Part shown: piece after piece, positions 1 to 64,000 of the stretch | How the letters are laid out: every line of letters begins with the position of its first letter | How positions within the stretch are numbered: position 1 is the first letter of the stretch | Origin: Candidatus Gastranaerophilales bacterium | GTDB lineage: Bacteria; Cyanobacteriota; Vampirovibrionia; Gastranaerophilales; Gastranaerophilaceae | Assembly: GCA_944326565.1 (NCBI GenBank) | Contig: CALVEL010000004.1 | Span: 1-64,000, forward strand | Reading direction: 5' to 3' | Length of the DNA stretch: 64,000 nt | Translations under genes and position numbers: made by a program | Notes under the pieces: model-generated | The model's database searches: none | What the model saw: only the letters and a program-made list of their open reading frames with translations | What the model was told of the DNA's origin: nothing

Positions 1-1687
1 AGTAACATATAATGTAAAACGAATAGAGACATCAGGCTTGAATGTTTCAGCGATAGCGGAATTACAAGAGTGTTCAAGGCTAATAAATGGAGGCGGAAGC
101 TGTTCAATAGGATTTATAGGAACTGGTGTATTACAGAATACAAAAGCAGATGTTCAATTGAGTGGTGGTTCAAATGAATCATTCACGTTGGACAGTTCAA
201 ATTCATATAGAAAGACATTAAGTGATATGCCATGTGGTAATAATTACCAGATAACAGCGACAGGAGGTGTAGCTCCAGGAGCCGGAAGTAATTGGGCGGA
301 TGCAGTAATAACAGCGACAGCAAATCCTAGTTCAATAACTAATTTATCTGGTAGTCAAACCGTATGGATAGAAATATCCGATGAGTCACCAGAAGAGAGC
401 TGCACAATAGAGGTAGTAGCAGCAGGCGATACGAGTAAGAATGCATATTGCAGTATACATTTGACCGGAAATGAAGTTAAAAATGATTCACTAAGTAAAA
501 GTAATTCATATAAAGTTATTTGGGAAAACTTAGAGTGCGGTAAGCAATATTTTGTCCGCGCAACTGATGGCGGAAACGATACCGGACCAAATACAGTGCA
601 AGTAGATGCAAGTCCGACACTAATAAATTCATTAACAGGCACGCAGACCGTCACAGTAACATTTGGAAATCCTGGGGATGCTAGTTGTCGTCTGACATTT
701 ACAAGCAGTGGCGATACCGGCGGAGCAGCAGAGGGCCAATGTACAGTCACAAGCGGTAAGGACAATTCGACAAAGACTGTAAACTTGAATAAAGGAACAC
801 AGTATAAGGGCAGCTTGTCAGGCTTGTATTGCGGTTACGGCTATACAATAAGCTGTAGCGGTACAGGCACAGGTTCAACTTATAAACTTACACCTACACC
901 GCCAATTATATCATCACTTACTGGTACTCAGAATGTTGATGTTAAGTTTGAAAAAGGACAAGAAGAAGATTGTAAAATTGTTGTAAGGGGAGGTGGGGAT
1001 ATTGACCCATCAATTGTTATGGCAACAGTTAATTTAAGTGGTCCTGATGGATCTAAGACACAAAAATTGGATTCAAGCAGTGGTAGTTTTTCTGTAAGTT
1101 GGGATTTGACTTGTGGAGCTAATTACACTATATCACTTTCAGATTTAGCAACTGATAGAAATGGTGGAAATGCAACTGTAAAAGCGGATTATGATGGTTC
1201 CGTAAATAATTTACAAGGAACAAAATATGTAGATGTTGAATTTTCTATACAATCAGGATCTACCCCTTCTCCTAAAGTAGCAATTTTAAATGTCAATAAA
1301 GTCAAGTGCCAACAATATTATCCTTCTCAACCTTTTAGTTGTTCATGGTCTAGCAAAGGATTGGAGCTTGAAAGTTGGCCATTCAATGGCACTTCAGTTG
1401 GCAGTATAGTTGTTCTTGTTGATTTTCAAATGGATTCGCAGTATTGTAATTATAACCCCTTAGAGTGTCGTCTTACAAAAACATTTGTATTAAGTAGTTC
1501 AAATACTTCAATTAGTGATGTTGATTTTGGTACGATTCCTTTCTATGGAGGTAATACTCTATACGTAGCATATCCATCAGTCGTTGAAATTTATGCAAAT
1601 GCTTATGGAGGACCTAGTTTATTGGGCAGTGGTTATGAAAACTGTTCGGTTCGAGTAGATTATAGATATGATGTGTTTGACCCATAG
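1..1687 (+). CDS. Cys-rich tandem-repeat (Ig-like) protein, 5' end outside window
   Basis: The frame is open from the first bases, so the gene is truncated upstream; a TTG at 38 is only the first possible start and is unlikely to be real. Counting from it, four tandem repeats of about 92-98 residues begin near 21, 121, 216 and 311. Each opens with S-C-x-[IL] or D-C-K-I, has a C-G-x-x-Y-x-[IV] motif in the middle and closes with L-[TS]-G-[TS]-Q-x-V. This suggests repeated beta-sandwich domains, each with a disulfide. A different domain with several Cys follows (about 410-549). It is probably a secreted or surface protein; no anchor is visible at the C-terminus. Repeats 1-3 are near 50% G+C in sampled stretches, while the 3' part is near 32%, so the gene looks mosaic. 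Function unknown. Confidence 0.75.
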   Translation, partial: VTYNVKRIETSGLNVSAIAELQECSRLINGGGSCSIGFIGTGVLQNTKADVQLSGGSNESFTLDSSNSYRKTLSDMPCGNNYQITATGGVAPGAGSNWADAVITATANPSSITNLSGSQTVWIEISDESPEESCTIEVVAAGDTSKNAYCSIHLTGNEVKNDSLSKSNSYKVIWENLECGKQYFVRATDGGNDTGPNTVQVDASPTLINSLTGTQTVTVTFGNPGDASCRLTFTSSGDTGGAAEGQCTVTSGKDNSTKTVNLNKGTQYKGSLSGLYCGYGYTISCSGTGTGSTYKLTPTPPIISSLTGTQNVDVKFEKGQEEDCKIVVRGGGDIDPSIVMATVNLSGPDGSKTQKLDSSSGSFSVSWDLTCGANYTISLSDLATDRNGGNATVKADYDGSVNNLQGTKYVDVEFSIQSGSTPSPKVAILNVNKVKCQQYYPSQPFSCSWSSKGLELESWPFNGTSVGSIVVLVDFQMDSQYCNYNPLECRLTKTFVLSSSNTSISDVDFGTIPFYGGNTLYVAYPSVVEIYANAYGGPSLLGSGYENCSVRVDYRYDVFDP

Positions 1688-1693
1688 CAAATA

Positions 1694-1777
1694 TGGTGCG
1701 TCTTTTTGACGCACCAAGATAATTAAAAATAAATTTTTGCTCAATATAGGCGCTTATTATAAGCGCCTTTGGTTTTG
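1694..1777 (+). terminator. Two tandem terminator hairpins
   Basis: A perfect 9-bp stem (TGGTGCGTC at 1694-1702 with GACGCACCA at 1708-1716) is followed by an 8-bp stem (GGCGCTTA at 1749-1756 with TAAGCGCC at 1760-1767) and a T-rich tail. They end the repeat-protein transcript before glyS. The rest of 1688-1921 shows only AT-rich sequence. Confidence 0.8.
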
Positions 1778-1921
1778 TCTTTAATATAACTTTGCTATTG
1801 CTTTACTTTATTTTTTCAGGATATATAATCTATTATGGAATATTTTTAATTATTCCACTGACAAAATCATTCTCTAAGCTTGTTTTTTAAATTGCTTTAG
1901 AGATTATAAGAAAGGTGAGAT

Positions 1922-3982
1922 ATGAGTAAATATTTATTAGAAATAGGAACTGAAGAATTACCATACAGGTTTATACCATCTGCGATAAAGCAGTTAGAAA
2001 ATTTGTTCGGAGAGTTTTTGTCAGAAAATAAGGTAGGTTATAGTGATATAAATGTCTATGCAACCCCAAGACGTTTGGCTGTTATTATTGACGGTTTAGA
2101 AAAATCAAGTCCTGATGAAGTTAAGATAGTCAAAGGACCTGTAAAACGTGTTGCATATGATGAGAGTGGCAATCTTTCAAAGGCTGGTCTAGGGTTTGCA
2201 AATAAAAATGGTGTATCCCCTGAAGATTTGTATATAGAAGATGATTATTTACATGCAAAAATTTTAATAAAAGGAAAATCAATAATTGAGTTATTACAGC
2301 AAAATGTTCCTGCGTTAGTTTTAAAATTACAAGGATCCCATTTTATGAGATGGGCAGATAACGATCAAAAATTTTCTCGTCCTATAAGATGGATTGTCTC
2401 TATTTTAGATAAGGATGAAGTTAAAATTAAAATTATTGATAAAGAAAGTTCAAATATATCAAGAGGACATAGATTTGCTCAGCAGAATGTTATAATAGGT
2501 CATCCTGATGATTATGTTGAATTGATGAGAAATTGCTGTGTAATAGTTGATCAAAATGAGCGTAGACAAAGAATCATAGAAAAAGCTAAAGAAGAAGCAG
2601 AAAAATTTGGCGCAGAGCCTTATTACACAGATGATTTGTTGGATGAGGTTACTTTCATTACAGAATATCCAGTGCCGGCTGTTTGTGATTTTTCTGAAGA
2701 ATATCTTAAATTACCAGAAGAATTGGTTGTGACCGTTATGGCAGTTCATCAAAGATATTTTGCACTTTATAAAGATGGAAAACTTATTAACAAATTTATT
2801 ACTATGACTAATTATTTGGGTGATGAGTTTGAAAATATTAAAGCAGGTAATGTAAGAGTAATTAAAGCAAGGCTAGATGATGCGGTATTTTTCTTTAATG
2901 AGGATACCAAAAAGCCACTTGAGTCTTACGTTGAAGATTTGAAAGGTATTACGTTCCAAAAAGGAATGGGTTCAATGTACGATAAAGCTCAAAGACTTGT
3001 ATCGCTTTCTCGTACTATTTGTAATCAGCTTGGAATTGTTGATTCAAGAACAATTGAAAGGACTGCACTTCTTTGCAAGGCTGATTTGACTACAAATCTT
3101 GTATTTGAATTTACTGAACTGCAAGGGTATATCGGTGCAGATTATGCAAGAGTATCAGGTGAGTTGGATGCGGTCTGTGAAGGAATTAAAGAACATTATT
3201 TCCCGTTGAATGCAGAAAGTGATACTGCAAAAACAATTGAAGGACAGGTTGTCGGAATTGCAGATAAAATTGATACTATTGCAGCCGTTTTTGCAGAAGG
3301 TAAAAAACCTACAGGCTCATCTGATCCTTTAGGGGTAAGACGTGCAGCTTTGGGTATTATAAGAACGGTTTTAGCAAATAATTTGAATATTAATTTGACC
3401 AAGCTGGTTGATGAAACTTTATTGAATCTTCCAGTGCAATTTGAAGGCGGATCTATTGTGGATAAATTAAAAAAGGCTGCTGATGATTGTGTAGGAAGAG
3501 TATCCGGCAAGGTCAGTGAAGAAATTAATAATTTCATTATACAAAGATTAATTATTTATTTGAGTGATAAGTATTCTAAGAATGTTTTAGAAGCTTGTGC
3601 TGTGAATAAAAATCCTTTAGAAAATCTTGCTGATTACATTGAAAGAGTTAAAGTAATATCAACATTGAATTGCCCTCCAATGCTTGAGAGTGCAAACCGC
3701 GTAGCAAGGCTCCTTAAAGAGCCTGTGTTCGCTCAGGTTAATAAAAACTTGTTTAATTTGCCGGCTGAAAAGATGCTTTTAGAACAAATTAATACCGTTT
3801 GTGCAAAAGATAATTATGCAGAATATCTTAAACAGTTAGAGGAAATTAATCCATCAGTAGAGAAATTCTTTAATGATGTGCTTGTCATGGACAAGGATGA
3901 AAAAATTAAACAAAACAGGCTCGCTCTTTTAGCTTTATTAAAGCAAAAGTATGATTATATCTGTGATTTCTGTAAATTATAA
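1922..3982 (+). CDS. glyS: Glycine--tRNA ligase, beta subunit
   Basis: The beta chain of the bacterial alpha2-beta2 glycyl-tRNA synthetase, which charges tRNA-Gly in the cytosol. At 686 aa it is full length for the family. It opens with the hallmark L-L-E-I-G-T-E-E-L-P and has Y-A-T-P-R-R-L at 46-52 and F-S-R-P-I-R-W at 151-157. The middle carries the HD-like block around E-R-T-A-L-L-C-K-A-D, and the C-terminus should be the DALR-type anticodon-binding domain. AAAGGTGAG lies just upstream of the ATG. The alpha subunit gene glyQ is not adjacent; the preceding gene is unrelated. Confidence 0.97.
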   Translation: MSKYLLEIGTEELPYRFIPSAIKQLENLFGEFLSENKVGYSDINVYATPRRLAVIIDGLEKSSPDEVKIVKGPVKRVAYDESGNLSKAGLGFANKNGVSPEDLYIEDDYLHAKILIKGKSIIELLQQNVPALVLKLQGSHFMRWADNDQKFSRPIRWIVSILDKDEVKIKIIDKESSNISRGHRFAQQNVIIGHPDDYVELMRNCCVIVDQNERRQRIIEKAKEEAEKFGAEPYYTDDLLDEVTFITEYPVPAVCDFSEEYLKLPEELVVTVMAVHQRYFALYKDGKLINKFITMTNYLGDEFENIKAGNVRVIKARLDDAVFFFNEDTKKPLESYVEDLKGITFQKGMGSMYDKAQRLVSLSRTICNQLGIVDSRTIERTALLCKADLTTNLVFEFTELQGYIGADYARVSGELDAVCEGIKEHYFPLNAESDTAKTIEGQVVGIADKIDTIAAVFAEGKKPTGSSDPLGVRRAALGIIRTVLANNLNINLTKLVDETLLNLPVQFEGGSIVDKLKKAADDCVGRVSGKVSEEINNFIIQRLIIYLSDKYSKNVLEACAVNKNPLENLADYIERVKVISTLNCPPMLESANRVARLLKEPVFAQVNKNLFNLPAEKMLLEQINTVCAKDNYAEYLKQLEEINPSVEKFFNDVLVMDKDEKIKQNRLALLALLKQKYDYICDFCKL

Positions 3983-4095
3983 AGATTTGTAAATAAACTC
4001 TTAAAAATAGTAAATTATTTTTTTTAGGGTATTTTATAATGATACAATAATATAGAAATCAAAATTAGTGTAGAAAAGTTAGAGGTAACATTGAC

Positions 4096-4407
4096 ATGTT
4101 AAACAGGCTAAAAAATCTAAAAATAGTTAAAACTTTTAAAAGCGAGATATCGCCTAAATTGCGATGGTTAATGTTTGCCAATAATAATGATAAATCATCT
4201 TCTGATTATATTAAAATGGTATCAGGAGTAGATGAATTGAAAAGTAATTCTGACGAACTAAGGCTGGAAGCAATGGTCAGAGAACAGCTCAAAGAAGAGT
4301 TTCCTAATATTGAAAATTCAAAATCTTATGAGCTATTAGTGGATGCAGTTATGCATAATTTAAAGAAAAAACAGCTTCAGGCCATGGATAACATGGATTT
4401 TTCTTAA
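4096..4407 (+). CDS. Small hypothetical protein
   Basis: A 103-aa, charged, mainly helical protein without signal peptide or membrane segment. The ATG is preceded by AGAGG about 11 nt upstream. I recognise no family. It lies downstream of glyS after a 113-nt gap and ends before a clear terminator, so it may be its own short transcript. The predicted long helices (residues 50-100) could form a coiled coil. Confidence 0.6.
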   Translation: MLNRLKNLKIVKTFKSEISPKLRWLMFANNNDKSSSDYIKMVSGVDELKSNSDELRLEAMVREQLKEEFPNIENSKSYELLVDAVMHNLKKKQLQAMDNMDFS

Positions 4408-4454
4408 AAATCTATATTTAGTGTTATCAATAGGCAGAATATCTGCAATACAAT

Positions 4455-4482
4455 AATACCCCACAAGGGGTGTTATTTTTTT
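4455..4482 (+). terminator. Rho-independent terminator
   Basis: AATACCCC (4455-4462) pairs with GGGGTGTT (4467-4474) around an ACAA loop, with one G-U pair, and is followed by ATTTTTTT. Confidence 0.85.
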
Positions 4483-4517
4483 ATAAATAAAATATAATTT
4501 TACAAAAGGAGGCTTTT

Positions 4518-4757
4518 ATGACAACAACAATCATTGGTGTAAAATTAGAAAACAGAATTGAAAGTGCTATTGAATTTCAAAGGATAATAACAGAGTTTGG
4601 TTGCGAGATAAGAACAAGAATAGGTATTCATCCGTCTGATGAAAATAATTCTTGCACAAATTGTGGAATAATTCTTCTTGAAATAAACGGAGATGGTAAA
4701 AAATTAATTGAAAAGTTAAGTAAACATTGGGCTGTTCAGATAATGACTTTTCAATAA
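4518..4757 (+). CDS. Small ACT-like protein, possibly of the TM1266/NikR-C-like type
   Basis: A 79-aa protein with the pattern of the small ferredoxin-like (ACT/NikR C-terminal-like) regulators known from TM1266: an I-I-G-V-K-L-E-N-R strand, a helix, R-T-R-I-G-I-H, and a second strand G-I-I-L-L-E-I-N-G-D-G. AAAGGAGG lies 8 nt before the ATG. A short C-x-x-C (S-C-T-N-C-G) could bind metal. In related organisms such proteins sit near [FeFe]-hydrogenase maturation genes; none is adjacent here. The family assignment comes from pattern only and is tentative. Confidence 0.6.
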   Translation: MTTTIIGVKLENRIESAIEFQRIITEFGCEIRTRIGIHPSDENNSCTNCGIILLEINGDGKKLIEKLSKHWAVQIMTFQ

Positions 4758-4834
4758 TAAATTTTTGTAAACATTCTAATATATACATAGCAAAAATATT
4801 TTTTCAGAGGTGTTCTACTTTTTGGGAATTTAAT

Positions 4835-6379
4835 ATGATTACGCCCATAAATGGATACAATACAAACTTAATACAAAAAGTAGTTCTTAATCATAAGGAT
4901 GAACGACAGCAATCACAGTCGCAGACGGTTAGGACAAGTATCTTTTATATTAATGATTACCATGGCAAATCAATTAATTTAGAACGGACGATGACAGCTT
5001 CCAATGCTTTTGATAATTTTATACCGTCCAAGCCTACTGATAAATTAAAGTTTTCATCAGGAGATATATTATTAGGCGAAGTAGAAAACGTAAATAAAGT
5101 AGCAGTCGCAGGTGAAAATGCACTTCATATAATGGCATCAGCTATGGGAAATCATGAATATGATATGCCTAAAAGTATTGAAAAATTGATACCTGATATG
5201 AAATTTAAAATGCTCGCTTGTAATATTGATATTCCTAAACAATATCCATTGTCCAAAAAAGTAGAAAAATCGTATATTCAAGAAGTAAATGGTAATAAAT
5301 ACGGAATAATCGGAACTTCTCCTACCGATTTAATATCAAGGCTTAAATATAGCAGATTGTTTTCTGTAAATGAAATTCACAATATAAATTCTACTGTATC
5401 CGATATCCAAAATGAGGTGAATAAACTTAGCAGTCAAGGAATTGATAAAATTATATTATTATCACATTTAGGATATGGATATGATAAGAAAATTGCTCAA
5501 GAAACCGATGGAATTGATGTGATATTAGGTGGGCATTCACATAATTTAGTATTAGGTGCTCAAGAAGGAGAAAATCTGTTATACAGTAAGTCAGGTGAGC
5601 CTGTAATTATCACACAGGCTGGTCGTGATGGAAAATATTTTGGTGTATTAAATCTTGAATTTGATAAAAATGGCGTAATTACAAAAGTCCAAAATAATGT
5701 GACATCAACCAGAGGTTTCAAACGAAATGCACCATTGAGATATGTATTTGAAAAAATTCTCGGTAAACCTTATGTAGTTGGCTATGTTAGATCTGCTGTA
5801 CCCCCAATTAAGAACGATTTAATTGATCCTAATCCCCATGCTCAATTTATAGTAGATTGTATGAGAGAGGAACTAGGTGGTGATATTGCATTATTGGGTG
5901 CAGCTAATGTTAGAGGATACTTTGAAAGCGGTGCATTGGATACAAGAGTTTTAGAGGATATGTCACCTTTTAAAAATAATCTTACAATAACTCCTTATAC
6001 AGAAAAAGAAATAGTAGATGCACTCAAAGCGACAGCAAAATCTCTTGTAAATATGAATAATAAACCCGGAATTTTACATACATCAGGTCTAAGGTATAAC
6101 ATAAATAAAAAAGGTGAAATATTAGACTTGTATTATATAGACAAATTCGGTAAATCGACCAAAATAGATATCGATAATCCAAGAGAGGATAAAATATATA
6201 GAACTGTTGTAAATGATTACTATGCAATGGGTAAAGATAATCTTTCAATGTTAAATAAAATTGATTGGGCTGAGAAAATTTTCGATTTTGATTTTACTAA
6301 GTGTGTAAAAGATCATTTCAAAAAAGACCAAACTCCTGTAGAAATTAAAGATGATGGAAGAATAAAAATAATTGATTAA
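4835..6379 (+). CDS. Calcineurin-like metallophosphoesterase / 5'-nucleotidase family protein
   Basis: A 514-aa protein of the UshA/5'-nucleotidase class, which hydrolyses nucleotides or related phosphoesters with a di-metal centre. Visible motifs in order are N-D-Y-H-G (40-44), S-G-D (75-77), G-N-H-E-Y-D (105-110), L-S-H-L-G (209-213) and G-G-H-S-H (232-236). The C-terminal half corresponds to the substrate-binding domain. UshA itself is periplasmic, but this protein has no signal peptide. I chose ATG 4835 because the upstream extension runs back into the previous gene. The product then starts M-I-T-P-I, like several other unknown proteins here. The domain assignment is strong; the substrate is unknown. 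Confidence 0.85.
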   Translation: MITPINGYNTNLIQKVVLNHKDERQQSQSQTVRTSIFYINDYHGKSINLERTMTASNAFDNFIPSKPTDKLKFSSGDILLGEVENVNKVAVAGENALHIMASAMGNHEYDMPKSIEKLIPDMKFKMLACNIDIPKQYPLSKKVEKSYIQEVNGNKYGIIGTSPTDLISRLKYSRLFSVNEIHNINSTVSDIQNEVNKLSSQGIDKIILLSHLGYGYDKKIAQETDGIDVILGGHSHNLVLGAQEGENLLYSKSGEPVIITQAGRDGKYFGVLNLEFDKNGVITKVQNNVTSTRGFKRNAPLRYVFEKILGKPYVVGYVRSAVPPIKNDLIDPNPHAQFIVDCMREELGGDIALLGAANVRGYFESGALDTRVLEDMSPFKNNLTITPYTEKEIVDALKATAKSLVNMNNKPGILHTSGLRYNINKKGEILDLYYIDKFGKSTKIDIDNPREDKIYRTVVNDYYAMGKDNLSMLNKIDWAEKIFDFDFTKCVKDHFKKDQTPVEIKDDGRIKIID

Positions 6380-6382
6380 AAA

Positions 6383-6418
6383 AATAGGTTTTTCATTTCT
6401 TTGAAAAACCTATTTTTT
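6383..6418. terminator. Bidirectional terminator between convergent genes
   Basis: A perfect 13-bp stem (AATAGGTTTTTCA at 6383-6395, TGAAAAACCTATT at 6402-6414) has T-runs on both strands. It serves the phosphoesterase gene (+) and the membrane gene (-). Confidence 0.9.
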
Positions 6419-6430
6419 GTTTGTTTTGTT

Positions 6431-7300
6431 TTAATTATTTTCTGATGCTGTATTGATTTTTTTATGATAAATGTTTGCAACAGCATAATAAAAAGCTAGT
6501 CCTATAATTAAACTAAAATAAAGCATAATTGTAGTGATAAGAGTTATTAAGCAAACATTTTCTGAAATATTTGAAGCACTATGCAGACCATAACCGCTTA
6601 ATCCTGCAATCAGTCCTATAATAAAGAAAATTGCAAATGTGATTATAGAAGAAACTATGCAATATAAAATAGAAATACCGATAAACTTTAAGTATAAAAC
6701 AATTGCAGAAGTGAAAATTTTCGGTAAATAAGTAAACATAAGTAATGGAGAAATATTTTCTTTTATTGAATAATTTTTAGCAAATGATGTAAAAATAAAA
6801 GGAATGGTCAAATAAATTGTAAGAATAGCACAAAATGTTAGTATAATTCCTGGTATTTTAAATCCTGGTATAAAACAACTTGACACAACTAACAGTATAA
6901 AAACTATCATGTAAATAATCCAAATTATACAAAAACCTATCCATTTCCAAAAGTGATTAAAAAGTTTTAGATTAATATCAGGCATAATATCGAGAGCATT
7001 AATTTTTTCTTCGTCTGATTGCGTATCTTTCCAAATTAAATATTTAATAGAATTGTGCATAAAATGAATCATGTAAAGCCCAATAATCAGGCTGATTATT
7101 GTACAAATAATCCCCAAAAGAGGGTATTCTAAATAGATATATCTATATATATCAGCTTGACTGCCACTGTTATTTGCTAATGCTGCTATAGCACAAGGCA
7201 GCGATACAAGTAGTGAAAGCAAGAATAAAAATAAGTGTTTTGGAAAAATATTTTTTCCAGTATAGATTTTTTTAAAACCTTCAAAAAATCCGCCAGCCAT
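6431..7300 (-). CDS. Polytopic membrane protein, paralogue of the upstream gene
   Basis: A 289-aa integral membrane protein with about six hydrophobic segments. It begins with a conserved stretch E-G-F-K-K-I-Y-T-G-K-N-I-F that the upstream paralogue (7316-8143) also has. An internal block N-[SI]-x-x-L-[IM]-F-T-x-[LV]-P-K-x-F-x-S-A is also shared. AAAGGAGAG precedes the ATG. The two genes are 15 nt apart and are surely cotranscribed. They resemble DUF4013/DUF975-type membrane proteins of unknown function; I cannot assign a substrate. Confidence 0.75.
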   Translation of the reverse strand: MAGGFFEGFKKIYTGKNIFPKHLFLFLLSLLVSLPCAIAALANNSGSQADIYRYIYLEYPLLGIICTIISLIIGLYMIHFMHNSIKYLIWKDTQSDEEKINALDIMPDINLKLFNHFWKWIGFCIIWIIYMIVFILLVVSSCFIPGFKIPGIILTFCAILTIYLTIPFIFTSFAKNYSIKENISPLLMFTYLPKIFTSAIVLYLKFIGISILYCIVSSIITFAIFFIIGLIAGLSGYGLHSASNISENVCLITLITTIMLYFSLIIGLAFYYAVANIYHKKINTASENN

Positions 7301-7315
7301 AAAACTCTCCTTTTC

Positions 7316-8143
7316 TTAAATTTCTTTTTCTAACTCTATTTTTCTATAATATATATTTGCAATAGCATAGTAGAATACTAAAATTGCAATCAATTCAATA
7401 TATACAGCAATAGCAACTACAATTGCCATAATAAATGTGAAATTGGCTAATCCCAAAATGCCAATAATCGAACTGATTGTTAAAATTACTAGTACTTGTA
7501 ATATAGAAATACAAATACTAAATACAAAATATTTTAGTCCCAAAATAGTTGCTGAAACAAATGTTTTAGGAACTAATGTAAATAAAAGAGAAGGTGAAAT
7601 ATTTCCTTTTAATTTATAGTTTCTTGCAAAACCTGCAACTATATAAGGTATTGAATAATAAAAACAAATAAATATAACCAAAGCAACAGGTATGAAAAAC
7701 AGATTTATTACAGGAATAGAGCAGAAAAATATTATAATCATCAATAAAATAATAAGATTTATAAACCAAATAGCCCAAAATTTAATTACATCAATCCAAT
7801 TCCTAAAAATATCTGTATTGATTTCAGGCATGATTGTCATTGCTTTGACTCGTTGTTGATCTTTTTGAGTATCTTGCCATATAAAAAGTTTTATGGCATT
7901 TTGCAAAAACTTCATAAAATAAAGTCCATAGACTATAAAAAATGCAATTGTGATTATAAGGAAAATCGGATTAGACAAAATATATCGGTATACTTCTGCA
8001 TCATTACCGTTAGTGTTTTCATATGCAATCATGAAAGGGAAAGTTACAATAATTGACAAAATGTATAAAAACAAATGTTTTTTAAGAATGTTTTTCCCGG
8101 TATAACATTTTACTATACCTTCTATTAACCCGCCAGTTGCCAT
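7316..8143 (-). CDS. Polytopic membrane protein, first of a tandem pair
   Basis: A 275-aa membrane protein homologous along its whole length to its downstream neighbour, so the pair arose by tandem duplication. It has a soluble N-terminal segment E-G-I-V-K-C-Y-T-G-K-N-I-L, about six hydrophobic helices, and a cytosolic loop around W-Q-D-T-Q-K-D-Q-Q. AAAGGAG lies before the ATG. It is divergent from prfB. Function unknown. Confidence 0.75.
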   Translation of the reverse strand: MATGGLIEGIVKCYTGKNILKKHLFLYILSIIVTFPFMIAYENTNGNDAEVYRYILSNPIFLIITIAFFIVYGLYFMKFLQNAIKLFIWQDTQKDQQRVKAMTIMPEINTDIFRNWIDVIKFWAIWFINLIILLMIIIFFCSIPVINLFFIPVALVIFICFYYSIPYIVAGFARNYKLKGNISPSLLFTLVPKTFVSATILGLKYFVFSICISILQVLVILTISSIIGILGLANFTFIMAIVVAIAVYIELIAILVFYYAIANIYYRKIELEKEI

Positions 8144-8228
8144 TAAAAATCTCCTTTACATACTATTTGAATATTATTCTAATAATTATAACAGTTTTAA
8201 ATTATGTTTCATACTCTATTTATTGTAG

Positions 8229-8240
8229 TATAATAATTAT
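8229..8240 (+). promoter_or_regulatory. prfB -10 box implying a leaderless transcript
   Basis: A perfect TATAAT (8229-8234) ends 6 nt before the prfB ATG at 8241, and no Shine-Dalgarno sequence is present. Transcription would start at or next to the start codon. Confidence 0.55.
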
Positions 8241-9333
8241 ATGGAAACGGATTTGAAACAATTATTGAATAATATAAAACCGAGATACGAAAAAATTAAG
8301 GAGTGTCTTTGACCCTGAAAGTTTAGAAAAAAAACTCTCAAGCTTAGAACAGGATATGCAAAATCCTAATGTTTGGTCAGATAAATCTCGTGTATCCAAG
8401 TTAGGTGCAGAAATTAAAGATATAAAAGAAAATCTTGAAATGCTTAATCGTTGGAATACAATACTCGAAGATGCATTAGTTTCACTTGAAATAAATGATA
8501 CTGATTTGATATCAGAAAGCATTGCTAATCTTGAAATTTTAGAAAAAGAAATTGATAAATTTGAAATCAGACTGATGCTAGGCGGAGAATATGATGAAGC
8601 AGATGCAATTTTGACGATAAACGCAGGTGCAGGAGGTACTGATGCTCAGGATTGGGCAAGTTTACTTTTAAGAATGTATATAAGATGGGCAGAAAATAAA
8701 GGTTGGAAAGTTGATTTATTAGATAAACTTGACGGAGAAGAAGCCGGAATAAAATCAGCTACTATAAAAATTTCAGGTAAATATGCATTCGGCTATGCAA
8801 AAGCTGAAAAAGGAGTACACCGCTTGGTAAGGATATCACCTTTCAATGCAAACGGAAAACGTCAGACGAGTTTTGCCTCTCTTGAGGTATCCCCTATAAT
8901 TGAAGATTTCGAAAAAACAATAACAATACCGCCAGAAGAATTAGAAATTGATACAATGCGCTCAGGCGGAGCAGGCGGACAAAATGTTAATAAAGTAGAA
9001 ACAGCAGTCAGAATTTTGCATAAACCAACTGGAATAGTCGTAAAATGCCAGCAGGAGAGATCTCAATTGCAAAATAAAGAAAACGCAATGCAGATTTTGG
9101 CTTCTAAACTTCTAGCTATAAGACAGGCGGAACATGATAAAAAATTGGCAGAATTAAAGGGTGAAAATGTTGATATAAACTTCGGCTCTCAAATCCGCTC
9201 TTACGTATTCCATCCTTACAAAATGGTAAAAGATCACAGAACCGGCTGTGAAGTCGGTAATGTTGATACTGTAATGGATGGGGATATCGATATATTTATT
9301 GATTCTTATTTAAAAAGTCAGGCAGTAAAATAA
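8241..9333 (+). CDS. prfB: Peptide chain release factor 2 (programmed +1 frameshift)
   Basis: RF2 releases nascent chains at UGA and UAA codons. The reading starts at ATG 8241 and meets an in-frame TGA at 8310-8312 after 23 codons; a +1 shift at CTT joins it to the main frame (GAC at 8311), giving 363 aa, the normal length. The anticodon-mimic S-P-F is at 199-201 and the catalytic G-G-Q at 245-247. The open frame that begins at ATG 8356 lacks the first 38 residues and is not the true start. The gene ends 3 nt before the convergent small regulator. Confidence 0.96.
8300..8313 (+). promoter_or_regulatory. RF2 autoregulatory +1 frameshift site
   Basis: GGAG (8300-8303) acts as the internal Shine-Dalgarno element, spaced 3 nt from CTT-TGA-C (8307-8313). 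This is the classic RF2 site: low RF2 lets the ribosome slip at CTT past the UGA, so the protein regulates its own synthesis. Confidence 0.95.
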
Positions 9334-9336
9334 TCT

Positions 9337-9552
9337 TTAATCAAAATCAAAAAGCTCTTTAGGATGTACTTTTAAAGTATCGGCTATTATTTTAACTTTC
9401 GATACAGTTAAATCAGTCTTAGCAATTTCAATAAGACTTATCATTGAACGTGAAATTTGCTCAGATACAGCAAGATCATCTTGAGTCAACCCTTTTTCTT
9501 TTCTGATTCGTTTTAAATTTTTTGCAAATTTTTGTAAATATACCTTGTCCAT
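9337..9552 (-). CDS. Small XRE/Cro-type HTH regulator, divergent to a pilin gene
   Basis: A 71-aa single-domain regulator: K-R-I-R-K-E-K-G-L-T-Q-D-D-L-A is the first helix pair and I-S-R-S-M-I-S-L-I-E the recognition helix, followed by the usual C-terminal helices. It has no other domain. No Shine-Dalgarno precedes the ATG, and candidate promoter elements lie within about 20 nt, so the mRNA is probably leaderless or nearly so. Its gene faces the pilin gene at 9618 across 65 bp that hold two inverted repeats. I infer an autoregulated repressor or activator of that pilin. Three further regulator/pilin pairs occur in the window. Confidence 0.85.
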   Translation of the reverse strand: MDKVYLQKFAKNLKRIRKEKGLTQDDLAVSEQISRSMISLIEIAKTDLTVSKVKIIADTLKVHPKELFDFD

Positions 9553-9559
9553 TTAAAAA

Positions 9560-9603
9560 TTGTTAGCTATACTAGCAATTATTACAACTAGTACCACTAG
9601 CAA
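9560..9603. promoter_or_regulatory. Paired operator-like inverted repeats
   Basis: Site 1 is TTGTTAG (9560-9566), 5-bp spacer, CTAGCAA (9572-9578). Site 2 is CAACTAG (9585-9591), 5-bp spacer, CTAGCAA (9597-9603). The centres are 25 bp apart. Site 1 covers the regulator's promoter region and site 2 abuts the pilin gene's ribosome binding site. Confidence 0.6.
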
Positions 9604-9617
9604 AAATGGAGGATATT

Positions 9618-10277
9618 ATGAAAAATAGTGCATTTACAATGGCAGAGGTGCTGATAACTTTAGGTATAATCGGGATAGTCGCAGCGATGACGATGCCCGG
9701 TCTAATCAAGAATCATCAGGAAAGACAATTTAAAACAGCATATAAAAAAGTGTACTCAGAAATATCCCAAGTGTTTCAAGAAGCTTTATTAAATGAAGAA
9801 TTTACCAGAACAACAAAATTTTCTGCTGAAGCTACGGCAGAGGAATTTAACATATTAAAATCTAAATTCAAAGTAATGCTAGATTGTGGCTTTCAAGATA
9901 TAGACCGTTGCTGGAAAAAAGGCGATACCTTGTGTGGAGGCTCATGTCAATCAGGCAATTCCGCTGATGGTATTGATATGGAAGATGGTGCTCCTAGAGA
10001 GGGAAGGGACTTATGTTTCATTGATGCTGGTGGGCAAAGCTGGTGTACATTTAATGATTCTGAAAACATATTTTTAGTAGATACAAACGGACGCGCAAAT
10101 CCGAACAGATTTGGTAGAGATAGGTGGATGTTTACATTTACTGATATAAATAATAATAGAGCAGATCATTTTAGTAATTATAAAAAAGTTATTCCTTATT
10201 TGAATCAAGATATATTAACACAAGATGCTTTTTGCAAACGTCCGCCTTGCTATTATCAATCCTGGCTTTTGAAATAA
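9618..10277 (+). CDS. Type IV pilin-like / pseudopilin protein
   Basis: A 219-aa protein with a short prepilin leader (M-K-N-S-A), then F-T-M-A-E-V-L-I-T-L-G and a hydrophobic helix. Position -1 is Ala rather than the usual Gly. The globular part has eight Cys and the motif V-D-T-N-G-x-x-N-P-N-x-x-G-x-D that recurs in the other pilins here. I chose ATG 9618 over ATG 9606 because GGAGG (9608-9612) sits 5 nt before it. It belongs to the type IV pilus / type II secretion pseudopilin family. No assembly ATPase, prepilin peptidase or secretin gene is in the window, so its machine must be encoded elsewhere. Confidence 0.88.
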   Translation: MKNSAFTMAEVLITLGIIGIVAAMTMPGLIKNHQERQFKTAYKKVYSEISQVFQEALLNEEFTRTTKFSAEATAEEFNILKSKFKVMLDCGFQDIDRCWKKGDTLCGGSCQSGNSADGIDMEDGAPREGRDLCFIDAGGQSWCTFNDSENIFLVDTNGRANPNRFGRDRWMFTFTDINNNRADHFSNYKKVIPYLNQDILTQDAFCKRPPCYYQSWLLK

Positions 10278-10289
10278 AAGATTAACAAA

Positions 10290-10925
10290 TTAGAAATGTT
10301 TTTTATGTAAGTCCGTCCCGCCAGTCATAATAAGATTGTATTTTATAGCTGCATTTTTTACGGAATCTTCTTTATGAAATTTTAAAATACCCCTAAATCT
10401 AGGGTAAGGGTAATAAACTTCAATGCCATCAAGCCCATATTTTACCAGTTTTTTTACAAATCTGTCCATAGATAGACACCAACAGCAGGCGGGATGAGCC
10501 AATACAGCAATTCCGCCTGCATTATGAATTGCAGTTATCAGCTCTTTTATATTCCGTTTTGAAAATAGTCTGACAATATCATTTTCTGTCTCTTTTTTTG
10601 ATTTTGCAAAGAATTTTTGAAGCTGGGAGTTATTTTTATCAATTCCATAACCTAAAAGATGCATAAAAACATATCCGCACCAAACATCGAATTCGACTCC
10701 TGGAATCAGAATCGCAGAATTAAGTTTTTGACTTTTATCATATCCTTTCATAGTGTTATGATCGGTTATAGCTATGTATTTGTAATTTAAATTTTCAGCC
10801 TGCGTAATAATTTCATCAAAATCAGCCTCTCCATCGGAGTTGTTTGTGTGGATATGGAGATTAATTCTATTGGTTTTAAAATCTTCTTCTGTAAATGTGT
10901 TGATTAATTCTTTGTAATTTATCAT
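10290..10925 (-). CDS. PHP-domain phosphoesterase
   Basis: A 211-aa protein of the PHP metal-dependent phosphoesterase family (YciV/RNase AM-like). It has N-L-H-I-H-T-N-N-S-D-G, then T-D-H-N-T, A-H-P and T-D-L-H, the expected His/Asp ligands. It ends right after T-D-L-H, whereas relatives such as YciV continue for tens of residues, so the C-terminal part is short. I chose ATG 10925 because the codons before it (to 10967) lie in the divergent promoter region and carry no ribosome binding site. The substrate is unknown: a nucleotide, an RNA 5' end or a small phosphoester. Confidence 0.82.
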   Translation of the reverse strand: MINYKELINTFTEEDFKTNRINLHIHTNNSDGEADFDEIITQAENLNYKYIAITDHNTMKGYDKSQKLNSAILIPGVEFDVWCGYVFMHLLGYGIDKNNSQLQKFFAKSKKETENDIVRLFSKRNIKELITAIHNAGGIAVLAHPACCWCLSMDRFVKKLVKYGLDGIEVYYPYPRFRGILKFHKEDSVKNAAIKYNLIMTGGTDLHKKHF

Positions 10926-10977
10926 TGTTTTTTTAAATATATTTGTAATAAGATTATTATACAACAAGGGAGAAAAT

Positions 10978-11949
10978 ATGAGTAAAAATAAGTTTAGTGA
11001 AACTGCATTAGGGGTAATGTTTGAAGGATTGAAATTATATTGTACACATTTTCCAAAGTATGCATTGTATATGCTTTTCCCCGTATTAGGACAGTTGTTT
11101 GGATTGTTTTGGGTATTTGGAACTACGTATTTATTTGTTAATAATCTTGATTATTTAACTCAAGAAATTCCCATGTTGAATAGTTTTGTGCCATTAATGA
11201 GTTGTCTTTTACTGATAACACTGCCTGGTCTAATCCTTTGGATGAAAGCATTCTGGGATTATTTAGTAGCTTATGGCGCCATAAATTCAATGACTGAGGC
11301 AGCAATGTCAACATGTAAAATTTACGATTTTCCTGCATATAATGCTGTAGTTACAAGACGAGCTTTTCAATTTATTGGCTTATGGCTTATTTTTAGTTTG
11401 TTTTGCCTAGTTTCTATAATACCGTTTTTCTGGGTAATCGGTATTATATTTTTTGTATATTTTGTGCTTATTTTCCAAATATTTACATTTGAAGAGGATG
11501 TAACGCCATCAGGTTGTTTTAAACGCAGTCTAATGCTTGTAAAAGGTAATTTTGCAAAAACATTAGCAATAATGACGGTATTATTTGCACTAACATATTA
11601 CTTTTTAGAGCAGGGAATTTCTGTAATATTTGATGCTTTGAAAATCACTCAGCTTTTATTAGGGTTGTTTGAAGGGTTTGCCTCTTTAATACCTGTAGAT
11701 GGGCTGAATGCGGTTCTTACAGCTGCAGGTTCTTCGCAAATAACACCTTTGGATATAGCTCATTCAATAATTCAGCAGATAATATTTTTCTTGGTAATAG
11801 GTTTTACATTGCCTTTGAGAAGTATAATATGGACTATGTGGTACAAGAATCTCTCTGATAGAGACGGTGTACCTATGAAGGTTACAAAATCTGGCAGAAA
11901 AAAACTTGATCCTGAAATATTGAAAAGAGCTAAGGATAAAGATAATTAA
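10978..11949 (+). CDS. Polytopic membrane protein
   Basis: A 323-aa integral membrane protein with about six hydrophobic segments and a basic C-terminal tail. The start M-F-E-G-L-K-L-Y-C resembles the tandem pair at 6431-8143, so it may be a distant relative. AAGGGAGAAAAT precedes the ATG. Its stop overlaps the next start by one base (TAATG at 11947-11951), so it is translationally coupled to the small zinc-ribbon gene and then followed by rph. Function unknown; it resembles DUF975/GDPD-membrane-domain proteins. Confidence 0.75.
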   Translation: MSKNKFSETALGVMFEGLKLYCTHFPKYALYMLFPVLGQLFGLFWVFGTTYLFVNNLDYLTQEIPMLNSFVPLMSCLLLITLPGLILWMKAFWDYLVAYGAINSMTEAAMSTCKIYDFPAYNAVVTRRAFQFIGLWLIFSLFCLVSIIPFFWVIGIIFFVYFVLIFQIFTFEEDVTPSGCFKRSLMLVKGNFAKTLAIMTVLFALTYYFLEQGISVIFDALKITQLLLGLFEGFASLIPVDGLNAVLTAAGSSQITPLDIAHSIIQQIIFFLVIGFTLPLRSIIWTMWYKNLSDRDGVPMKVTKSGRKKLDPEILKRAKDKDN

Positions 11950-12164
11950 TGTTTATATGCAAGAATTGTAAATCAATCGATAAATTTGAATTGATGTTTT
12001 CTCCCGATTATCAAGGAGAAAGACGTTTTTCGCAAAGGTATAATGATAAAAACGAAATTGAAATATCTGTAGATGGCTATACTTTTATACCTGATTTACG
12101 ATTTATGAATGAACATGCTGTATGTAGATATTGCGGACAAATTTATATGTGGGACTATGAATAG
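11949..12164 (+). CDS. Small zinc-ribbon-like protein
   Basis: A 71-aa protein with two C-x-x-C pairs (C-K-N-C near the N-terminus, C-R-Y-C-G near the C-terminus) that can form one zinc-ribbon site. It overlaps the upstream membrane gene by one base and lies 11 nt before rph. I do not recognise a named family. Confidence 0.7.
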   Translation: MFICKNCKSIDKFELMFSPDYQGERRFSQRYNDKNEIEISVDGYTFIPDLRFMNEHAVCRYCGQIYMWDYE

Positions 12165-12175
12165 AGGATTATATT

Positions 12176-12877
12176 ATGAGAAGTCAAAGAAAAAACAACG
12201 AATTAAGAGAAATTAAGTTTACAAAGAATTATACAAAACATGCACTAGGTAGTGTTTTGGTAGAATTTGGTGATACAAAAGTAATTACAACAGCATCAGT
12301 AGAAGAAGGTAAGCCAAAATGGATGGATAAAGAGGATACAAGAGGTTGGTTGACGGCTGAATATTCTCTTTTACCCTCAGCTACTAATACAAGATGTCAA
12401 AGAGAAAGGACAAAAATTTCAGGCCGTACTCAAGAAATTCAAAGACTTATTGGCAGAAGTCTCAGAGCTTGTATTGATTTAAATAAAATACCTGATTTAA
12501 CAATTACGATTGATGCTGATGTAATCCAAGCTGACGGAGGTACTCGTACTGCAAGTATATGCGGCGGTTATCTTGCATTGACGGATGCTGTTGCTAAGCT
12601 TCTTGATAAAGGAATTTTAAAAGAAAATCCTATAATAGAGCCTGTTGCAGCAATTTCTGCAGGAATTGTTGATGGAGAAGTCTTGTTGGATTTAAATTAT
12701 CAAGAAGATTCTCATGCACAAGTAGATGCAAATATTGTACTTACAAAAAGCGGTAAAATTATCGAATTCCAAACTACTGCTGAAGGGGCGCCTTATTCAC
12801 CTGAAAAGATGAACGAAATATTTAAAATTGCAAATGATGGGATTAATAAAATTATTGCTAAATATGATTTAATTTAG
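12176..12877 (+). CDS. rph: Ribonuclease PH
   Basis: A 233-aa phosphorolytic 3'-5' exoribonuclease that trims the 3' ends of tRNA precursors. It covers the whole family length. Motifs are the N-terminal R-x-x-x-E-L-R, W-L-T-A-E-Y-S-L-L-P, S-G-R-T-Q-E-I-Q-R-L-I-G-R-S-L-R, and D-A-D-V-I-Q-A-D-G-G-T-R-T-A. AGAGGATTATATT precedes the ATG. It sits at the end of the operon that begins at 10978. Confidence 0.97.
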   Translation: MRSQRKNNELREIKFTKNYTKHALGSVLVEFGDTKVITTASVEEGKPKWMDKEDTRGWLTAEYSLLPSATNTRCQRERTKISGRTQEIQRLIGRSLRACIDLNKIPDLTITIDADVIQADGGTRTASICGGYLALTDAVAKLLDKGILKENPIIEPVAAISAGIVDGEVLLDLNYQEDSHAQVDANIVLTKSGKIIEFQTTAEGAPYSPEKMNEIFKIANDGINKIIAKYDLI

Positions 12878-12913
12878 TATAATTTAAAAAATAAAGAAAG
12901 GAGATTGTATCTT

Positions 12914-13540
12914 ATGAAAAGACTTTTAGTGTTATCAATGATATTATCACTCAGTGCTGTTTCAATCGCAAGTGCAGAAGAGCCTGATACTTATACTGGG
13001 CAGTTTATAGAAAAACATACACAAAAAATAATTGAAGCAGAAAAAGATTTCAGCAATATGCAGCAACAAAATCAGGAAATGATTATTCGCCAAAGAGAAG
13101 AACGTAATCAAGCTGTAAAAGAAAAACTTGAACAAATTCAGCAATCACAAGAAGAAAAAAGTCAGGAAATAAATGACAAAGTTGAAGAACTTAATAAGTC
13201 AATAGAAAATGCCAAAAAACAGCAACAAGAAGAGATGACAAAGCAAATGGAAGCAATTCAACAAGTTCAGGAAGAAAAAAAGCAAGAAATGGATAATAAA
13301 GTTGAAGAGCTTAATAAACAAATCGAAGCTGCAAAAGAACAACAAAAAGAAGAAATGACAAAACAAATGGAATTAATTCAACAAACCCAAGAGGAAAAGA
13401 AAGAGCAAATTAATCAAAAAATAGAAAGTTTGAATAATGCATTAGAAAATGCCAAAAAACAAAATGAAGAAAAATCAAAATTAAATCAACAAAAGATTGA
13501 ACGTAAAAAAGAACTATGGAAAGAATTAATTTCTGAGTAG
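12914..13540 (+). CDS. Secreted coiled-coil protein with three 40-residue repeats
   Basis: A 208-aa protein with an N-terminal signal peptide ending A-S-A-E. The rest is Glu/Gln/Lys-rich and almost certainly one long coiled coil. Three copies of a 40-residue unit are visible, each Q-Q-x-Q-E-E-K-x-[QE] followed by K-[VI]-E-x-L-N and E-[NA]-A-K-[KE]-Q. AAAGGAG lies 10 nt before ATG 12914, which I prefer to the TTG at 12905. It ends K-E-L-W-K-E-L-I-S-E, similar to the K-S-L-L-K-E-L-F-S at the end of the next gene. It may be a periplasmic or cell-surface fibrous protein; no known family. Confidence 0.78.
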   Translation: MKRLLVLSMILSLSAVSIASAEEPDTYTGQFIEKHTQKIIEAEKDFSNMQQQNQEMIIRQREERNQAVKEKLEQIQQSQEEKSQEINDKVEELNKSIENAKKQQQEEMTKQMEAIQQVQEEKKQEMDNKVEELNKQIEAAKEQQKEEMTKQMELIQQTQEEKKEQINQKIESLNNALENAKKQNEEKSKLNQQKIERKKELWKELISE

Positions 13541-13556
13541 GAAAGGAGTAAAGTTA

Positions 13557-13874
13557 ATGAAAAAAACATTAGTAGCGCTTATGGCAATGGTTATGCTTAG
13601 TACGACAGTAGTTTATGCCTCTGATACACCAATATCAGATTGGATAAACAGCAAAACATCTAAAATAACACAAAAAGAACAGTCAGCAGCAGCTAAAGCA
13701 GAAGCAAGAAAGAAAAAACAACAAGAAAAAATTGCAAAACAGAAAGCAAAACAAGCTGAAGCAAAGAAAAAAGCAGCAGAAAGACAAGCTGCAAGAGAAA
13801 AGAAGGCAAAAGAACATCAACAGAAAGTGCAAAAAAAGAAATCTTTATTAAAAGAGCTTTTCTCAAATGATTAA
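13557..13874 (+). CDS. Secreted Lys/Ala-rich helical protein
   Basis: A 105-aa protein with a signal peptide (M-K-K-T-L-V-A-L-M-A-M, cleaved near V-Y-A-S). A strongly basic Lys/Ala/Gln/Glu helix (residues 45-95) follows, ending K-S-L-L-K-E-L-F-S. GAAAGGAG lies before the ATG and it is 16 nt after the previous gene, so both are cotranscribed. The pair of exported proteins, one more acidic and one very basic, suggests that they may interact. No family recognised. Confidence 0.75.
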   Translation: MKKTLVALMAMVMLSTTVVYASDTPISDWINSKTSKITQKEQSAAAKAEARKKKQQEKIAKQKAKQAEAKKKAAERQAAREKKAKEHQQKVQKKKSLLKELFSND

Positions 13875-13892
13875 TTAAAATTTAGAATATTA

Positions 13893-13926
13893 GGCGGAGA
13901 GCAGTTATACTGTTCTCTGCTTTTGA
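13893..13926 (+). terminator. Rho-independent terminator
   Basis: GGAGAGCAG and CTGTTCTCTGC form a stem around TTATA, followed by TTTTG. It ends the secreted-protein operon. Confidence 0.75.
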
Positions 13927-13979
13927 TTTCTGGTAAAAAAAATATCACTGTGCTAAAATTATTCTGAAAGAAAATAAAA

Positions 13980-15593
13980 ATGCAATTAACAGATAAAAAA
14001 ACAATAACAGTCTCAGAAATAATAGTAAAAATATTTGAAAAATTAGGGATTAATACGATTTTCGGATATCCAGGAAGCTCTGTTCTTGCTTTGTATGATG
14101 CACTTTCTTATAACAGACAAATTAAACATTATTTGCTTCGTCATGAGCAGTTTGCAGTTCATGCAGCAGACGGTTATACTAGAGCCGGTGGAAAATGTGG
14201 AGTTGTTATAGTAACAGCAGGACCGGGAGCTTCTAATACAATTACAGGAATAGCAAATGCTTATTTTGACGGGTACCCGCTTATAGTAATTGCAGGTCAA
14301 GTCAATTCATATGAAAAAGGCAGGGATGCTTTTCAGGAAATAAATTTTATTGATATGGTGAAGCCTTGTGTTAAAGCGGCGATAAGGATAGATAAACCTG
14401 AAGAAGTTGAAATTTCTTTATTGGAAGCTTTTTTATTAGCTACTAAAGGTAAAAAAGGTCCTGTAGTAATAGAAATTCCAAAAGATATATTGGAAAGTCA
14501 TATTGAATATAAGAATTTGGAATTACCAGAGGATAATCAGTTCTCATCAATTGATATTGATGTAAATAAAGTAATAGAACTGTTAAAAATTTCACATAAC
14601 CCTTTAATAGTTTCAGGTGGAGGGGTTATTCATTCCGAGGCAACAAAAGAGCTGCAAAAATTTTCTAATATGCTTAATATTCCTGTGGTATCTACAATGA
14701 TGGGAGTAGGAGGGATTCCGCAAGAAAATTATTTATATGCAGGCATGATAGGTACTTGCGGTGATGAATTTGCTAATGAGCTTCTTATATCTTCTGATTT
14801 ATTAATAGTTTTAGGTGCAAGATTTAATGATCGGGTTTTAAATGCATTTGATAAAGAATTAGTGAACGGTAAAACTATTATTCAGGTAGATATAAACGCT
14901 AAGGAGCTTTTACGTAATTTAAGAGCTGATTTGGTATTTAATTCGGATATTAGAGATTTTTTAAATAAATTGCTTGATTCTGTTAAAGATATTGAATTAA
15001 ATTCTATAGCTAAGTCAGAATTTGTTAAAAGTAAAAATATAGAAAAAGAAAAAGATGATATACTTACAATGGAAAAAATTGTAAATAAACTTTGGGAATA
15101 TACAAAAAACTTATCTCCAGTAATTTCAACTGATGTAGGTCAGCATCAGGTCGTTTTGATTAATAATTATTTATTCAACAATCCCAAAAAACTTATAACA
15201 TCAGGGGGATACGGTACTATGGGCTTTGGTCTGCCTGCAGCAATAGGTGCTTCAATTGCATTGGATAAACATCCTGTTATTCTTTTTACAGGTGATGGTT
15301 CTTTTCAAATGAGTCTGTCAGAGTTGTGTGTGTGCAGTGAATATAAAATTCCTGTAAAAATATTGATTATGAATAACGGTTATTTGGGAATGGTGAGAGA
15401 ATTGCAGGAAAAATATTGTGAAGGAAGGTATTTTTCAACTAAAATAAGTAATCCTGATTTTATAATGCTTGCAAAGAGTTTTGGTATTGAAGGAGTGAGT
15501 GTCGAATCTGTTTCAGAATTAGAAACAGCTTTTGCAGCTGCATTTAATAATGATAATCCCTTTGTAATTGATTTTAGAGTAAAAGATATGTAA
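13980..15593 (+). CDS. ilvB: Acetolactate synthase-type ThDP enzyme, large subunit
   Basis: A 537-aa ThDP-dependent enzyme of the acetohydroxyacid synthase family, which makes acetolactate for branched-chain amino acids. It has G-Y-P-G-S-S, the catalytic-Glu block R-H-E-Q-F-A-V-H-A-A-D-G-Y, and the ThDP motif G-D-G-S-F-Q-M-S and N-N-G-Y-L-G-M-V-R. In the usual G-M-V-R-Q-W-Q-E motif the Trp that favours 2-ketobutyrate is Leu (G-M-V-R-E-L-Q-E). No ilvN regulatory subunit or other ilv/leu gene is adjacent. It may be a catabolic acetolactate synthase or another ThDP enzyme of this family. Confidence 0.85.
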   Translation: MQLTDKKTITVSEIIVKIFEKLGINTIFGYPGSSVLALYDALSYNRQIKHYLLRHEQFAVHAADGYTRAGGKCGVVIVTAGPGASNTITGIANAYFDGYPLIVIAGQVNSYEKGRDAFQEINFIDMVKPCVKAAIRIDKPEEVEISLLEAFLLATKGKKGPVVIEIPKDILESHIEYKNLELPEDNQFSSIDIDVNKVIELLKISHNPLIVSGGGVIHSEATKELQKFSNMLNIPVVSTMMGVGGIPQENYLYAGMIGTCGDEFANELLISSDLLIVLGARFNDRVLNAFDKELVNGKTIIQVDINAKELLRNLRADLVFNSDIRDFLNKLLDSVKDIELNSIAKSEFVKSKNIEKEKDDILTMEKIVNKLWEYTKNLSPVISTDVGQHQVVLINNYLFNNPKKLITSGGYGTMGFGLPAAIGASIALDKHPVILFTGDGSFQMSLSELCVCSEYKIPVKILIMNNGYLGMVRELQEKYCEGRYFSTKISNPDFIMLAKSFGIEGVSVESVSELETAFAAAFNNDNPFVIDFRVKDM

Positions 15594-15605
15594 AATATAA
15601 AATAT

Positions 15606-16205
15606 CTAATCCATTTGGTCGTAGACTCTTCTGATTTCTTGGATATCTTGCCACATTTGCCATTTAGGACTGCCTTTTTCACGAGAATCATTTCTTAAAA
15701 GGTATGATGGGTGGTATATAGGCATCATTTTTGAAAAATTTGGTCCCTCATACCATTTACCTCTAATTTTTGTAATTCCTTGAGTTGTGCCAAGCATAGA
15801 GTGTACAGCTACTCTTCCGCAAAGCAGAATAATTTTAGGTTTTAGTATATTTATTTGAGCGTCAAGATATTCTCTGCAAGCTTCTTTTTCTTCAGGCAGC
15901 GGATCTCTGTTTTCTGGCGGTCTGCATTTTAGTGTATTGCATATGTAAAGATGCTCTTTTCTTGAGAATCCTACAGAGGCAAGAATTTTATCCAAAAGCT
16001 GTCCAGCTTTCCCTACAAAAGGTTCACCTTTTTGATCTTCATAAAACCCAGGAGCTTCACCAATCAGCATCATTTTGTGGTTTGGTACACCACCTGAAAA
16101 TACTATGTTTGTTCTTGAATTTGCAAGAGAACATTTTGTGCAATTTAAGCATTTTGCACGATATTTTTCCAACTCTTCAATTTCATCTTGAGAAGCTAGC
16201 AGCAT
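15606..16205 (-). CDS. Uracil-DNA glycosylase, family 4 (Fe-S)
   Basis: A 199-aa glycosylase that removes uracil from DNA. It has L-I-G-E-A-P-G-F-Y-E-D and G-x-P-F-V-G-K-A-G-Q-L-L-D in motif 1, C-R-P-P-E-N-R-D-P, and the H-P-S-Y-L-L motif. Cys 22, 25, 94 and 110 have the spacing expected for the [4Fe-4S] ligands of this family. It lies 12 nt downstream of the M16 protease gene and is probably cotranscribed with it. Confidence 0.93.
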   Translation of the reverse strand: MLLASQDEIEELEKYRAKCLNCTKCSLANSRTNIVFSGGVPNHKMMLIGEAPGFYEDQKGEPFVGKAGQLLDKILASVGFSRKEHLYICNTLKCRPPENRDPLPEEKEACREYLDAQINILKPKIILLCGRVAVHSMLGTTQGITKIRGKWYEGPNFSKMMPIYHPSYLLRNDSREKGSPKWQMWQDIQEIRRVYDQMD

Positions 16206-16217
16206 ACTTATAATTTC

Positions 16218-17546
16218 CTATTTTTCGGGATTTAGGATTGAAATTACACAGTTGTCAATATTTAAGTATTTTTTTATAGTGCAATTTAAATCATCAATCG
16301 TTATGCTGTCTAAGTCAGCTAAATATTGTTCTACAAGTTTCAAATCTTCACATACAGTCATATAATATCCGATAGTCTCGCCTATTTCAGATACAGTCTC
16401 GGCAGAATATGCAAAACGTGTCTTTATGCGTTTTTTTGCTTTGTTAAGCTCTTCTTCTGATATTCTTATATCAGTTAAATTTTTCAATTCTTTTTTTATT
16501 AACTCAAGAGCCAAATCTTTTTCTTCCGGTTTAAAGTTTGCCTGTATGAAGAAATTATCACCGTCTTTGAATTGGTAATGCTCGGAGCTTACCATATTAA
16601 ATAATGCGTCATCACGCTTTTCAATGAGATTTTGATACATTCTTGAGCTTGTGCTGTCTCCTAATATTATACTTATTAAATCAAGTTCAATTGAAGCTTT
16701 TATATCACAAGCTTTTGGACCGAGCCAGCCTAAAATTGCATAAGAGGTGTTTACATGCGCGCTATCTTCAAAATATTTGGTTTCATTTACAGACTTGTCA
16801 ATTTCATTTTCTTTTTTGACGGTGTTAGGTCTGCCTTTGAAGTCAAATTCTTTTTCAACTTTTTTTAAGATTTCCTGATTATCAAAATCCCCGACAATTA
16901 TTGTTGTAATATTTTCAGGAGTGTAAAAAGTTTGATAATAATTCATTATATCATCTCGTGTAACTTGAGAAATTATTTCAGGTGTACCAATAACATCACG
17001 TTTATAAGGATGAGAGGTATACATATTGTAATTACAAGTATTATATACCTTTGTCCATGGTTGATCTTTACGCATTCTGATTTCTTCAATTACAACATGG
17101 CGTTCTCTTTTTTCTTTAACATTATTATCGTTCAAGTCAAATGCAGGACCGATTTCATCTTCAGGCAATATCGGGTCAAGCATCATATCTGCATGTAATT
17201 CAATTGCTAAATTTAAATTAGAATTATTTTCACCTATTGGAAGTGTAACATAATAAAAGGTGTAGTCTTTCCAAGTTGCAGCATTTACAATAGCTCCCTT
17301 TGCTTCAAGAATTTTGTCGAATTCTCCTGCTTTATGTTTATGCGTGCCTTTGAACATGAGATGTTCGAGAAAGTGTGAAATACCGTTAATTCTGTCATCT
17401 TCGTTTATAGAACCTGTCTTTACCCAAGAACTTACATTTACAAGCTCGCCTTCTTTATGAGCAAGAACTATTTTGTGCCCGTTTTCCCTTTCATAGATTT
17501 CGACTGCTTTTGTAAGGTATGGATATTTAACGGTAGATTTTTTCAT
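16218..17546 (-). CDS. M16 family zinc metallopeptidase
   Basis: A 442-aa single-chain M16 peptidase (processing-peptidase/pitrilysin type). The inverted zinc motif H-F-L-E-H is at 58-62, with V-V-I-E-E-I-R (151-157) giving the third ligand region. The C-terminal half is the usual inactive M16 domain. There is no signal peptide, so it is probably cytosolic. AGGAGAAAG precedes the ATG. It is the first gene of a two-gene transcript with the glycosylase and is divergent from nanE. Confidence 0.93.
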   Translation of the reverse strand: MKKSTVKYPYLTKAVEIYERENGHKIVLAHKEGELVNVSSWVKTGSINEDDRINGISHFLEHLMFKGTHKHKAGEFDKILEAKGAIVNAATWKDYTFYYVTLPIGENNSNLNLAIELHADMMLDPILPEDEIGPAFDLNDNNVKEKRERHVVIEEIRMRKDQPWTKVYNTCNYNMYTSHPYKRDVIGTPEIISQVTRDDIMNYYQTFYTPENITTIIVGDFDNQEILKKVEKEFDFKGRPNTVKKENEIDKSVNETKYFEDSAHVNTSYAILGWLGPKACDIKASIELDLISIILGDSTSSRMYQNLIEKRDDALFNMVSSEHYQFKDGDNFFIQANFKPEEKDLALELIKKELKNLTDIRISEEELNKAKKRIKTRFAYSAETVSEIGETIGYYMTVCEDLKLVEQYLADLDSITIDDLNCTIKKYLNIDNCVISILNPEK

Positions 17547-17616
17547 AAAACTTTCTCCTAATAACTTTTTATTTAAGTATACCTCAAAAAATTATTTTTT
17601 GTTGTATCATGAAATC

Positions 17617-18297
17617 ATGATAAGCAGATTAAAAAATAAAGTTATAGTATCAGTTCAGGCAATGCCTTCAGAGCCATTGTATTTGGAAAAATGTATGGTC
17701 GCAATGATGAAATCGGTTGTAAAAGGCGGAGCTGGTGGACTTAGAGTCGCAGGTGTAAGAGATGTCCAAAATGCTAAAAGACTTTTTGATGTTCCTGTAA
17801 TAGGAATTACAAAACCTGAGATTATTCCGTCTAATTGGCAGGAGATTGTCTATATTACACCGGAGCTAAAGGATGTAATTTCTCTTGTAGATGCAGGTGC
17901 TGATATAATAGCGTTTGACGGGACTCAACGTAAACGTCCTAATGGAGCAACTCTTGAGGAGATTATTAAGTATATAAAGATAAATAAAAGAGTTTCTATG
18001 GCAGATATTTCGACTGTTGAAGAAGGGATTAAAGCTGTTGAAATGGGAGCGAACATACTTTCCACAACACTTTCTGGTTACACACTTGAGTCTCCGTTAA
18101 AAAATGATGGACCAGATTTTGAGTTGTTAAAAGAATTAGTAGAAAAAACTAATGTACCAGTTGTTTTGGAAGGTCGGATTTGGGAGCCGGAAGAAGTAGA
18201 CAGAGCTTTTGAGCTTGGCGCTCATTGTGTTGTAATCGGATCTGCGATTACTCGTCCACAATTAATTACAAAACGTTTTGTGCAAAGAAAAAAATAA
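17617..18297 (+). CDS. nanE: N-acetylmannosamine-6-phosphate 2-epimerase
   Basis: A 226-aa TIM-barrel enzyme that converts ManNAc-6-P to GlcNAc-6-P. Hallmarks are S-V-Q-A-M-P-S-E-P-L, G-G-A-G-G-L-R, G-I-T-K-P-E, D-A-G-A-D-I-I-A-F-D-G-T, M-A-D-I-S-T, V-L-E-G-R-I-W and V-V-I-G-S-A-I-T-R-P. I chose ATG 17617; TATCAT (17605-17610) ends 6 nt before it and there is no ribosome binding site, which suggests a leaderless mRNA. It is followed by a small unknown gene and a ROK kinase, the usual partner of nanE. Confidence 0.93.
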   Translation: MISRLKNKVIVSVQAMPSEPLYLEKCMVAMMKSVVKGGAGGLRVAGVRDVQNAKRLFDVPVIGITKPEIIPSNWQEIVYITPELKDVISLVDAGADIIAFDGTQRKRPNGATLEEIIKYIKINKRVSMADISTVEEGIKAVEMGANILSTTLSGYTLESPLKNDGPDFELLKELVEKTNVPVVLEGRIWEPEEVDRAFELGAHCVVIGSAITRPQLITKRFVQRKK

Positions 18298-18309
18298 AAG
18301 GGTTGTATC

Positions 18310-18573
18310 ATGATAAGTGTAAAGTTAATGAAAATTTGTGACCGAATGCGTTTACAACTAGGAGCTTTACCAGAAAAAAATATCAAAAGAACTGCTGATA
18401 AAGCAACTAGCTATAAACAAAAACTTTTCAATCAGCAACATCGTTCTAGGCTAGTAAGTTTTGATTTTAGAGAATTTTTTTGCGGTAATTGTGAAATAAG
18501 GCAAAATTATCTAAATAAACAAATACAAGATTCTTTTGAAAAAGAAGCAGATCAAATAAAAGGTATTTTTTAA
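18310..18573 (+). CDS. Small hypothetical protein between nanE and the ROK kinase
   Basis: An 87-aa basic, soluble protein with no recognisable domain and two Cys in F-C-G-N-C-E. It lies 12 nt after nanE and 2 nt before the kinase gene, clearly inside the operon. AAGGG lies 8 nt before the ATG. Function unknown. Confidence 0.65.
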   Translation: MISVKLMKICDRMRLQLGALPEKNIKRTADKATSYKQKLFNQQHRSRLVSFDFREFFCGNCEIRQNYLNKQIQDSFEKEADQIKGIF

Positions 18574-18575
18574 TT

Positions 18576-19517
18576 ATGAAAAAAGCATTATCTATTGATA
18601 TTGGGGGTACTAAAATATACAATACCATCGTCAATGAAATCGGTGAAATTATTGGTGATGTCGAAAAACGTTCTACTCCTAAAACTTTTGAAGGAATAGA
18701 GTCTGTATTGAAAGAAATTATTAATAAATATGAGTCCAGTGTAGATATAATCGCAATAGCAACCGCAGGTGCCGTAAATAATGAAAATACAGGCGTTATC
18801 GGTTCCACCGGTAATATAGCGGAAGGATATTCCAAAATGGATTTTCAAGCCTTGAGTCAAAAGAAAGTATTTGTAGAAAATGATGCAAATGCAGCCGCTT
18901 GGGCGGAGCATATAATAGGTGCATCAAAAGGATGCTCTGATAGTATTATGCTGACATTAGGAACTGGTGTCGGCGGTGGCATTATAGTAAATAATCGTCT
19001 CTTAAAAGGAAAAAATGGTGCTGCTGGCGAGATGCATTTCAAGATGTTTCCGGATAAGCGTAGAAAATGTACATGTGGAGCGTATGACTGCTTTGAGGCT
19101 TATGCATCAGGCACAGGGCTAAGAAAAACAGCAATAGAAGTGACAGCTAATCAAGATGTTACAACTTATGATGTTATCAATGAGATAAATGCTGTATTTG
19201 CCCATCCTGAAACGTTTGTCGGAGAGTCTAAAACTGATATACTTCGCGCTGCCTCTGAAGATAAGTATATTAAAGCTTTTTTAAAATGGCAGGATGATAT
19301 TCTTGCTGGCTGCATTGGGCTTGCAAATATTTTTGATACCTGTGTTATTGTATTATCTGGTTCTATGGCTGAATTTGTGGATACCGATTATATTGAAACC
19401 GAGTTAAATAAAGAAATTGTGACAACTTATACAAAAGTAAAAAAAGCTTCTGCTGGAAATTATTCAGGTATGATAGGTGCAGCCTTGCTTGCATTGAATG
19501 TAGGTATGGAGGGCTAA
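18576..19517 (+). CDS. nanK: ROK family sugar kinase, probable N-acetylmannosamine kinase
   Basis: A 313-aa ROK protein. D-I-G-G-T-K (8-13) binds phosphate, E-N-D (101-103) contains the catalytic Asp, and G-T-G-V-G-G-G lies at 129-135. The zinc motif C-T-C-G-A-Y-D-C-F-E lies at 165-174, preceded by G-E-M-H where most ROK kinases have G-E-I-G-H. Substrate assignment rests on the operon with nanE; glucose or GlcNAc remain possible. No nanA, nagA or nagB is in the window. Confidence 0.8.
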   Translation: MKKALSIDIGGTKIYNTIVNEIGEIIGDVEKRSTPKTFEGIESVLKEIINKYESSVDIIAIATAGAVNNENTGVIGSTGNIAEGYSKMDFQALSQKKVFVENDANAAAWAEHIIGASKGCSDSIMLTLGTGVGGGIIVNNRLLKGKNGAAGEMHFKMFPDKRRKCTCGAYDCFEAYASGTGLRKTAIEVTANQDVTTYDVINEINAVFAHPETFVGESKTDILRAASEDKYIKAFLKWQDDILAGCIGLANIFDTCVIVLSGSMAEFVDTDYIETELNKEIVTTYTKVKKASAGNYSGMIGAALLALNVGMEG

Positions 19518-19522
19518 TTATA

Positions 19523-19741
19523 GTGGGTAAGGCTAAAAAGAGAAGTCTGCATCTAGGTATAAATGATCAATTTGCAAAGTTGTCAAGAACAGAGGCTGTT
19601 GAGTTGGTTGTAAAAAAACTTCAAAAAGGTGATAATGACGTATATTCATTAGTGACTTTGTTTGGGCTTTCAGCTGAGGAAATTCTTGAGGGCGGAGCTA
19701 GTTATGAAGCTGTTAAGGGACTTGGAGGGTTGCTTGGCTGA
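19523..19741 (+). CDS. Small hypothetical protein
   Basis: A 72-aa protein with a GTG start, basic at its N-terminus (G-K-A-K-K-R) and Gly-rich at the end. Its TGA overlaps the next ATG (TGATG at 19739-19743), so it is translationally coupled to the prenyltransferase. The helix pattern around E-A-V-E-L-V-V-K-K-L and S-L-V-T-L-F-G-L-S-A-E-E-I-L could be a small DNA- or protein-binding fold. No family recognised. Confidence 0.65.
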   Translation: MGKAKKRSLHLGINDQFAKLSRTEAVELVVKKLQKGDNDVYSLVTLFGLSAEEILEGGASYEAVKGLGGLLG

Positions 19742-20658
19742 TGAGTGTTAAGGGGGTTATCACCGTTATAAAAAATTCTCGTTGGTATTCAGCCGATATG
19801 ACTGTGTTTTCTTGTTTTGCTTGCTTTTTGTATGCTTTAGGTCATGATGGGAATGTTTTGAATGGTATAATTGCTTTTATTGGAATTCTTTTTGCTCATA
19901 TGGCAACTAATTTATTTGATGATTATTCTGATTACAACGTCATGTTAAAGAATCCAAGAGCCGTTGAATTTGTGCCGGATGTTAAATGTGATTATCTTAG
20001 AAATAATAAAAGCAGTATAAATGATTTAATATTTGTAATTATTTTTTATTGTTTAATAGCAATGCTTGCAGGTTTAGTCTTGTTATTTACAGCTGGGAAA
20101 TTTGTATTTTGGCTTGGTCTGGCAGGCGGATTAATTGTTTTAAGCTATCCTTTATTTTCACGTGTTGGGTTAAGCGAAGTTGCTGTCGGACTTGCATTCG
20201 GTCCTCTTTTGTTTGAGGGAATGTATTATGTTATGACTAAAGAATTTTCTTTAGGTATTTTGCTTTTAGGGCTAGCTATTGTTATGTTTACAATCGGAGT
20301 TATGTATGTCCATACTCTGCTTGATTATGAAAGTGATAAGATTTCTGATAAAAGGACTTTGGCTTTGCGATTTAATAATAAAGATTTTGCCATGAATTTC
20401 TATTGGTTTATCTACAGTTTGGGGTATATATTTCTTTTAGTATTTGTGTTTGTTGAAAAAAGACCTGTTTGTTTGGCTGCTTTTTTAACCTTACCTTTTG
20501 TTTTTGCTCTTTATAAGTCAATATCTGCTTATTCATCGCCTGAAAATTATAGTCGTGATAAGTCTTATCTTACTGTATTAAAAGGTGCGGCTAAATTAAT
20601 GGCTCTTTTTACGTTTTTAATTTCTGTTGGCTTGTTTATTTCGTTGTTTAAAATTTAA
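19741..20658 (+). CDS. UbiA-family prenyltransferase (MenA-like)
   Basis: A 305-aa membrane enzyme with about eight hydrophobic helices. The two Asp-rich motifs of the UbiA superfamily are present: N-L-F-D-D-Y-S-D and D-Y-E-S-D-K-I-S-D-K-R. These bind a prenyl diphosphate through Mg. The closest functional type by pattern is 1,4-dihydroxy-2-naphthoate polyprenyltransferase (menaquinone synthesis), but no men gene is nearby, so the acceptor is uncertain. Confidence 0.8.
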   Translation: MSVKGVITVIKNSRWYSADMTVFSCFACFLYALGHDGNVLNGIIAFIGILFAHMATNLFDDYSDYNVMLKNPRAVEFVPDVKCDYLRNNKSSINDLIFVIIFYCLIAMLAGLVLLFTAGKFVFWLGLAGGLIVLSYPLFSRVGLSEVAVGLAFGPLLFEGMYYVMTKEFSLGILLLGLAIVMFTIGVMYVHTLLDYESDKISDKRTLALRFNNKDFAMNFYWFIYSLGYIFLLVFVFVEKRPVCLAAFLTLPFVFALYKSISAYSSPENYSRDKSYLTVLKGAAKLMALFTFLISVGLFISLFKI

Positions 20659-20808
20659 TTGGATAATCTTTTGAAATTTTCGAAGCCACAGTATTCTATT
20701 AGCGCAAGTTATTGAGTTTGAATTTTTTGATAATTGTAGCTTGTTATTTAAAAAAGATTTTCTCCATGCTACACTTGTTATATAAGCATTATATGATGAG
20801 GTTAAGTT

Positions 20809-22137
20809 ATGAATGAGAGTACAAATCAATTTTTAAGGCCAATTACTTTAAGAAGGAATGACAAAGGAAATTTAGAAATAGGCGGCTGTGATGTTGTTGG
20901 TTTGGTTCAACAATATGGAACACCTCTATATGTGATTGATGAAAAAACTTTGAGAAATATTTGTGTGGATTATAAAAAAGCATTTGCAAAATATGATAAA
21001 GTTAATATGATGTTTGCCTCAAAATCACTTTGTACTCTTGCTACCTCGCTTATCTTAGCTCAGGAAGGTTTTGGCTTTGACGTTGTGTCTGGCGGTGAAA
21101 TTTATACTGTCTATAAATCAGGTGCAGATATGAATAAAGTTCTTTTTAATGGTAATAATAAATCTTACGATGAGCTTGCGCTTGCTATAGAATTAGGTGT
21201 CGGTAGAATATCTGCAGATAACTTTTTGGAATTGGATTTGTTAAACGAAATTGCAAAATCAGAAAATAAAACAGTAGATATTTTACTTAGAATTACCCCA
21301 GGGATTGAGTGCCATACTCATGAATATATCCAAACAGGTCATTTGGATTCAAAATTCGGATTTGATTTGACACAACTTGATGAAGCGGTTGATTTAGTAT
21401 TAAATTCTTATACAAATTTGAAATTACATGGGCTGCACGCTCATATAGGGTCTCAAATTTTTGAAACACAAGTCTACCATGATGAAATTGAAATTTTGGT
21501 AAAAGAAATAGCAAGACTTGATGAAAAATTTGGAATAAAATTGGATGAAATAAATATAGGAGGCGGATTGGGGGTAAAATATACAGAAACTGATTATCCG
21601 CCGTCAACTTATGAGATAGCTGATGTAATTATAGACAGTTTGCAAAAAAGTATAAAAAAATACGGTATAGAATCTCCATCTTTGTTTATAGAACCTGGCA
21701 GAAGTATAATTTCAACTTCAGGTGTTACTTTGTACACAATAGGAAGCTCCAAACAAGTGCCTAAGGGTAGAAAATATGTTGCAGTAGACGGCGGTATGGC
21801 TGACAACCCCAGACCTTCAATGTATCAAGCTAAGTATTTTGCTGAAATTGCTAATTCAAAAGAAGAGGATACTTTACAAACTGTAACAATTGCAGGCAGA
21901 TTTTGCGAAAGCGGTGATATTTTGATAAAAGATATTGCACTTCCTCAACCCTCTGAAGGGGATATTTTATGCGTTTATAATACAGGTGCATACAATTATT
22001 CAATGGCTTCAAACTACAACAGAGTACAAAAATCTCAAATGGTTCTTGTAAATAATTCAAAATCTGATATTATAGTAAATAGAGAGACACTAGAGGATTT
22101 AATTTCTCATGATGTAATCCCGGATAGGTTAAAGTAA
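20809..22137 (+). CDS. lysA: Diaminopimelate decarboxylase
   Basis: A 442-aa PLP enzyme of the alanine-racemase fold that makes L-lysine from meso-diaminopimelate. The PLP lysine is in F-A-S-K-S (K72). Other marks are D-V-V-S-G-G-E, H-A-H-I-G-S-Q, N-I-G-G-G-L-G, E-P-G-R, and G-R-F-C-E-S-G-D near the C-terminus. GATGAGG lies before the ATG. Its TAA overlaps the cdaA ATG by one base (TAATG), so lysA and cdaA are coupled. The 150 nt upstream hold its promoter; I see no lysine-riboswitch signature there. Confidence 0.96.
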   Translation: MNESTNQFLRPITLRRNDKGNLEIGGCDVVGLVQQYGTPLYVIDEKTLRNICVDYKKAFAKYDKVNMMFASKSLCTLATSLILAQEGFGFDVVSGGEIYTVYKSGADMNKVLFNGNNKSYDELALAIELGVGRISADNFLELDLLNEIAKSENKTVDILLRITPGIECHTHEYIQTGHLDSKFGFDLTQLDEAVDLVLNSYTNLKLHGLHAHIGSQIFETQVYHDEIEILVKEIARLDEKFGIKLDEINIGGGLGVKYTETDYPPSTYEIADVIIDSLQKSIKKYGIESPSLFIEPGRSIISTSGVTLYTIGSSKQVPKGRKYVAVDGGMADNPRPSMYQAKYFAEIANSKEEDTLQTVTIAGRFCESGDILIKDIALPQPSEGDILCVYNTGAYNYSMASNYNRVQKSQMVLVNNSKSDIIVNRETLEDLISHDVIPDRLK

Positions 22138-23039
22138 TGTTTGATGAACTTCTAAAATATCTTCAAATGCAAGTAGGTATGATGGACTTGTCTTTTAGCG
22201 GTACAAATGTCCTTGAAATCCTTGTAATTGCTGTTATATTGTTGGTATTTTATACAAAATTCATAAAAAATACTCAATCTGAAAAATTTGTAAAAGGTGC
22301 TTTTGTCCTTGTATTTTTATGGGTGTTTTCAGAAGTTTTGGTAAGATTTGATTTAAAAATACTTGGTGTATTCTTGAAGTCAATAGTTACCCTTGTATCA
22401 TTGAGTTTGATTGTTATATTCCAGCCTGAATTGAGAAGATTTTTAGGTTATTTGGGACAGGTTGATTTTATTACAAAATTTTTTGGTAATAAAAATGCAC
22501 CAAAAGATGAAAAAATTGATGTTATAAAGGAACTGATTGAAGCCGTTAAGTTTTTATCAAAAACTCATACCGGAGCTTTAATTGTATTCCAAAGTGATTT
22601 GAGTAATACCTATTATGATGTTGGTACAAAACTTAATGCAGATTTATCAACAGAACTTTTACTGACTATATTTCACCCTAATACCCCATTGCATGATGGC
22701 GCTGTTGTTATTAATGGCAGTAAAATTATTTCTGCAGGAGTGCTATTGCCGCTAACTGAGGATCCTAAACTCAGTTGGAAATATGGTACAAGGCATCGTG
22801 CTGCTATTGGAATGACTGAGACTAGTGATGCTGCCTGTCTGGTTGTCTCTGAAGAGACTGGAGATGTATCAGTTGCTCTTGATGGTACTTTAAAAAAATA
22901 TGAGGATCTTGTTTCCTTGAAACAGGATTTGGAAAGAATTCTTGGTTATAAAAATATAGAGGATGAAAGCTCTAAGAAAACCATATTTAAAATTAACAAT
23001 TTATTAGCTATCAGAAAGACAAATTCTGATAAAAATTAA
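22137..23039 (+). CDS. cdaA: Diadenylate cyclase CdaA
   Basis: A 300-aa membrane-bound enzyme that condenses two ATP into c-di-AMP. Three N-terminal membrane helices (about 27-92) precede the DAC domain with L-H-D-G-A (185-189) and G-T-R-H-R (217-221), the two catalytic motifs. It is coupled to lysA by a one-base overlap. The usual partners cdaR and glmM do not follow; a YitT-type gene does. A matching c-di-AMP phosphodiesterase gene (pgpH) lies 5 kb downstream. Confidence 0.95.
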   Translation: MFDELLKYLQMQVGMMDLSFSGTNVLEILVIAVILLVFYTKFIKNTQSEKFVKGAFVLVFLWVFSEVLVRFDLKILGVFLKSIVTLVSLSLIVIFQPELRRFLGYLGQVDFITKFFGNKNAPKDEKIDVIKELIEAVKFLSKTHTGALIVFQSDLSNTYYDVGTKLNADLSTELLLTIFHPNTPLHDGAVVINGSKIISAGVLLPLTEDPKLSWKYGTRHRAAIGMTETSDAACLVVSEETGDVSVALDGTLKKYEDLVSLKQDLERILGYKNIEDESSKKTIFKINNLLAIRKTNSDKN

Positions 23040-23056
23040 TAGAAAGAAGTTTTGTA

Positions 23057-23929
23057 ATGCCTGAAAAGAAAATGACAATAAAAGAAAAATTTTTATTTAT
23101 TGTAAATAAATTGTTTTTTCTTACATTAGGTGCTTTCATAGCTTCGTTTGCACTTGAATGTTTCCTAGTTCCAAACAATATCATTGATGGGGGTATTGTT
23201 GGTGTATCAATGATTTTGAGTTATATTACCAAGTATAATTTAGGATTATTGATTTTTGTTATAAATATCCCATTTATTCTTTTGGCTTTTACCAAAATGG
23301 GAAAATATTTTGTATTTCAGACTTTGTATGCGGTCTCAATGCTTGCAATAGGTATTAATATATTCCAGGCTCATCATATAACTGATGATTTGCTTTTAGC
23401 GACTGTGTTCGGGGGGATTATTTTAGGTACAGGGGTGGGTATTGTATTGAAAAATGAGGGCTCTCTTGATGGAACTGAAATTATGTCTTTGGTTTTGTCT
23501 AAAAAATTCGGATTCTCAGTTGGTGAAATAATTATGGGATTCAATGTCTTTATTTATTTTGGAGCGGGGCTTGTATTCGGTTGGAATAAAGCAATGTATT
23601 CGGTTTTGACGTATTTTATAGCTTATCGAGTAATAGATATCGTATTGGAAGGTCTAAATTCATCAAAATCTGTCGAGATAATAAGTGATAAAGCTTATGA
23701 TATAGGACAAGAGCTGATTGATAGATTTGAAATAAGTGTTACTTATTTAAAAGGTATTGGCGGGTATTCAAAAACAGAAAAAACAATAATTTATTGTGTA
23801 ATTTCACGTCTTGAGCTTGCAAAATTGAAAGAAGTTGTGAAAGAATTCGATCCAAAGGCATTTATTTCTATTGTAGATGTCCATGAAGCATATGGCTCCA
23901 GAATGAGTAAGCATATTGATAAAATTTAA
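23057..23929 (+). CDS. YitT family membrane protein (DUF2179 C-terminal domain)
   Basis: A 290-aa protein with about five or six membrane helices (to about residue 200) and a cytosolic C-terminal DUF2179 domain. Family marks are F-L-V-P-N-N-I-I-D-G-G-I-V-G-V-S, the G-S-L-D-G-T-E-I block and the terminal V-D-V-H-E. AGAAAGAAG precedes the ATG and it is 17 nt after cdaA. The family's function is not established. Confidence 0.88.
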   Translation: MPEKKMTIKEKFLFIVNKLFFLTLGAFIASFALECFLVPNNIIDGGIVGVSMILSYITKYNLGLLIFVINIPFILLAFTKMGKYFVFQTLYAVSMLAIGINIFQAHHITDDLLLATVFGGIILGTGVGIVLKNEGSLDGTEIMSLVLSKKFGFSVGEIIMGFNVFIYFGAGLVFGWNKAMYSVLTYFIAYRVIDIVLEGLNSSKSVEIISDKAYDIGQELIDRFEISVTYLKGIGGYSKTEKTIIYCVISRLELAKLKEVVKEFDPKAFISIVDVHEAYGSRMSKHIDKI

Positions 23930-24013
23930 CATATAGACAAGCTTATAAAAATATATTATACTTATATAAGTTTATAAATACTGATAGTTTGTTATAGGAC
24001 AGAAGGATATAAA

Positions 24014-24361
24014 ATGGCAAAAAATTTAGACACAGTACCTATAGAAGTAAGTATATTAACGGTGGATCATGACATAAAGGGTATAGTTCATGTATCAAAA
24101 TATACGAATACAAACCGCGAGCTTACGGATTTGTTGAATGATAAGGAAAGACGTTTTTTAGCTGTTACAAATGCTGAAATTTATCCGAGAAATTCAAATC
24201 AATCACCGAGAAAATACAATTTTCTTGAAATTCATATGGATTATGTTCTTATGGTTCATCCATCGACTCAGGCTGTGTTTAAAGATTCGGGTAAAACACA
24301 GGAAGATATTGCACGTTTCAGAGATTTACGGATGAAGTTGAATCAGACAAAACCGTTTTAA
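24014..24361 (+). CDS. Small soluble protein, DUF6812-like
   Basis: A 115-aa protein that reads as a small beta-barrel: a strand I-K-G-I-V-H-V, then R-E-L-T-D-L-L-N-D, then R-F-L-A-V-T-N-A-E-I. This resembles the DUF6812 type of bacterial and cyanobacterial proteins. AGAAGGATATAAA precedes the ATG. It stands alone, ending in a strong terminator. Function unknown. Confidence 0.7.
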   Translation: MAKNLDTVPIEVSILTVDHDIKGIVHVSKYTNTNRELTDLLNDKERRFLAVTNAEIYPRNSNQSPRKYNFLEIHMDYVLMVHPSTQAVFKDSGKTQEDIARFRDLRMKLNQTKPF

Positions 24362-24369
24362 AATTAGTG

Positions 24370-24396
24370 AAAAGGTGCATAAAAAGCACCTTTTTT
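24370..24396 (+). terminator. Rho-independent terminator
   Basis: AAAAGGTGC (24370-24378) pairs with GCACCTTTT (24386-24394) and runs into a T-tract. Confidence 0.9.
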
Positions 24397-24423
24397 AGTA
24401 TATTAGTTTAAAGGAGTTTATAT

Positions 24424-25377
24424 ATGAAGGTATTGCTTGTTGATAATGTGAATAAAATCGCAGAAGATATTTTAGAAAATGCAAATATTGAAACTGTGGT
24501 ATTGAAAAGTCAAACCACAGAGGAATTATCTAAAATAATTGAAGATTATGACGGAATTATTTTGAGAAATCGTACTCATATTGATAAGGAAGTACTTGAG
24601 CATGCAAAGAAACTTAAAATTATAGCTCGAGCCGGTGTTGGAGTTGACAATATTGATGTGGAAGCTGCCACTGCTAGAGGTATATGGGTGGTAAACTCCC
24701 CTGATGGTAATACTGAAGCTACTGCTGAGCATACTGTAGCGATGATACTTGCATTATCAAGAAATATACCTCAATCATTTGAACATCTTAAAAATGGTGT
24801 GTTTGAGCGAACAAAATTTATAGGAAATGAATTATTGGGAAAAACTATTGGGATTGTCGGGTTTGGTAAAATAGGATCACGAGTTGCTGAAATCCTAAAA
24901 GTTTTTGGCATGCAAATATTTATATATGATCCTTTCGCAAATAAAGAAAAAGTTGAAAAATTTGGATATAGAATTTTTGAAAATTTAGATGATATGTTGC
25001 CGTTAATCGACTATTTGACAGTTCATGTCCCAAAGAATAAAGATACTTTGAATATGATTGATGAAAAAAATATTTATAAGCTTAAAAAAGGTGCAAAGAT
25101 TATAAATTGTGCAAGAGGCGGAATTATAAATGAATATGCATTGAAAAAAGCTATTGAGGAAAAATACATTTTTGGTGCCGCCCTAGATGTATTTGTTGAT
25201 GAGCCAGAAATTGATAAATGTCCATTGTATAATTTTTCAGATAAAGTAATAATTGTACCGCATCTCGGAGCTAGCACAATTGAAGCTCAAACGAAAGTTG
25301 CAAAAGATGTTGCAGAACAGGTAGCTGATGTATTTAAGGGGGTATTACCTAAAACTCCTGTAAATCAAATTATTTAA
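24424..25377 (+). CDS. serA: D-3-phosphoglycerate dehydrogenase, short form
   Basis: A 317-aa NAD-dependent 2-hydroxyacid dehydrogenase, the first enzyme of serine synthesis. It shows R-A-G-V-G-V-D-N-I-D, the Rossmann motif G-I-V-G-F-G-K-I-G, I-N-C-A-R-G-G-I-I-N-E with the substrate Arg, and the catalytic His in H-L-G-A-S-T. It lacks the C-terminal ACT domain that gives serine feedback. AAAGGAG lies before the ATG. Its stop codon region overlaps the end of the convergent gene by 8 nt. Other 2-hydroxyacid specificity is possible. Confidence 0.88.
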   Translation: MKVLLVDNVNKIAEDILENANIETVVLKSQTTEELSKIIEDYDGIILRNRTHIDKEVLEHAKKLKIIARAGVGVDNIDVEAATARGIWVVNSPDGNTEATAEHTVAMILALSRNIPQSFEHLKNGVFERTKFIGNELLGKTIGIVGFGKIGSRVAEILKVFGMQIFIYDPFANKEKVEKFGYRIFENLDDMLPLIDYLTVHVPKNKDTLNMIDEKNIYKLKKGAKIINCARGGIINEYALKKAIEEKYIFGAALDVFVDEPEIDKCPLYNFSDKVIIVPHLGASTIEAQTKVAKDVAEQVADVFKGVLPKTPVNQII

Positions 25378-26077
25378 CAATATTTAATTTGTTAGCACAA
25401 ACTTGCTCTTTCACTTTTTCGCTTGCAGGAGTATGAGTGTCATAAGTGTTTTTGGTATCCTTATGAATTTGAGCAGGTTTGTCGTTTCTACACATCCATT
25501 CTTTAGTTTTATCAGCAAGCGGGGTAGCTATAAATGGTGTTAAAATTCTCTTACCAACTGTTGTTGCTGCGATTAAAGTTGTTAACGTACCAAGAGCAGC
25601 AATAGCTGAGTTTTTGTAATCGGCAAATGCTTTGTGGAATTCTTGATTGCCTTTGACTTTACCTCTGAGGTGATCCCTTGATTCCATGATTGCCTGTACA
25701 CTTTTTGAAGACTGTCTGTTAAATAATTTTCCAAACATTTTGTTAAACATTTTTTCTTGGAATACTTTTTTAGAAATTGTATAAGTCATTAAAACTTGTA
25801 GCAAAATCATCAGACCGCCGTTAGCTAAATCAAGTGCTGCGACAAATTTTCTTTTATCTTCAGGGATTTCTTTGTTATTTAAACTTTGTTTTACGTATAA
25901 ATAGCATCCAAAGCCGTCTTTCAATACAATTGAAGCGACACCTAATCCTGCAATCCAAGCAGAGTTTGCTTTGGGATCTTGAAATTTTGAACAAACTGTA
26001 TTTTGTACATATGGAAGACGTGAAAACCATCTGTTTACTGATTTAATGCCATTACCAATCGGAGATACTATACTCAT
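25370..26077 (-). CDS. Unknown membrane-associated protein, second gene of a pair
   Basis: A 235-aa protein with two or three moderately hydrophobic stretches (around W-I-A-G-L-G-V-A-S-I-V-L, G-G-L-M-I-L-L-Q-V-L-M and A-A-L-G-T-L-T-T-L-I-A-A) and a hydrophilic Cys-containing tail. It starts M-S-I-V-S-P-I-G. Its ATG overlaps the TGA of the upstream gene (ATGA at 26074-26077), so the two are translationally coupled and may form a complex. No family recognised. Confidence 0.7.
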   Translation of the reverse strand: MSIVSPIGNGIKSVNRWFSRLPYVQNTVCSKFQDPKANSAWIAGLGVASIVLKDGFGCYLYVKQSLNNKEIPEDKRKFVAALDLANGGLMILLQVLMTYTISKKVFQEKMFNKMFGKLFNRQSSKSVQAIMESRDHLRGKVKGNQEFHKAFADYKNSAIAALGTLTTLIAATTVGKRILTPFIATPLADKTKEWMCRNDKPAQIHKDTKNTYDTHTPASEKVKEQVCANKLNIVK

Positions 26078-27495
26078 GATTTAACCTCCGTTTGTTTATT
26101 TGCTTTATTTACAAGATCTTTTATTTCATTAGGATGTTTTTTGTTAGAAAGATTAGGAAATACAGCATCCATAAATTTAGGATAAGTCCAGTTTAGCAAC
26201 CAACAACTAAGTGGTAATATCAATAAGGATACTCTTAATCCTGTCAGTTGTTTATGCGCTTTTAAGTTATTTTTAATTCTATCCTGCAACAGTTTTGAAA
26301 TTTCTTTTGAAAATTTAAATTTTGCTAATCTATGTCCCTTATCCTGTTCGATTACACTGTCAAGATAGTTCTCTATATTACTCATGCTCTCTTTTTTCGT
26401 GACCATTTCTTTCATTTTGTTGAGAACATTAATTTCAGAATTTATGGGATTTATTCTTTTTTCAGTTTCCCAGTTTTTAACAAATTCTACAACTTCTTCT
26501 TTTGAGGTAAGAGTATGTTCCGTTGTGTAAAAATCTATATCTCTTAGGATACCGTCTAGTTTAGCTTTTATTGCAGTTTTTAAATCTTTAGTATTATTAC
26601 CTCTTCTTTCAAGTATTTCATTAAATATTGAAATTAGTTCTGGATCTTTATTTTTATGTAATTTTTTTAGATTTTTAACTTCTTTTCTTACCTCACTTGG
26701 AGCGCTTGTTCCATTTAATTTATCACTTAGTTTTTGGAAAATTTCTCTAGCTTCTTGAGTATTGTTTCTATAATATTCGGCTCTTTGAATTTTTTTAGGT
26801 ATTGTAATTTCGTTACATTTTTTTAATTCGGCATTTGCATCTGCTAGTTTACTATCAATTACATCCTCTTGAAGTTTTCTGTAATTTTTCTCAGACATTT
26901 CAAAAGTTTGTCCGTTATCTTTATTCATCACAATCTTATCTTCTTTTATCATTCGAATAAGATTATCTTGTTGGGCCGTCATTTTTTGTTTAACCATTTG
27001 TGATATTTGGTTTTTTGTAGCATAAGGATATTGGTGTTTAATAATTTTTTCTATATATGATTTGTCTTGGAATAAAGTCTTATTGTAGTTTTCATCGTAG
27101 TATCCGTTGTTAGCTAATCTGTCAATCATCCTGTTAAAAGGAATTGTAACACCTACTTGTGTAACTATTGCTAATACTGCAGATACCGGCTGCCTCCAAG
27201 CTGAGTAGGTTCTTGTATCTTCATCTGTTTTTGATAAAGGGTTCCATTTAATAAAAATAGGTGCAACTAAACCTGTACCTATTGCATTTATTAATATATT
27301 TTGTACTTCACCCATGTTGTCGCTGACTTTTTTCATGCCTTTTATTATTGGAGGCATGAACGTTTTTATCTCTTCTTTCATATTTAAATTAGCGGCTTTA
27401 TTAGGGATAGTACCTGTAAAGCTGTATTTGTAAGCTCTTTGTTGCTTTACTGGATTTGAATTATTAATTCCTAATTTTACATTTTCTACTTTCAT
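26074..27495 (-). CDS. Unknown membrane-associated protein with central coiled-coil region
   Basis: A 473-aa protein from ATG 27495 (an upstream ATG at 27510 is less likely). The N-terminus carries the short motif Y-S-F-T-G-T seen in other unknown proteins here. Two hydrophobic segments follow (near 65-85 and 105-125), then about 280 charged helical residues, then a C-terminal hydrophobic segment (S-L-L-I-L-P-L-S-C-W-L-L). The block N-P-L-S-K-T-D-E-D-T-R-T-Y-S-A-W-R-Q-P between the first two segments looks strongly constrained. No signal peptide. No known family. Confidence 0.7.
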   Translation of the reverse strand: MKVENVKLGINNSNPVKQQRAYKYSFTGTIPNKAANLNMKEEIKTFMPPIIKGMKKVSDNMGEVQNILINAIGTGLVAPIFIKWNPLSKTDEDTRTYSAWRQPVSAVLAIVTQVGVTIPFNRMIDRLANNGYYDENYNKTLFQDKSYIEKIIKHQYPYATKNQISQMVKQKMTAQQDNLIRMIKEDKIVMNKDNGQTFEMSEKNYRKLQEDVIDSKLADANAELKKCNEITIPKKIQRAEYYRNNTQEAREIFQKLSDKLNGTSAPSEVRKEVKNLKKLHKNKDPELISIFNEILERRGNNTKDLKTAIKAKLDGILRDIDFYTTEHTLTSKEEVVEFVKNWETEKRINPINSEINVLNKMKEMVTKKESMSNIENYLDSVIEQDKGHRLAKFKFSKEISKLLQDRIKNNLKAHKQLTGLRVSLLILPLSCWLLNWTYPKFMDAVFPNLSNKKHPNEIKDLVNKANKQTEVKS

Positions 27496-27826
27496 CACTT
27501 CACCAAACAATGAAACCTTCTATATATATATAGGTTTAAACATAATAAAAATTGCTATTTTTTTTGTATTTATTAAGTTTTGTAAATAGCTAAAAAATAC
27601 TATGAAAAACGCTAAATTTGTGCTTTTTTAAAAATTATTATTTATAGATTTTCTCATTGTCCAAACTAATTTTAAAATACAATAATCATAATATTTCTAT
27701 ATGAATTGTTTTTTTAGCAAGAGAATTATATAATAAAAGAGATTTTTTTTACAGACTATTCAAATACTTGAAAAATAAATGGGAAGTAATAAAATAATTG
27801 TAAATATTGAGAGGGATATAAATTAA
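27496..27826. other. Gene-free AT-rich region upstream of pgpH
   Basis: A 331-nt stretch without a credible ORF. It contains the divergent promoters of the 26074-27495 gene and pgpH, a (TA) run near 27522-27530, and one copy (27565-27585) of a 21-nt sequence repeated exactly at 41232-41252. I see no clear terminator or RNA gene. Confidence 0.6.
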
Positions 27827-30034
27827 ATGAATAATAAAGGTTTTTGGTTAAATATAAAGGAATTTTTCACAGCTACGCAAACTATGAAAGTAATTGCATT
27901 TCTTGCATTTACGGTAATAATGACAGCGGTGATTTCTTCGCAGAATTTCTTTTTTCAAAGCATAATTGAAAATGGGATAAGCAAAAAAGATGTTATTGCG
28001 CAAAAAACGCTTACAGTAATAGATGTTAAGCGTACAGAGCAGCACAAAAAAGAAGTTGCACAAAAGGTTGATTATGTATTGACTCCTGCTGAGGATGATT
28101 TTATAAAGAACAACCTTGAAATGTTGCAGAATTCAATTATGCAAATAAGAAAAAAAGAGGTGGCAGAAAGTGTAAAAAAAGAGGAGCTGTCTATTCTTTT
28201 TGATATCTCAAATAAAGAACGTAAAGATTTTGTAATAGAGTTTTTATTAAAATCAGATGATTCGACTTTACATGAGGTATTTGATAAGGCAAATCTGACA
28301 CTTTCAAATGTATTACGAGAAGGCATTACAGAAAAAGATTATGAAAAAAATAATATAGATACAATAGTTACAAACAATATGGTCACCAATGTCTCTAAGC
28401 GTCAGGTGTCAGTTATAAAAGGATTATTGGAACAGGTTATTGTACCTAATCTTGTAGTAGATGAATTTGCTACGGAAATAGCCAGAAAAAACGCAGAAAA
28501 CTCAGTAAAGCCATACGAAATAACGATTCATAAAGGGGAGAAGATTGTTTTTGAAGGTGAGCCGGTCACAAGATTAAAACGAGATGCGCTTAGACAAGCA
28601 GGATATAATGTTTATGAACTTAACTGGCAGGGACTTCTTGCATTATATGTATTGGTATTTATCGGTACAGTTATATTTCTGAGTTATATGCGTTATTTTG
28701 AGAAACCTTTTTTAGAGCCAAGATATATGATGATATCATCAATGTTATCATTTTTACTTGGTATAATAGCTGTAGTATTACCAACTGGGTTTTCTCCTTA
28801 TGTTTTGCCTATTCCTGCATATATATTTATTTTAGCAATTTTTACAAATGCAAGAATCGCATTTGTCGCAGTATCTGTTCTTACAGCTATACTTACAATT
28901 GGCATGCAGTATGACATACAATTTTTAGTTACCTTCATCCTTTTAGGCTTGGTTTCAATGGTAACTATATCAAGAATAAGATATTCAAGACGTTTTGATT
29001 TAATAAAAGCGGGATTTGCAATATCAATATTTGGTTTGGCAATTTTATTCAGCATTTATATGCTTGAAAAATGTTTGATAGATGTAAGTAATGTATTAAT
29101 TATGAAAAACAGTGCATTTATTCTTTTAAACGGAATAATAAGTGCGATGATTGCATTAGGCACGTTACCATTGTTAGAAAGTGCATTTCAGATAATTACA
29201 CCATATGGTTTGGCAGAATTGGCAGATCATAACCAACCGCTATTAAAAAGATTGCAGATAGAAGCGCCTGGCACATATCATCACAGTTTGATGGTATCAA
29301 ATTTATGTGAAGCGGCGGCAGAAGCTATTGGTGCTAATCCTATTTTAGCAAGGGTTGGTGCTTTTTATCATGATATTGGTAAATTAAAAAGGCCATTATT
29401 CTTTGTAGAAAACCAATCTTACTTCGGAATTGAAAATCCGCATACAAAATTAAATCCGAGATTGAGTAAAATGGTAATTACTGCTCACCCGAAAGATGGG
29501 GTGGAACTAGCGAAAGAATACCATTTGCCTGCTATTATAAACAATTTTATTCTTCAGCACCATGGAGAAGGTTTAGCAAAGTATTTTTATAATCAAGCGG
29601 TTCAGGAAGAGGGTATTGAAAACGTAAAAGAAGATCAGTTCCGCTACACTGGGCCTAAACCTAATATGAAAGAGACTGCAATTTTGATGATAGCTGATGC
29701 AGTAGAATCGGCTGTAAGATCACTTAAAAATCCTACGCCAGAGGAAATTGATAATATAATTGATAAAATCATAGTTGAAAGACTGAATGATACTCAATTA
29801 GCGGACAGTCCTTTAACTTTGCATGATATAAAAGTTATAGCAGCGACATTCAGCAGAATCCTTCGAGGTATGCAGCATAATAGAATTAAGTATCAAGAGA
29901 ATATTGCAGAAGAATTCGGTAAAAATAAAATTAAAATGCCAGCTAAAATGCTTGATGAAGATTTGGAAAAGAAAATAGCTCAACTGGAAGATAATCATAC
30001 TGATGAGGATAAAAAAGATTCAAATGGCAACTAA
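27827..30034 (+). CDS. pgpH: PgpH-type c-di-AMP phosphodiesterase (7TM-HD)
   Basis: A 735-aa membrane protein. An N-terminal helix and a large extracytoplasmic domain (about 50-265) are followed by about seven membrane helices (about 270-480) and a cytosolic HD domain. The HD domain starts near E-A-P-G-T-Y-H-H-S-L and contains the F-Y-H-D-I-G-K motif and I-T-A-H-P-K-D-G-V. Family members hydrolyse c-di-AMP to pApA. GAGGGATATAA precedes the ATG. It overlaps ybeY, a common neighbour, and can balance the cdaA encoded in the same window. Confidence 0.93.
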   Translation: MNNKGFWLNIKEFFTATQTMKVIAFLAFTVIMTAVISSQNFFFQSIIENGISKKDVIAQKTLTVIDVKRTEQHKKEVAQKVDYVLTPAEDDFIKNNLEMLQNSIMQIRKKEVAESVKKEELSILFDISNKERKDFVIEFLLKSDDSTLHEVFDKANLTLSNVLREGITEKDYEKNNIDTIVTNNMVTNVSKRQVSVIKGLLEQVIVPNLVVDEFATEIARKNAENSVKPYEITIHKGEKIVFEGEPVTRLKRDALRQAGYNVYELNWQGLLALYVLVFIGTVIFLSYMRYFEKPFLEPRYMMISSMLSFLLGIIAVVLPTGFSPYVLPIPAYIFILAIFTNARIAFVAVSVLTAILTIGMQYDIQFLVTFILLGLVSMVTISRIRYSRRFDLIKAGFAISIFGLAILFSIYMLEKCLIDVSNVLIMKNSAFILLNGIISAMIALGTLPLLESAFQIITPYGLAELADHNQPLLKRLQIEAPGTYHHSLMVSNLCEAAAEAIGANPILARVGAFYHDIGKLKRPLFFVENQSYFGIENPHTKLNPRLSKMVITAHPKDGVELAKEYHLPAIINNFILQHHGEGLAKYFYNQAVQEEGIENVKEDQFRYTGPKPNMKETAILMIADAVESAVRSLKNPTPEEIDNIIDKIIVERLNDTQLADSPLTLHDIKVIAATFSRILRGMQHNRIKYQENIAEEFGKNKIKMPAKMLDEDLEKKIAQLEDNHTDEDKKDSNGN

Positions 30035-30533
30035 ATATCTTATTTTTAGTGAGAATATTTTTCCTGACTGGGAAATTGATGAAAAAAAATTCATCAATAT
30101 AGCTAAAAAGCTTTTGAAGTATTATCTTTCAAAACCTGATGTATTTGAAAAATCAGCATTGTACGGGCATGATTTTGATAAAATATCTTTCGACTTTTTA
30201 TACTGTGATAGCATAAAAACGCATGAGATAAATCGAGAGTACAGAAATAAGGATTATCCAGCTGATATTATTACATTTGCTATTTTTGCCGACAGTGAAG
30301 AAAAGTTTATTTTTGACGGTGAAATAAATCTTGGAGAAGTAATAATTGCTCTGGATAAAGTAAAAGAAGAAGCATTGAAAAAATCAAAGCCGGAAGAATA
30401 TGAGCTTGCTTTTTTAATCAGTCATGGTATTCTACATTTATTAGGGTTTGATCATCAAAGTGAAGATGATTACAATTTTGTAATAACACTTCAAAACGAG
30501 GCTCTAAAGTCAATAGGGATTATTTATGAGTAG
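30024..30533 (+). CDS. ybeY: Endoribonuclease YbeY
   Basis: A 169-aa zinc endoribonuclease for 16S rRNA maturation and ribosome quality control. The zinc motif is H-G-I-L-H-L-L-G-F-D-H, and N-R-E-Y-R-N-K-D-Y-P-A-D-I-I-T-F-A is the conserved central block. ATG 30024 is preferred; an in-frame ATG at 30003 would add seven basic residues inside the end of pgpH. The gene overlaps both pgpH and dgkA, so the three form one operon. Confidence 0.95.
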   Translation: MATKYLIFSENIFPDWEIDEKKFINIAKKLLKYYLSKPDVFEKSALYGHDFDKISFDFLYCDSIKTHEINREYRNKDYPADIITFAIFADSEEKFIFDGEINLGEVIIALDKVKEEALKKSKPEEYELAFLISHGILHLLGFDHQSEDDYNFVITLQNEALKSIGIIYE

Positions 30534-30900
30534 ATTCAAAGCACAGGGAATAAATAATACTTTTAAAAATGCTGGAAAAGGTATACGACTTGTAATAAAG
30601 AGTGAAAATAATATACGAGTTCATTTTTTTGCAGCTGTTTTTGTAATCGTTTTAGGTATTGTGCTAGATCTTAGTGTCGCAAAGTTGTGTATATTACTTT
30701 TGGCTATAGGATTGGTTGTAGTTGCTGAAATGCTCAATTCTGCAATAGAATTTACTCTGGATGCTATGTTCCATAACAAATATTCAAAGCTTGTCGGGAT
30801 GGCAAAAGATATTTCAGCAGGTGCAGTTATGTTTGCAACATTCATTGCTGTCGCTATAGGACTTATTATGTTCGGGTCTGAATTGTATGCTTTGATATAA
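30526..30900 (+). CDS. dgkA: Diacylglycerol/undecaprenol kinase
   Basis: A 124-aa integral membrane kinase with three or four helices. The DgkA signature A-E-M-L-N-S-A-I-E and the K-D-I-S-A-G-A-V motif are present. In Gram-positive and related bacteria this type phosphorylates undecaprenol for cell-wall lipid recycling. It overlaps ybeY by 8 nt. Confidence 0.94.
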   Translation: MSRFKAQGINNTFKNAGKGIRLVIKSENNIRVHFFAAVFVIVLGIVLDLSVAKLCILLLAIGLVVVAEMLNSAIEFTLDAMFHNKYSKLVGMAKDISAGAVMFATFIAVAIGLIMFGSELYALI

Positions 30901-30979
30901 TTTGAACAATTAACAAGAATATATTATAATTAATCATGTATTAAAAATTTAAGGAAGGAGCTGGAAATGCAGACTATGC

Positions 30980-31792
30980 TTGAAATTATGGGGGGGGGGG
31001 GCACCCGAAAATAATCTCCTGGTGGGTAAAAAAATAGGATTTACATTGGCAGAGGTGCTAATAACAATTGGAATAATCGGGATAGTCGCAGCAATGACAC
31101 TGCCGACATTAATAAATGATGCTAAAAATCGGGAGTTACAGACTCAGTTGAAAAAGACATATTCTGAATTAAACCAGATGAGTCAATTGTTTTACAGTGA
31201 TTATGGTATGTCAGTGCCTGAATATTTGGCGGGTGCAAGAGCTGGGGCGACTTGGAGTAATTTTGTAAACAAAATTTTTCCTAGATATTTTAAATTGGTG
31301 AATAAAGTTGATAATTGGACTGGTGGTATGGTCGATCCTGATACAGGATCAGCTTATGATACTATGCCTTATTATCTTTATACATTAAAGGGGCATAAAC
31401 GCACCTCACCAATTTGTGATAATTCTGGATATTACTCTGATATAATAGGGCGTTATTATTTATTTAACGATTCACCTGATACTGCTGATGATAATGGCCC
31501 AATAATATGTGTTGATATAAATGGAGAAAAACAACCAAATACTTATGGAAAAGATTTCTTTTTATTTGTATTTACTGTAGATGGATATGTAATTCCAATG
31601 GGACAGCCACATGCGCATAATAAAATTATAAATGGGACTCTTGCGACCAATGGTGTAAATACCGGTAGTAATTATTGTAGTAGTACAACTTCTTCACGTG
31701 AGTCCGCTTCAGCCTGTGCTTATTATGCAATATCTGATGTAAATCCAGAGGGTAACGGGACTTACTGGAAAGATTTTTTAAGAGGTAAATAA
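30980..31792 (+). CDS. Type IV pilin-like protein behind a G12 tract (OFF in this sequence)
   Basis: The pilin frame is open from a TTG at 30980 and encodes K-K-I-G-F-T-L-A-E-V-L-I-T-I-G, then a hydrophobic helix and a globular domain with V-D-I-N-G-x-x-Q-P-N-x-x-G-x-D. The good start site is elsewhere: AAGGAAGGAG (30951-30960) lies 6 nt before ATG 30967, whose frame enters the G-tract and stops at TAA 31012 after 15 codons. Removing one G (or adding two) would fuse ATG 30967 to the pilin frame. A weak GTG at 31022 gives a normal short leader (M-G-K-K-I-G) but has no ribosome binding site. Unlike the other pilins, no regulator gene is adjacent. Confidence 0.85.
   Translation: MKLWGGGAPENNLLVGKKIGFTLAEVLITIGIIGIVAAMTLPTLINDAKNRELQTQLKKTYSELNQMSQLFYSDYGMSVPEYLAGARAGATWSNFVNKIFPRYFKLVNKVDNWTGGMVDPDTGSAYDTMPYYLYTLKGHKRTSPICDNSGYYSDIIGRYYLFNDSPDTADDNGPIICVDINGEKQPNTYGKDFFLFVFTVDGYVIPMGQPHAHNKIINGTLATNGVNTGSNYCSSTTSSRESASACAYYAISDVNPEGNGTYWKDFLRGK
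30990..31001 (+). repeat. G12 homopolymer, candidate phase-variation tract
   Basis: Twelve consecutive G residues lie 20 nt after the preferred ATG of the pilin gene, in a genome where even G6 is rare. Its length sets whether the start codon is in frame with the pilin. Confidence 0.9.
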
Positions 31793-31850
31793 TCTAAAGT
31801 TTTAGAATATTAGGGGTATTATTTAATATATAAAATCTAAAATTTATAGC

Positions 31851-31882
31851 AAAAAAGATGTCGTTTTGAGACATCTTTTTTG
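31851..31882. terminator. Bidirectional terminator
   Basis: AAAAAAGATGTC (31851-31862) pairs with GACATCTTTTTT (31870-31881). It serves the pilin gene (+) and the small gene at 31906 (-). Confidence 0.88.
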
Positions 31883-31905
31883 TACAGGAAAAAGTTTTTG
31901 TTGTA

Positions 31906-32109
31906 TTAGTTATTGCTCAATACAAGTTTGAATGTTGCAAGGTTTTTGATAGATAACATTGTATGTTTGTTATGCTGTTCATCTGCAATATTAAAAATAC
32001 GAATAATTCTTTGAATTTCTTCCAAATCTTTTCTTGATTCGATTTTATAAACATTTTTAATCGGATCTGAAACTACTGACATTAATGTGTTTAATTCTTG
32101 TTCTTTCAT
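31906..32109 (-). CDS. Small hypothetical protein
   Basis: A 67-aa soluble, helical protein. GGAAAGAGG lies about 10 nt before the ATG and a good terminator follows, which supports a real gene. No domain is recognised. It sits between the phase-variable pilin and mazG; nothing shows that it acts on either. Confidence 0.6.
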   Translation of the reverse strand: MKEQELNTLMSVVSDPIKNVYKIESRKDLEEIQRIIRIFNIADEQHNKHTMLSIKNLATFKLVLSNN

Positions 32110-32210
32110 AATCTAAAACCTCTTTCCTGTATATTTATATAAAAAATTTTGGGGTCGGATAATTGCCTTTTTTAAATTAATACCATTTACAATAGTTAAC
32201 AATTTGGATT

Positions 32211-32975
32211 TTAATCAGAGAGTTTGTTTTTAGCCTCTTTCCATAGTTTGTCATATTCATCAAAAGAATATTCTTCTAACGGTTTGGTCGCTAACTCTTC
32301 CATTTTGCGAAAACGTGTCATGAATTTTTTGTTTGCCTTGATAAGTGCTTGTTCAGCATCAATTTTATTCCATCTGGCGAGATTTACCAATGCAAAAAGG
32401 ATATCACCCATCTCTTCTTCCATATTGGTTGTATTTTTTGCTTGGACTGCTTCTTTAAACTCCTTAAATTCACTTTTTATACAATCATAAAGTGATGCCT
32501 CATTCGGCCATTCAAATCCGCATTTTACTGCTTTTTTACTTATTTTTTGAGCACTCATTAGTGCTGATTGGGCTTTAGATACCCCGTCCATTGCTGATTT
32601 TCTGTGGGATTTTTCTTCTTTTTTAATCTTATCCCAACTCAAAAGTGCTTCCTCAGGTGAATTTACTTTTACATTTCCAAAAACATGAGGATGACGGTGG
32701 ATTATTTTGTCATGCAGTCCTATAGCGACATCTTCAATATCAAAAGCACCTTCTTCTTTTGCTATTTGGGAATGCAGAATAACTTGCAATAGGACATCAC
32801 CGAGCTCTTCTTTCAAGTGTTTCATGTCATTGTCGTTTATTGCATCAATCGCCTCATAAGCTTCTTCAATCATATTAGGTCGTAAAGTGCCATGTGTCTG
32901 TTCTCTGTCCCAAGGACACCCGTTCTCCGAGCGAAGTACTCCTATTAGGTCAACAAGTTTTTCTAAATATCCCAT
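32211..32975 (-). CDS. mazG: Nucleoside triphosphate pyrophosphohydrolase MazG
   Basis: A 254-aa protein with two MazG domains in tandem. The first has G-C-P-W-D-R-E-Q-T-H and E-E-A-Y-E-A followed by E-E-L-G-D-V-L-L-Q-V; the second has E-E-E-M-G-D-I-L-F-A-L-V-N-L-A-R. E-x-x-E and E-x-x-D motifs coordinate Mg. It cleans non-canonical NTPs and may lower (p)ppGpp. TATTAT (32982-32987) ends 6 nt before the ATG without a ribosome binding site, so the transcript is probably leaderless. Confidence 0.95.
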   Translation of the reverse strand: MGYLEKLVDLIGVLRSENGCPWDREQTHGTLRPNMIEEAYEAIDAINDNDMKHLKEELGDVLLQVILHSQIAKEEGAFDIEDVAIGLHDKIIHRHPHVFGNVKVNSPEEALLSWDKIKKEEKSHRKSAMDGVSKAQSALMSAQKISKKAVKCGFEWPNEASLYDCIKSEFKEFKEAVQAKNTTNMEEEMGDILFALVNLARWNKIDAEQALIKANKKFMTRFRKMEELATKPLEEYSFDEYDKLWKEAKNKLSD

Positions 32976-33158
32976 ACCTGTATAATATCACAAAAATATT
33001 TTATCAACTTTTGTGCAATGTAGTTTAAAAAAAATAATTTTTATCAAACTTTTGTATAAGTTTCAGATAAAATAATACACCAAAAGGTTGATAACATTCT
33101 AAAATGCTATGGTATTCTAATAATGTAGAAAAGTTACGAAAAGAAAGGATTACTACAA

Positions 33159-33677
33159 ATGGCAGATTTATTATCTATCTCAAGCATTCGTGAACGAATT
33201 TTTAATCCTACTAAGCATGAAAAATCAGTAGCAAGATCATCAAATCCGTTCGCACAAACTTCATTCAAAGGTAATGTGCTTACAGCAGATGTTTTTGTAA
33301 GCGAAAATGACAAAGCTAAAGAAAGTCAAGCTAACAAAATCAGCTTTACAGGTAAATTAAAAGCTAGTGCTCTAGTCGGCTCAATTTCAGGTTTTGGAAA
33401 CAAAATCCAAGCTGGTATTGAATCAGTTGTAGCTTTTGCAAACAGAATTAAAGACAATGTTGTAAATTGCTGGAATAAATTAAATAATACAGAAATTACT
33501 TTTGAACCGGCAAAAGAAGCTATTTTAAGAGCAGGGGCAAAAGCAGGTGATGCAATACATTCAATGTTTGATTCTGGTATTTCATCAAAACAAATTGCAA
33601 AAATGGAAGATTTGTCTGTGCCAAGACAATTGTTCATGGATAATGTACAAGCTTGGGAAGCAGCTTTGGCTTCATAA
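33159..33677 (+). CDS. Hypothetical protein with two F-[KT]-G motifs
   Basis: A 172-aa soluble protein. The first 65 residues look unstructured and contain T-S-F-K-G-N and I-S-F-T-G-K, the motif shared with other unknown proteins in this window. A mainly helical region follows. GAAAGGATTACTACAA precedes the ATG. It is 14 nt before the next small gene, so the two are cotranscribed. No family recognised. Confidence 0.7.
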   Translation: MADLLSISSIRERIFNPTKHEKSVARSSNPFAQTSFKGNVLTADVFVSENDKAKESQANKISFTGKLKASALVGSISGFGNKIQAGIESVVAFANRIKDNVVNCWNKLNNTEITFEPAKEAILRAGAKAGDAIHSMFDSGISSKQIAKMEDLSVPRQLFMDNVQAWEAALAS

Positions 33678-33691
33678 TGGAGGGTTGATTA

Positions 33692-34063
33692 ATGGTAGAT
33701 AAAAAAGTAATAAAAAATGTAAGAAATATTATTGATGGGTTGGCAATGCATCAAAACCCAGAGTCTGTAAATGTGTTAGAAGATATAGGAACAAACTCTA
33801 AAGTCGATGAAATTAGAGAAATGACAGCAAAAGCACTAGTCAAAAAGAATATGCCTGAATCATTAAAAGTTGTTATTACTAACAAAGGCAAAGGTATTAA
33901 TGATATGTCTACAAGCGTAGCAATGAGCACAATTAATGAATTGTTATCATTAGAAGACAAAGCCGAAGCTATCAGAATTTTAGAAGATACTGTAGAAAAC
34001 AATTCTGATGAAGAAGTTAGAGATAACGCCCGTTCTATTAAAGCATTAATGGCACTTTCATAG
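33692..34063 (+). CDS. Small helical-repeat (HEAT-like) protein
   Basis: A 123-aa protein made of helix pairs of about 30-35 residues, with V-D-E-I-R-E-M-T-A-K-A-L and E-E-V-R-D-N-A-R-S-I-K-A-L as HEAT-type B-helix patterns. It is likely a small scaffold for protein binding. GGAGGG lies before the ATG. It forms an operon with the preceding gene and ends in a terminator. Confidence 0.65.
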   Translation: MVDKKVIKNVRNIIDGLAMHQNPESVNVLEDIGTNSKVDEIREMTAKALVKKNMPESLKVVITNKGKGINDMSTSVAMSTINELLSLEDKAEAIRILEDTVENNSDEEVRDNARSIKALMALS

Positions 34064-34110
34064 AATATGCGGGAAAAATTATAAATTTGCCGATTTTATA
34101 TATAGATAAT

Positions 34111-34140
34111 AAAAGAGCCTGATTTGAAAGGCTCTTTTTA
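34111..34140 (+). terminator. Rho-independent terminator
   Basis: AAAAGAGCC (34111-34119) pairs with GGCTCTTTT (34130-34138), followed by T. Confidence 0.88.
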
Positions 34141-34182
34141 TATTATGATATTAATTAATTTTTAATGCTAACAAATTTTATG

Positions 34183-35442
34183 CTAGTTAAAATAAAATCC
34201 ATCCGCTTTCATTCTGTCTATTACTTCTTGAAGTTTTTCATCACTGCAAACAAACGAAATTCTAAAAAATCCTTCGCCGTATTTTCCAAAAGCATTACCA
34301 GGTACAACTACTATACCTGATTTTTCAAGAAGTTCTTCGCAAAAATCAAAAGAGGATTTGTATCTTTTAGGTATGGGAAGCCAGAGATAGAATGTCGTAT
34401 GAGGAACAGTTGTTTCATCTATTACCCAGCCTAGTTCTTTTAATCCTTTTACCATAATTTCTTGTTTGCGTTTGAATCCCTTGTTCATTTTTTCTATATA
34501 TTCATCACCTTCTTTAGAATTAAGAACGGCTGCTGCTGCTTTTTGAAGTGGTTTGTAAATACCGTTATCAATTGAGGATTTTACTTTACCAAACCTTTGG
34601 ACAATATCGGCATTTCCACAGATCCAACCTAGTCGCCAGCCGGTCATAGCATAAGGTTTAGAAAATGAGAAAAACTCTACCGCTATATCTTTAGCACCAT
34701 TCAGTTCAAATATGCTGAAAGGCTTTTCCGCTTCTGTTCCGTAATATAAATCAGAATATGCAGCATCTGATATCAATAAAATTTCGTGTTTGGCACAAAA
34801 ATTGACAACAGACTGAAGGTATTCTCTTGTTGCGGTTGCTCCAAGTGGGTTGTTTGGATAGTTTACGATAATAGCTTTAACTTTTTTTTCATTAAATCCG
34901 TCTTTTTTTAATTGTGCGAGCACTTCTTCCATATCTGGCATATACTTGTTTTCAGCTTTTAGAGGTATAGGATAAGCATATCCTCCTGAACATTGTATGA
35001 ATTGAGAGTATGAAGCGTATCCTGGATCAGGTACCATAATAATATCCTTTTCTTTTTCATCATGTTTAGGATTAATCAAGGCGCGCATCATATTTGCAAT
35101 CCCTTCTTTAGATCCTATTAGAGAAAATATTTCTGTATTAGGATCCATATCAACTCCAAAACGAGTTTTCATTCTAGTAGATACCGCTTTTCTGAAATAA
35201 TCTTCACCCTTTGGAATGGAATAAGTATGAATACCATCTTCATTCAGACATTCTTTAAGTTTATTTATTACAAATTCTGGCGGAGCAGCAGTAGGTGCAC
35301 CCATAGAAAGTGAAATTGGCGCTCTGTTTTTTGCAGTAAGCTCAGGGGTTAATTTAGTTTGTTTTTCTTTAATTTTAAACATTATATAAGTGTCTAATGT
35401 CATTACATGTTCATTAAACAATTTTTCTTCCAATCTACTCAT
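34183..35442 (-). CDS. Class I/II PLP aminotransferase, probable LL-diaminopimelate aminotransferase
   Basis: A 419-aa fold-type I aminotransferase. It has H-T-Y-S-I-P-K-G, I-G-S-K-E-G-I-A, P-D-P-G-Y-A-S-Y, N-Y-P-N-N-P-L-G, D-A-A-Y-S-D-L-Y, and S-F-S-K-P-Y-A-M-T-G-W-R-L-G-W with the PLP lysine. The pattern matches enzymes annotated as LL-DAP aminotransferase, which would feed lysA; aspartate or alanine transamination is an alternative. The N-terminal extension of about 45 residues is longer than in plain aspartate aminotransferases. Confidence 0.82.
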   Translation of the reverse strand: MSRLEEKLFNEHVMTLDTYIMFKIKEKQTKLTPELTAKNRAPISLSMGAPTAAPPEFVINKLKECLNEDGIHTYSIPKGEDYFRKAVSTRMKTRFGVDMDPNTEIFSLIGSKEGIANMMRALINPKHDEKEKDIIMVPDPGYASYSQFIQCSGGYAYPIPLKAENKYMPDMEEVLAQLKKDGFNEKKVKAIIVNYPNNPLGATATREYLQSVVNFCAKHEILLISDAAYSDLYYGTEAEKPFSIFELNGAKDIAVEFFSFSKPYAMTGWRLGWICGNADIVQRFGKVKSSIDNGIYKPLQKAAAAVLNSKEGDEYIEKMNKGFKRKQEIMVKGLKELGWVIDETTVPHTTFYLWLPIPKRYKSSFDFCEELLEKSGIVVVPGNAFGKYGEGFFRISFVCSDEKLQEVIDRMKADGFYFN

Positions 35443-35494
35443 TACATATCCTCATTAAGCTAATACGTTCGCCAGTATAGCACAACTAAAAATT

Positions 35495-36214
35495 TTACGC
35501 AATCATTTTCATAGGACCTTCTAATGAGGCTGTTACAAACTGTTTTGTGTATTCGTTATCTTGTTTAAGCATCTCATCAGGTGTACCTTCAAATACGATT
35601 TTGCCATCATATAGCATAATTACTCTGTCTGCTGTTCTTGTAATTGTTGACATTTGGTGCGTGACTACTATAGATGCGGCTTTTGTTTCTTCTTTTAGTC
35701 TTACAATATAATCTTCAATTAAAGTAGATGAAATAGGGTCAAGTCCGGATGTAGGCTCGTCATATAATATTGAATTAGGTTCTGTGACTATCGCTCTTGC
35801 AAAACTTACACGTTTTTGCATTCCCCCAGATAATTCAGAAGGGAATTTATCTTCTATACCTTTTAGTCCGACAAGTTCAAGTTTATTTTTTATTATTTCT
35901 TTTAAATCTTGGTTTTTATATTTCTTTCTCAAATCTTTTCTCTCCCGTAAAGCGAAAGAAATATTATCAGCTACATTCAAAGAATCAAAAAGTGCAGAGT
36001 ATTGAAAAACCATTGCGATATCACCTTCTGAGGTTATAATTTCTCCGCTGTCTGGGGTTAAAAGACCACAGATTAATTTTAGGATTGTGCTTTTGCCAGA
36101 ACCGCTGAATCCCACAATAGCAAGCGTCTCACTGTCATTTACTTTAAATGACACATTATCAATTACGGTATTTTCTCCAAATGTTTTAACTAAATTTTTA
36201 ACTTCAATACTCAT
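35495..36214 (-). CDS. mlaF: ABC transporter ATP-binding protein, MlaF type
   Basis: A 240-aa ATPase with Walker A G-F-S-G-S-G-K-S-T, the Q-loop V-F-Q-Y-S-A-L-F-D-S-L, the signature L-S-G-G-M-Q-K-R and Walker B I-L-Y-D-E-P-T-S-G-L-D-P. The L-S-G-G-M signature and S-A-L-F-D in the Q-loop are typical of Mla lipid transporters. ATG 36214 lies 19 nt after the mlaE stop with AAGGAT before it; the upstream ATG at 36256 would overlap mlaE. Confidence 0.9.
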   Translation of the reverse strand: MSIEVKNLVKTFGENTVIDNVSFKVNDSETLAIVGFSGSGKSTILKLICGLLTPDSGEIITSEGDIAMVFQYSALFDSLNVADNISFALRERKDLRKKYKNQDLKEIIKNKLELVGLKGIEDKFPSELSGGMQKRVSFARAIVTEPNSILYDEPTSGLDPISSTLIEDYIVRLKEETKAASIVVTHQMSTITRTADRVIMLYDGKIVFEGTPDEMLKQDNEYTKQFVTASLEGPMKMIA

Positions 36215-36233
36215 TTTTATTATCCTTATAAAA

Positions 36234-37043
36234 TTAAAAGAAAAATATAATAGCAAAAATCATATCCCATATTACAATTGCTACAAATGACCAAACTACA
36301 GCTTTAGTTGTCGCAAGCCCGACACCTTTTGCGCCGCCTGAAGCGTAATATCCGCATACGCAGCTGATTAGAGCAATAGAGCCTCCAAATACCATTGATT
36401 TAAGTAGACTTACTCCAAGATCTTTCATATATATTCCTAGCCAGGCGGAATCAAAGTATGCTCTGTACCCGAGATCTGTTGTGAGAGCTGTGGTAACGGC
36501 ACCAGTAAGTACACCGAAAACGGATGCAATTATTACAATTATAGGCATCATCAATATTCCTGAAAGAATTCGCGGTACAAAAAGATATTCAACAGGATTA
36601 ACTTTTAAGACTTTTATTGCATCAATTTGTTCAGTTACCCGCATTGTGGCAAGTTCAGAAGCCATGGAGGAACCTATCATTGAAATAATTGCAAATCCTG
36701 ACATTATTGCACCGACTTCTCTTACAATCAGTATTGTCATTAAAAGTCCTACAAAATGTCCTCCGCCTTGTTTTACCATTTCATTAGCTACTTGGGAAGC
36801 TACAATTATTGATGTCATTCCTACAATTGAAAGAGTTATGGGTAAAGAACTTACTCCAAATCTATTACATTGCTCAATCAGTTCTTTCCATTCTATTTGA
36901 AATGTCAAAACAGCTTTAATGAATTGCAGACCTTTTAAGGTTATTTTTCCCAAAGTATCTAAAAAGTCTTCTAATATATGTCCGACACTTGAAAAAATCT
37001 TGTATGTAGCAGATTGTTTTATGTATTTTTGAAAGGCTCCCAT
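36234..37043 (-). CDS. mlaE: MlaE-family lipid ABC permease
   Basis: A 269-aa permease with an N-terminal amphipathic region and about five membrane helices. It contains the MlaE block V-R-E-V-G-A-I-M-S-G and A-S-E-L-A-T-M-R-V-T-E-Q-I-D-A-I-K-V-L. With mlaF it forms a transporter that moves phospholipids between membranes, like the cyanobacterial and plastid TGD1 system. No mlaD substrate-binding gene is adjacent. I chose ATG 37043. Confidence 0.92.
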   Translation of the reverse strand: MGAFQKYIKQSATYKIFSSVGHILEDFLDTLGKITLKGLQFIKAVLTFQIEWKELIEQCNRFGVSSLPITLSIVGMTSIIVASQVANEMVKQGGGHFVGLLMTILIVREVGAIMSGFAIISMIGSSMASELATMRVTEQIDAIKVLKVNPVEYLFVPRILSGILMMPIIVIIASVFGVLTGAVTTALTTDLGYRAYFDSAWLGIYMKDLGVSLLKSMVFGGSIALISCVCGYYASGGAKGVGLATTKAVVWSFVAIVIWDMIFAIIFFF

Positions 37044-37127
37044 TGCCTTATTATATCTGAAATAATTACAATAAGTCAATTTCTTTAAAAACTTCCATTT
37101 TATAAGCTTTTATGATATCCTTGTAAT

Positions 37128-37655
37128 ATGATTGAGTTATTGATTTTGTATGTGCTAACCAAACGTGAATTGACTATGTATGCAATTCATAAGATGATAG
37201 AGAATGATTTTGCACCTTATACGTCACCAAGTTTTGGCGCTATAAAACCTGCTTTAAGAAGATTGGAATCAAATAATGCAATCTCTTCCCGTAAGCTTAT
37301 GTCGGATGGTGGTAAATTATCAGTTTTTTATTCAATTACTAAAAAAGGTCACGAGTTGTTAAAAGAATTGTTACTTGATGAGCTAAGCGATAACCCTTTG
37401 CAGTATTTGTCTAATGCGAGGGTAAAACTCTCTTGTGCTGAATACTTGAATGTTGATGAAAAAAAAGATTTATTTTTAAGTATCAAAACTTTAGCTTTGA
37501 AATTTAAATTTGAGGCAGAAAATATATTGAATGATGAGTATCACAAACATTCTTTTTACCAAAAAATTGTTTTAGACAATGTGATTTGTGAGTATTCAAA
37601 TTTGATTACTATAATAGAAGGATTTGAAAAAGATAATGCCTGCAATAGTAAATAA
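37128..37655 (+). CDS. PadR family transcriptional regulator
   Basis: A 175-aa regulator with the PadR winged helix at the N-terminus (L-L-I-L-Y-V-L-T-K-R-E-L-T-M-Y-A-I, then G-A-I-K-P-A-L-R-R-L-E) and a C-terminal helical dimerisation part. It is divergent from mlaE, with 84 bp between the starts, so it may control that transporter. TATGAT (37111-37116) and the lack of a ribosome binding site suggest a very short leader. It overlaps the next gene by 20 nt. Confidence 0.85.
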   Translation: MIELLILYVLTKRELTMYAIHKMIENDFAPYTSPSFGAIKPALRRLESNNAISSRKLMSDGGKLSVFYSITKKGHELLKELLLDELSDNPLQYLSNARVKLSCAEYLNVDEKKDLFLSIKTLALKFKFEAENILNDEYHKHSFYQKIVLDNVICEYSNLITIIEGFEKDNACNSK

Positions 37656-38904
37656 AGTTATTAATGGTTCAATTGCTGAAGAGCTTGATATTTGTCCTCA
37701 AGATGAAATCGTATCGATTGATGGCAATAAAATGCTTGATATGATTGATTATAATTTTTATTGCAAATCTGATTTCATAACATTAGAGGTTAAGAAAAAA
37801 AACGGTGAAATCGAGCAAATTGAAATAGAAAAAGACTTTGATGAAGATCTCGGGATTGTTTTTGAAAGTGCTGTATTTGACAGAGTAAAACCTTGTTTGA
37901 ATAAATGTATTTTTTGTTTTGTCGATCAACAGCCAAAAGGTTTAAGAGATACTTTGTATATAAAAGATGATGATTACAGATTGTCTTATTTGCAAGGTAC
38001 TTATATTACTTTGACAAATCTGAATGATGAGGACAAAAAAAGAATAAAAAGAATGCACTTAGGACCTTTTTATGTATCAGTGCATACGACAAATCCGGAT
38101 TTGAGAGTGAAAATGCTAAGAAATCCCAATGCTGGTAAAATTATGGAAAATTTACAATGGCTAAGAAAAAATAAAATTCCTTTTCACGCTCAAATTGTGC
38201 TTTGTCCAGGCTATAATGACGGGAAAGAATTGGATAGAACCCTTTCAGATTTGGCACAGTTGAAAAACACTGTATTATCAGTTGCTATTGTGCCTGTTGG
38301 AGTTACTCAATTCAGAAAAGAAAACCTTAGACAAGTTGATGAAAAAATTGCAAAAGAGACAATTAAAATTGCGTCAAAATATAAAAGAGTCTGTCTTTCC
38401 GATGAATTTTTCCTCTTGGCTGGTGAAAAAATACCTCCGGCTAAATATTATGGTAATTTTTCACAACTTGAAGACGGCGTGGGTGCTTTGAGGCTTTTAA
38501 TTGATGATTATAAATCTTTAGAGTTACCTTCAAAAATTTCAAAGCCTTTCAAATTTATTTTTGCTGTATCATATGCTGCTTTTGATGTAGTAAAAGATAT
38601 AGCAGATGATATTTCTAAGAAAGTTGAAAATCTTACTATCGAGGTAGTTCCAGTAAAATCAAATTATTGGGGAAAAAATATCACAGTAGCAGGGCTAATT
38701 ACCTCAGATGATTTAATCAATTCTCTCTCAAATCGTGATGCCGATATGGTAGTTATTCCATCTGTTATGTTAAGACCATACAGTGAAGATTTTTTAGATG
38801 GAAAAAATTTGGATTATGTTAAATCAATTACTAATAAATCATTTTTAGTGCTTAAAAATAATTATTCAATCAAAGAGTTTATTGACAAATTATATAATAT
38901 TTAG
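37636..38904 (+). CDS. PDZ/radical-SAM-like Fe-S protein, DUF512 family (cyanobacterial type)
   Basis: A 422-aa protein: an N-terminal PDZ-like domain (residues 1-70), C-L-N-K-C-I-F-C-F-V-D-Q as the Fe-S cysteine motif, a radical-SAM-like barrel, and a C-terminal DUF512 domain. This is the architecture of the conserved protein described as TIGR03279 in cyanobacteria and also found in Firmicutes. The biochemical role is unknown. ATG 37636 lies inside the end of padR, so the two are coupled. Confidence 0.9.
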   Translation: MPAIVNKVINGSIAEELDICPQDEIVSIDGNKMLDMIDYNFYCKSDFITLEVKKKNGEIEQIEIEKDFDEDLGIVFESAVFDRVKPCLNKCIFCFVDQQPKGLRDTLYIKDDDYRLSYLQGTYITLTNLNDEDKKRIKRMHLGPFYVSVHTTNPDLRVKMLRNPNAGKIMENLQWLRKNKIPFHAQIVLCPGYNDGKELDRTLSDLAQLKNTVLSVAIVPVGVTQFRKENLRQVDEKIAKETIKIASKYKRVCLSDEFFLLAGEKIPPAKYYGNFSQLEDGVGALRLLIDDYKSLELPSKISKPFKFIFAVSYAAFDVVKDIADDISKKVENLTIEVVPVKSNYWGKNITVAGLITSDDLINSLSNRDADMVVIPSVMLRPYSEDFLDGKNLDYVKSITNKSFLVLKNNYSIKEFIDKLYNI

Positions 38905-38941
38905 TTATATATTTATGTGGAGCTTATTAACTGGAGGAAAT

Positions 38942-39568
38942 ATGGCGGCAAAAAACAATTCAAATGCCAATAAGAAAAAGAAAGGTAGTATATTACCTCT
39001 TATAGTGGTTTTAATATTGGGCTTTTTAGCATATAAAGCTAATCCTGAATATTGGCAGCAAGGAAGATTATTCCAAGATTTGAAAAATGGTGGTCAAAAG
39101 AAGGTAGAAACTGAAGAAATTGCAAACATTCCTAAAGAACCTCAAGAGCCAAAGATAGATCCTAATGAAATTCGTGAAGGTTCCATAAAAGGTTCAAAGA
39201 CAGTTCCTAAATATGTTCTAAAGGCTGTAAATACGAAAGATCCTAATTATTATATGTTTAGATCTAAATATAAAACAATTTATTTAGTTACAGCAGAAAG
39301 TTCTTCATCAAAGAAATTATCATCAGACATATCAGAGGCTATTCAAAAACAAGGATTAAAAGACGAGTTTAGATTTGATAGTTTATTATACGCGCAAAGC
39401 ACTAAAAAAGCTGAATGTGAAAGAACTACGACTTTGCAGTTTTTCTGTGAACAGTGTGACAGAAAAATTTGTATAGTAAATCCAGAAAAGAAAGAATTTA
39501 TCACGGTAGCTCCATCATTACAAGGTGCAATAGGAAAAGCAAAAGCTCTGCAAAAAAGTGGTTGGTAG
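38942..39568 (+). CDS. Membrane-anchored protein with Cys motif, unknown function
   Basis: A 208-aa protein with a basic N-terminus, one membrane helix (about 15-30) and an external domain of about 150 residues. The domain has C-E-R-T-T-T and F-F-C-E-Q-C-D-R-K-I-C, four Cys close together. The ending A-P-S-L-Q-G-A-I-G-K-A-K-A-L has a thioredoxin-like flavour, but no active-site C-x-x-C fits well. TGGAGG lies before ATG 38942, which I prefer to the earlier in-frame ATG at 38882. Confidence 0.7.
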   Translation: MAAKNNSNANKKKKGSILPLIVVLILGFLAYKANPEYWQQGRLFQDLKNGGQKKVETEEIANIPKEPQEPKIDPNEIREGSIKGSKTVPKYVLKAVNTKDPNYYMFRSKYKTIYLVTAESSSSKKLSSDISEAIQKQGLKDEFRFDSLLYAQSTKKAECERTTTLQFFCEQCDRKICIVNPEKKEFITVAPSLQGAIGKAKALQKSGW

Positions 39569-39589
39569 TATTTTTTATAAAATCTAAAA

Positions 39590-39621
39590 AAAAAGACCGC
39601 CTAATCGGCGGTCTTTTTTTA
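39590..39621. terminator. Bidirectional terminator
   Basis: GACCGCC (39595-39601) pairs with GGCGGTC (39607-39613) with flanking A and T runs. It separates the convergent 38942-39568 gene and glnA. Confidence 0.9.
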
Positions 39622-40983
39622 GTATCGTTCTAAATATCTATCAATTTCCCATTGAGAGACGTAGGTTCTAAAAGAATCCCATTCTTTTTGTTTAGCTGAA
39701 ACAAATTCGTTAAAAATATGCTCACCTAAAGCAGCTCTTGCGACAAGTGATTTATCTACATTTTCAAGAGCTTCAGCAAGGCTACCAGGTAGCGCATCAA
39801 TTCTTTGTTTTTTACGCTCTTTTGTTGTCAATTTATAAATATTACTTTCTACAGGTGCAGGTGGATCAATTTTATTTTTAACACCGTCTAAACAAGCTTG
39901 TAGGATTGTTGCAAAAGCAAGATAAGGGTTACATGCTGGATCTGGAGATCTTAACTCTACTCTTGTTGCATTACCTCTTTTTGCAGGGACTCTTAAAAGA
40001 GCACTTCTATTAGCCAAAGACCATGCAAGATATACAGGAGCTTCGTATCCAGGAACAAGTCTTTTAAAACTGTTTACTGTCGGATTTAATAATGCTGTAA
40101 TACCTTTTACGTGTTTAAGTAAGCCTCCTATTGAATATTTTGCAATATCAGAAAGCTGATATTCGGCTTTTTCATCATAGAAAGCATTTTTACCATCTTT
40201 GAAAAGTGATATATTACAGTGCATACCTGATCCGTTAATTCCATATATCGGTTTAGGCATAAAAGTAGCATGCAAATTATGTCTTGCTGCGATTGCTTTT
40301 ACTGCAATTTTAAAAGTCGCAACATTATCAGCTGCTGTTAAAATATCAGCATATCTAAAATCCACTTCATGTTGCCCGTCAGCTACTTCATGGTGAGAAG
40401 CTTCAATATCAAATCCCATTTCTTGTAAAGTGAGCACTATATCAGAACGAACATCTTCACCGAGATCTTCAGGACCTACATCATAATATCCTGCTTTATC
40501 TTGAGTTGTTGTTGTAACTTTTCCTTCTTTATCTTTTGCAAAAAGGAAAAATTCAGCTTCAGGCCCTATATTCATAGAAAATCCCATTTTTTCAGCTTCA
40601 GCCATGACTCTTTTTAAATTGCATCTGGGGCATCCTTCAAATGGAGTGCCGTCTGCGTTATGAATGTCACAAATTAATCTTGCTGCATTTATACCGTCTT
40701 TTCCTCTCCAAGGCAAAATTTGGAAGGAGTTTTTATCTGGATAAAAATACATATCAGATGTCTCAATACTTCTGAAACCTTTTATAGAGGAGCCGTCAAG
40801 CATAATTTCGTTTGCTAATATTTTCTCAATATGCTCTGAAGGAATTGACATATTTTTTACCTGTCCGTTTATATCAACGAATTGCAGCTTTATAAATTTG
40901 ATATTGTAATCTTTAATAAAGCCCTTGATGTCATCTTCTGTAAATTGTCTGTTGTCTAAACGCGTGTGGCTAAATTCTTTCAT
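39619..40983 (-). CDS. glnA: Glutamine synthetase, type I
   Basis: A 454-aa class I glutamine synthetase that assimilates ammonium into glutamine. Signatures are L-D-G-S-S-I-K-G-F, G-P-E-A-E-F-F, the ATP-binding N-G-S-G-M-H, and the R-L-V-P-G-Y-E-A-P block. The length and the lack of an adenylylation-type Tyr region fit the GSI-alpha group (Gram-positive/Thermotoga type), regulated by feedback rather than by adenylylation. GGAGGATAC precedes the ATG. The 464-bp region upstream holds its promoter and a candidate RNA on the other strand. Confidence 0.96.
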   Translation of the reverse strand: MKEFSHTRLDNRQFTEDDIKGFIKDYNIKFIKLQFVDINGQVKNMSIPSEHIEKILANEIMLDGSSIKGFRSIETSDMYFYPDKNSFQILPWRGKDGINAARLICDIHNADGTPFEGCPRCNLKRVMAEAEKMGFSMNIGPEAEFFLFAKDKEGKVTTTTQDKAGYYDVGPEDLGEDVRSDIVLTLQEMGFDIEASHHEVADGQHEVDFRYADILTAADNVATFKIAVKAIAARHNLHATFMPKPIYGINGSGMHCNISLFKDGKNAFYDEKAEYQLSDIAKYSIGGLLKHVKGITALLNPTVNSFKRLVPGYEAPVYLAWSLANRSALLRVPAKRGNATRVELRSPDPACNPYLAFATILQACLDGVKNKIDPPAPVESNIYKLTTKERKKQRIDALPGSLAEALENVDKSLVARAALGEHIFNEFVSAKQKEWDSFRTYVSQWEIDRYLERY

Positions 40984-41280
40984 ATGTATCCTCCAATAAA
41001 TAAATTACTTTTTTATTAGAATACTTTTTTTTAAAAAGGTCAATACTTTTTATATTAAGATTAAGTAAAGATGGGCATATTGACGGATTTATTTTAAAGT
41101 GTGATTATTTTTCTAAAAATGGGTATTATTAAATTAAGAAATTAAAATCATTTTATAAAAGATGACTTTGAGGAAAATTCTGGGAGGATTTACTAAAAAT
41201 TAACTAAAAAAAATGTATTTTGTATATTTCGTGTATTTATTAAGTTTTGTAACAAAAATAAAGTGATATAGCAATTATAT
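40984..41280. other. Gene-free AT-rich region upstream of glnA
   Basis: It contains the glnA promoter on the minus strand and the second copy (41232-41252) of the 21-nt sequence found at 27565-27585. No clean GTA-N8-TAC (NtcA) site was seen. No ORF of note. Confidence 0.55.
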
Positions 41281-41284
41281 ACTT

Positions 41285-41446
41285 TTAAAATACTTTATTA
41301 ATATGTAAGCAATAACGAATTAAATAAACACGAGATATATAAAAACACACTTACTATTTACACTACCTACTACACACTAACCTTCTACACACGAGGAATT
41401 ACTAAAAAGAATTCCAAACTCTATCGAAAGATAGAGTTTTTTTTTG
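41285..41446 (+). ncRNA. Candidate small RNA with a 52-nt G-free stretch and strong terminator
   Basis: From 41341 to 41392 the plus strand has no G at all (C/A/T only, with A-C-A-C and C-C-T-T-C-T runs), so it should stay unpaired. Two adjacent hairpins follow: GGAATT/AATTCC (41395-41415) and AAACTCTATC/GATAGAGTTT with a GAAA loop (41416-41439), ending in T9. The T-run is only on the plus strand, and no ORF precedes it, so an RNA gene is the simplest reading. The 5' end is uncertain; TATACT (41278-41283) is one possible -10. It is divergent from glnA and convergent with the mannosidase gene. Confidence 0.55.
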
Positions 41447-41447
41447 A

Positions 41448-43451
41448 TTATTTAATTATTTTTGGAAAGAGTATATCAATATATTTTTGGTAATTTTCAG
41501 GTTCAAAAAGTCCGATAGAGAATTCTGCGTAATTATATCCTAAAAGCTGAGCACCAGGAACTTCAATTGGTGGTCCAGCAGGGGTAGAGCGAGCCGGGTT
41601 TTGAGGGTTAGAAATAACGCCGGTACTTCTTAAAAGAGTTATCAGTAGTGAATTACCTTTAACTTCGTATTCAGTAAGTCCTTTTGTAAGAATACCTAGT
41701 CCTTGAGAGCCTACATATCTTTGCATTGGTGCAAAGTTTGTTTTTGTTTCAATACCTTTAGTTTTTGGTAAATTTTTTCTCATATCATAATAAGGGTCAA
41801 ATTCTCTTTTGATAATTTGATCTAAGTCTTCAGAATATGTGTAAGTGACAGGCTCAGGAAGATTGAACTTGACTTGCCAGATATGGTTTTTAAAATTGTT
41901 CATCCAATCGATTCTGAAATTTATCAGATTATCGCCTCTTGAAAGTAAGATATTGAAAAAGCTTGTCTTAAATAATAAAGAGTCATTATTTTCAAACCTT
42001 GAAAATTCTAAAATTTTAGCATATTCTCCCATATCATTTTCATCAGGTCCGTAATTGTATGTGTCGCCATTATCTTTATATCTTACGAATTGAACCTCAA
42101 TATTGTCTATTATTAATTTGTTTTCAAAAATTTCTAAATTTACATCTTCTATTGAGCCGGGTATTTTTTTTAGAGTATAAATATCTCTGTAATCTTCAGT
42201 TACAGGAATTTTTTGAGTATCATAGAGAATTTTGCTGTCAAATCCTCTATTTTTTTTGAGTATATGGAATCCTTTTAAAGGAGTTATAGTCCTGAATTCA
42301 TATCCGCTTTCTTGAATGAGTTTTTCTACTTCAGGAAATTCAAGTCTTAATTCCTCAATAATAGTTCCTGCTATTTGAAAAATTTTGTTGTATCTGGTTA
42401 TATTCTCTGCATGTACAGCATCTGTAGAACACCCGCAAATACTGTCATGTGCTTGATTTTGTAATAATAATTTATAAGCATACTCAATAATATTTTGATA
42501 ATTATTCCCGAAATATTTTTGTAAATTATCAGCTTGTTCCAGACGATAAGAAGCTTCAGTTCTGTATTGTTTTAAGTTCATTCTAGCAGAGTAGCAGCCT
42601 GGGAGGATGAAAGTTTTTGAATTATCTCTTAATTCGTCATTCCATTCTGGAATTTCAACTCCATCAAGCGCACGAATAGTTTTACCTTCTTCATTTTTGT
42701 ATAAATCCGAAAATACTAAGTCAAAGTACTCAAAAGGATTAGATAATTTTATTTCATAATCTTCAAGCAGATTATTTACAGCTGAAACTTGTTCTGCAAT
42801 GTCGGGTTCAACACCTAGATGATCGGCTCCAATCGGCAAAAGAAGATAATTACCTGATTTTTCAGCTATTTTATTTAAATTGCTCTTTAAAAACTCAGCT
42901 TTTTCTTCAATAGTTTTCTGGGTGGAAAAAATATCCATAAAATAACCTCTTACAAGGTTTACGGTATTTACTCCATTGAAGATAAATTCTGACGGCAAAT
43001 CAGGAACTCCTCGCCATACCATAATTTTATCAATCCCATAATTTTTTAAAATTTGTGGAATATTTTTGCTATGTCCGAAGGTATCAGCAAAATATCCGAT
43101 AAAATCTTCACAGCCGAAATCTTTTGCAATTTTTAAGCCTATTTCAATATTTTTTTCAAATACAGTGCGATCAGTTAAATACTCATCAATAAGACAGTAA
43201 AACGGTCCGATAAAAAGTTTCTTTTCTTTAATGAGTTTTCTAATCAAATTTTCTTTTTCTGGTCTTATTTCGAGATAATCTAATAGAGCGGCAACTTGTC
43301 CGTCAAAGTAGAAGGATGGAATTTTGTTACTTTCAAGCATATCAAGCACATTGTCGAAAACCCTTAAAAGCCTGAGACGAAAAACCTCAAATTCTCTGTA
43401 CCATTCTCTGTCCCAGTGTGTGTGTAAATATGCAATAACCGTCTTTTTCAT
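41448..43451 (-). CDS. Glycoside hydrolase family 38 alpha-mannosidase
   Basis: A 667-aa cytosolic hydrolase. The N-terminus has H-T-H-W-D-R-E-W-Y with the zinc His/Asp. F-A-D-T-F-G-H-S contains the nucleophile Asp, and Q-A-H-D-S-I-C-G-C-S contains another zinc ligand. A C-terminal beta domain follows. Bacterial members act on alpha-mannosides or on mannosyl-glycerate derivatives (MngB type). It is shorter than many GH38 proteins but has all the main blocks. No sugar transporter is adjacent. Confidence 0.93.
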   Translation of the reverse strand: MKKTVIAYLHTHWDREWYREFEVFRLRLLRVFDNVLDMLESNKIPSFYFDGQVAALLDYLEIRPEKENLIRKLIKEKKLFIGPFYCLIDEYLTDRTVFEKNIEIGLKIAKDFGCEDFIGYFADTFGHSKNIPQILKNYGIDKIMVWRGVPDLPSEFIFNGVNTVNLVRGYFMDIFSTQKTIEEKAEFLKSNLNKIAEKSGNYLLLPIGADHLGVEPDIAEQVSAVNNLLEDYEIKLSNPFEYFDLVFSDLYKNEEGKTIRALDGVEIPEWNDELRDNSKTFILPGCYSARMNLKQYRTEASYRLEQADNLQKYFGNNYQNIIEYAYKLLLQNQAHDSICGCSTDAVHAENITRYNKIFQIAGTIIEELRLEFPEVEKLIQESGYEFRTITPLKGFHILKKNRGFDSKILYDTQKIPVTEDYRDIYTLKKIPGSIEDVNLEIFENKLIIDNIEVQFVRYKDNGDTYNYGPDENDMGEYAKILEFSRFENNDSLLFKTSFFNILLSRGDNLINFRIDWMNNFKNHIWQVKFNLPEPVTYTYSEDLDQIIKREFDPYYDMRKNLPKTKGIETKTNFAPMQRYVGSQGLGILTKGLTEYEVKGNSLLITLLRSTGVISNPQNPARSTPAGPPIEVPGAQLLGYNYAEFSIGLFEPENYQKYIDILFPKIIK

Positions 43452-43497
43452 AAGCTATTTGTAGCATTTATATCAGATATGGGCAAATTATTTACAA

Positions 43498-44160
43498 TTA
43501 CCATGGGTAGTCTTTTTTAAATTCCCAATTATCATGCATTAAAAGCGTTGCACAATAATGCGGGGATGTTTTGCAGGATTGTAGCATATATTCTCTGCCT
43601 CTGTTAAAAAGATTTTCTTGAGTATAAGTTCCAAAATATTTATTTTTACCTATAAAATATTCATTGTATTTAGATGTGCATAATAAAAATCTAAATCGGT
43701 CTTTACCTTCCTCATTAGGATTTTTATTTCCATTCGCATCAAAGATTATGTCTAAGCAGTCACCATTAATCATATATATTGAGGATCCGTCAATGAATGC
43801 AACATATGCAGTATCTGTAGAATCAGTTTTTCTCATTTTTCTTTTTCCAATTTCAAGTGTCTTAATGAAGGGGGAAAGGTAATATTTAAAATAAGATAAA
43901 CTATTGTCTGGGGTATCTATAAGTGTGCCTTCTTCAGTTCTTTCAGCTTTAGGTTTGTCCCACTGTGCAATTGGACCATTAACATTTTCAGATAGAGTAA
44001 TAGCTTGTGTCATAAGACTATAAAATCTTTTTAGTCTTGATGAAAATTCTTTTTTCTGTGTATTAGCTATAATTGTTGACATTGTCATAGCAGCAACTAT
44101 TCCAATAATTCCGAGTGTTATCAGTACTTCTGCCATAGTAAATGATGCAATTTTATTCAT
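43498..44160 (-). CDS. Type IV pilin-like protein
   Basis: A 220-aa prepilin-like protein: leader M-N-K-I-A, then S-F-T-M-A-E-V-L-I-T-L-G and a hydrophobic helix. The -1 residue is not Gly. It has F-D-A-N-G-x-x-N-P-N-x-x-G-x-D-x-F-x-F and ends N-W-E-F-K-K-D-Y-P-W, as the pilins at 44855 and 48269 also do. AGGAG lies before the ATG. It faces the small HTH gene at 44340 across an intergenic region with a palindrome. Confidence 0.88.
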   Translation of the reverse strand: MNKIASFTMAEVLITLGIIGIVAAMTMSTIIANTQKKEFSSRLKRFYSLMTQAITLSENVNGPIAQWDKPKAERTEEGTLIDTPDNSLSYFKYYLSPFIKTLEIGKRKMRKTDSTDTAYVAFIDGSSIYMINGDCLDIIFDANGNKNPNEEGKDRFRFLLCTSKYNEYFIGKNKYFGTYTQENLFNRGREYMLQSCKTSPHYCATLLMHDNWEFKKDYPW

Positions 44161-44302
44161 TAATTCTCCTGTATGTCTAAATGACTAATTTATTATGTAT
44201 TATATCAATATATTAAACAAAATTCAAATAAATTCTTTTATCTTTATACTAGATTATATATAAATAGTTTAGAGTTGTTATATATAGACTATTATGTCAA
44301 AT

Positions 44303-44332
44303 TTGATAAGCCTTGTCAAGATAATTTATAAT
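44303..44332 (+). promoter_or_regulatory. Promoter with overlapping palindromic operator for the 44340 regulator
   Basis: TTGATA (44303-44308), 18-bp spacer, TATAAT (44327-44332). The -35 lies inside the near-palindrome TTGATAAG, C, CTTGTCAA (44303-44319). The -10 ends 7 nt before ATG 44340, so transcription would start at the start codon. Confidence 0.6.
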
Positions 44333-44339
44333 ATAAATT

Positions 44340-44564
44340 ATGATAATTAATGATATGACTGATTTTTAGCTGGTTAAATTTTTGTTAAATAAAGAATACA
44401 TGCTTCAAAAAGACTTATCGGATAAGTTGAATGAACTAAGCGGTAAAAATACAAAGCCCGGTAATTTTTCTGCAAAATTGAAACGTGAATATTTAACTTT
44501 TAGGGATCTAAAAAATATTTGTGATATTTTAGGATACGATTTGATAATTCAAAAAAGAAAATAA
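44340..44564 (+). pseudogene. Small HTH regulator with an in-frame TAG near its start
   Basis: Reading from ATG 44340, at the predicted transcription start, gives nine codons and then TAG at 44367-44369. The frame continues for 65 codons: L-V-K-F-L-L-N-K-E-Y-M-L-Q-K-D-L-S-D-K-L-N, then P-G-N-F-S-A-K-L-K-R and L-K-N-I-C-D-I-L-G-Y-D-L-I-I-Q-K-R-K. That is a typical small XRE-like HTH (helix 1, turn, recognition helix, C-terminal strand). Either the gene carries a nonsense mutation or translation begins at TTG 44382 or ATG 44400, which would cut helix 1. By position it would be the regulator of the pilin gene at 43498. Confidence 0.6.
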
Positions 44565-44792
44565 TTAGTTTTCAAAATCTAATAATTCACTTATTGATAT
44601 ATTAAAAGCGGATGCAATTTTTAATAATGTTAAATATTTAGGTTCAACAATTCCCTTTTCAATTCTTGATAATGTAGAGGGTTCAAGTCCGTTTTTGTAA
44701 CAAATTTCAGAAAGAGTGGTTCTTTTACTTTTTCTTAATTTTTTAATGTGGTTGCCTAAAATTTTAATTTGTTCATTATCATATTCTTGCAT
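44565..44792 (-). CDS. Small XRE-family HTH regulator, divergent to a pilin gene
   Basis: A 75-aa regulator from ATG 44792: I-K-K-L-R-K-S-K-R-T-T-L-S-E-I-C, then E-P-S-T-L-S-R-I-E-K-G as the recognition helix and L-L-K-I-A-S-A-F-N-I-S-I-S-E-L-L-D-F. A start at 44840 would run through the operators and the pilin ribosome binding site, so it is unlikely. No Shine-Dalgarno is present; TAAAAT lies 8-13 nt before the ATG, fitting a leaderless mRNA. Its stop is adjacent to the stop of the 44340 HTH gene. Confidence 0.85.
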   Translation of the reverse strand: MQEYDNEQIKILGNHIKKLRKSKRTTLSEICYKNGLEPSTLSRIEKGIVEPKYLTLLKIASAFNISISELLDFEN

Positions 44793-44840
44793 ACATGCAA
44801 TTTTAATGATAATATTTGAATAAAATTTGCATGCGTGCAA
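44787..44840. promoter_or_regulatory. Two palindromic operators between regulator and pilin
   Basis: TTGCATACATGCAA (44787-44800) and TTGCATGCGTGCAA (44827-44840) share TTGCAT-x-C-x-TGCAA, with centres 40 bp apart (about four helical turns). The first covers the regulator's start codon, and the second abuts the pilin's AAAGGAG. Confidence 0.75.
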
Positions 44841-44854
44841 AAAGGAGATGTTTT

Positions 44855-45523
44855 ATGAAAGGTTTTACTTTATCTGAAACGCTTATTACATTAGGCATTT
44901 TAGGTGTAATTATAGCAATTACCTTACCATCAATTATAGAAAAGCATCAACAGAAGGTTTTTATTACTCGTATTCAAAAAACATATAGTATTGTTAACCA
45001 GGCATTGTTGCTTTCTCAGGAGGAAAATGGGTCTATCAAGTACTGGAATTTTGGAAATGATTATACAACATCTAATGTAAAAAAAGTTGTTGAATTATAT
45101 TTAAAACCTTATTTTAAAGATGTTTTTGATTTGAAGGCATCTTCGCAGTCTGGGTACTCTGGGGGGTATGGATTTATATTAAAAGACGGTACTGTTTTTA
45201 ATTTTGTTTTGGATGGCGTATCAAGTGGTACTGACATCGAAGTTCCTAGTGTACTTTGGATATATGTTAATTTTAAAAACAAATCATTGGAAAAGGATTT
45301 ATCAACTTTTGATTTTAGCAGAGATTCGTTTGTGCTTAGTCTACGTCCGACGTCTTCATCAAATTTATTGTTTTTTAATGCAACTGAGTCTACAGATCGG
45401 GAAAGTTTAATAAATCATGCTGCGTATGGGTGTAATAAAAACATAGCAAGAAACAAAAGGTGGGCCTGTGGAGCTCTAATAATGAGAGATGGATGGAAAA
45501 TCTCAAAAGATTATCCTTGGTAA
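44855..45523 (+). CDS. Type IV pilin-like protein
   Basis: A 222-aa prepilin-like protein with the shortest leader, M-K-G, then F-T-L-S-E-T-L-I-T-L-G-I-L-G. The canonical Gly(-1) and Glu(+5) are present. The central D-x-N-G motif of the other pilins is lost (F-K-N-K-S-L-E-K-D here). It ends G-W-K-I-S-K-D-Y-P-W. ATG 44855 is chosen because AAAGGAGA (44840-44847) lies before it. It is divergent from the XRE gene at 44792. Confidence 0.87.
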   Translation: MKGFTLSETLITLGILGVIIAITLPSIIEKHQQKVFITRIQKTYSIVNQALLLSQEENGSIKYWNFGNDYTTSNVKKVVELYLKPYFKDVFDLKASSQSGYSGGYGFILKDGTVFNFVLDGVSSGTDIEVPSVLWIYVNFKNKSLEKDLSTFDFSRDSFVLSLRPTSSSNLLFFNATESTDRESLINHAAYGCNKNIARNKRWACGALIMRDGWKISKDYPW

Positions 45524-45580
45524 ATAATTAATTAAAGATTAATTTCAATGACTTTTTTAAAATCAACGTTAAAATAAAAA

Positions 45581-45606
45581 TATAGGTTAGCGCCTATAAA
45601 TTTTTT
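45581..45606 (+). terminator. Probable terminator hairpin before clpB
   Basis: TATAGG (45581-45586) pairs with CCTATA (45593-45598), followed by AATTTTTT. The stem is short. It could instead be a regulatory hairpin in the clpB leader. Confidence 0.45.
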
Positions 45607-45626
45607 CGTAAAAAGGAGTTGATTAT

Positions 45627-48239
45627 ATGGCAGACATTAATAAATTTACGAATTACTCTCAGGAAATTCTATCTTCTGCAAGCGCAATTATGAATTCTCA
45701 CAGCAATTCTGAATTGCAGCCTGAGCATATTATGCTTGCGATGATTAAAGATAATGGGATTATAAAAGATTACCTGACTGAGTTAAAACTGTTAAATCAA
45801 AGTTTTATTGACAAAATTGTCGGGGCAGTAAATTCATTTCCAAAGATTTCTGGTCCGGTGAATTCACAGCAGATGTTTTTGTCAAACCAGACTTACAGAT
45901 TGCTTGATTTAGCAGAGCAGCAGTCAGCTGAAATGAAAGATGAATTTGTAAGTATAGAATCAATTCTGCTTGCAATGACAAAGCTTGATAACAGTAATAT
46001 TCAAAATGTTTTGAAAAGTTTTGGAATAGATTCAAACAAAGTATTAAATGCAATGAAAAAAATAAGAGGTAATAAAAAAGTGGATAATAAAAATGCAGAA
46101 GAAAATATGAAAGCGTTGGAAAAATATTCAACGGATTTGACAGCGCTTGCAAGAAAAGGAAAACTAGATCCTGTAATCGGTCGAGATGAAGAAGTCAGAA
46201 GAATTATTCAGGTATTGAACAGAAGAACAAAAAACAACCCTGTACTTATTGGAGAACCAGGAGTTGGTAAAACAGCAATAGTAGAAGGGCTTGCTCAAAG
46301 AATTGTAAGGGGCGATGTTCCTGAAAGTTTGAAAGATGTAAAGCTTGTATCGCTTGATATGGGTGCGCTTGTTGCAGGGGCAAAATTTAGAGGCGAATTT
46401 GAAGAACGTTTAAAAGCTGTATTAAAAGAAGTCGAAGAATCAAACGGTGAGATAGTAATGTTTATTGATGAGCTGCATACTGTCGTTGGAGCGGGTGCCA
46501 CAGAAGGTTCAATGGATGCAGGAAACCTCTTAAAACCGATGCTTGCAAGAGGAGTTTTAAGGACAATCGGTGCTACTACAATAAACGAGTACAGAAAATA
46601 TATTGAAAAAGACCCAGCTTTAGAAAGAAGATTTCAACCTGTACTTGTCGAAGAGCCATCTGTCGAAGATACAATAAGCATATTAAGAGGCTTGAAAGAA
46701 AAATATGAAGTCCACCATGGAATTCGTATATTAGATAGTGCTCTAATTCAGGCTGCAAAATTGTCTGACAGATATATAACAGACAGATTTTTGCCTGATA
46801 AAGCAATTGACTTAATTGATGAAGCGGCATCATCTTTGCGAATTGAGATAGATTCAATGCCTGAAGAAATTGATTCAATGATGCGTCAAAAAATTCAGCT
46901 TGAAATTGAAAGAGAAGCTTTGAAAAAAGAAACTTCCGATGAAGCTAAAGCAAAAGTTGATGATATTTCAAAACAGATTGAAAATTTAGAGGGTAAAATC
47001 AATACCCTTAAAGTTCAATGGGAAAAAGAAAAAGCTTCCATCACCGGAGAAGCTGCAATAAAAGATGAAATAGATCAGGTTAAGAAAAAAATAGAAGAAG
47101 CCGAAAGAAATACAGATTTGCAGACAGCTGCAGAATTGAAGTACGGCAAATTACTTGAACTGGAAAAACAATTAAAAGCATGTCAGTCAAAAGAAAAAAC
47201 TGATAATAAATTATTAAAAGAAGAAATTGATGATGAAGATATTGCAAATGTCGTAAGCAAATGGACCGGAATTCCAGTAAACAAGCTTGTAGAAAGTGAA
47301 AAGCAAAAGTTAGTAAATATGGAAGATATCCTGCATAAACGCCTGATTGGTCAGGATGAGGCGGTAGAAACTGTTTCAGATGCAATCCGTAGAGCAAGAT
47401 CTGGCTTAAAAGATCCAAAACGTCCGATAGGTACATTCCTTTTCTTAGGACCTACGGGTGTAGGCAAAACTGAACTTGCAAAGTCTTTAGCAGAATTTAT
47501 GTTTAATGATGAAGACGCTCTTATAAGAATTGATATGTCTGAGTATATGGAAAAACATAATGTAGCAAGACTTGTCGGTGCGCCTCCGGGATATGTCGGA
47601 TATGAAGAAGGCGGTCAGTTAACAGAAGCTGTCAGAAGAAAACCTTATTCAGTCGTGCTTTTTGATGAAATTGAAAAGGCTCATCCCGATGTATTTAATA
47701 TAATGCTTCAAATCTTTGATGACGGTCGTTTAACCGATTCAAAAGGCAGAACTGTAGATTTTAAAAATACTTTGATAATCATGACATCAAATATCGGAAG
47801 CGATATAATCCTCGAAAATACCTTGAATAATATGGTATCTCCATCTGAATTTGATGAAACAAAAGAAAAAGTTATGACAGTATTGAGAACTAAATTCAAG
47901 CCTGAATTTTTGAACAGAATTGATGAAACGATATTCTTCAAAGCGCTTACCTTACAGGATTTATCAAAGATTGTTGATATTCAAATGGATTACTTGAGAA
48001 GACTTTTGAAAGATCAGGAATTGGAGCTTGAAGTGACTGACGATGCAAAAGAATTCCTTGCTACACGAGGTTATAATCCTGTATATGGAGCAAGACCTCT
48101 CAAACGAGTAATTCGTCAGATGGTAGAAAATCCATTATCAAAAATGATTTTATCCCAAAACTTTTTAAGCGGTGATAAGGTGAAAATTGATGTTGAAAAT
48201 GACGAAATAAAATTTGACAGAATTCCAACAGAACAGTAA
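45627..48239 (+). CDS. clpB: ATP-dependent disaggregase ClpB
   Basis: An 870-aa Hsp100 chaperone that rescues aggregated proteins with DnaK. In order: N-domain (1-145); first AAA+ domain with G-E-P-G-V-G-K-T-A and F-I-D-E-L-H; coiled-coil middle domain (about 405-525); second AAA+ domain with [10 protein letters not shown] and [10 protein letters not shown]-terminal domain. The middle domain identifies ClpB rather than ClpA/C. AAAAAGGAG lies before the ATG. I found no CIRCE element upstream. Confidence 0.97.
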
Positions 48240-48240
48240 A

Positions 48241-48268
48241 AAAGTCCCTCTTTTAAGAGGGACTTTTT
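48241..48268. terminator. Bidirectional terminator
   Basis: AAAGTCCCTCTT (48241-48252) pairs with AAGAGGGACTTT (48255-48266), with T-runs on both sides. It serves clpB (+) and the convergent pilin gene (-). Confidence 0.9.
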
Positions 48269-48940
48269 TTACCATTGTGGGTAATCATTTTTAAATTCCC
48301 AATTATCAATTTGCAATAACCTTGCACAGAAATAGCCGTTCTGTTTACAGTATTCATAGGCTTGTTCTCTGGTATTAGAGTTAGGATTAGCAGATGTTGT
48401 AATTTTTTCGTTCGGATTTAGTTTACCAGATTGACCATAAGGACATATATAAAAGGCAAATTGATCTTGACCATATTTATTAGGCTTTTTGTCCCCGTTT
48501 GTGTCAAAGAGAAGGTCATAGCATGACCCAGCATTAAGATATGCAATAGTACCGTCATAAAAAATTATTCGATTTGTACGAAAAATAGTACTGCCATTTT
48601 CATCAGAAGTGTTTAGTCCTTTTTCGTAAAAATAATGTTTAAGATATTTTTTCAAATACCTGTTGAAAAATTTTTCGCATAATTCTGCAGTTTTGGCATG
48701 GTCTTTATTTCCATCTTCATTCTTGTAACCTGTTGTATCAAAATCCCAATATCTCATATCTGAATTATCAATTTCACTCATCATAATAGCCTGTTGCATG
48801 GTTGTGTAAAACTTTTTCAATTTGGCAGAAGTTTCCTGCTTTTTATGTTTCTCAATTAACATAGGCAGTGTCATAGATACAACTATTCCTATAATTCCGA
48901 GTGTAATCAATACTTCAGCAATTGTGAATCCCTTTTTCAT
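48269..48940 (-). CDS. Type IV pilin-like protein
   Basis: A 223-aa prepilin-like protein: leader M-K-K-G, then F-T-I-A-E-V-L-I-T-L-G-I-I-G. It contains F-D-T-N-G-D-K-K-P-N-x-x-G-x-D-x-F-x-F and ends N-W-E-F-K-N-D-Y-P-Q-W. AAAGGAGCAAT precedes the ATG. It shares long stretches with the 43498 pilin (C-[AT]-x-L-L-x-x-D-N-W-E-F-K). It is divergent from the XRE gene at 49029. Confidence 0.89.
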   Translation of the reverse strand: MKKGFTIAEVLITLGIIGIVVSMTLPMLIEKHKKQETSAKLKKFYTTMQQAIMMSEIDNSDMRYWDFDTTGYKNEDGNKDHAKTAELCEKFFNRYLKKYLKHYFYEKGLNTSDENGSTIFRTNRIIFYDGTIAYLNAGSCYDLLFDTNGDKKPNKYGQDQFAFYICPYGQSGKLNPNEKITTSANPNSNTREQAYEYCKQNGYFCARLLQIDNWEFKNDYPQW

Positions 48941-48955
48941 ATTGCTCCTTTAGTG

Positions 48956-49022
48956 ATTATAAATTGTAGTTTATATATTTATATTGTAGATTATGGATTT
49001 CATAAAGTCAAGATTATAAATT
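48956..49022. repeat. Direct repeats between pilin and regulator genes
   Basis: ATTATAAATT occurs at 48956-48965 and 49013-49022. A 20-bp unit starting ATTGTAG[TA]TTAT is tandemly repeated from 48963 and from 48983. These are candidate binding sites for the adjacent regulator. Confidence 0.6.
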
Positions 49023-49028
49023 TAAACT

Positions 49029-49247
49029 ATGGATGAAAAGAAATTGTTAAAATTATTCGGGTTTAATCTTAAAATAGAAAGATTAAAGAGAAAAATTTCG
49101 CAGGAAACTGTAGCTGAAGCTCTTGATTTCAGCTCTGTTTATGTATCAAATGTGGAAAGCGGTAAACACAATATCTCGCTTGTTAATGCTTTAAAATTTT
49201 GCGAGTATTATAATTTACCGTTAGAGTCTTTTTTAAAAGATATATAA
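49029..49247 (+). CDS. Small XRE-family HTH regulator, divergent to a pilin gene
   Basis: A 72-aa regulator with I-E-R-L-K-R-K-I-S-Q-E-T-V-A-E-A-L, then S-S-V-Y-V-S-N-V-E-S-G-K-H as recognition helix, and N-L-P-L-E-S-F-L. It is a single DNA-binding domain. TATAAA (49015-49020) lies 9 nt before the ATG and no ribosome binding site is present, so a leaderless mRNA is likely. Its stop abuts the end of the convergent gene at 49248. Confidence 0.87.
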   Translation: MDEKKLLKLFGFNLKIERLKRKISQETVAEALDFSSVYVSNVESGKHNISLVNALKFCEYYNLPLESFLKDI

Positions 49248-49718
49248 CTATTTATTCATCCAAATTGTAAAAATCGGATTATCAATACCATATTTTATGT
49301 CGATTTCTTTTCCCCTTCCTATTGCACCTATGTAATTGAAAAATTGAGCAAATCTATTCCCTTTTGTTTTGAGTAAATCAAAACCGTTTATAGAAAGGTT
49401 TGATTCAAATGAAACTTTATTTCCGTTTATATCTTTTGTAATAAAATGTTGTGAATCAATTTCCGCATTATCTGATACCCAGCCGTTTTCACTCAGAAAA
49501 TCAACTTTGACAAGAATCGGAGTATCTTTTTTTATGTAGATTTGATTTTTATAATAGACATCGTTTAATACTTTGAATTTTAAATAATCTCCAAGCTCTA
49601 TTTGATCGTATGCAGTAGAGATATTTTCTGCGGGTGCTATTTTTACAGGAATTTTTTGGGCAAAAACTGTATTGGAACTGAGTATTAATAAGCTTAATAT
49701 TAAAAAGACTTTTTTCAT
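49248..49718 (-). CDS. Secreted protein, paralogue of the upstream gene
   Basis: A 156-aa protein with a signal peptide (cleaved near V-F-A-Q) and a beta-rich mature part starting K-I-P-V-K-I-A-P. The opening, the D-x-[LV]-x-F-[KR]-V-L block and the following K-K-[GD]-[DT]-x-I are shared with the upstream gene product, so the two are paralogues. It is 3 nt from that gene and in the same operon as an M48 protease. Envelope function unknown. Confidence 0.75.
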   Translation of the reverse strand: MKKVFLILSLLILSSNTVFAQKIPVKIAPAENISTAYDQIELGDYLKFKVLNDVYYKNQIYIKKDTPILVKVDFLSENGWVSDNAEIDSQHFITKDINGNKVSFESNLSINGFDLLKTKGNRFAQFFNYIGAIGRGKEIDIKYGIDNPIFTIWMNK

Positions 49719-49721
49719 TAC

Positions 49722-50162
49722 TTAATTCTCCAAATATAAAATAAAATCACATTCGTCAGGTCTTGCAATTACTTCACCGCCTCTTATAAAAGATGGAGCT
49801 TCAGATAAATTGTATTCGGTAAATTCAGCAAGTTTTTTATGAGAACTTCCTTTTAGATAAACATATCCTTTTAATTTTTTATTTTTAAATTGGAAATTTT
49901 CAATTAAAATTTCTGCTGCTTTGCCATTAAATCCGTTATCTTCAATATTAGTGACAAGTCCTGTTATGATATCACCTTTTTTTAAATATCCGGCATCCTC
50001 CAATACCCTAAAGTCAACAGAGTCGCCCTCCATTATGGAGCTTTTTCTGCTTGCTGTCGTGATAATAGAGTTAGGTGTTACCTTTACAGGAATATCAGAT
50101 GCATATGATATTCCTGTAAAGCTTAATAAAGCAATAGCAATAATAAATATTTTTTTATGCAT
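49722..50162 (-). CDS. Secreted protein, paralogue of the downstream gene
   Basis: A 146-aa protein with a signal peptide (cleaved near S-Y-A-S) and a beta-rich mature domain that starts D-I-P-V-K-V-T-P. Its ATG overlaps the TAA of the M48 protease gene by one base (TAATG), so translation is coupled. A similar beta pattern appears in the SLH protein at the right edge of the window. Role unknown. Confidence 0.75.
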   Translation of the reverse strand: MHKKIFIIAIALLSFTGISYASDIPVKVTPNSIITTASRKSSIMEGDSVDFRVLEDAGYLKKGDIITGLVTNIEDNGFNGKAAEILIENFQFKNKKLKGYVYLKGSSHKKLAEFTEYNLSEAPSFIRGGEVIARPDECDFILYLEN

Positions 50163-50869
50163 TATAGTTGTTCTCTTTTTAATTTACGTTTGTTTTGTGC
50201 CTGCTCAATACGTTTAATTTCGTTAGCCATAGAATTTTCAAACATCTGGTAATAAGCATTTTTTGTCATAGGCGAATTTAAATATTGAGGGTATTTTATG
50301 TAAATATACTTATATACTTCAGCTAAACGTTTTGAGCCTTTTGGATGAGTGTACATAAATCCCCAGTCAAATACAGGCTCATTTGTAATTTTATTGAGCA
50401 TTACAATTGCAGCAACAGGGTTATATCCTGCTTTCACCATGTAATCAACAGCTTTTAGATCAGATTTGATTTCATACTTTTTTGAATTGTATTTCATTGC
50501 TGCGAATTTGAAAGGGCTAGAATAAGTTTCCATAGCATGTGCTATTTCATGGGAAATTATAAAAGCAAGTTCATCATCATTTCTCATATAAGATAAAAGC
50601 TCTTTGTTGATATGGATAGTTCTTGTATAGATTTCGGTACTTGCATTTAAAGAGTTGGAGCCTTTAGCGACATCAATAATTATTCTTTCGTTAATTTTGT
50701 TAGCAAGCATTAGTCTTTTATAAACTGATAAAACTTTTTCAACGTTTTTATCATTTTTTTCCCAGTAGTTTTGCATATTCCAATCATCTACAAAATAAAC
50801 TGATTCTGTTGCTTGTACTGCATTGATTGAAATAATTAATGCTGCGATTACAGCTAAAAGCTTTTTCAT
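50162..50869 (-). CDS. Secreted M48-family zinc metalloprotease
   Basis: A 235-aa protease with a signal peptide (cleaved near V-Q-A-T). The zinc motif is I-S-H-E-I-A-H-A. The downstream acidic block K-S-D-L-K-A-V-D-Y takes the place of the usual E-x-E-A-D. It is a small, soluble envelope M48 protease (BepA/LoiP-like core without TPR repeats). It leads an operon with two paralogous secreted proteins that could be its substrates or partners. GGAGG precedes the ATG. Confidence 0.88.
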   Translation of the reverse strand: MKKLLAVIAALIISINAVQATESVYFVDDWNMQNYWEKNDKNVEKVLSVYKRLMLANKINERIIIDVAKGSNSLNASTEIYTRTIHINKELLSYMRNDDELAFIISHEIAHAMETYSSPFKFAAMKYNSKKYEIKSDLKAVDYMVKAGYNPVAAIVMLNKITNEPVFDWGFMYTHPKGSKRLAEVYKYIYIKYPQYLNSPMTKNAYYQMFENSMANEIKRIEQAQNKRKLKREQL

Positions 50870-51015
50870 AATACCTCCTTATCCATTAATCCCATTTAAA
50901 TAATAGCTTAAATTAGAAATTTATGTCAATGTAAAACTTTTATAAATGTAATTAAAATTTAAAATTTTGATGTTATAATTCATTATTATAGACAGTTTAT
51001 TGGAGAGATTAATAT

Positions 51016-52860
51016 ATGTGTGGAATAGTAGGATATGTAGGTTATAAGTCTGTTATTGATATTTTAGTAGATGGACTTGAACAGCTAGAGTACCGAGGGT
51101 ATGATTCATCTGGTGTTGCAGTAATGTGCGATGATGAAATAAAAGTCTATAAAGCTATAGGTAAATTGAATAATTTACGAGAAGAACTTTCTAAGCATAA
51201 AGGCGAATATGAAAAATCTACTATGGGTATAGGACATATAAGATGGGCAACTCATGGTGCTCCGACTGTTTTGAATGCGCATCCTCATACATGTACATGC
51301 GGAAATCTTGTAATTGTCCATAATGGAATTATAGAAAACTATAAAGAATTAAGAGAGCAACTTACAAAAGATGGTTGTGTCTTTCGCTCACAAACCGATA
51401 CAGAAGTTGTGGCACATTTGGTTGCAAAGATGTATGCAAAAACAAAAGATTTAGCTAATGCTGTCAGAGAAGCAACTAAACAAATTGATGGGGCCTATGC
51501 GTTATGTGTTATGCATAATGATTACAAAAATACTTTAGTTCTTACAAAACGCAATGCGCCTTTGTTAGTCGGTATAGGAGAAAAAGAGTTTTTTGCAGCT
51601 TCTGATGTTCCGGCAATCATAAAACATACTAAAAAAGCTATGTATTTAAATGATAATCAAATAGCTGTGCTGACACCGGAAAAAATGATTTTGACAGATA
51701 TTGAAGGTAATGAGCTTATGCCTAAGATTGAAGTATTGCCATGGGAGCCTGTTGCTTTATCAAAAATGGGTTATAAGCATTACATGCTTAAAGAGATTCA
51801 TGAACAGCCAGATGTGATAAGAAATATACTAGTCGGAAAGCTTCATGCACCTGATGAAAATATTGTATTAAATGAAGTTAAATTGACAAAAGAAACTTTG
51901 AAAAATTTAAATAGAATTCAAATAATAGCTTGTGGAACCTCTTTGCATGCTGCAATGGTAGGTAAATATATAATAGAAAGTTTTTGTGGAATTGCAGTAG
52001 ATGTTGAAGCCTCCAGTGAATATATCTATAGAAAAACAGTAACAGATAAACATACTCTTGTAATAGGAGTATCTCAATCAGGCGAGACCGCTGATACTTT
52101 GACAGCAATCAAACAGGCTAAAGCCAAAGGATCACATATCCTTATTATAACTAACCGACCTGATAGTGCAATGGCTCGTGAGGCTGATAGTTTGGTACCT
52201 GTAAATGCCGGCATAGAAGTATCTGTAGCTGCTACAAAATCATATACAGCACAATTGATGGCATTCTATCTTTTAGGGTTGTATATGGCTGAAATTAAAG
52301 AAAGTGTTCCTGTATCAGAGCTAAATTCATACAAATATGAAATGATGCTTTTGCCGCAAAAAATTGAACAAATTCTTGCACACACAGAAGATATCCAAAA
52401 ATGTGCAAGGGTGTATTCATCTACGAAAGATTTTATTTTCGTTGCAAGAGGCATAAATTTCCCAACCGCTTTGGAGGGGGCTTTGAAATTAAAAGAAATA
52501 AGCTATATAAATGCAACCGGATATCCAGCAGGTGAATTAAAACACGGGCCTATAGCAATGCTTGATGAGACAATGCCTGTTTTGTCAATTCTAATGAAAG
52601 GCTGTGTCTATGAAAAACTTCTTTCTAACAGCGAAGAGGCAAAAGCACGTAATGCAAGAATGATTGCCCTGACAAATTCAAAAAGTGAAAAATTAGATGA
52701 ATTATTCGATAATATAATCAGAGTCCCTGATGTATTAGAATTATTCTCCCCTCTTGTTGCAATAGTTCCTTTACAACTGCTTGCATATTATATTGCTGAG
52801 TTCCTTGGAAAAGATGTCGACCAGCCTAGAAACCTTGCAAAGTCAGTTACTGTTGAGTAA
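51016..52860 (+). CDS. glmS: Glutamine--fructose-6-phosphate aminotransferase
   Basis: A 614-aa enzyme that makes glucosamine-6-P from fructose-6-P and glutamine for peptidoglycan. It starts M-C-G-I-V-G with the Cys nucleophile of the glutaminase domain. Two SIS domains follow (C-G-T-S-L-H-A-A near 300; A-R-G-I-N-F-P-T-A-L-E-G-A-L-K-L-K-E), and it ends P-R-N-L-A-K-S-V-T-V-E. TGGAGAG precedes the ATG. I see no glmS ribozyme in the 146 nt upstream. Confidence 0.97.
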   Translation: MCGIVGYVGYKSVIDILVDGLEQLEYRGYDSSGVAVMCDDEIKVYKAIGKLNNLREELSKHKGEYEKSTMGIGHIRWATHGAPTVLNAHPHTCTCGNLVIVHNGIIENYKELREQLTKDGCVFRSQTDTEVVAHLVAKMYAKTKDLANAVREATKQIDGAYALCVMHNDYKNTLVLTKRNAPLLVGIGEKEFFAASDVPAIIKHTKKAMYLNDNQIAVLTPEKMILTDIEGNELMPKIEVLPWEPVALSKMGYKHYMLKEIHEQPDVIRNILVGKLHAPDENIVLNEVKLTKETLKNLNRIQIIACGTSLHAAMVGKYIIESFCGIAVDVEASSEYIYRKTVTDKHTLVIGVSQSGETADTLTAIKQAKAKGSHILIITNRPDSAMAREADSLVPVNAGIEVSVAATKSYTAQLMAFYLLGLYMAEIKESVPVSELNSYKYEMMLLPQKIEQILAHTEDIQKCARVYSSTKDFIFVARGINFPTALEGALKLKEISYINATGYPAGELKHGPIAMLDETMPVLSILMKGCVYEKLLSNSEEAKARNARMIALTNSKSEKLDELFDNIIRVPDVLELFSPLVAIVPLQLLAYYIAEFLGKDVDQPRNLAKSVTVE

Positions 52861-52945
52861 AATATTTCTTGAAACCGGCTTGAAATGTTTTTTATCCGGT
52901 GAATTGTTTCAGGAGTAAAATCCTGTTGAAAATAAAATATGCAGT

Positions 52946-53018
52946 GCCGATATAGCTCAGTTGGTAGAGCAACTCATTCGTAATGAGTAGGTCAAGGGTT
53001 CAAGTCCCTTTATCGGCT
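52946..53018 (+). tRNA. tRNA-Thr (CGT anticodon)
   Basis: The cloverleaf is complete. Acceptor GCCGATA/TATCGGC with discriminator T; D-arm GCTC/GAGC; anticodon arm ACTCA/TGAGT with loop TTCGTAA, so the anticodon is CGT; T-arm AGGG/CCCT with loop TTCAAGT. CCA is not encoded. The 3' part is duplicated 132 bp downstream. Confidence 0.95.
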
Positions 53019-53167
53019 TTTGCCGATATGAACTTGAACCAGTTTTTGTTCATTTTATTCACAAAAACCGGGTTAGCCAAAGGCATACTTATCCGTAATG
53101 CTCGGAAATCAAATCCTCGCAAACGGCTAAGCAAAGTCCCTTTATCGGCTTTTGCCGATATGAACTT
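53002..53167 (+). repeat. 34-bp direct repeat of the tRNA-Thr 3' end flanking 98 bp
   Basis: The 34 bp at 53002-53035 (T-arm end, acceptor 3' strand and following bases) recur exactly at 53134-53167. Both copies contain the hairpin TATCGGC, TTTT, GCCGATA. The 98 bp between contain an 8-bp hairpin (53042-53049 with 53061-53068) and TTAGCC/GGCTAA (53073-53078, 53125-53130). A stretch resembling the tRNA anticodon arm (A-T-C-C-G-T-A-A-T-G) is also there. This looks like an att-type scar or a decayed second tRNA. Confidence 0.7.
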
Positions 53168-53241
53168 ATACTATTTTTACTTTTGAGGTTATAAAAGCTT
53201 GATAAGTCAATGGTATAATTATTCATGAGGTTTTGAAAAGT

Positions 53242-53397
53242 ATGATTAAATCTGATATAATAAAAATTGAATTTACTAAAGATCGTGAACAAATAGAAAA
53301 CGCCCTGAAAATAAGAGGGATTAACCCTATAAGGTGGGCTGTTGTTGCTGTAGAAAAAGAAAAATTCCTTGTTTTGAATGTCTCTTATAAAATTTAA
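53242..53397 (+). CDS. 51-residue microprotein
   Basis: An ORF below usual length cut-offs: M-I-K-S-D-I-I-K-I-E-F, a helix D-R-E-Q-I-E-N-A-L-K, then R-W-A-V-V-A-V and F-L-V-L-N-V-S-Y-K-I. The alternating hydrophobic pattern predicts a beta-alpha-beta-beta fold. GAGG lies 11 nt before the ATG. It lies between the tRNA repeat and the metK leader. No family recognised. Confidence 0.55.
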   Translation: MIKSDIIKIEFTKDREQIENALKIRGINPIRWAVVAVEKEKFLVLNVSYKI

Positions 53398-53460
53398 TAA
53401 AATACCAAAATTGTAATATATATTAATAGAGATTTGATTTTAAAAAATTTTGGATGTATG

Positions 53461-53560
53461 CTGTTGCTTAATGGAATAAGCCGGGTCGGAATTAAAAACC
53501 TTACCGGCTGAAGAGCTGACGGTGATAAGGTTTGCCGGGCTTAAATACAAATTAAGGAGA
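53461..53560 (+). promoter_or_regulatory. Structured metK leader, candidate riboswitch
   Basis: P1: AAGCC-GG (53478-53484) pairs with CC-(G)-GGCTT (53535-53542). P2: AAACCTTA (53496-53503) pairs perfectly with TAAGGTTT (53526-53533). Inside P2 are CCG/CGG and GCT/AGC capped by GAAG, with TGA bulges at 53517-53519 and 53523-53525. A competing hairpin GCTTA/TAAGC (53466-53470, 53477-53481) uses the 5' strand of P1. If P1 opens, CTTAA (53540-53544) can pair with TTAAG of the ribosome binding site (53552-53556). The motifs do not match the SAM-I, SAM-II or SAM-III consensus that I know. Confidence 0.6.
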
Positions 53561-53567
53561 AAAAGAA

Positions 53568-54842
53568 ATGACACCAAAAAATTTTTTATTTACTTCTGAG
53601 TCAGTAACAGAAGGACACCCCGACAAAGTTTGTGATCAGATTTCTGATGCAATTTTGGATGAATTTTTAACAAAATACCCCCAAGCCAGAGTCGCTGCTG
53701 AAACTACTGTAACTACAGGTATGGCGCTTGTGTGTGGGGAAATTACAGCGGATTGCTATGTTGATATCCCATCAGTTGTAAGAGATACAATCAAAAATAT
53801 TGGATACATCGGCAGAGAAGGCGGAGGATTTGATTATAAGACTTGTGCAGTATTAACAAGTATTGATGAACAATCTTGCGATATTGCAGGTGGTGTCAAT
53901 AAAGCACTAGAAACAAGAGCTACAAATGCTGATACTTCAGTATCAGAAACTGAAAATATCGGTGCAGGTGACCAAGGTATTATGTTTGGTTATGCTTGTA
54001 ATGAAACACCTGAATTGATGCCTTTACCAATCAGTTTAGCTCATAAACTGTCTTATAGATTAGCTCAAGTAAGAAAACAAGGTATTGTTGATTATTTAAG
54101 ACCTGACGGTAAATCTCAAGTAACAGTTGAATATGTTGATGGTAAACCATCAAGAATTCATACGGTATTGATTTCTACTCAGCACGATCCTGAAATTAAC
54201 GGGGTATCTGATAATGAAAAAGTTCAGGAAATTATTAAAAATGATATTAAAAAATATGTAATAGATTACGTATTTGCTAGTGAAACTATTAAACTTGATG
54301 CAGATACAAAAATTTTAGTAAACCCGTCAGGACGTTTTGTCGTAGGTGGACCTCAAGGTGATGCAGGGTTAACCGGTCGTAAAATTATCGTAGATACATA
54401 TGGCGGATATTCTCGTCATGGTGGCGGTGCATTCTCAGGAAAAGATCCAACAAAAGTTGACAGATCAGCTGCATATGCAGCAAGATATGTTGCTAAGAAT
54501 GTTGTAGCAGCAGGTTTAGCTGAAAAATGCGAAATTGAACTTGCTTATGCAATCGGTGTAGCTGAACCTATTTCAATAATGGTAGATACTTTCGGAACAG
54601 GTAAAATTTCAGATGATGAAATATCAGCTATCGTATCAAAGCATTTCGATTTGAGACCGGCTGCAATTATTAACAAGTTCGATTTGCGCGGATTACCTGC
54701 TAAAAATGGCGGTAAATTCTATCAACTACTTGCTGCATATGGACATATGGGAAGATCTGATATATTTGTTCCTTGGGAGCAAATAGATAAAGCTGATGAA
54801 TTAAAATCAGAAATATGTACCTGCGGATGCTGTGCTAAGTAG
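53568..54842 (+). CDS. metK: S-adenosylmethionine synthetase
   Basis: A 424-aa enzyme that makes SAM from methionine and ATP. Motifs are [13 protein letters not shown] at the N-terminus, [15 protein letters not shown][10 protein letters not shown] and G-G-G-A-F-S-G-K-D. It is longer than E. coli MetK and ends in an unusual Cys cluster, [16 protein letters not shown] lies before the ATG, inside the structured leader. Confidence 0.97.
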
Positions 54843-54858
54843 GTATAATTATTAATTT

Positions 54859-54889
54859 AAAAGGGGGGATTAATAGTCCTCCCTTTTTT
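54859..54889 (+). terminator. Rho-independent terminator after metK
   Basis: AAAAGGGGGGA (54859-54869) pairs with TCCTCCCTTTT (54877-54887) with one G-U pair and T-tail. Confidence 0.88.
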
Positions 54890-54957
54890 CTATTTGTTTT
54901 TAGCTACTAGCAAAAAAAATAATTTACAGATTTTATTAAAACAAAAGGAGAAAATTT

Positions 54958-55332
54958 ATGATAAATAAAATCGGACCTTCATTTGGCTCAAAAGTTTACT
55001 TGATAGATGATGATTACTGCGGAACATATGAGTATAATATGGCGTCAGAAGAAAGTACGTACAATCAAGAAATATTAAAAAAAGCAATTAAGAAACTTGA
55101 AAGTAATGGAAATGATGATATTGTTACTCTCAAATCACTGGTGCATGAGTCCGGTAGTTCAGATAATGACTTATTTTTACTTCAAGTAAAAGAAATGAGA
55201 GGAAATTCTGCATACATAGGATTTGAGACTTCTAAAAATTATTCAACAAAAGCAATTCTTGATACTTATAAAAAAGCAAAAGAAGATATGGTAGAAGCAG
55301 CAAAAGGTGAATTGGCTGATTACGTAATATAG
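54958..55332 (+). CDS. Small hypothetical protein with N-terminal S-F-G motif
   Basis: A 124-aa soluble protein that starts M-I-N-K-I-G-P-S-F-G-S-K, the short N-terminal motif shared with other unknown proteins here. An alpha/beta domain follows. AAAGGAG lies before the ATG. It is 9 nt before the next gene, which carries the related N-F-T-A-K, so the two form an operon. No family recognised. Confidence 0.7.
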   Translation: MINKIGPSFGSKVYLIDDDYCGTYEYNMASEESTYNQEILKKAIKKLESNGNDDIVTLKSLVHESGSSDNDLFLLQVKEMRGNSAYIGFETSKNYSTKAILDTYKKAKEDMVEAAKGELADYVI

Positions 55333-55341
55333 GAAATAAAA

Positions 55342-55797
55342 ATGAAAATAACTTCAAATTATAACCCAGGTATAGTACAAAAACATTCACAACCAAATTT
55401 TACGGCTAAAATAAAAACAAAATATTTGCTGGAAGCTGTAAGTCGTAATTTAATAGTTAATGGGGATGAGGATACATTTACAAGATTATCTCAAATATCA
55501 GATGTAACAAGCGTACCATTGAAAAAACTTCAAAATAAGTTAAAAAATCCAGAAAGTCTTAAAATTTTTAATGATGTATTTGGTCAGGTAATAATAAAGG
55601 ATTATCCTGAAATACTCCATGCTAGTATCGATTACACTACTGATTTAATAAATCTTTTATATAGCGGCAAGATAACAATCCCGTCAGAAGTTAATAAAGT
55701 CGTAAAAAAATATGACAAAAAAATGGGAAAGGAATTAGATATTAATTTAGATGACGGAGTTAAAAGATTTTTTAATAGATATATTGAAATGTTTTAG
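55342..55797 (+). CDS. Hypothetical protein with N-terminal N-F-T-A motif
   Basis: A 151-aa soluble, mostly helical protein starting M-K-I-T-S-N-Y-N-P, with Q-P-N-F-T-A-K at 18-24. AGGAAATAAAA lies before the ATG. It ends before a strong terminator. Function unknown. Confidence 0.7.
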   Translation: MKITSNYNPGIVQKHSQPNFTAKIKTKYLLEAVSRNLIVNGDEDTFTRLSQISDVTSVPLKKLQNKLKNPESLKIFNDVFGQVIIKDYPEILHASIDYTTDLINLLYSGKITIPSEVNKVVKKYDKKMGKELDINLDDGVKRFFNRYIEMF

Positions 55798-55810
55798 TTT
55801 TGAACAAATA

Positions 55811-55843
55811 AAAAAACTCCCTTTTAAAAAGGGAGTTTTTTTT
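55811..55843. terminator. Bidirectional terminator
   Basis: AAAAAACTCCCTT (55811-55823) pairs with AAGGGAGTTTTTT (55829-55841). It separates the small-gene operon and the convergent aspS. Confidence 0.9.
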
Positions 55844-55859
55844 ATAAAAATTTTAGAAT

Positions 55860-57638
55860 TTATGATTTGTGAACAGTACTTTTCAAATGAAGTTCTCTTA
55901 ACTGTTGTAAAGATGCTTCACCTGGAGCATCGCTCATCAAGTCTTTAGCACCTGAGTTTTTCGGGAATGCGATAACATCACGAATACTTTCAGTCCTGCA
56001 TAACAGTGCAACAAGCCGGTCAAGACCGATTGCAAGACCTGCGTGAGGAGGAGTTCCGTACTGAAGTGCATTAACCATAAATCCGAATTTTTCAACCGCT
56101 TCTTCTTCTGTAAGTCCTAAAGCTTTAAATATTTTCTTCTGAACTTCAGATGAATGGATTCTGACAGATCCGCCACCAAGCTCTGTACCATTGTAAACGA
56201 TATCGTAAGCGACAGATTTTACATTTCCTAAATCTCCGCTGTCGAGTTTATCCAAATCTTCAAGGCAAGGAGAAGTGAACGGGTGGTGCATTGCCATAAA
56301 TCTGCCTTCTTCATCACTCCATTCAAACATCGGGAAGTCTACTACCCAAAGAAGATTGTGTTTTGATTCATCAATCAAATCAAGACGTTTTCCGAAGTAT
56401 AATCTCAATCTTCCCATAATATCGTAAACAAGTTTCGGTTTGTCAGCGACGAAGAAGATTATATCGCCGGCTTCAGCTTGAGCTCTTTCTTGAATTCGTT
56501 TTGCCTGATCTTCGGTTACAAACTTCAATACAGGAGATTTCGCCGTTCCGTCTTCGTTGTAAATGATATTAGCCAAAGCCTTAGCACCAAATGATACTGC
56601 AAGTTTTGTAATATCGTCAATATCTTTTCTTGAGAATTTAGCGCCGCCTGGGATTCTGATACCTCTTACGATTCCGCCGTTTTGAAGTGTGTTTTTAACT
56701 ATTTCAAAATTAGATTCAAGAATTATATCGCCGATATCAAAAAGTTCCAATCCAAAACGTGTATCGGGCTTATCTGAGCCGTATCTATCCATTGCTTCCT
56801 GCCAAGGCATTTGAATGAACGGAGGTTTTACTTCAACTCCTGCGGCTTTGAATGTTTCGACAATTAAGCCTTCAACGCATTTGATAACATCTTGTTGTTC
56901 AACAAAAGACATTTCAAGGTCGATTTGAGTAAATTCAGGCTGTCTGTCAGCACGCAAATCTTCATCTCTAAAGCATTTTGCAATCTGGTAATATCTTTCA
57001 ATACCGCCAACCATTAATAACTGTTTAAAGATTTGCGGAGATTGCGGAAGCGCGTAGAATTTACCTTCTTGAACACGAGAGGGTACAAGATAATCTCTAG
57101 CACCTTCAGGTGTTGTTTTTATCAAAATCGGAGTCTCAACTTCCAAGAAATCTTCTCCGTTTAGGTAGCTTCTTGCGGCTTGACAAATTTTATGACGCAA
57201 AGTCAAATTGTGTAACATACTTTCACGTCTAATATCAAGATATCTGTATTTTAATCTTACGTCCTCTGAAACGTTTTCATCATCAAGAACAAAAGGTAAT
57301 GTTTTTGCTTCAGAAAGAATTTCAACACTTTCAGGATACATTTCAACTTGTCCAGTTGCGTATTTTTCGTTGTAAGTTTCTTCCGGTCTTCTTGTAACTT
57401 TACCTTTTACGCAGATTACATATTCTGATCTCAATTTTTCAAATACTTTGTGAACCTGAGGATTAATTTGAGGATTCGCAACAAGCTGGAAAAATCCTGT
57501 TCTGTCTCTCAATTCCACAAATAAAATTCCGCCTAAATCACGGATAGTTGATGCCCAGCCGGAGAGAGTAACTTCTTCGTTTAAGTTATTTAAATTAAGC
57601 TCTCCGCAGTTGTGGTTTTTAAGTTTTGTTGTTATCAT
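55860..57638 (-). CDS. aspS: Aspartate--tRNA ligase
   Basis: A 592-aa bacterial-type class II synthetase. The N-terminal OB fold (about 20-105) binds the anticodon. Motif 2 is F-R-D-E-D-L-R-A-D-R-Q-P-E-F-T-Q-I-D, and motif 3 is G-L-A-I-G-L-D-R-L-V. The bacterial GAD insertion domain (about 290-415) is present. AAGGAAATTAAG precedes the ATG. Whether it also charges tRNA-Asn cannot be told by eye. Confidence 0.97.
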   Translation of the reverse strand: MITTKLKNHNCGELNLNNLNEEVTLSGWASTIRDLGGILFVELRDRTGFFQLVANPQINPQVHKVFEKLRSEYVICVKGKVTRRPEETYNEKYATGQVEMYPESVEILSEAKTLPFVLDDENVSEDVRLKYRYLDIRRESMLHNLTLRHKICQAARSYLNGEDFLEVETPILIKTTPEGARDYLVPSRVQEGKFYALPQSPQIFKQLLMVGGIERYYQIAKCFRDEDLRADRQPEFTQIDLEMSFVEQQDVIKCVEGLIVETFKAAGVEVKPPFIQMPWQEAMDRYGSDKPDTRFGLELFDIGDIILESNFEIVKNTLQNGGIVRGIRIPGGAKFSRKDIDDITKLAVSFGAKALANIIYNEDGTAKSPVLKFVTEDQAKRIQERAQAEAGDIIFFVADKPKLVYDIMGRLRLYFGKRLDLIDESKHNLLWVVDFPMFEWSDEEGRFMAMHHPFTSPCLEDLDKLDSGDLGNVKSVAYDIVYNGTELGGGSVRIHSSEVQKKIFKALGLTEEEAVEKFGFMVNALQYGTPPHAGLAIGLDRLVALLCRTESIRDVIAFPKNSGAKDLMSDAPGEASLQQLRELHLKSTVHKS

Positions 57639-57774
57639 CTTAATTTCCTTACTTTGTTTAAACGTCTATTAATATCATAGCAAAAACATAAAAAAATGAA
57701 CGAAAATTTTGAATTTTTATAACATTTTTTGAGCAAAAAAGCAAAATTTTTTATTTATATGATTTAATTTTTAC

Positions 57775-60111
57775 ATGAGAATTACACCCATAAAATTTTA
57801 CACACCGCAATTCAAAGCTCATTCTTATAAAATTGAGCCTAAAACCTGCAAATTTGAGATTCAAACAGATAATAATCCTTATCTTGGTGAAAAGCCGTAT
57901 TTAATTTACGATGATTATGGCGATAAGCGTGAAATTGAAATGCAGAAAGAAAACGGCTTGTATTCAGCCAAAGCAACAGCTCAACCTTGGCAAAAAGATT
58001 TTAAATATCATATAAAATATCAGGATACCGGTAAGCTTGATTTAAAAGACGGAAAAGAATATTCTGTTGATTTTGATAATTTGAGGATGGATGCAATAGC
58101 GCATTTGAGGAAACAATATCGACAACCTATGGTACATCCTTTTAAATCAGGTTCTGCTGTGGGTAAAATTTTCTATAGACCTCGTATTACTCCTGATATG
58201 ATTGAAAATAGTATCAAAGAACCATCTATTGTAATTTGCAAACGTATTACGTCCAGTTCTATAAATAATCCTAATGTAGTCGGCGTAATTTTGTTATCTG
58301 ATGATTTTTCTACTCTTTCTCATGAAGCTTCAAAGCTAAGATACAGTACAAAAATTTGTGGTGCGGTCTATGACACTAAAATAATAAATCAGCTGCAAGA
58401 TTTGAACGGTCAAAATGTGGAAGTTGAGCTTGATGACAATTATATAAATTTTGCAAAATCAAACAAAACACCTACTCCTATGATTTATCCGAAAATAAAA
58501 GTCCCTGAACTTGAATATTCAGATAAAACTTTAACATCTAATGAATACACCTTGGATTTAGTTGGTGCAAAGGCGGTAAATTTAAGACGTCTTGAAATGC
58601 TTGTAAATGAAGGTAAAATTGACGTAAAAATTCCCAAATCCATAACCCTTACGCATGGATATATTCAAAAAATGTTTGACGAAAACGATGAACAAAGAAT
58701 CTGGTATGAAGAACGTAAAGATTTTTATCCTTGTAAAGAGGCAGCCTATGCACCTTACCTTGAGGCTCAAAGTGGAGCTAGAATGTTAGATTTGATTGAT
58801 ACTTTGAGAAAAAATGGTATAGATGGCAAGCGGTTAAAGGTACGTTCTGCCTTTAACGGAGAGGATTTACCAAATTACTCTGCTGCAGGAATTTATGATA
58901 GTTATCCAACTCAAAATGAACCAAAAGATTTATATGAAAATATAATGTATGTTGCCTGCTCCAAATGGGGATTGAGTGCAATTTCTTCACGTCAAAAATA
59001 TAACATCCCAGAAGATGCAATTAAACCATCTGTAATAATACAAGAACAAATCAGTCCTGATTATAAATTTACGTTATACACAGATTATAAAGATAACAAA
59101 ATGCGAATCGAATTGTATTCTGATAAGATGTGGCTTTGGGGTGAAGTTCAACAGCCAAATGTATTCACCTATGATAAAAATACAGGTAAATTAACTTATG
59201 ATTCAATTCAGTTAGGAGAAACTACTCTTACGTATGATGAGAATTTTAATCTAAAAGAATTACCGCCATTAAAATATGATCTTTCTAATAAGCCTGAAGT
59301 CTTTGAATTAATCAGAAAACTTGTTGATAACGCTCTAGTAATTGAAAAAGAATTTGGAGCACCGCAAGATATTGAAGGAGGATTTGTGGATAATGAAATT
59401 TATCTGTGGCAGACAAGAAATATTCCAAGGATTTATGACTTAGAGGATATTGAGACAAAATTTCTTGACTCTCATCTTTCTCCTGAAATGTTAGCCGCTA
59501 AACAAAATTATTTAAAAAATCCTAATCCAAAAACCTATAAAGAATTTACAACTGCAGCATTTCAACATATGCTTGGTCTGAAATTAAGAATGTTACCACA
59601 TGAAATGAGTAACCATGTTTATCCTTTTAATTTTTCGCCGGAGAGCAAATATAATAAAATTAAGGAGCGATTGCATCTTTTTGATAAATTTTTAGAATAC
59701 AATCCTGAAGATAAAGTATCAAACTTAAATCCAATTGATATGACAGCGGTATTCAAAACTTTTTTGGATGAAAATAATTGTAAAGATATAAAAATGAACG
59801 GGCTTGAACTTTTAGAAAATGTTATTATGGGTGACTATGCTTTTGATGTTTATTACGGGCTTACGGATTTGGTAAAATTTGCCCAAGAGCAGGTCGATAA
59901 TAAAAATATAACTCTATCATTTGATAGAGATGGAGCTTTGTATGCTACTGTAACCTATAAAGGAAAAGAACTTGAAGAAAAAGATTTTTATAAAGTTATT
60001 CCAAGCGCAAGAAGTTACGACGACCTGGATCCTATAACAACAAATTCTGATGGTGAATATTCTTCAATAAGACTGCGATTAAAAACTCTTGATGGTTTTA
60101 TGGTAATATAA
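57775..60111 (+). CDS. Glucan-water-dikinase-like phosphotransferase with N-terminal beta domain
   Basis: A 778-aa protein. It starts M-R-I-T-P-I with P-Q-F-K-A at 11-15. Residues 24-105 look like a starch-binding-type beta-sandwich. Residues 145-225 form a phosphohistidine domain with V-V-G-V-I-L (168-173) and T-L-S-H-E-A-S (180-186); H183 is the probable catalytic His. The PPDK/PEP-synthase-type ATP domain follows (V-G-A-K-A-V-N-L at 263-270, V-R-S-A-F-N-G-E-D-L-P at 356-366, Q-D-I-E-G-G-F at 531-537, Q-T-R-N-I at 546-550). Residues 560-778 are unique. His before ATP domain is the order of plant GWD/PWD and the reverse of PEP synthase. No PEP-binding barrel is present. Confidence 0.8.
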   Translation: MRITPIKFYTPQFKAHSYKIEPKTCKFEIQTDNNPYLGEKPYLIYDDYGDKREIEMQKENGLYSAKATAQPWQKDFKYHIKYQDTGKLDLKDGKEYSVDFDNLRMDAIAHLRKQYRQPMVHPFKSGSAVGKIFYRPRITPDMIENSIKEPSIVICKRITSSSINNPNVVGVILLSDDFSTLSHEASKLRYSTKICGAVYDTKIINQLQDLNGQNVEVELDDNYINFAKSNKTPTPMIYPKIKVPELEYSDKTLTSNEYTLDLVGAKAVNLRRLEMLVNEGKIDVKIPKSITLTHGYIQKMFDENDEQRIWYEERKDFYPCKEAAYAPYLEAQSGARMLDLIDTLRKNGIDGKRLKVRSAFNGEDLPNYSAAGIYDSYPTQNEPKDLYENIMYVACSKWGLSAISSRQKYNIPEDAIKPSVIIQEQISPDYKFTLYTDYKDNKMRIELYSDKMWLWGEVQQPNVFTYDKNTGKLTYDSIQLGETTLTYDENFNLKELPPLKYDLSNKPEVFELIRKLVDNALVIEKEFGAPQDIEGGFVDNEIYLWQTRNIPRIYDLEDIETKFLDSHLSPEMLAAKQNYLKNPNPKTYKEFTTAAFQHMLGLKLRMLPHEMSNHVYPFNFSPESKYNKIKERLHLFDKFLEYNPEDKVSNLNPIDMTAVFKTFLDENNCKDIKMNGLELLENVIMGDYAFDVYYGLTDLVKFAQEQVDNKNITLSFDRDGALYATVTYKGKELEEKDFYKVIPSARSYDDLDPITTNSDGEYSSIRLRLKTLDGFMVI

Positions 60112-60115
60112 TCCT

Positions 60116-61519
60116 ATGATTACATTCGATAGTTTGACCTTAAAAGCGTGGATTGAAGAAAATAGAGAATTTCTGACAGGCGCAAGAATTCAAAAAATTC
60201 AACAGCCGACAAGAAAGGATTTTGTATTTACAATCCGCCAGAAAGGTGATAGCAGAAAACTTTATATAAATATTAATCCTCAATTTCATCACGTTTGCTT
60301 TATGAGCAAAGAAAACGAAGAAAAAAGGCTTATTGAAATTCCGCAAAAGCCCCCGATGTTTTGCATGCTTCTTAGAAAATATCTTGAAAATGCGGTTATT
60401 GCACAAGTGAATCAGCCCACTTACGAAAGAATTTTGGAATTTTACATCGAAACCTTTAATGAGCTTTCAGAAAAAATTTACCTTTGTCTTGCTATTGAGT
60501 TGATGGGAAAACACTCAAACGTAATTTTATACAACCACGACACAAATATAATTTTGGGCTGCGCGCATAATGTCGGGGCTGAAAAAAGCAGAGAACGAGA
60601 AATGGCAGGCGGACTTCCTTATACATATCCTCCAGGTAAACCTCAGGATTGGTATGGCGGTGCCTTCGCTGAAGAAAATTCTAATGAAAATATTGATAAT
60701 TATTATGCAAAATGTATTTTTGATGATAAATTTAAAAATTTAAAAAATGGATGTAGACAAATTGTCTTTGCAAAGCTTAAAAAAGATAAAAATTCGTTGG
60801 AAAAAATGGAATACAAAATTCAGCATTCTCAGGATTTTGATAAATACAGACATCTTGGAAATTTAATTATGGCAAATATGTATAATCTCAAAGATTATTC
60901 AAGGTTTGTACATGTTTTCGATTATCTTAAAAATCAAGAAATTAATATCGAATTGAATGAGCAATTGACCTTGAAAGAAAATGCAAATACTTTTTTCAAA
61001 CTTTATAACAAAGGCAAAACGACCATTGCTAAACTTACTGAATTCATTGACAAAACAAGAGCTAATATAAGTTATTTAGAACAAATTCTTTATTCGCTTG
61101 AGATTGCAAAATCGATTGATGATTTATTTGAAATTAAATCGGAAATTTCTCAGGAAAAAAATAAAAAAACAATTGAAAAATCTTCATATGAGCCTATGGA
61201 GCTTGAAATTGACGGTTTTAAAGTTTTTGTCGGAAAGAATAATCGACAAAATGATTATATAGTTTCAAAACTTGCAAAAGATGAGGATTATTGGTTTCAT
61301 ACAAAAGACTGTGCCGGTTCTCATGTACTTTTAAAATGCTCATCCCCGATAGATAAACTTTTACTTGAGTGCGCAAAAATTGCAAAAAAATATTCTTCAG
61401 CAGCTTTATCGTCAAAAGTCGGGGTAATTTACACTAAATGTAAAAATCTAAGAAAACCGCCAGGTGCTAATTTAGGTTATGTAACTTACAGGTCTGAAAA
61501 AGAAATAATTATTGATTAA
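60116..61519 (+). CDS. rqcH: RqcH/NFACT-family protein
   Basis: A 467-aa protein of the Rqc2/FbpA family, which adds Ala tails to nascent chains on stalled 50S subunits. It starts F-D-S-L-T-L-K-A-W with the NFACT-N domain (M-G-K-H-S-N-V-I-L-Y). A coiled-coil region follows (about 300-350), then NFACT-R with D-Y-W-F-H-T-K-D-C-A-G-S-H-V. It is about 100 residues shorter than B. subtilis RqcH, with the loss in the middle. It lies 4 nt after the dikinase gene, so they are cotranscribed. Confidence 0.92.
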   Translation: MITFDSLTLKAWIEENREFLTGARIQKIQQPTRKDFVFTIRQKGDSRKLYININPQFHHVCFMSKENEEKRLIEIPQKPPMFCMLLRKYLENAVIAQVNQPTYERILEFYIETFNELSEKIYLCLAIELMGKHSNVILYNHDTNIILGCAHNVGAEKSREREMAGGLPYTYPPGKPQDWYGGAFAEENSNENIDNYYAKCIFDDKFKNLKNGCRQIVFAKLKKDKNSLEKMEYKIQHSQDFDKYRHLGNLIMANMYNLKDYSRFVHVFDYLKNQEINIELNEQLTLKENANTFFKLYNKGKTTIAKLTEFIDKTRANISYLEQILYSLEIAKSIDDLFEIKSEISQEKNKKTIEKSSYEPMELEIDGFKVFVGKNNRQNDYIVSKLAKDEDYWFHTKDCAGSHVLLKCSSPIDKLLLECAKIAKKYSSAALSSKVGVIYTKCKNLRKPPGANLGYVTYRSEKEIIID

Positions 61520-61523
61520 TTAA

Positions 61524-61975
61524 ACATAATAAATATTATTTTAATTTCTATTCTGTAAATAAGAAAAATTTAATATTGAAAGTCCTCCGGACGGGGGCAC
61601 TTTTTGTGGAAAAAGTGCCTCAAAACCATCGACACGCTGCGTTCACTAATAATAAGCAAGGCTCAAGAAAGAAGCCGTCAAACTCGCTACGCTCAAACAA
61701 TGCCGGCTTTGAAGAACTTTTGCCTGCAATTATTGTTCACTACGCTATTGTCGCAATTAAAAAATAGGCGACCTTTACGGAGTGAGCAATCAATGTTTTG
61801 TTACATAACAACAAAAGCAAGCATTGTCTGAACGTAGTGAGTTTGCTTGCTTCGGGTGTAACAAATTACAATTGATTAGCGAACGCAGTATCAGGTCGTG
61901 GTTTGTGTCGCTTTTCCACAAAAGCGACCGCCGTCTGCGTAAGACCCGCCGGAGGCATGATAATATTTATTATGT
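61524..61975. mobile_element. Palindromic MITE-like repeat element with terminal inverted repeats
   Basis: A gene-free region of higher G+C. A perfect 16-bp inverted repeat bounds it (61524-61539 and 61960-61975). Inside, CCTCCGG (61584-61590) and CCGGAGG (61949-61955) face each other. Each arm has a hairpin with a GTGG/CCAC loop: GGCACTTTTT/AAAAAGTGCC (61596-61619) and GTCGCTTTT/AAAAGCGAC (61907-61928). The arms are related as inverted copies, for example CTGCGTTC-x-CTAAT and AAACTC-x-CTACG-x-TCA recur on the opposite strand. The short ORFs inside are by-products. No transposase is present. Confidence 0.65.
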
Positions 61976-61986
61976 ATAATAGCTTT

Positions 61987-63219
61987 ATGAAAGAAGAATT
62001 GGAATTTAATCAAAATGCATTTGATAATATAGATATGGGGAAATCAATTATTGCTTTGGTTGATTGTGATTCTTTTTTTGTGTCTTGCGAGCAAAAAGTT
62101 AATCCTGAATTGAAAGGGAAACCAGTATGTGTGCTTTCAGGTCATGGTCAATGTGTTATTTCACGCTCAAAAGAAGCTAAAAAACTTGGTATTCCTATGG
62201 GCATTCCCACTTTTAAACTTACTAAAGAAATGAAAAAAGCTACGCTTATTGCAGCATCTCAGGATTTGTACAGTGAAATTTCAAATCAGGTAATGGCGGT
62301 ATTAAAATCATTAAGTCCCAAAGTTGAAATATATTCAATAGATGAAGCGTTTGTTGATTTGACAGGACTTTCACGGCTTTATAAAAAGAATTATTATGAG
62401 CTTGCACAAATGATTAGGGAGCTTGTACTTAAAAAAGTCGATATTCCGGTGTCAATTGGGGTAAGTTCTTCAAAATCTCTTGCAAAGTTAGCTTCAGATA
62501 AAGCTAAAAATATTCAAGGTGGTGTCTTTTTGATCGGGGCAGGAAAACTTAATTATGTTTTGAAAAATACATCAATAGATGAAATTTGGGGAATAGGTAG
62601 AAATCTTTCAAAATTATTAAGGCAAAACGGAATTTTAACAGCTTATGAGCTTGTACAAAAATCCGATTCTTGGCTTGATAAACAAGTCGGAATAAGAGGG
62701 ATAGAAATGAAACATGAACTTTTAGGAGAGATGGTATCTGTAGTAGATGATTCCTTTAAAATTCCAAAATCAATTCAAAAGACAAGTGCTTTTGGAATTT
62801 TTACATCTGATATTGAATTTATAAAAAATCAGCTAAACTACCATATACATAGTGCTTGTAAAAAAATGCGCCGTCTCGATTTAAAATGCTCGGGTATTGG
62901 AGTTATGTTAAGGACAAAAATTGAATTTAAAGTGTATTATGAAAAAATAACTATCCCAAGTCCAACATGTTATGAATGGGAAATTTCTGATATAGTATTT
63001 AGTCTTCTTGAAAAAATTTATAATCCAAATATAATCTATCGCAGTTCTGGTGTAATACTTGATGAATTCTCTCCAAATTCTGGTGAGCAGATGTTCTTGT
63101 TTTCTGATAGTGAAAAGAAACAAAAGTCAGAACGGCTTGCTCAATGTATTGACAAGCTGGAAAATAAATTCGGTAAAAATATTATACAAACAGGATTTAT
63201 AAAATCTGATTTTAGATAG
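61987..63219 (+). CDS. Y-family DNA polymerase (UmuC/DinB-like)
   Basis: A 410-aa translesion polymerase. Catalytic motifs are L-V-D-C-D-S-F-F-V-S-C-E and S-I-D-E-A-F-V-D-L; the little-finger domain starts near F-K-I-P-K-S-I-Q-K-T. I chose ATG 61987; TATAAT (61975-61980) ends 6 nt before it with no ribosome binding site, implying a leaderless mRNA. Upstream in-frame codons run into the repeat element. The right-hand inverted repeat of that element touches the promoter, so insertion may have shaped it. No umuD is adjacent. Confidence 0.9.
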   Translation: MKEELEFNQNAFDNIDMGKSIIALVDCDSFFVSCEQKVNPELKGKPVCVLSGHGQCVISRSKEAKKLGIPMGIPTFKLTKEMKKATLIAASQDLYSEISNQVMAVLKSLSPKVEIYSIDEAFVDLTGLSRLYKKNYYELAQMIRELVLKKVDIPVSIGVSSSKSLAKLASDKAKNIQGGVFLIGAGKLNYVLKNTSIDEIWGIGRNLSKLLRQNGILTAYELVQKSDSWLDKQVGIRGIEMKHELLGEMVSVVDDSFKIPKSIQKTSAFGIFTSDIEFIKNQLNYHIHSACKKMRRLDLKCSGIGVMLRTKIEFKVYYEKITIPSPTCYEWEISDIVFSLLEKIYNPNIIYRSSGVILDEFSPNSGEQMFLFSDSEKKQKSERLAQCIDKLENKFGKNIIQTGFIKSDFR

Positions 63220-63236
63220 TTTAAAATTTTTTATAA

Positions 63237-63270
63237 AAAACGACCTTCTGTATATCAGAAGGTCGTTTTA
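63237..63270. terminator. Bidirectional terminator
   Basis: AAAACGACCTTCTG (63237-63250) pairs with CAGAAGGTCGTTTT (63256-63269) around TATAT. It separates the polymerase and SLH genes. Confidence 0.92.
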
Positions 63271-63283
63271 TCTGTTTTTGTAT

Positions 63284-64000
63284 TTATTCTATAATCCAAC
63301 CATTAGTCAAATCAACTTTTATTGGTTTTAGAAGTTTCACATTTACAATATTATCAGGAGTGTTTTCTAATTTTTCGCCTTTTAATATTGCTCTTACTAT
63401 TTTCATAAACCAGTTACGATCTTTTTTGATTTCTCCTGATGCTGAAAAGGTAGCTGTTTGATCGTTAGGAGTTACTATTAGGGCATTGTCAAGCACTAAA
63501 ACTCCGTTTCTGATAAACCATTGACCTTTTTTAACATCAAGAAGCTGTCCTTTAAGATTTGATTTTTCATAGATAAGAATATATTTTTCTTTGGTTGTAT
63601 AATTTGTCGGTACAGTTGCAAGATAAATGTCTCCGGGTTCATTTTTTTGAGAGCTTATAGCTTGGGTGATTTGTATTGGTACGATACTTCCTGCAGGAAT
63701 TGTACCGATTGAGCCTTGTACTGTTGCTCCTTCAATAACATATCCTTCGCCTGTTTTTTTGCGCATAACTTCAGCTAATTTTGCGTTAGGATTAAGTCTT
63801 GCTTCTTCTATCATGCGGTAGAGTATAGCTGCTACTTCTGCTCTTGTTGCAGGTCTTTTAGCTTCAAGTTTCTTATCCCCTGAAGCAGGTATAGTTACAA
63901 GCATATTCAATATTTTAGCTTTTCCTGCTGGAATTACAAATTCTTGTGGAATATCTTTAAGATCTTCGTAATCCTGTAAAGCTGTCAATGCCTTGTATTC
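63284..64000 (-). CDS. SLH-domain envelope protein, N-terminal part outside window
   Basis: The frame is open to the window edge, so the gene is 5'-truncated; the TTG at 63988 is not a true start. The visible 238 residues include an S-layer homology motif (R-P-A-T-R-A-E-V-A-A-I-L-Y-R-M), then a beta-rich domain with A-G-S-I-V-P-I-Q-I-T. In cyanobacteria SLH domains anchor envelope proteins to the peptidoglycan-bound polymer. The beta pattern recalls the secreted pair at 49248-50162. Confidence 0.8.
   Translation of the reverse strand, partial: EYKALTALQDYEDLKDIPQEFVIPAGKAKILNMLVTIPASGDKKLEAKRPATRAEVAAILYRMIEEARLNPNAKLAEVMRKKTGEGYVIEGATVQGSIGTIPAGSIVPIQITQAISSQKNEPGDIYLATVPTNYTTKEKYILIYEKSNLKGQLLDVKKGQWFIRNGVLVLDNALIVTPNDQTATFSASGEIKKDRNWFMKIVRAILKGEKLENTPDNIVNVKLLKPIKVDLTNGWIIE

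Follow-up and report, generated by a model that had tools for sequence, protein, structure and literature searches.

A candidate poly-G switch in the shared leader of dispersed type IV pilin genes in Gastranaerophilales

We suggest that a tract of twelve G residues (G12) at the start of a type IV pilin-like gene turns translation of the pilin on and off as a slipped-strand contingency switch, a reading to which we give a probability of about 0.8. The gene lies in the window, the 64-kb stretch of DNA that was analysed as a whole. Judging from the sequence, this locus, the only one seen in the initial annotation, is one member of a system that extends through the genome and the family. The cell would probably shuffle which pili are made, by random slippage of DNA copying.

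The window locus

The features of the locus, all on the plus strand, are as follows.

30902..30930, +, sigma-70-like promoter candidate ahead of the leader, TTGAAC-17-TATAAT, a consensus match only (10 of 12 positions)
30951..30960, +, Shine-Dalgarno region aaggaaggag, read directly in the sequence
30967..30989, +, putative ATG start (30967) and leader codons MQTMLEI(M), read in the sequence
30990..31001, +, G12 tract, OFF by one surplus G and ON at 8, 11 or 14 Gs (sequence and frame count)
31012..31014, +, TAA closing the OFF frame after 15 codons, peptide MQTMLEIMGGGGTRK, read in the sequence
31015..31020, +, TCTCCT, an anti-Shine-Dalgarno-like arm complementary to AGGAG at 30956-30960, of hypothetical role
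31022..31024, +, GTG, an alternative start proposed earlier, not conserved and without a Shine-Dalgarno site
31037..31081, +, prepilin cleavage and methylation motif, cut between G and FTLAEVLITIGIIG (Pfam PF07963, NCBIfam TIGR02532)
31037..31792, +, type IV pilin-like gene body including the stop, intact (open frame and orthologue comparison)

Direct reading confirmed the strong ribosome binding site, the ATG at 30967, the twelve Gs and the stop after 15 codons described in the initial annotation. The proposal that 11 or 14 Gs would join the ATG to the pilin frame also held, and the frame count adds 8 Gs. The sequence thus represents the OFF state, as had been claimed, with one G too many. 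The leader contains two further in-frame ATGs, at 30976 and 30988, and the pilin frame is open from upstream of the tract through 31792.

In brief, translation would begin at the ATG at 30967. With twelve Gs the ribosome would meet the TAA at 31012, and no pilin would be made. If replication removed one G or added two, the leader MQTMLEIMGGGAPENNLLVGKK would be read straight into the prepilin, and cleavage would then fall before FTLAEVLIT. One predicted junction peptide of translation through the tract is GGGAPENNLLVGK. Since similar leaders precede about 30 dispersed pilins, a given cell lineage would produce a minority of them, chosen at random.

The G12 tract is the only run of at least nine Gs in the window, where shuffled sequence gives a mean of 0.04 matches; the repeat is far above chance length and stands in a frame-shifting position. 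The pilin gene is solitary, with ybeY and dgkA before it and mazG after it on the opposite strand. Four more prepilin genes, all without a G tract, are found in the window at 9621-9779 (+), 43993-44157 (-), 44861-45037 (+) and 48782-48937 (-). Tractless pilins elsewhere in the genome carry an ordinary short leader of the MKKAFTMAE type at their start.

The gene product matches both PF07963 and TIGR02532 above cut-off and has a class III prepilin signal with Glu5 and a hydrophobic helix; past the N-terminus its similarity is weak. The genome encodes both an assembly ATPase and a prepilin peptidase, with four matches over cut-off to PilB/PilT-type ATPases (PF00437) and one to the peptidase (PF06750).

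An orthologue in the relative G001 is 76% identical in DNA and has the same leader, and it too is OFF on our reading of its frames, with a tract of G7. Between the two genes dN is approximately 0.12 and dS is above 1.2, with 35, 23 and 120 differences at the three codon positions. These values indicate that both genes, although OFF, are under strong purifying selection. An open frame of at least 150 amino acids follows the tract in 81 of the 83 OFF genes of the +1 class that had enough sequence to be checked, so that out-of-frame genes are not decayed, as a phase-variable locus would predict.

Tract pilins in the genome

The genome, 1.87 Mb and 99.9% complete, gave 81 matches to the window pilin, representing approximately 75 genes. 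It contains 33 runs of at least eight Gs and likewise 33 of at least nine, and therefore none of exactly eight. All except one of the 33 long runs lie on the coding strand within approximately 250 bp 5' of a prepilin gene, where by our own arithmetic about 0.2 would be expected by chance. This association lends support to the earlier proposal of a phase-variable locus, and it led us to reject chance or artefact as the origin of the tracts. The remaining run (L103, C9:36119 of the same genome) does not precede a pilin; we looked for a long open frame after it in both directions and found none.

The tract pilins share a leader layout, consisting of a Shine-Dalgarno site, ATG CAG ACT ATG ATT GAA ATT AT, Gn and CACCCGAAAATAAGCTCCT. 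GGAG stands 5' of the start in all 31 tract pilins, and ATG[AC]TTGAA is common to 21 of the 31. Leaders of pilins that share 29% protein identity in their bodies have a median DNA identity of approximately 73-75%. About 6 of the 31 are in frame in the assembly.

Modules of 20-100 codons recur between the leader and the pilin start in L072, L073, L077, L080, L084, L085, L095, L096 and L099-L101, and such modules are also found in relatives (L142-L175). Some of those in relatives resemble translated dispersed palindromic repeats (CHPEG..RRIS..QEILRFAQNDKK). With such inserts, the leader ahead of the cleavage site would be exceptionally long.

Tract length and reading frame

We compared 130 leaders from the window's genus and near relatives, and defined close pairs as those with at most 8 differences in 100 nt of flank. 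Tract length differs in 24 of 56 close pairs, always by exactly one G, and 22 of these 24 are ON versus OFF; the pairs are non-independent, with G001 taking part in many. For instance, L112 (G12, OFF) and L128 (G11, ON) have identical flanks, and L045 (G12, ON) differs by one G from L142 (G13, OFF) of another species. Near-identical copies can thus differ in tract length with a change of frame, as the phase-variation reading of the initial annotation implies.

The 130 leaders comprise 89 in the +1 class, 28 ON and 13 in the -1 class. The +1 class was expected to hold 57, and none of 20,000 permutations reached 89. In every spacing class the commonest tract length is the in-frame length plus one. 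Tract length thus follows the spacing class, so that what is conserved is the frame from the upstream ATG and not length itself, which supports translation from that ATG. The bias further shows that tracts do not drift freely and at random from one frame to another. The excess of OFF may reflect selection for OFF, slow slippage from an OFF ancestor, or both. The relatives G034 and G019 favour the OFF frame opposite to that of the window's genus.

It should be noted that some observations count against the switch. The excess of one OFF frame differs from what free-running random slippage alone would give. In addition, the three closest cross-species pairs examined (L098/L215, L029/L138 and L079/L170) are of equal tract length, suggesting that slippage may be slow. 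The G001 orthologue has only G7. On sequence grounds, the window gene belongs with the slipped-strand phase-variable genes.

Occurrence in relatives

The exact motif G9CACCCGNNAATAA was scanned in 84,980 species, with one genome each. It gave 37 stretches, found only in metagenome-assembled genomes (MAGs) titled Gastranaerophilales or Melainabacteria, or in the bin CASGAK (the same-genus relative G008). In 38 of 146 genomes of the family a prepilin motif lies no more than 30 nt beyond a tract. This search pattern misses longer spacings, and the reversed-pattern control gave 0 in all. Genomes of the order outside the family have 0-6 tracts each.

In other genera of the family the leaders match in layout but are unrelated in sequence, and G034, G019 and G011 use poly-C as well. 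That a matching layout is built from different sequence, and even with the opposite homopolymer, argues for selection on the frameshift property itself. One conserved mobile leader as the whole explanation was rejected on the same observations.

Some loci in relatives depart from this pattern. In G008, L179 has a G13 in a frame-shifting position before an open frame that, judged by eye, resembles a membrane acyltransferase, a classic type of phase-variable gene in other bacteria. Two loci of G022 (L257 and L260) have long G tracts before or within large open frames of approximately 500 amino acids without a prepilin motif.

In G109, at C1:50909, 199730, 238740 and 264936, the assembly has NN in or beside G tracts preceding pilins, as though reads disagreed on length; this could be length heterogeneity or scaffolding. 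Many contig ends in G001, G006 and G008 lie approximately 20-330 bp from a tract, probably because the repeated leader breaks the assembly, and tract pilins would therefore be under-counted in fragmented MAGs. A search of viral contigs for other strains of the species found none.

A possible RNA latch downstream of the tract

Of the 130 leaders, 101 have CTCCT or TTCCT after the tract, whereas shuffling gives an expectation of 1.3 for CTCCT. CTCCT is found in each of the three codon phases relative to the pilin frame and is therefore kept as nucleic acid, not protein. The duplex of a leader's own Shine-Dalgarno site with its own arm beats swapped pairs, with p 5e-5 for 121 distinct pairs and p 0.012 for the 26 pairs in which both arms are unusual, values that are inflated by relatedness of the leaders. 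In the OFF frame that the window locus uses, 124 of 130 leaders have a stop no more than 20 nt from the tract, and in the favoured OFF frame the stop stands 3-5 nt ahead of the arm in most leaders. In ensemble folding the arm pairs with the Shine-Dalgarno site in 62 of 98 leaders and with the tract in 22 of 98.

Arm conservation, duplex and stop placement suggest an RNA latch. We tentatively speculate that the leader is a two-part switch, in which the tract is joined by an anti-Shine-Dalgarno arm (GCTCCT and variants) that latches the OFF state, though we hold this to be possible rather than likely. In the common OFF frame, the ribosome would halt 3-5 nt short of the arm, which could then pair with the ribosome binding site and silence the message. 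When ON, ribosomes would pass through the arm and the binding site would stay open. RNA structure would in this way latch DNA slippage into tight ON and OFF states, and would account for the 7 to 1 preference for one OFF frame over the other in the window's genus. We offer a general hairpin of this kind as a proposal because the arm of the window locus folds onto the G tract, with a stability no better than that of shuffles (z -0.79), because the leaders are related, and because the favoured OFF frame in genus g10 (G022) often has no early stop.

Alternative explanations

Long G runs can promote transcriptional slippage. The tract might accordingly be a recoding site, at which RNA polymerase slippage or ribosomal frameshifting gives a steady in-frame minority and DNA switching matters little. 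A fixed recoding level could explain the strong preference for one OFF frame in many genomes, and equal tract lengths in the closest cross-species copies also speak for it. We nevertheless consider recoding rather improbable, since 28 of the 130 tracts are already in frame, near-identical copies are ON and OFF by one G, and the preferred OFF frame is reversed in G034 and G019. It is less probable still, and in our view quite unlikely, that the tract pilins are decaying genes, or form a mostly silent archive that, like gonococcal pilS, donates sequence to expressed pilins by recombination. The OFF majority would suit an archive, as would leaders common to unrelated pilin bodies and the recurring extension modules, which suggest recombination. 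However, every copy has its own start and Shine-Dalgarno site, the reading frames are nearly complete, the window gene is under strong purifying selection, and approximately one fifth of the tract genes are ON.

A start downstream of the ATG would make tract length irrelevant. GTG 31022 and TTG 30980, the latter 5' of the tract, are both in the pilin frame at G12, but no Shine-Dalgarno-like sequence is suitably spaced from either. The position of GTG 31022 is GTT, GCA, AGT or AAA in related leaders, and we rejected this start because it is unconserved and has no Shine-Dalgarno site. The strong dependence of tract length on the frame of the ATG would moreover be senseless if that frame were unused; a second internal ATG in some long-insert paralogues (e.g. 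L073, L100) weakens the counterargument there. Overall, we regard an alternative start as very improbable. The remaining explanation, a homopolymer-length artefact of assembly or sequencing, is scarcely credible. Homopolymers are prone to error, and in some MAGs contigs are broken inside leader copies, but the tracts stand at the same gene position in independently assembled MAGs, and errors would be blind to frame class. Slipped-strand switching therefore remains our preferred reading.

Relation to known systems and implications

As stated in the initial annotation, poly-G contingency mechanisms are known from other bacteria. Examples are Neisseria, Campylobacter and, in its pili, Bifidobacterium. 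Neisseria pilC varies in phase by a G tract in the signal-peptide coding region. As in the present genes, the tract closely follows the start codon in a gene for a type IV pilus protein and gives ON/OFF frameshifting, but the system comprises one or two adhesin genes and not a multigene pilin family. The poly-G contingency loci of Campylobacter and Helicobacter are likewise many per genome, mostly intragenic, and affect surface structures. They belong to diverse genes without a common leader, whereas here nearly all are in one gene family. Closest in logic is Neisseria Opa, with pentamer repeats in the leaders of approximately 11 dispersed genes. Both are dispersed paralogues with their own repeat in each leader-coding region; Opa differs in its pentamer in place of poly-G, in encoding outer-membrane proteins and in its smaller family.

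In Bifidobacterium breve, also a gut commensal, slippage of an intragenic G tract in sortase-dependent pilus genes joins the frames (PMC9187656). That species belongs to another phylum and has sortase pili in 1-2 clusters per genome, in contrast to approximately 30 dispersed type IV pilins with one shared leader. The earlier work found on the lineage mentions type IV pilus genes only (PMC5877343). The initial annotation knew of no description in this lineage, and our search of the open-access literature agreed, finding no report of phase variation in Gastranaerophilales. As far as that search tells, three things are new: the occurrence in this lineage, the focus of the tracts on a single family of dispersed pilins, and the leader that these genes have in common.

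If the switch operates as proposed, these non-photosynthetic gut relatives of cyanobacteria would be among the heaviest known users of phase variation, each 1.9-Mb genome holding tens of pilins that switch independently. Phase-variable pilins would predict large within-host surface diversity in an uncultured and little-studied commensal lineage.
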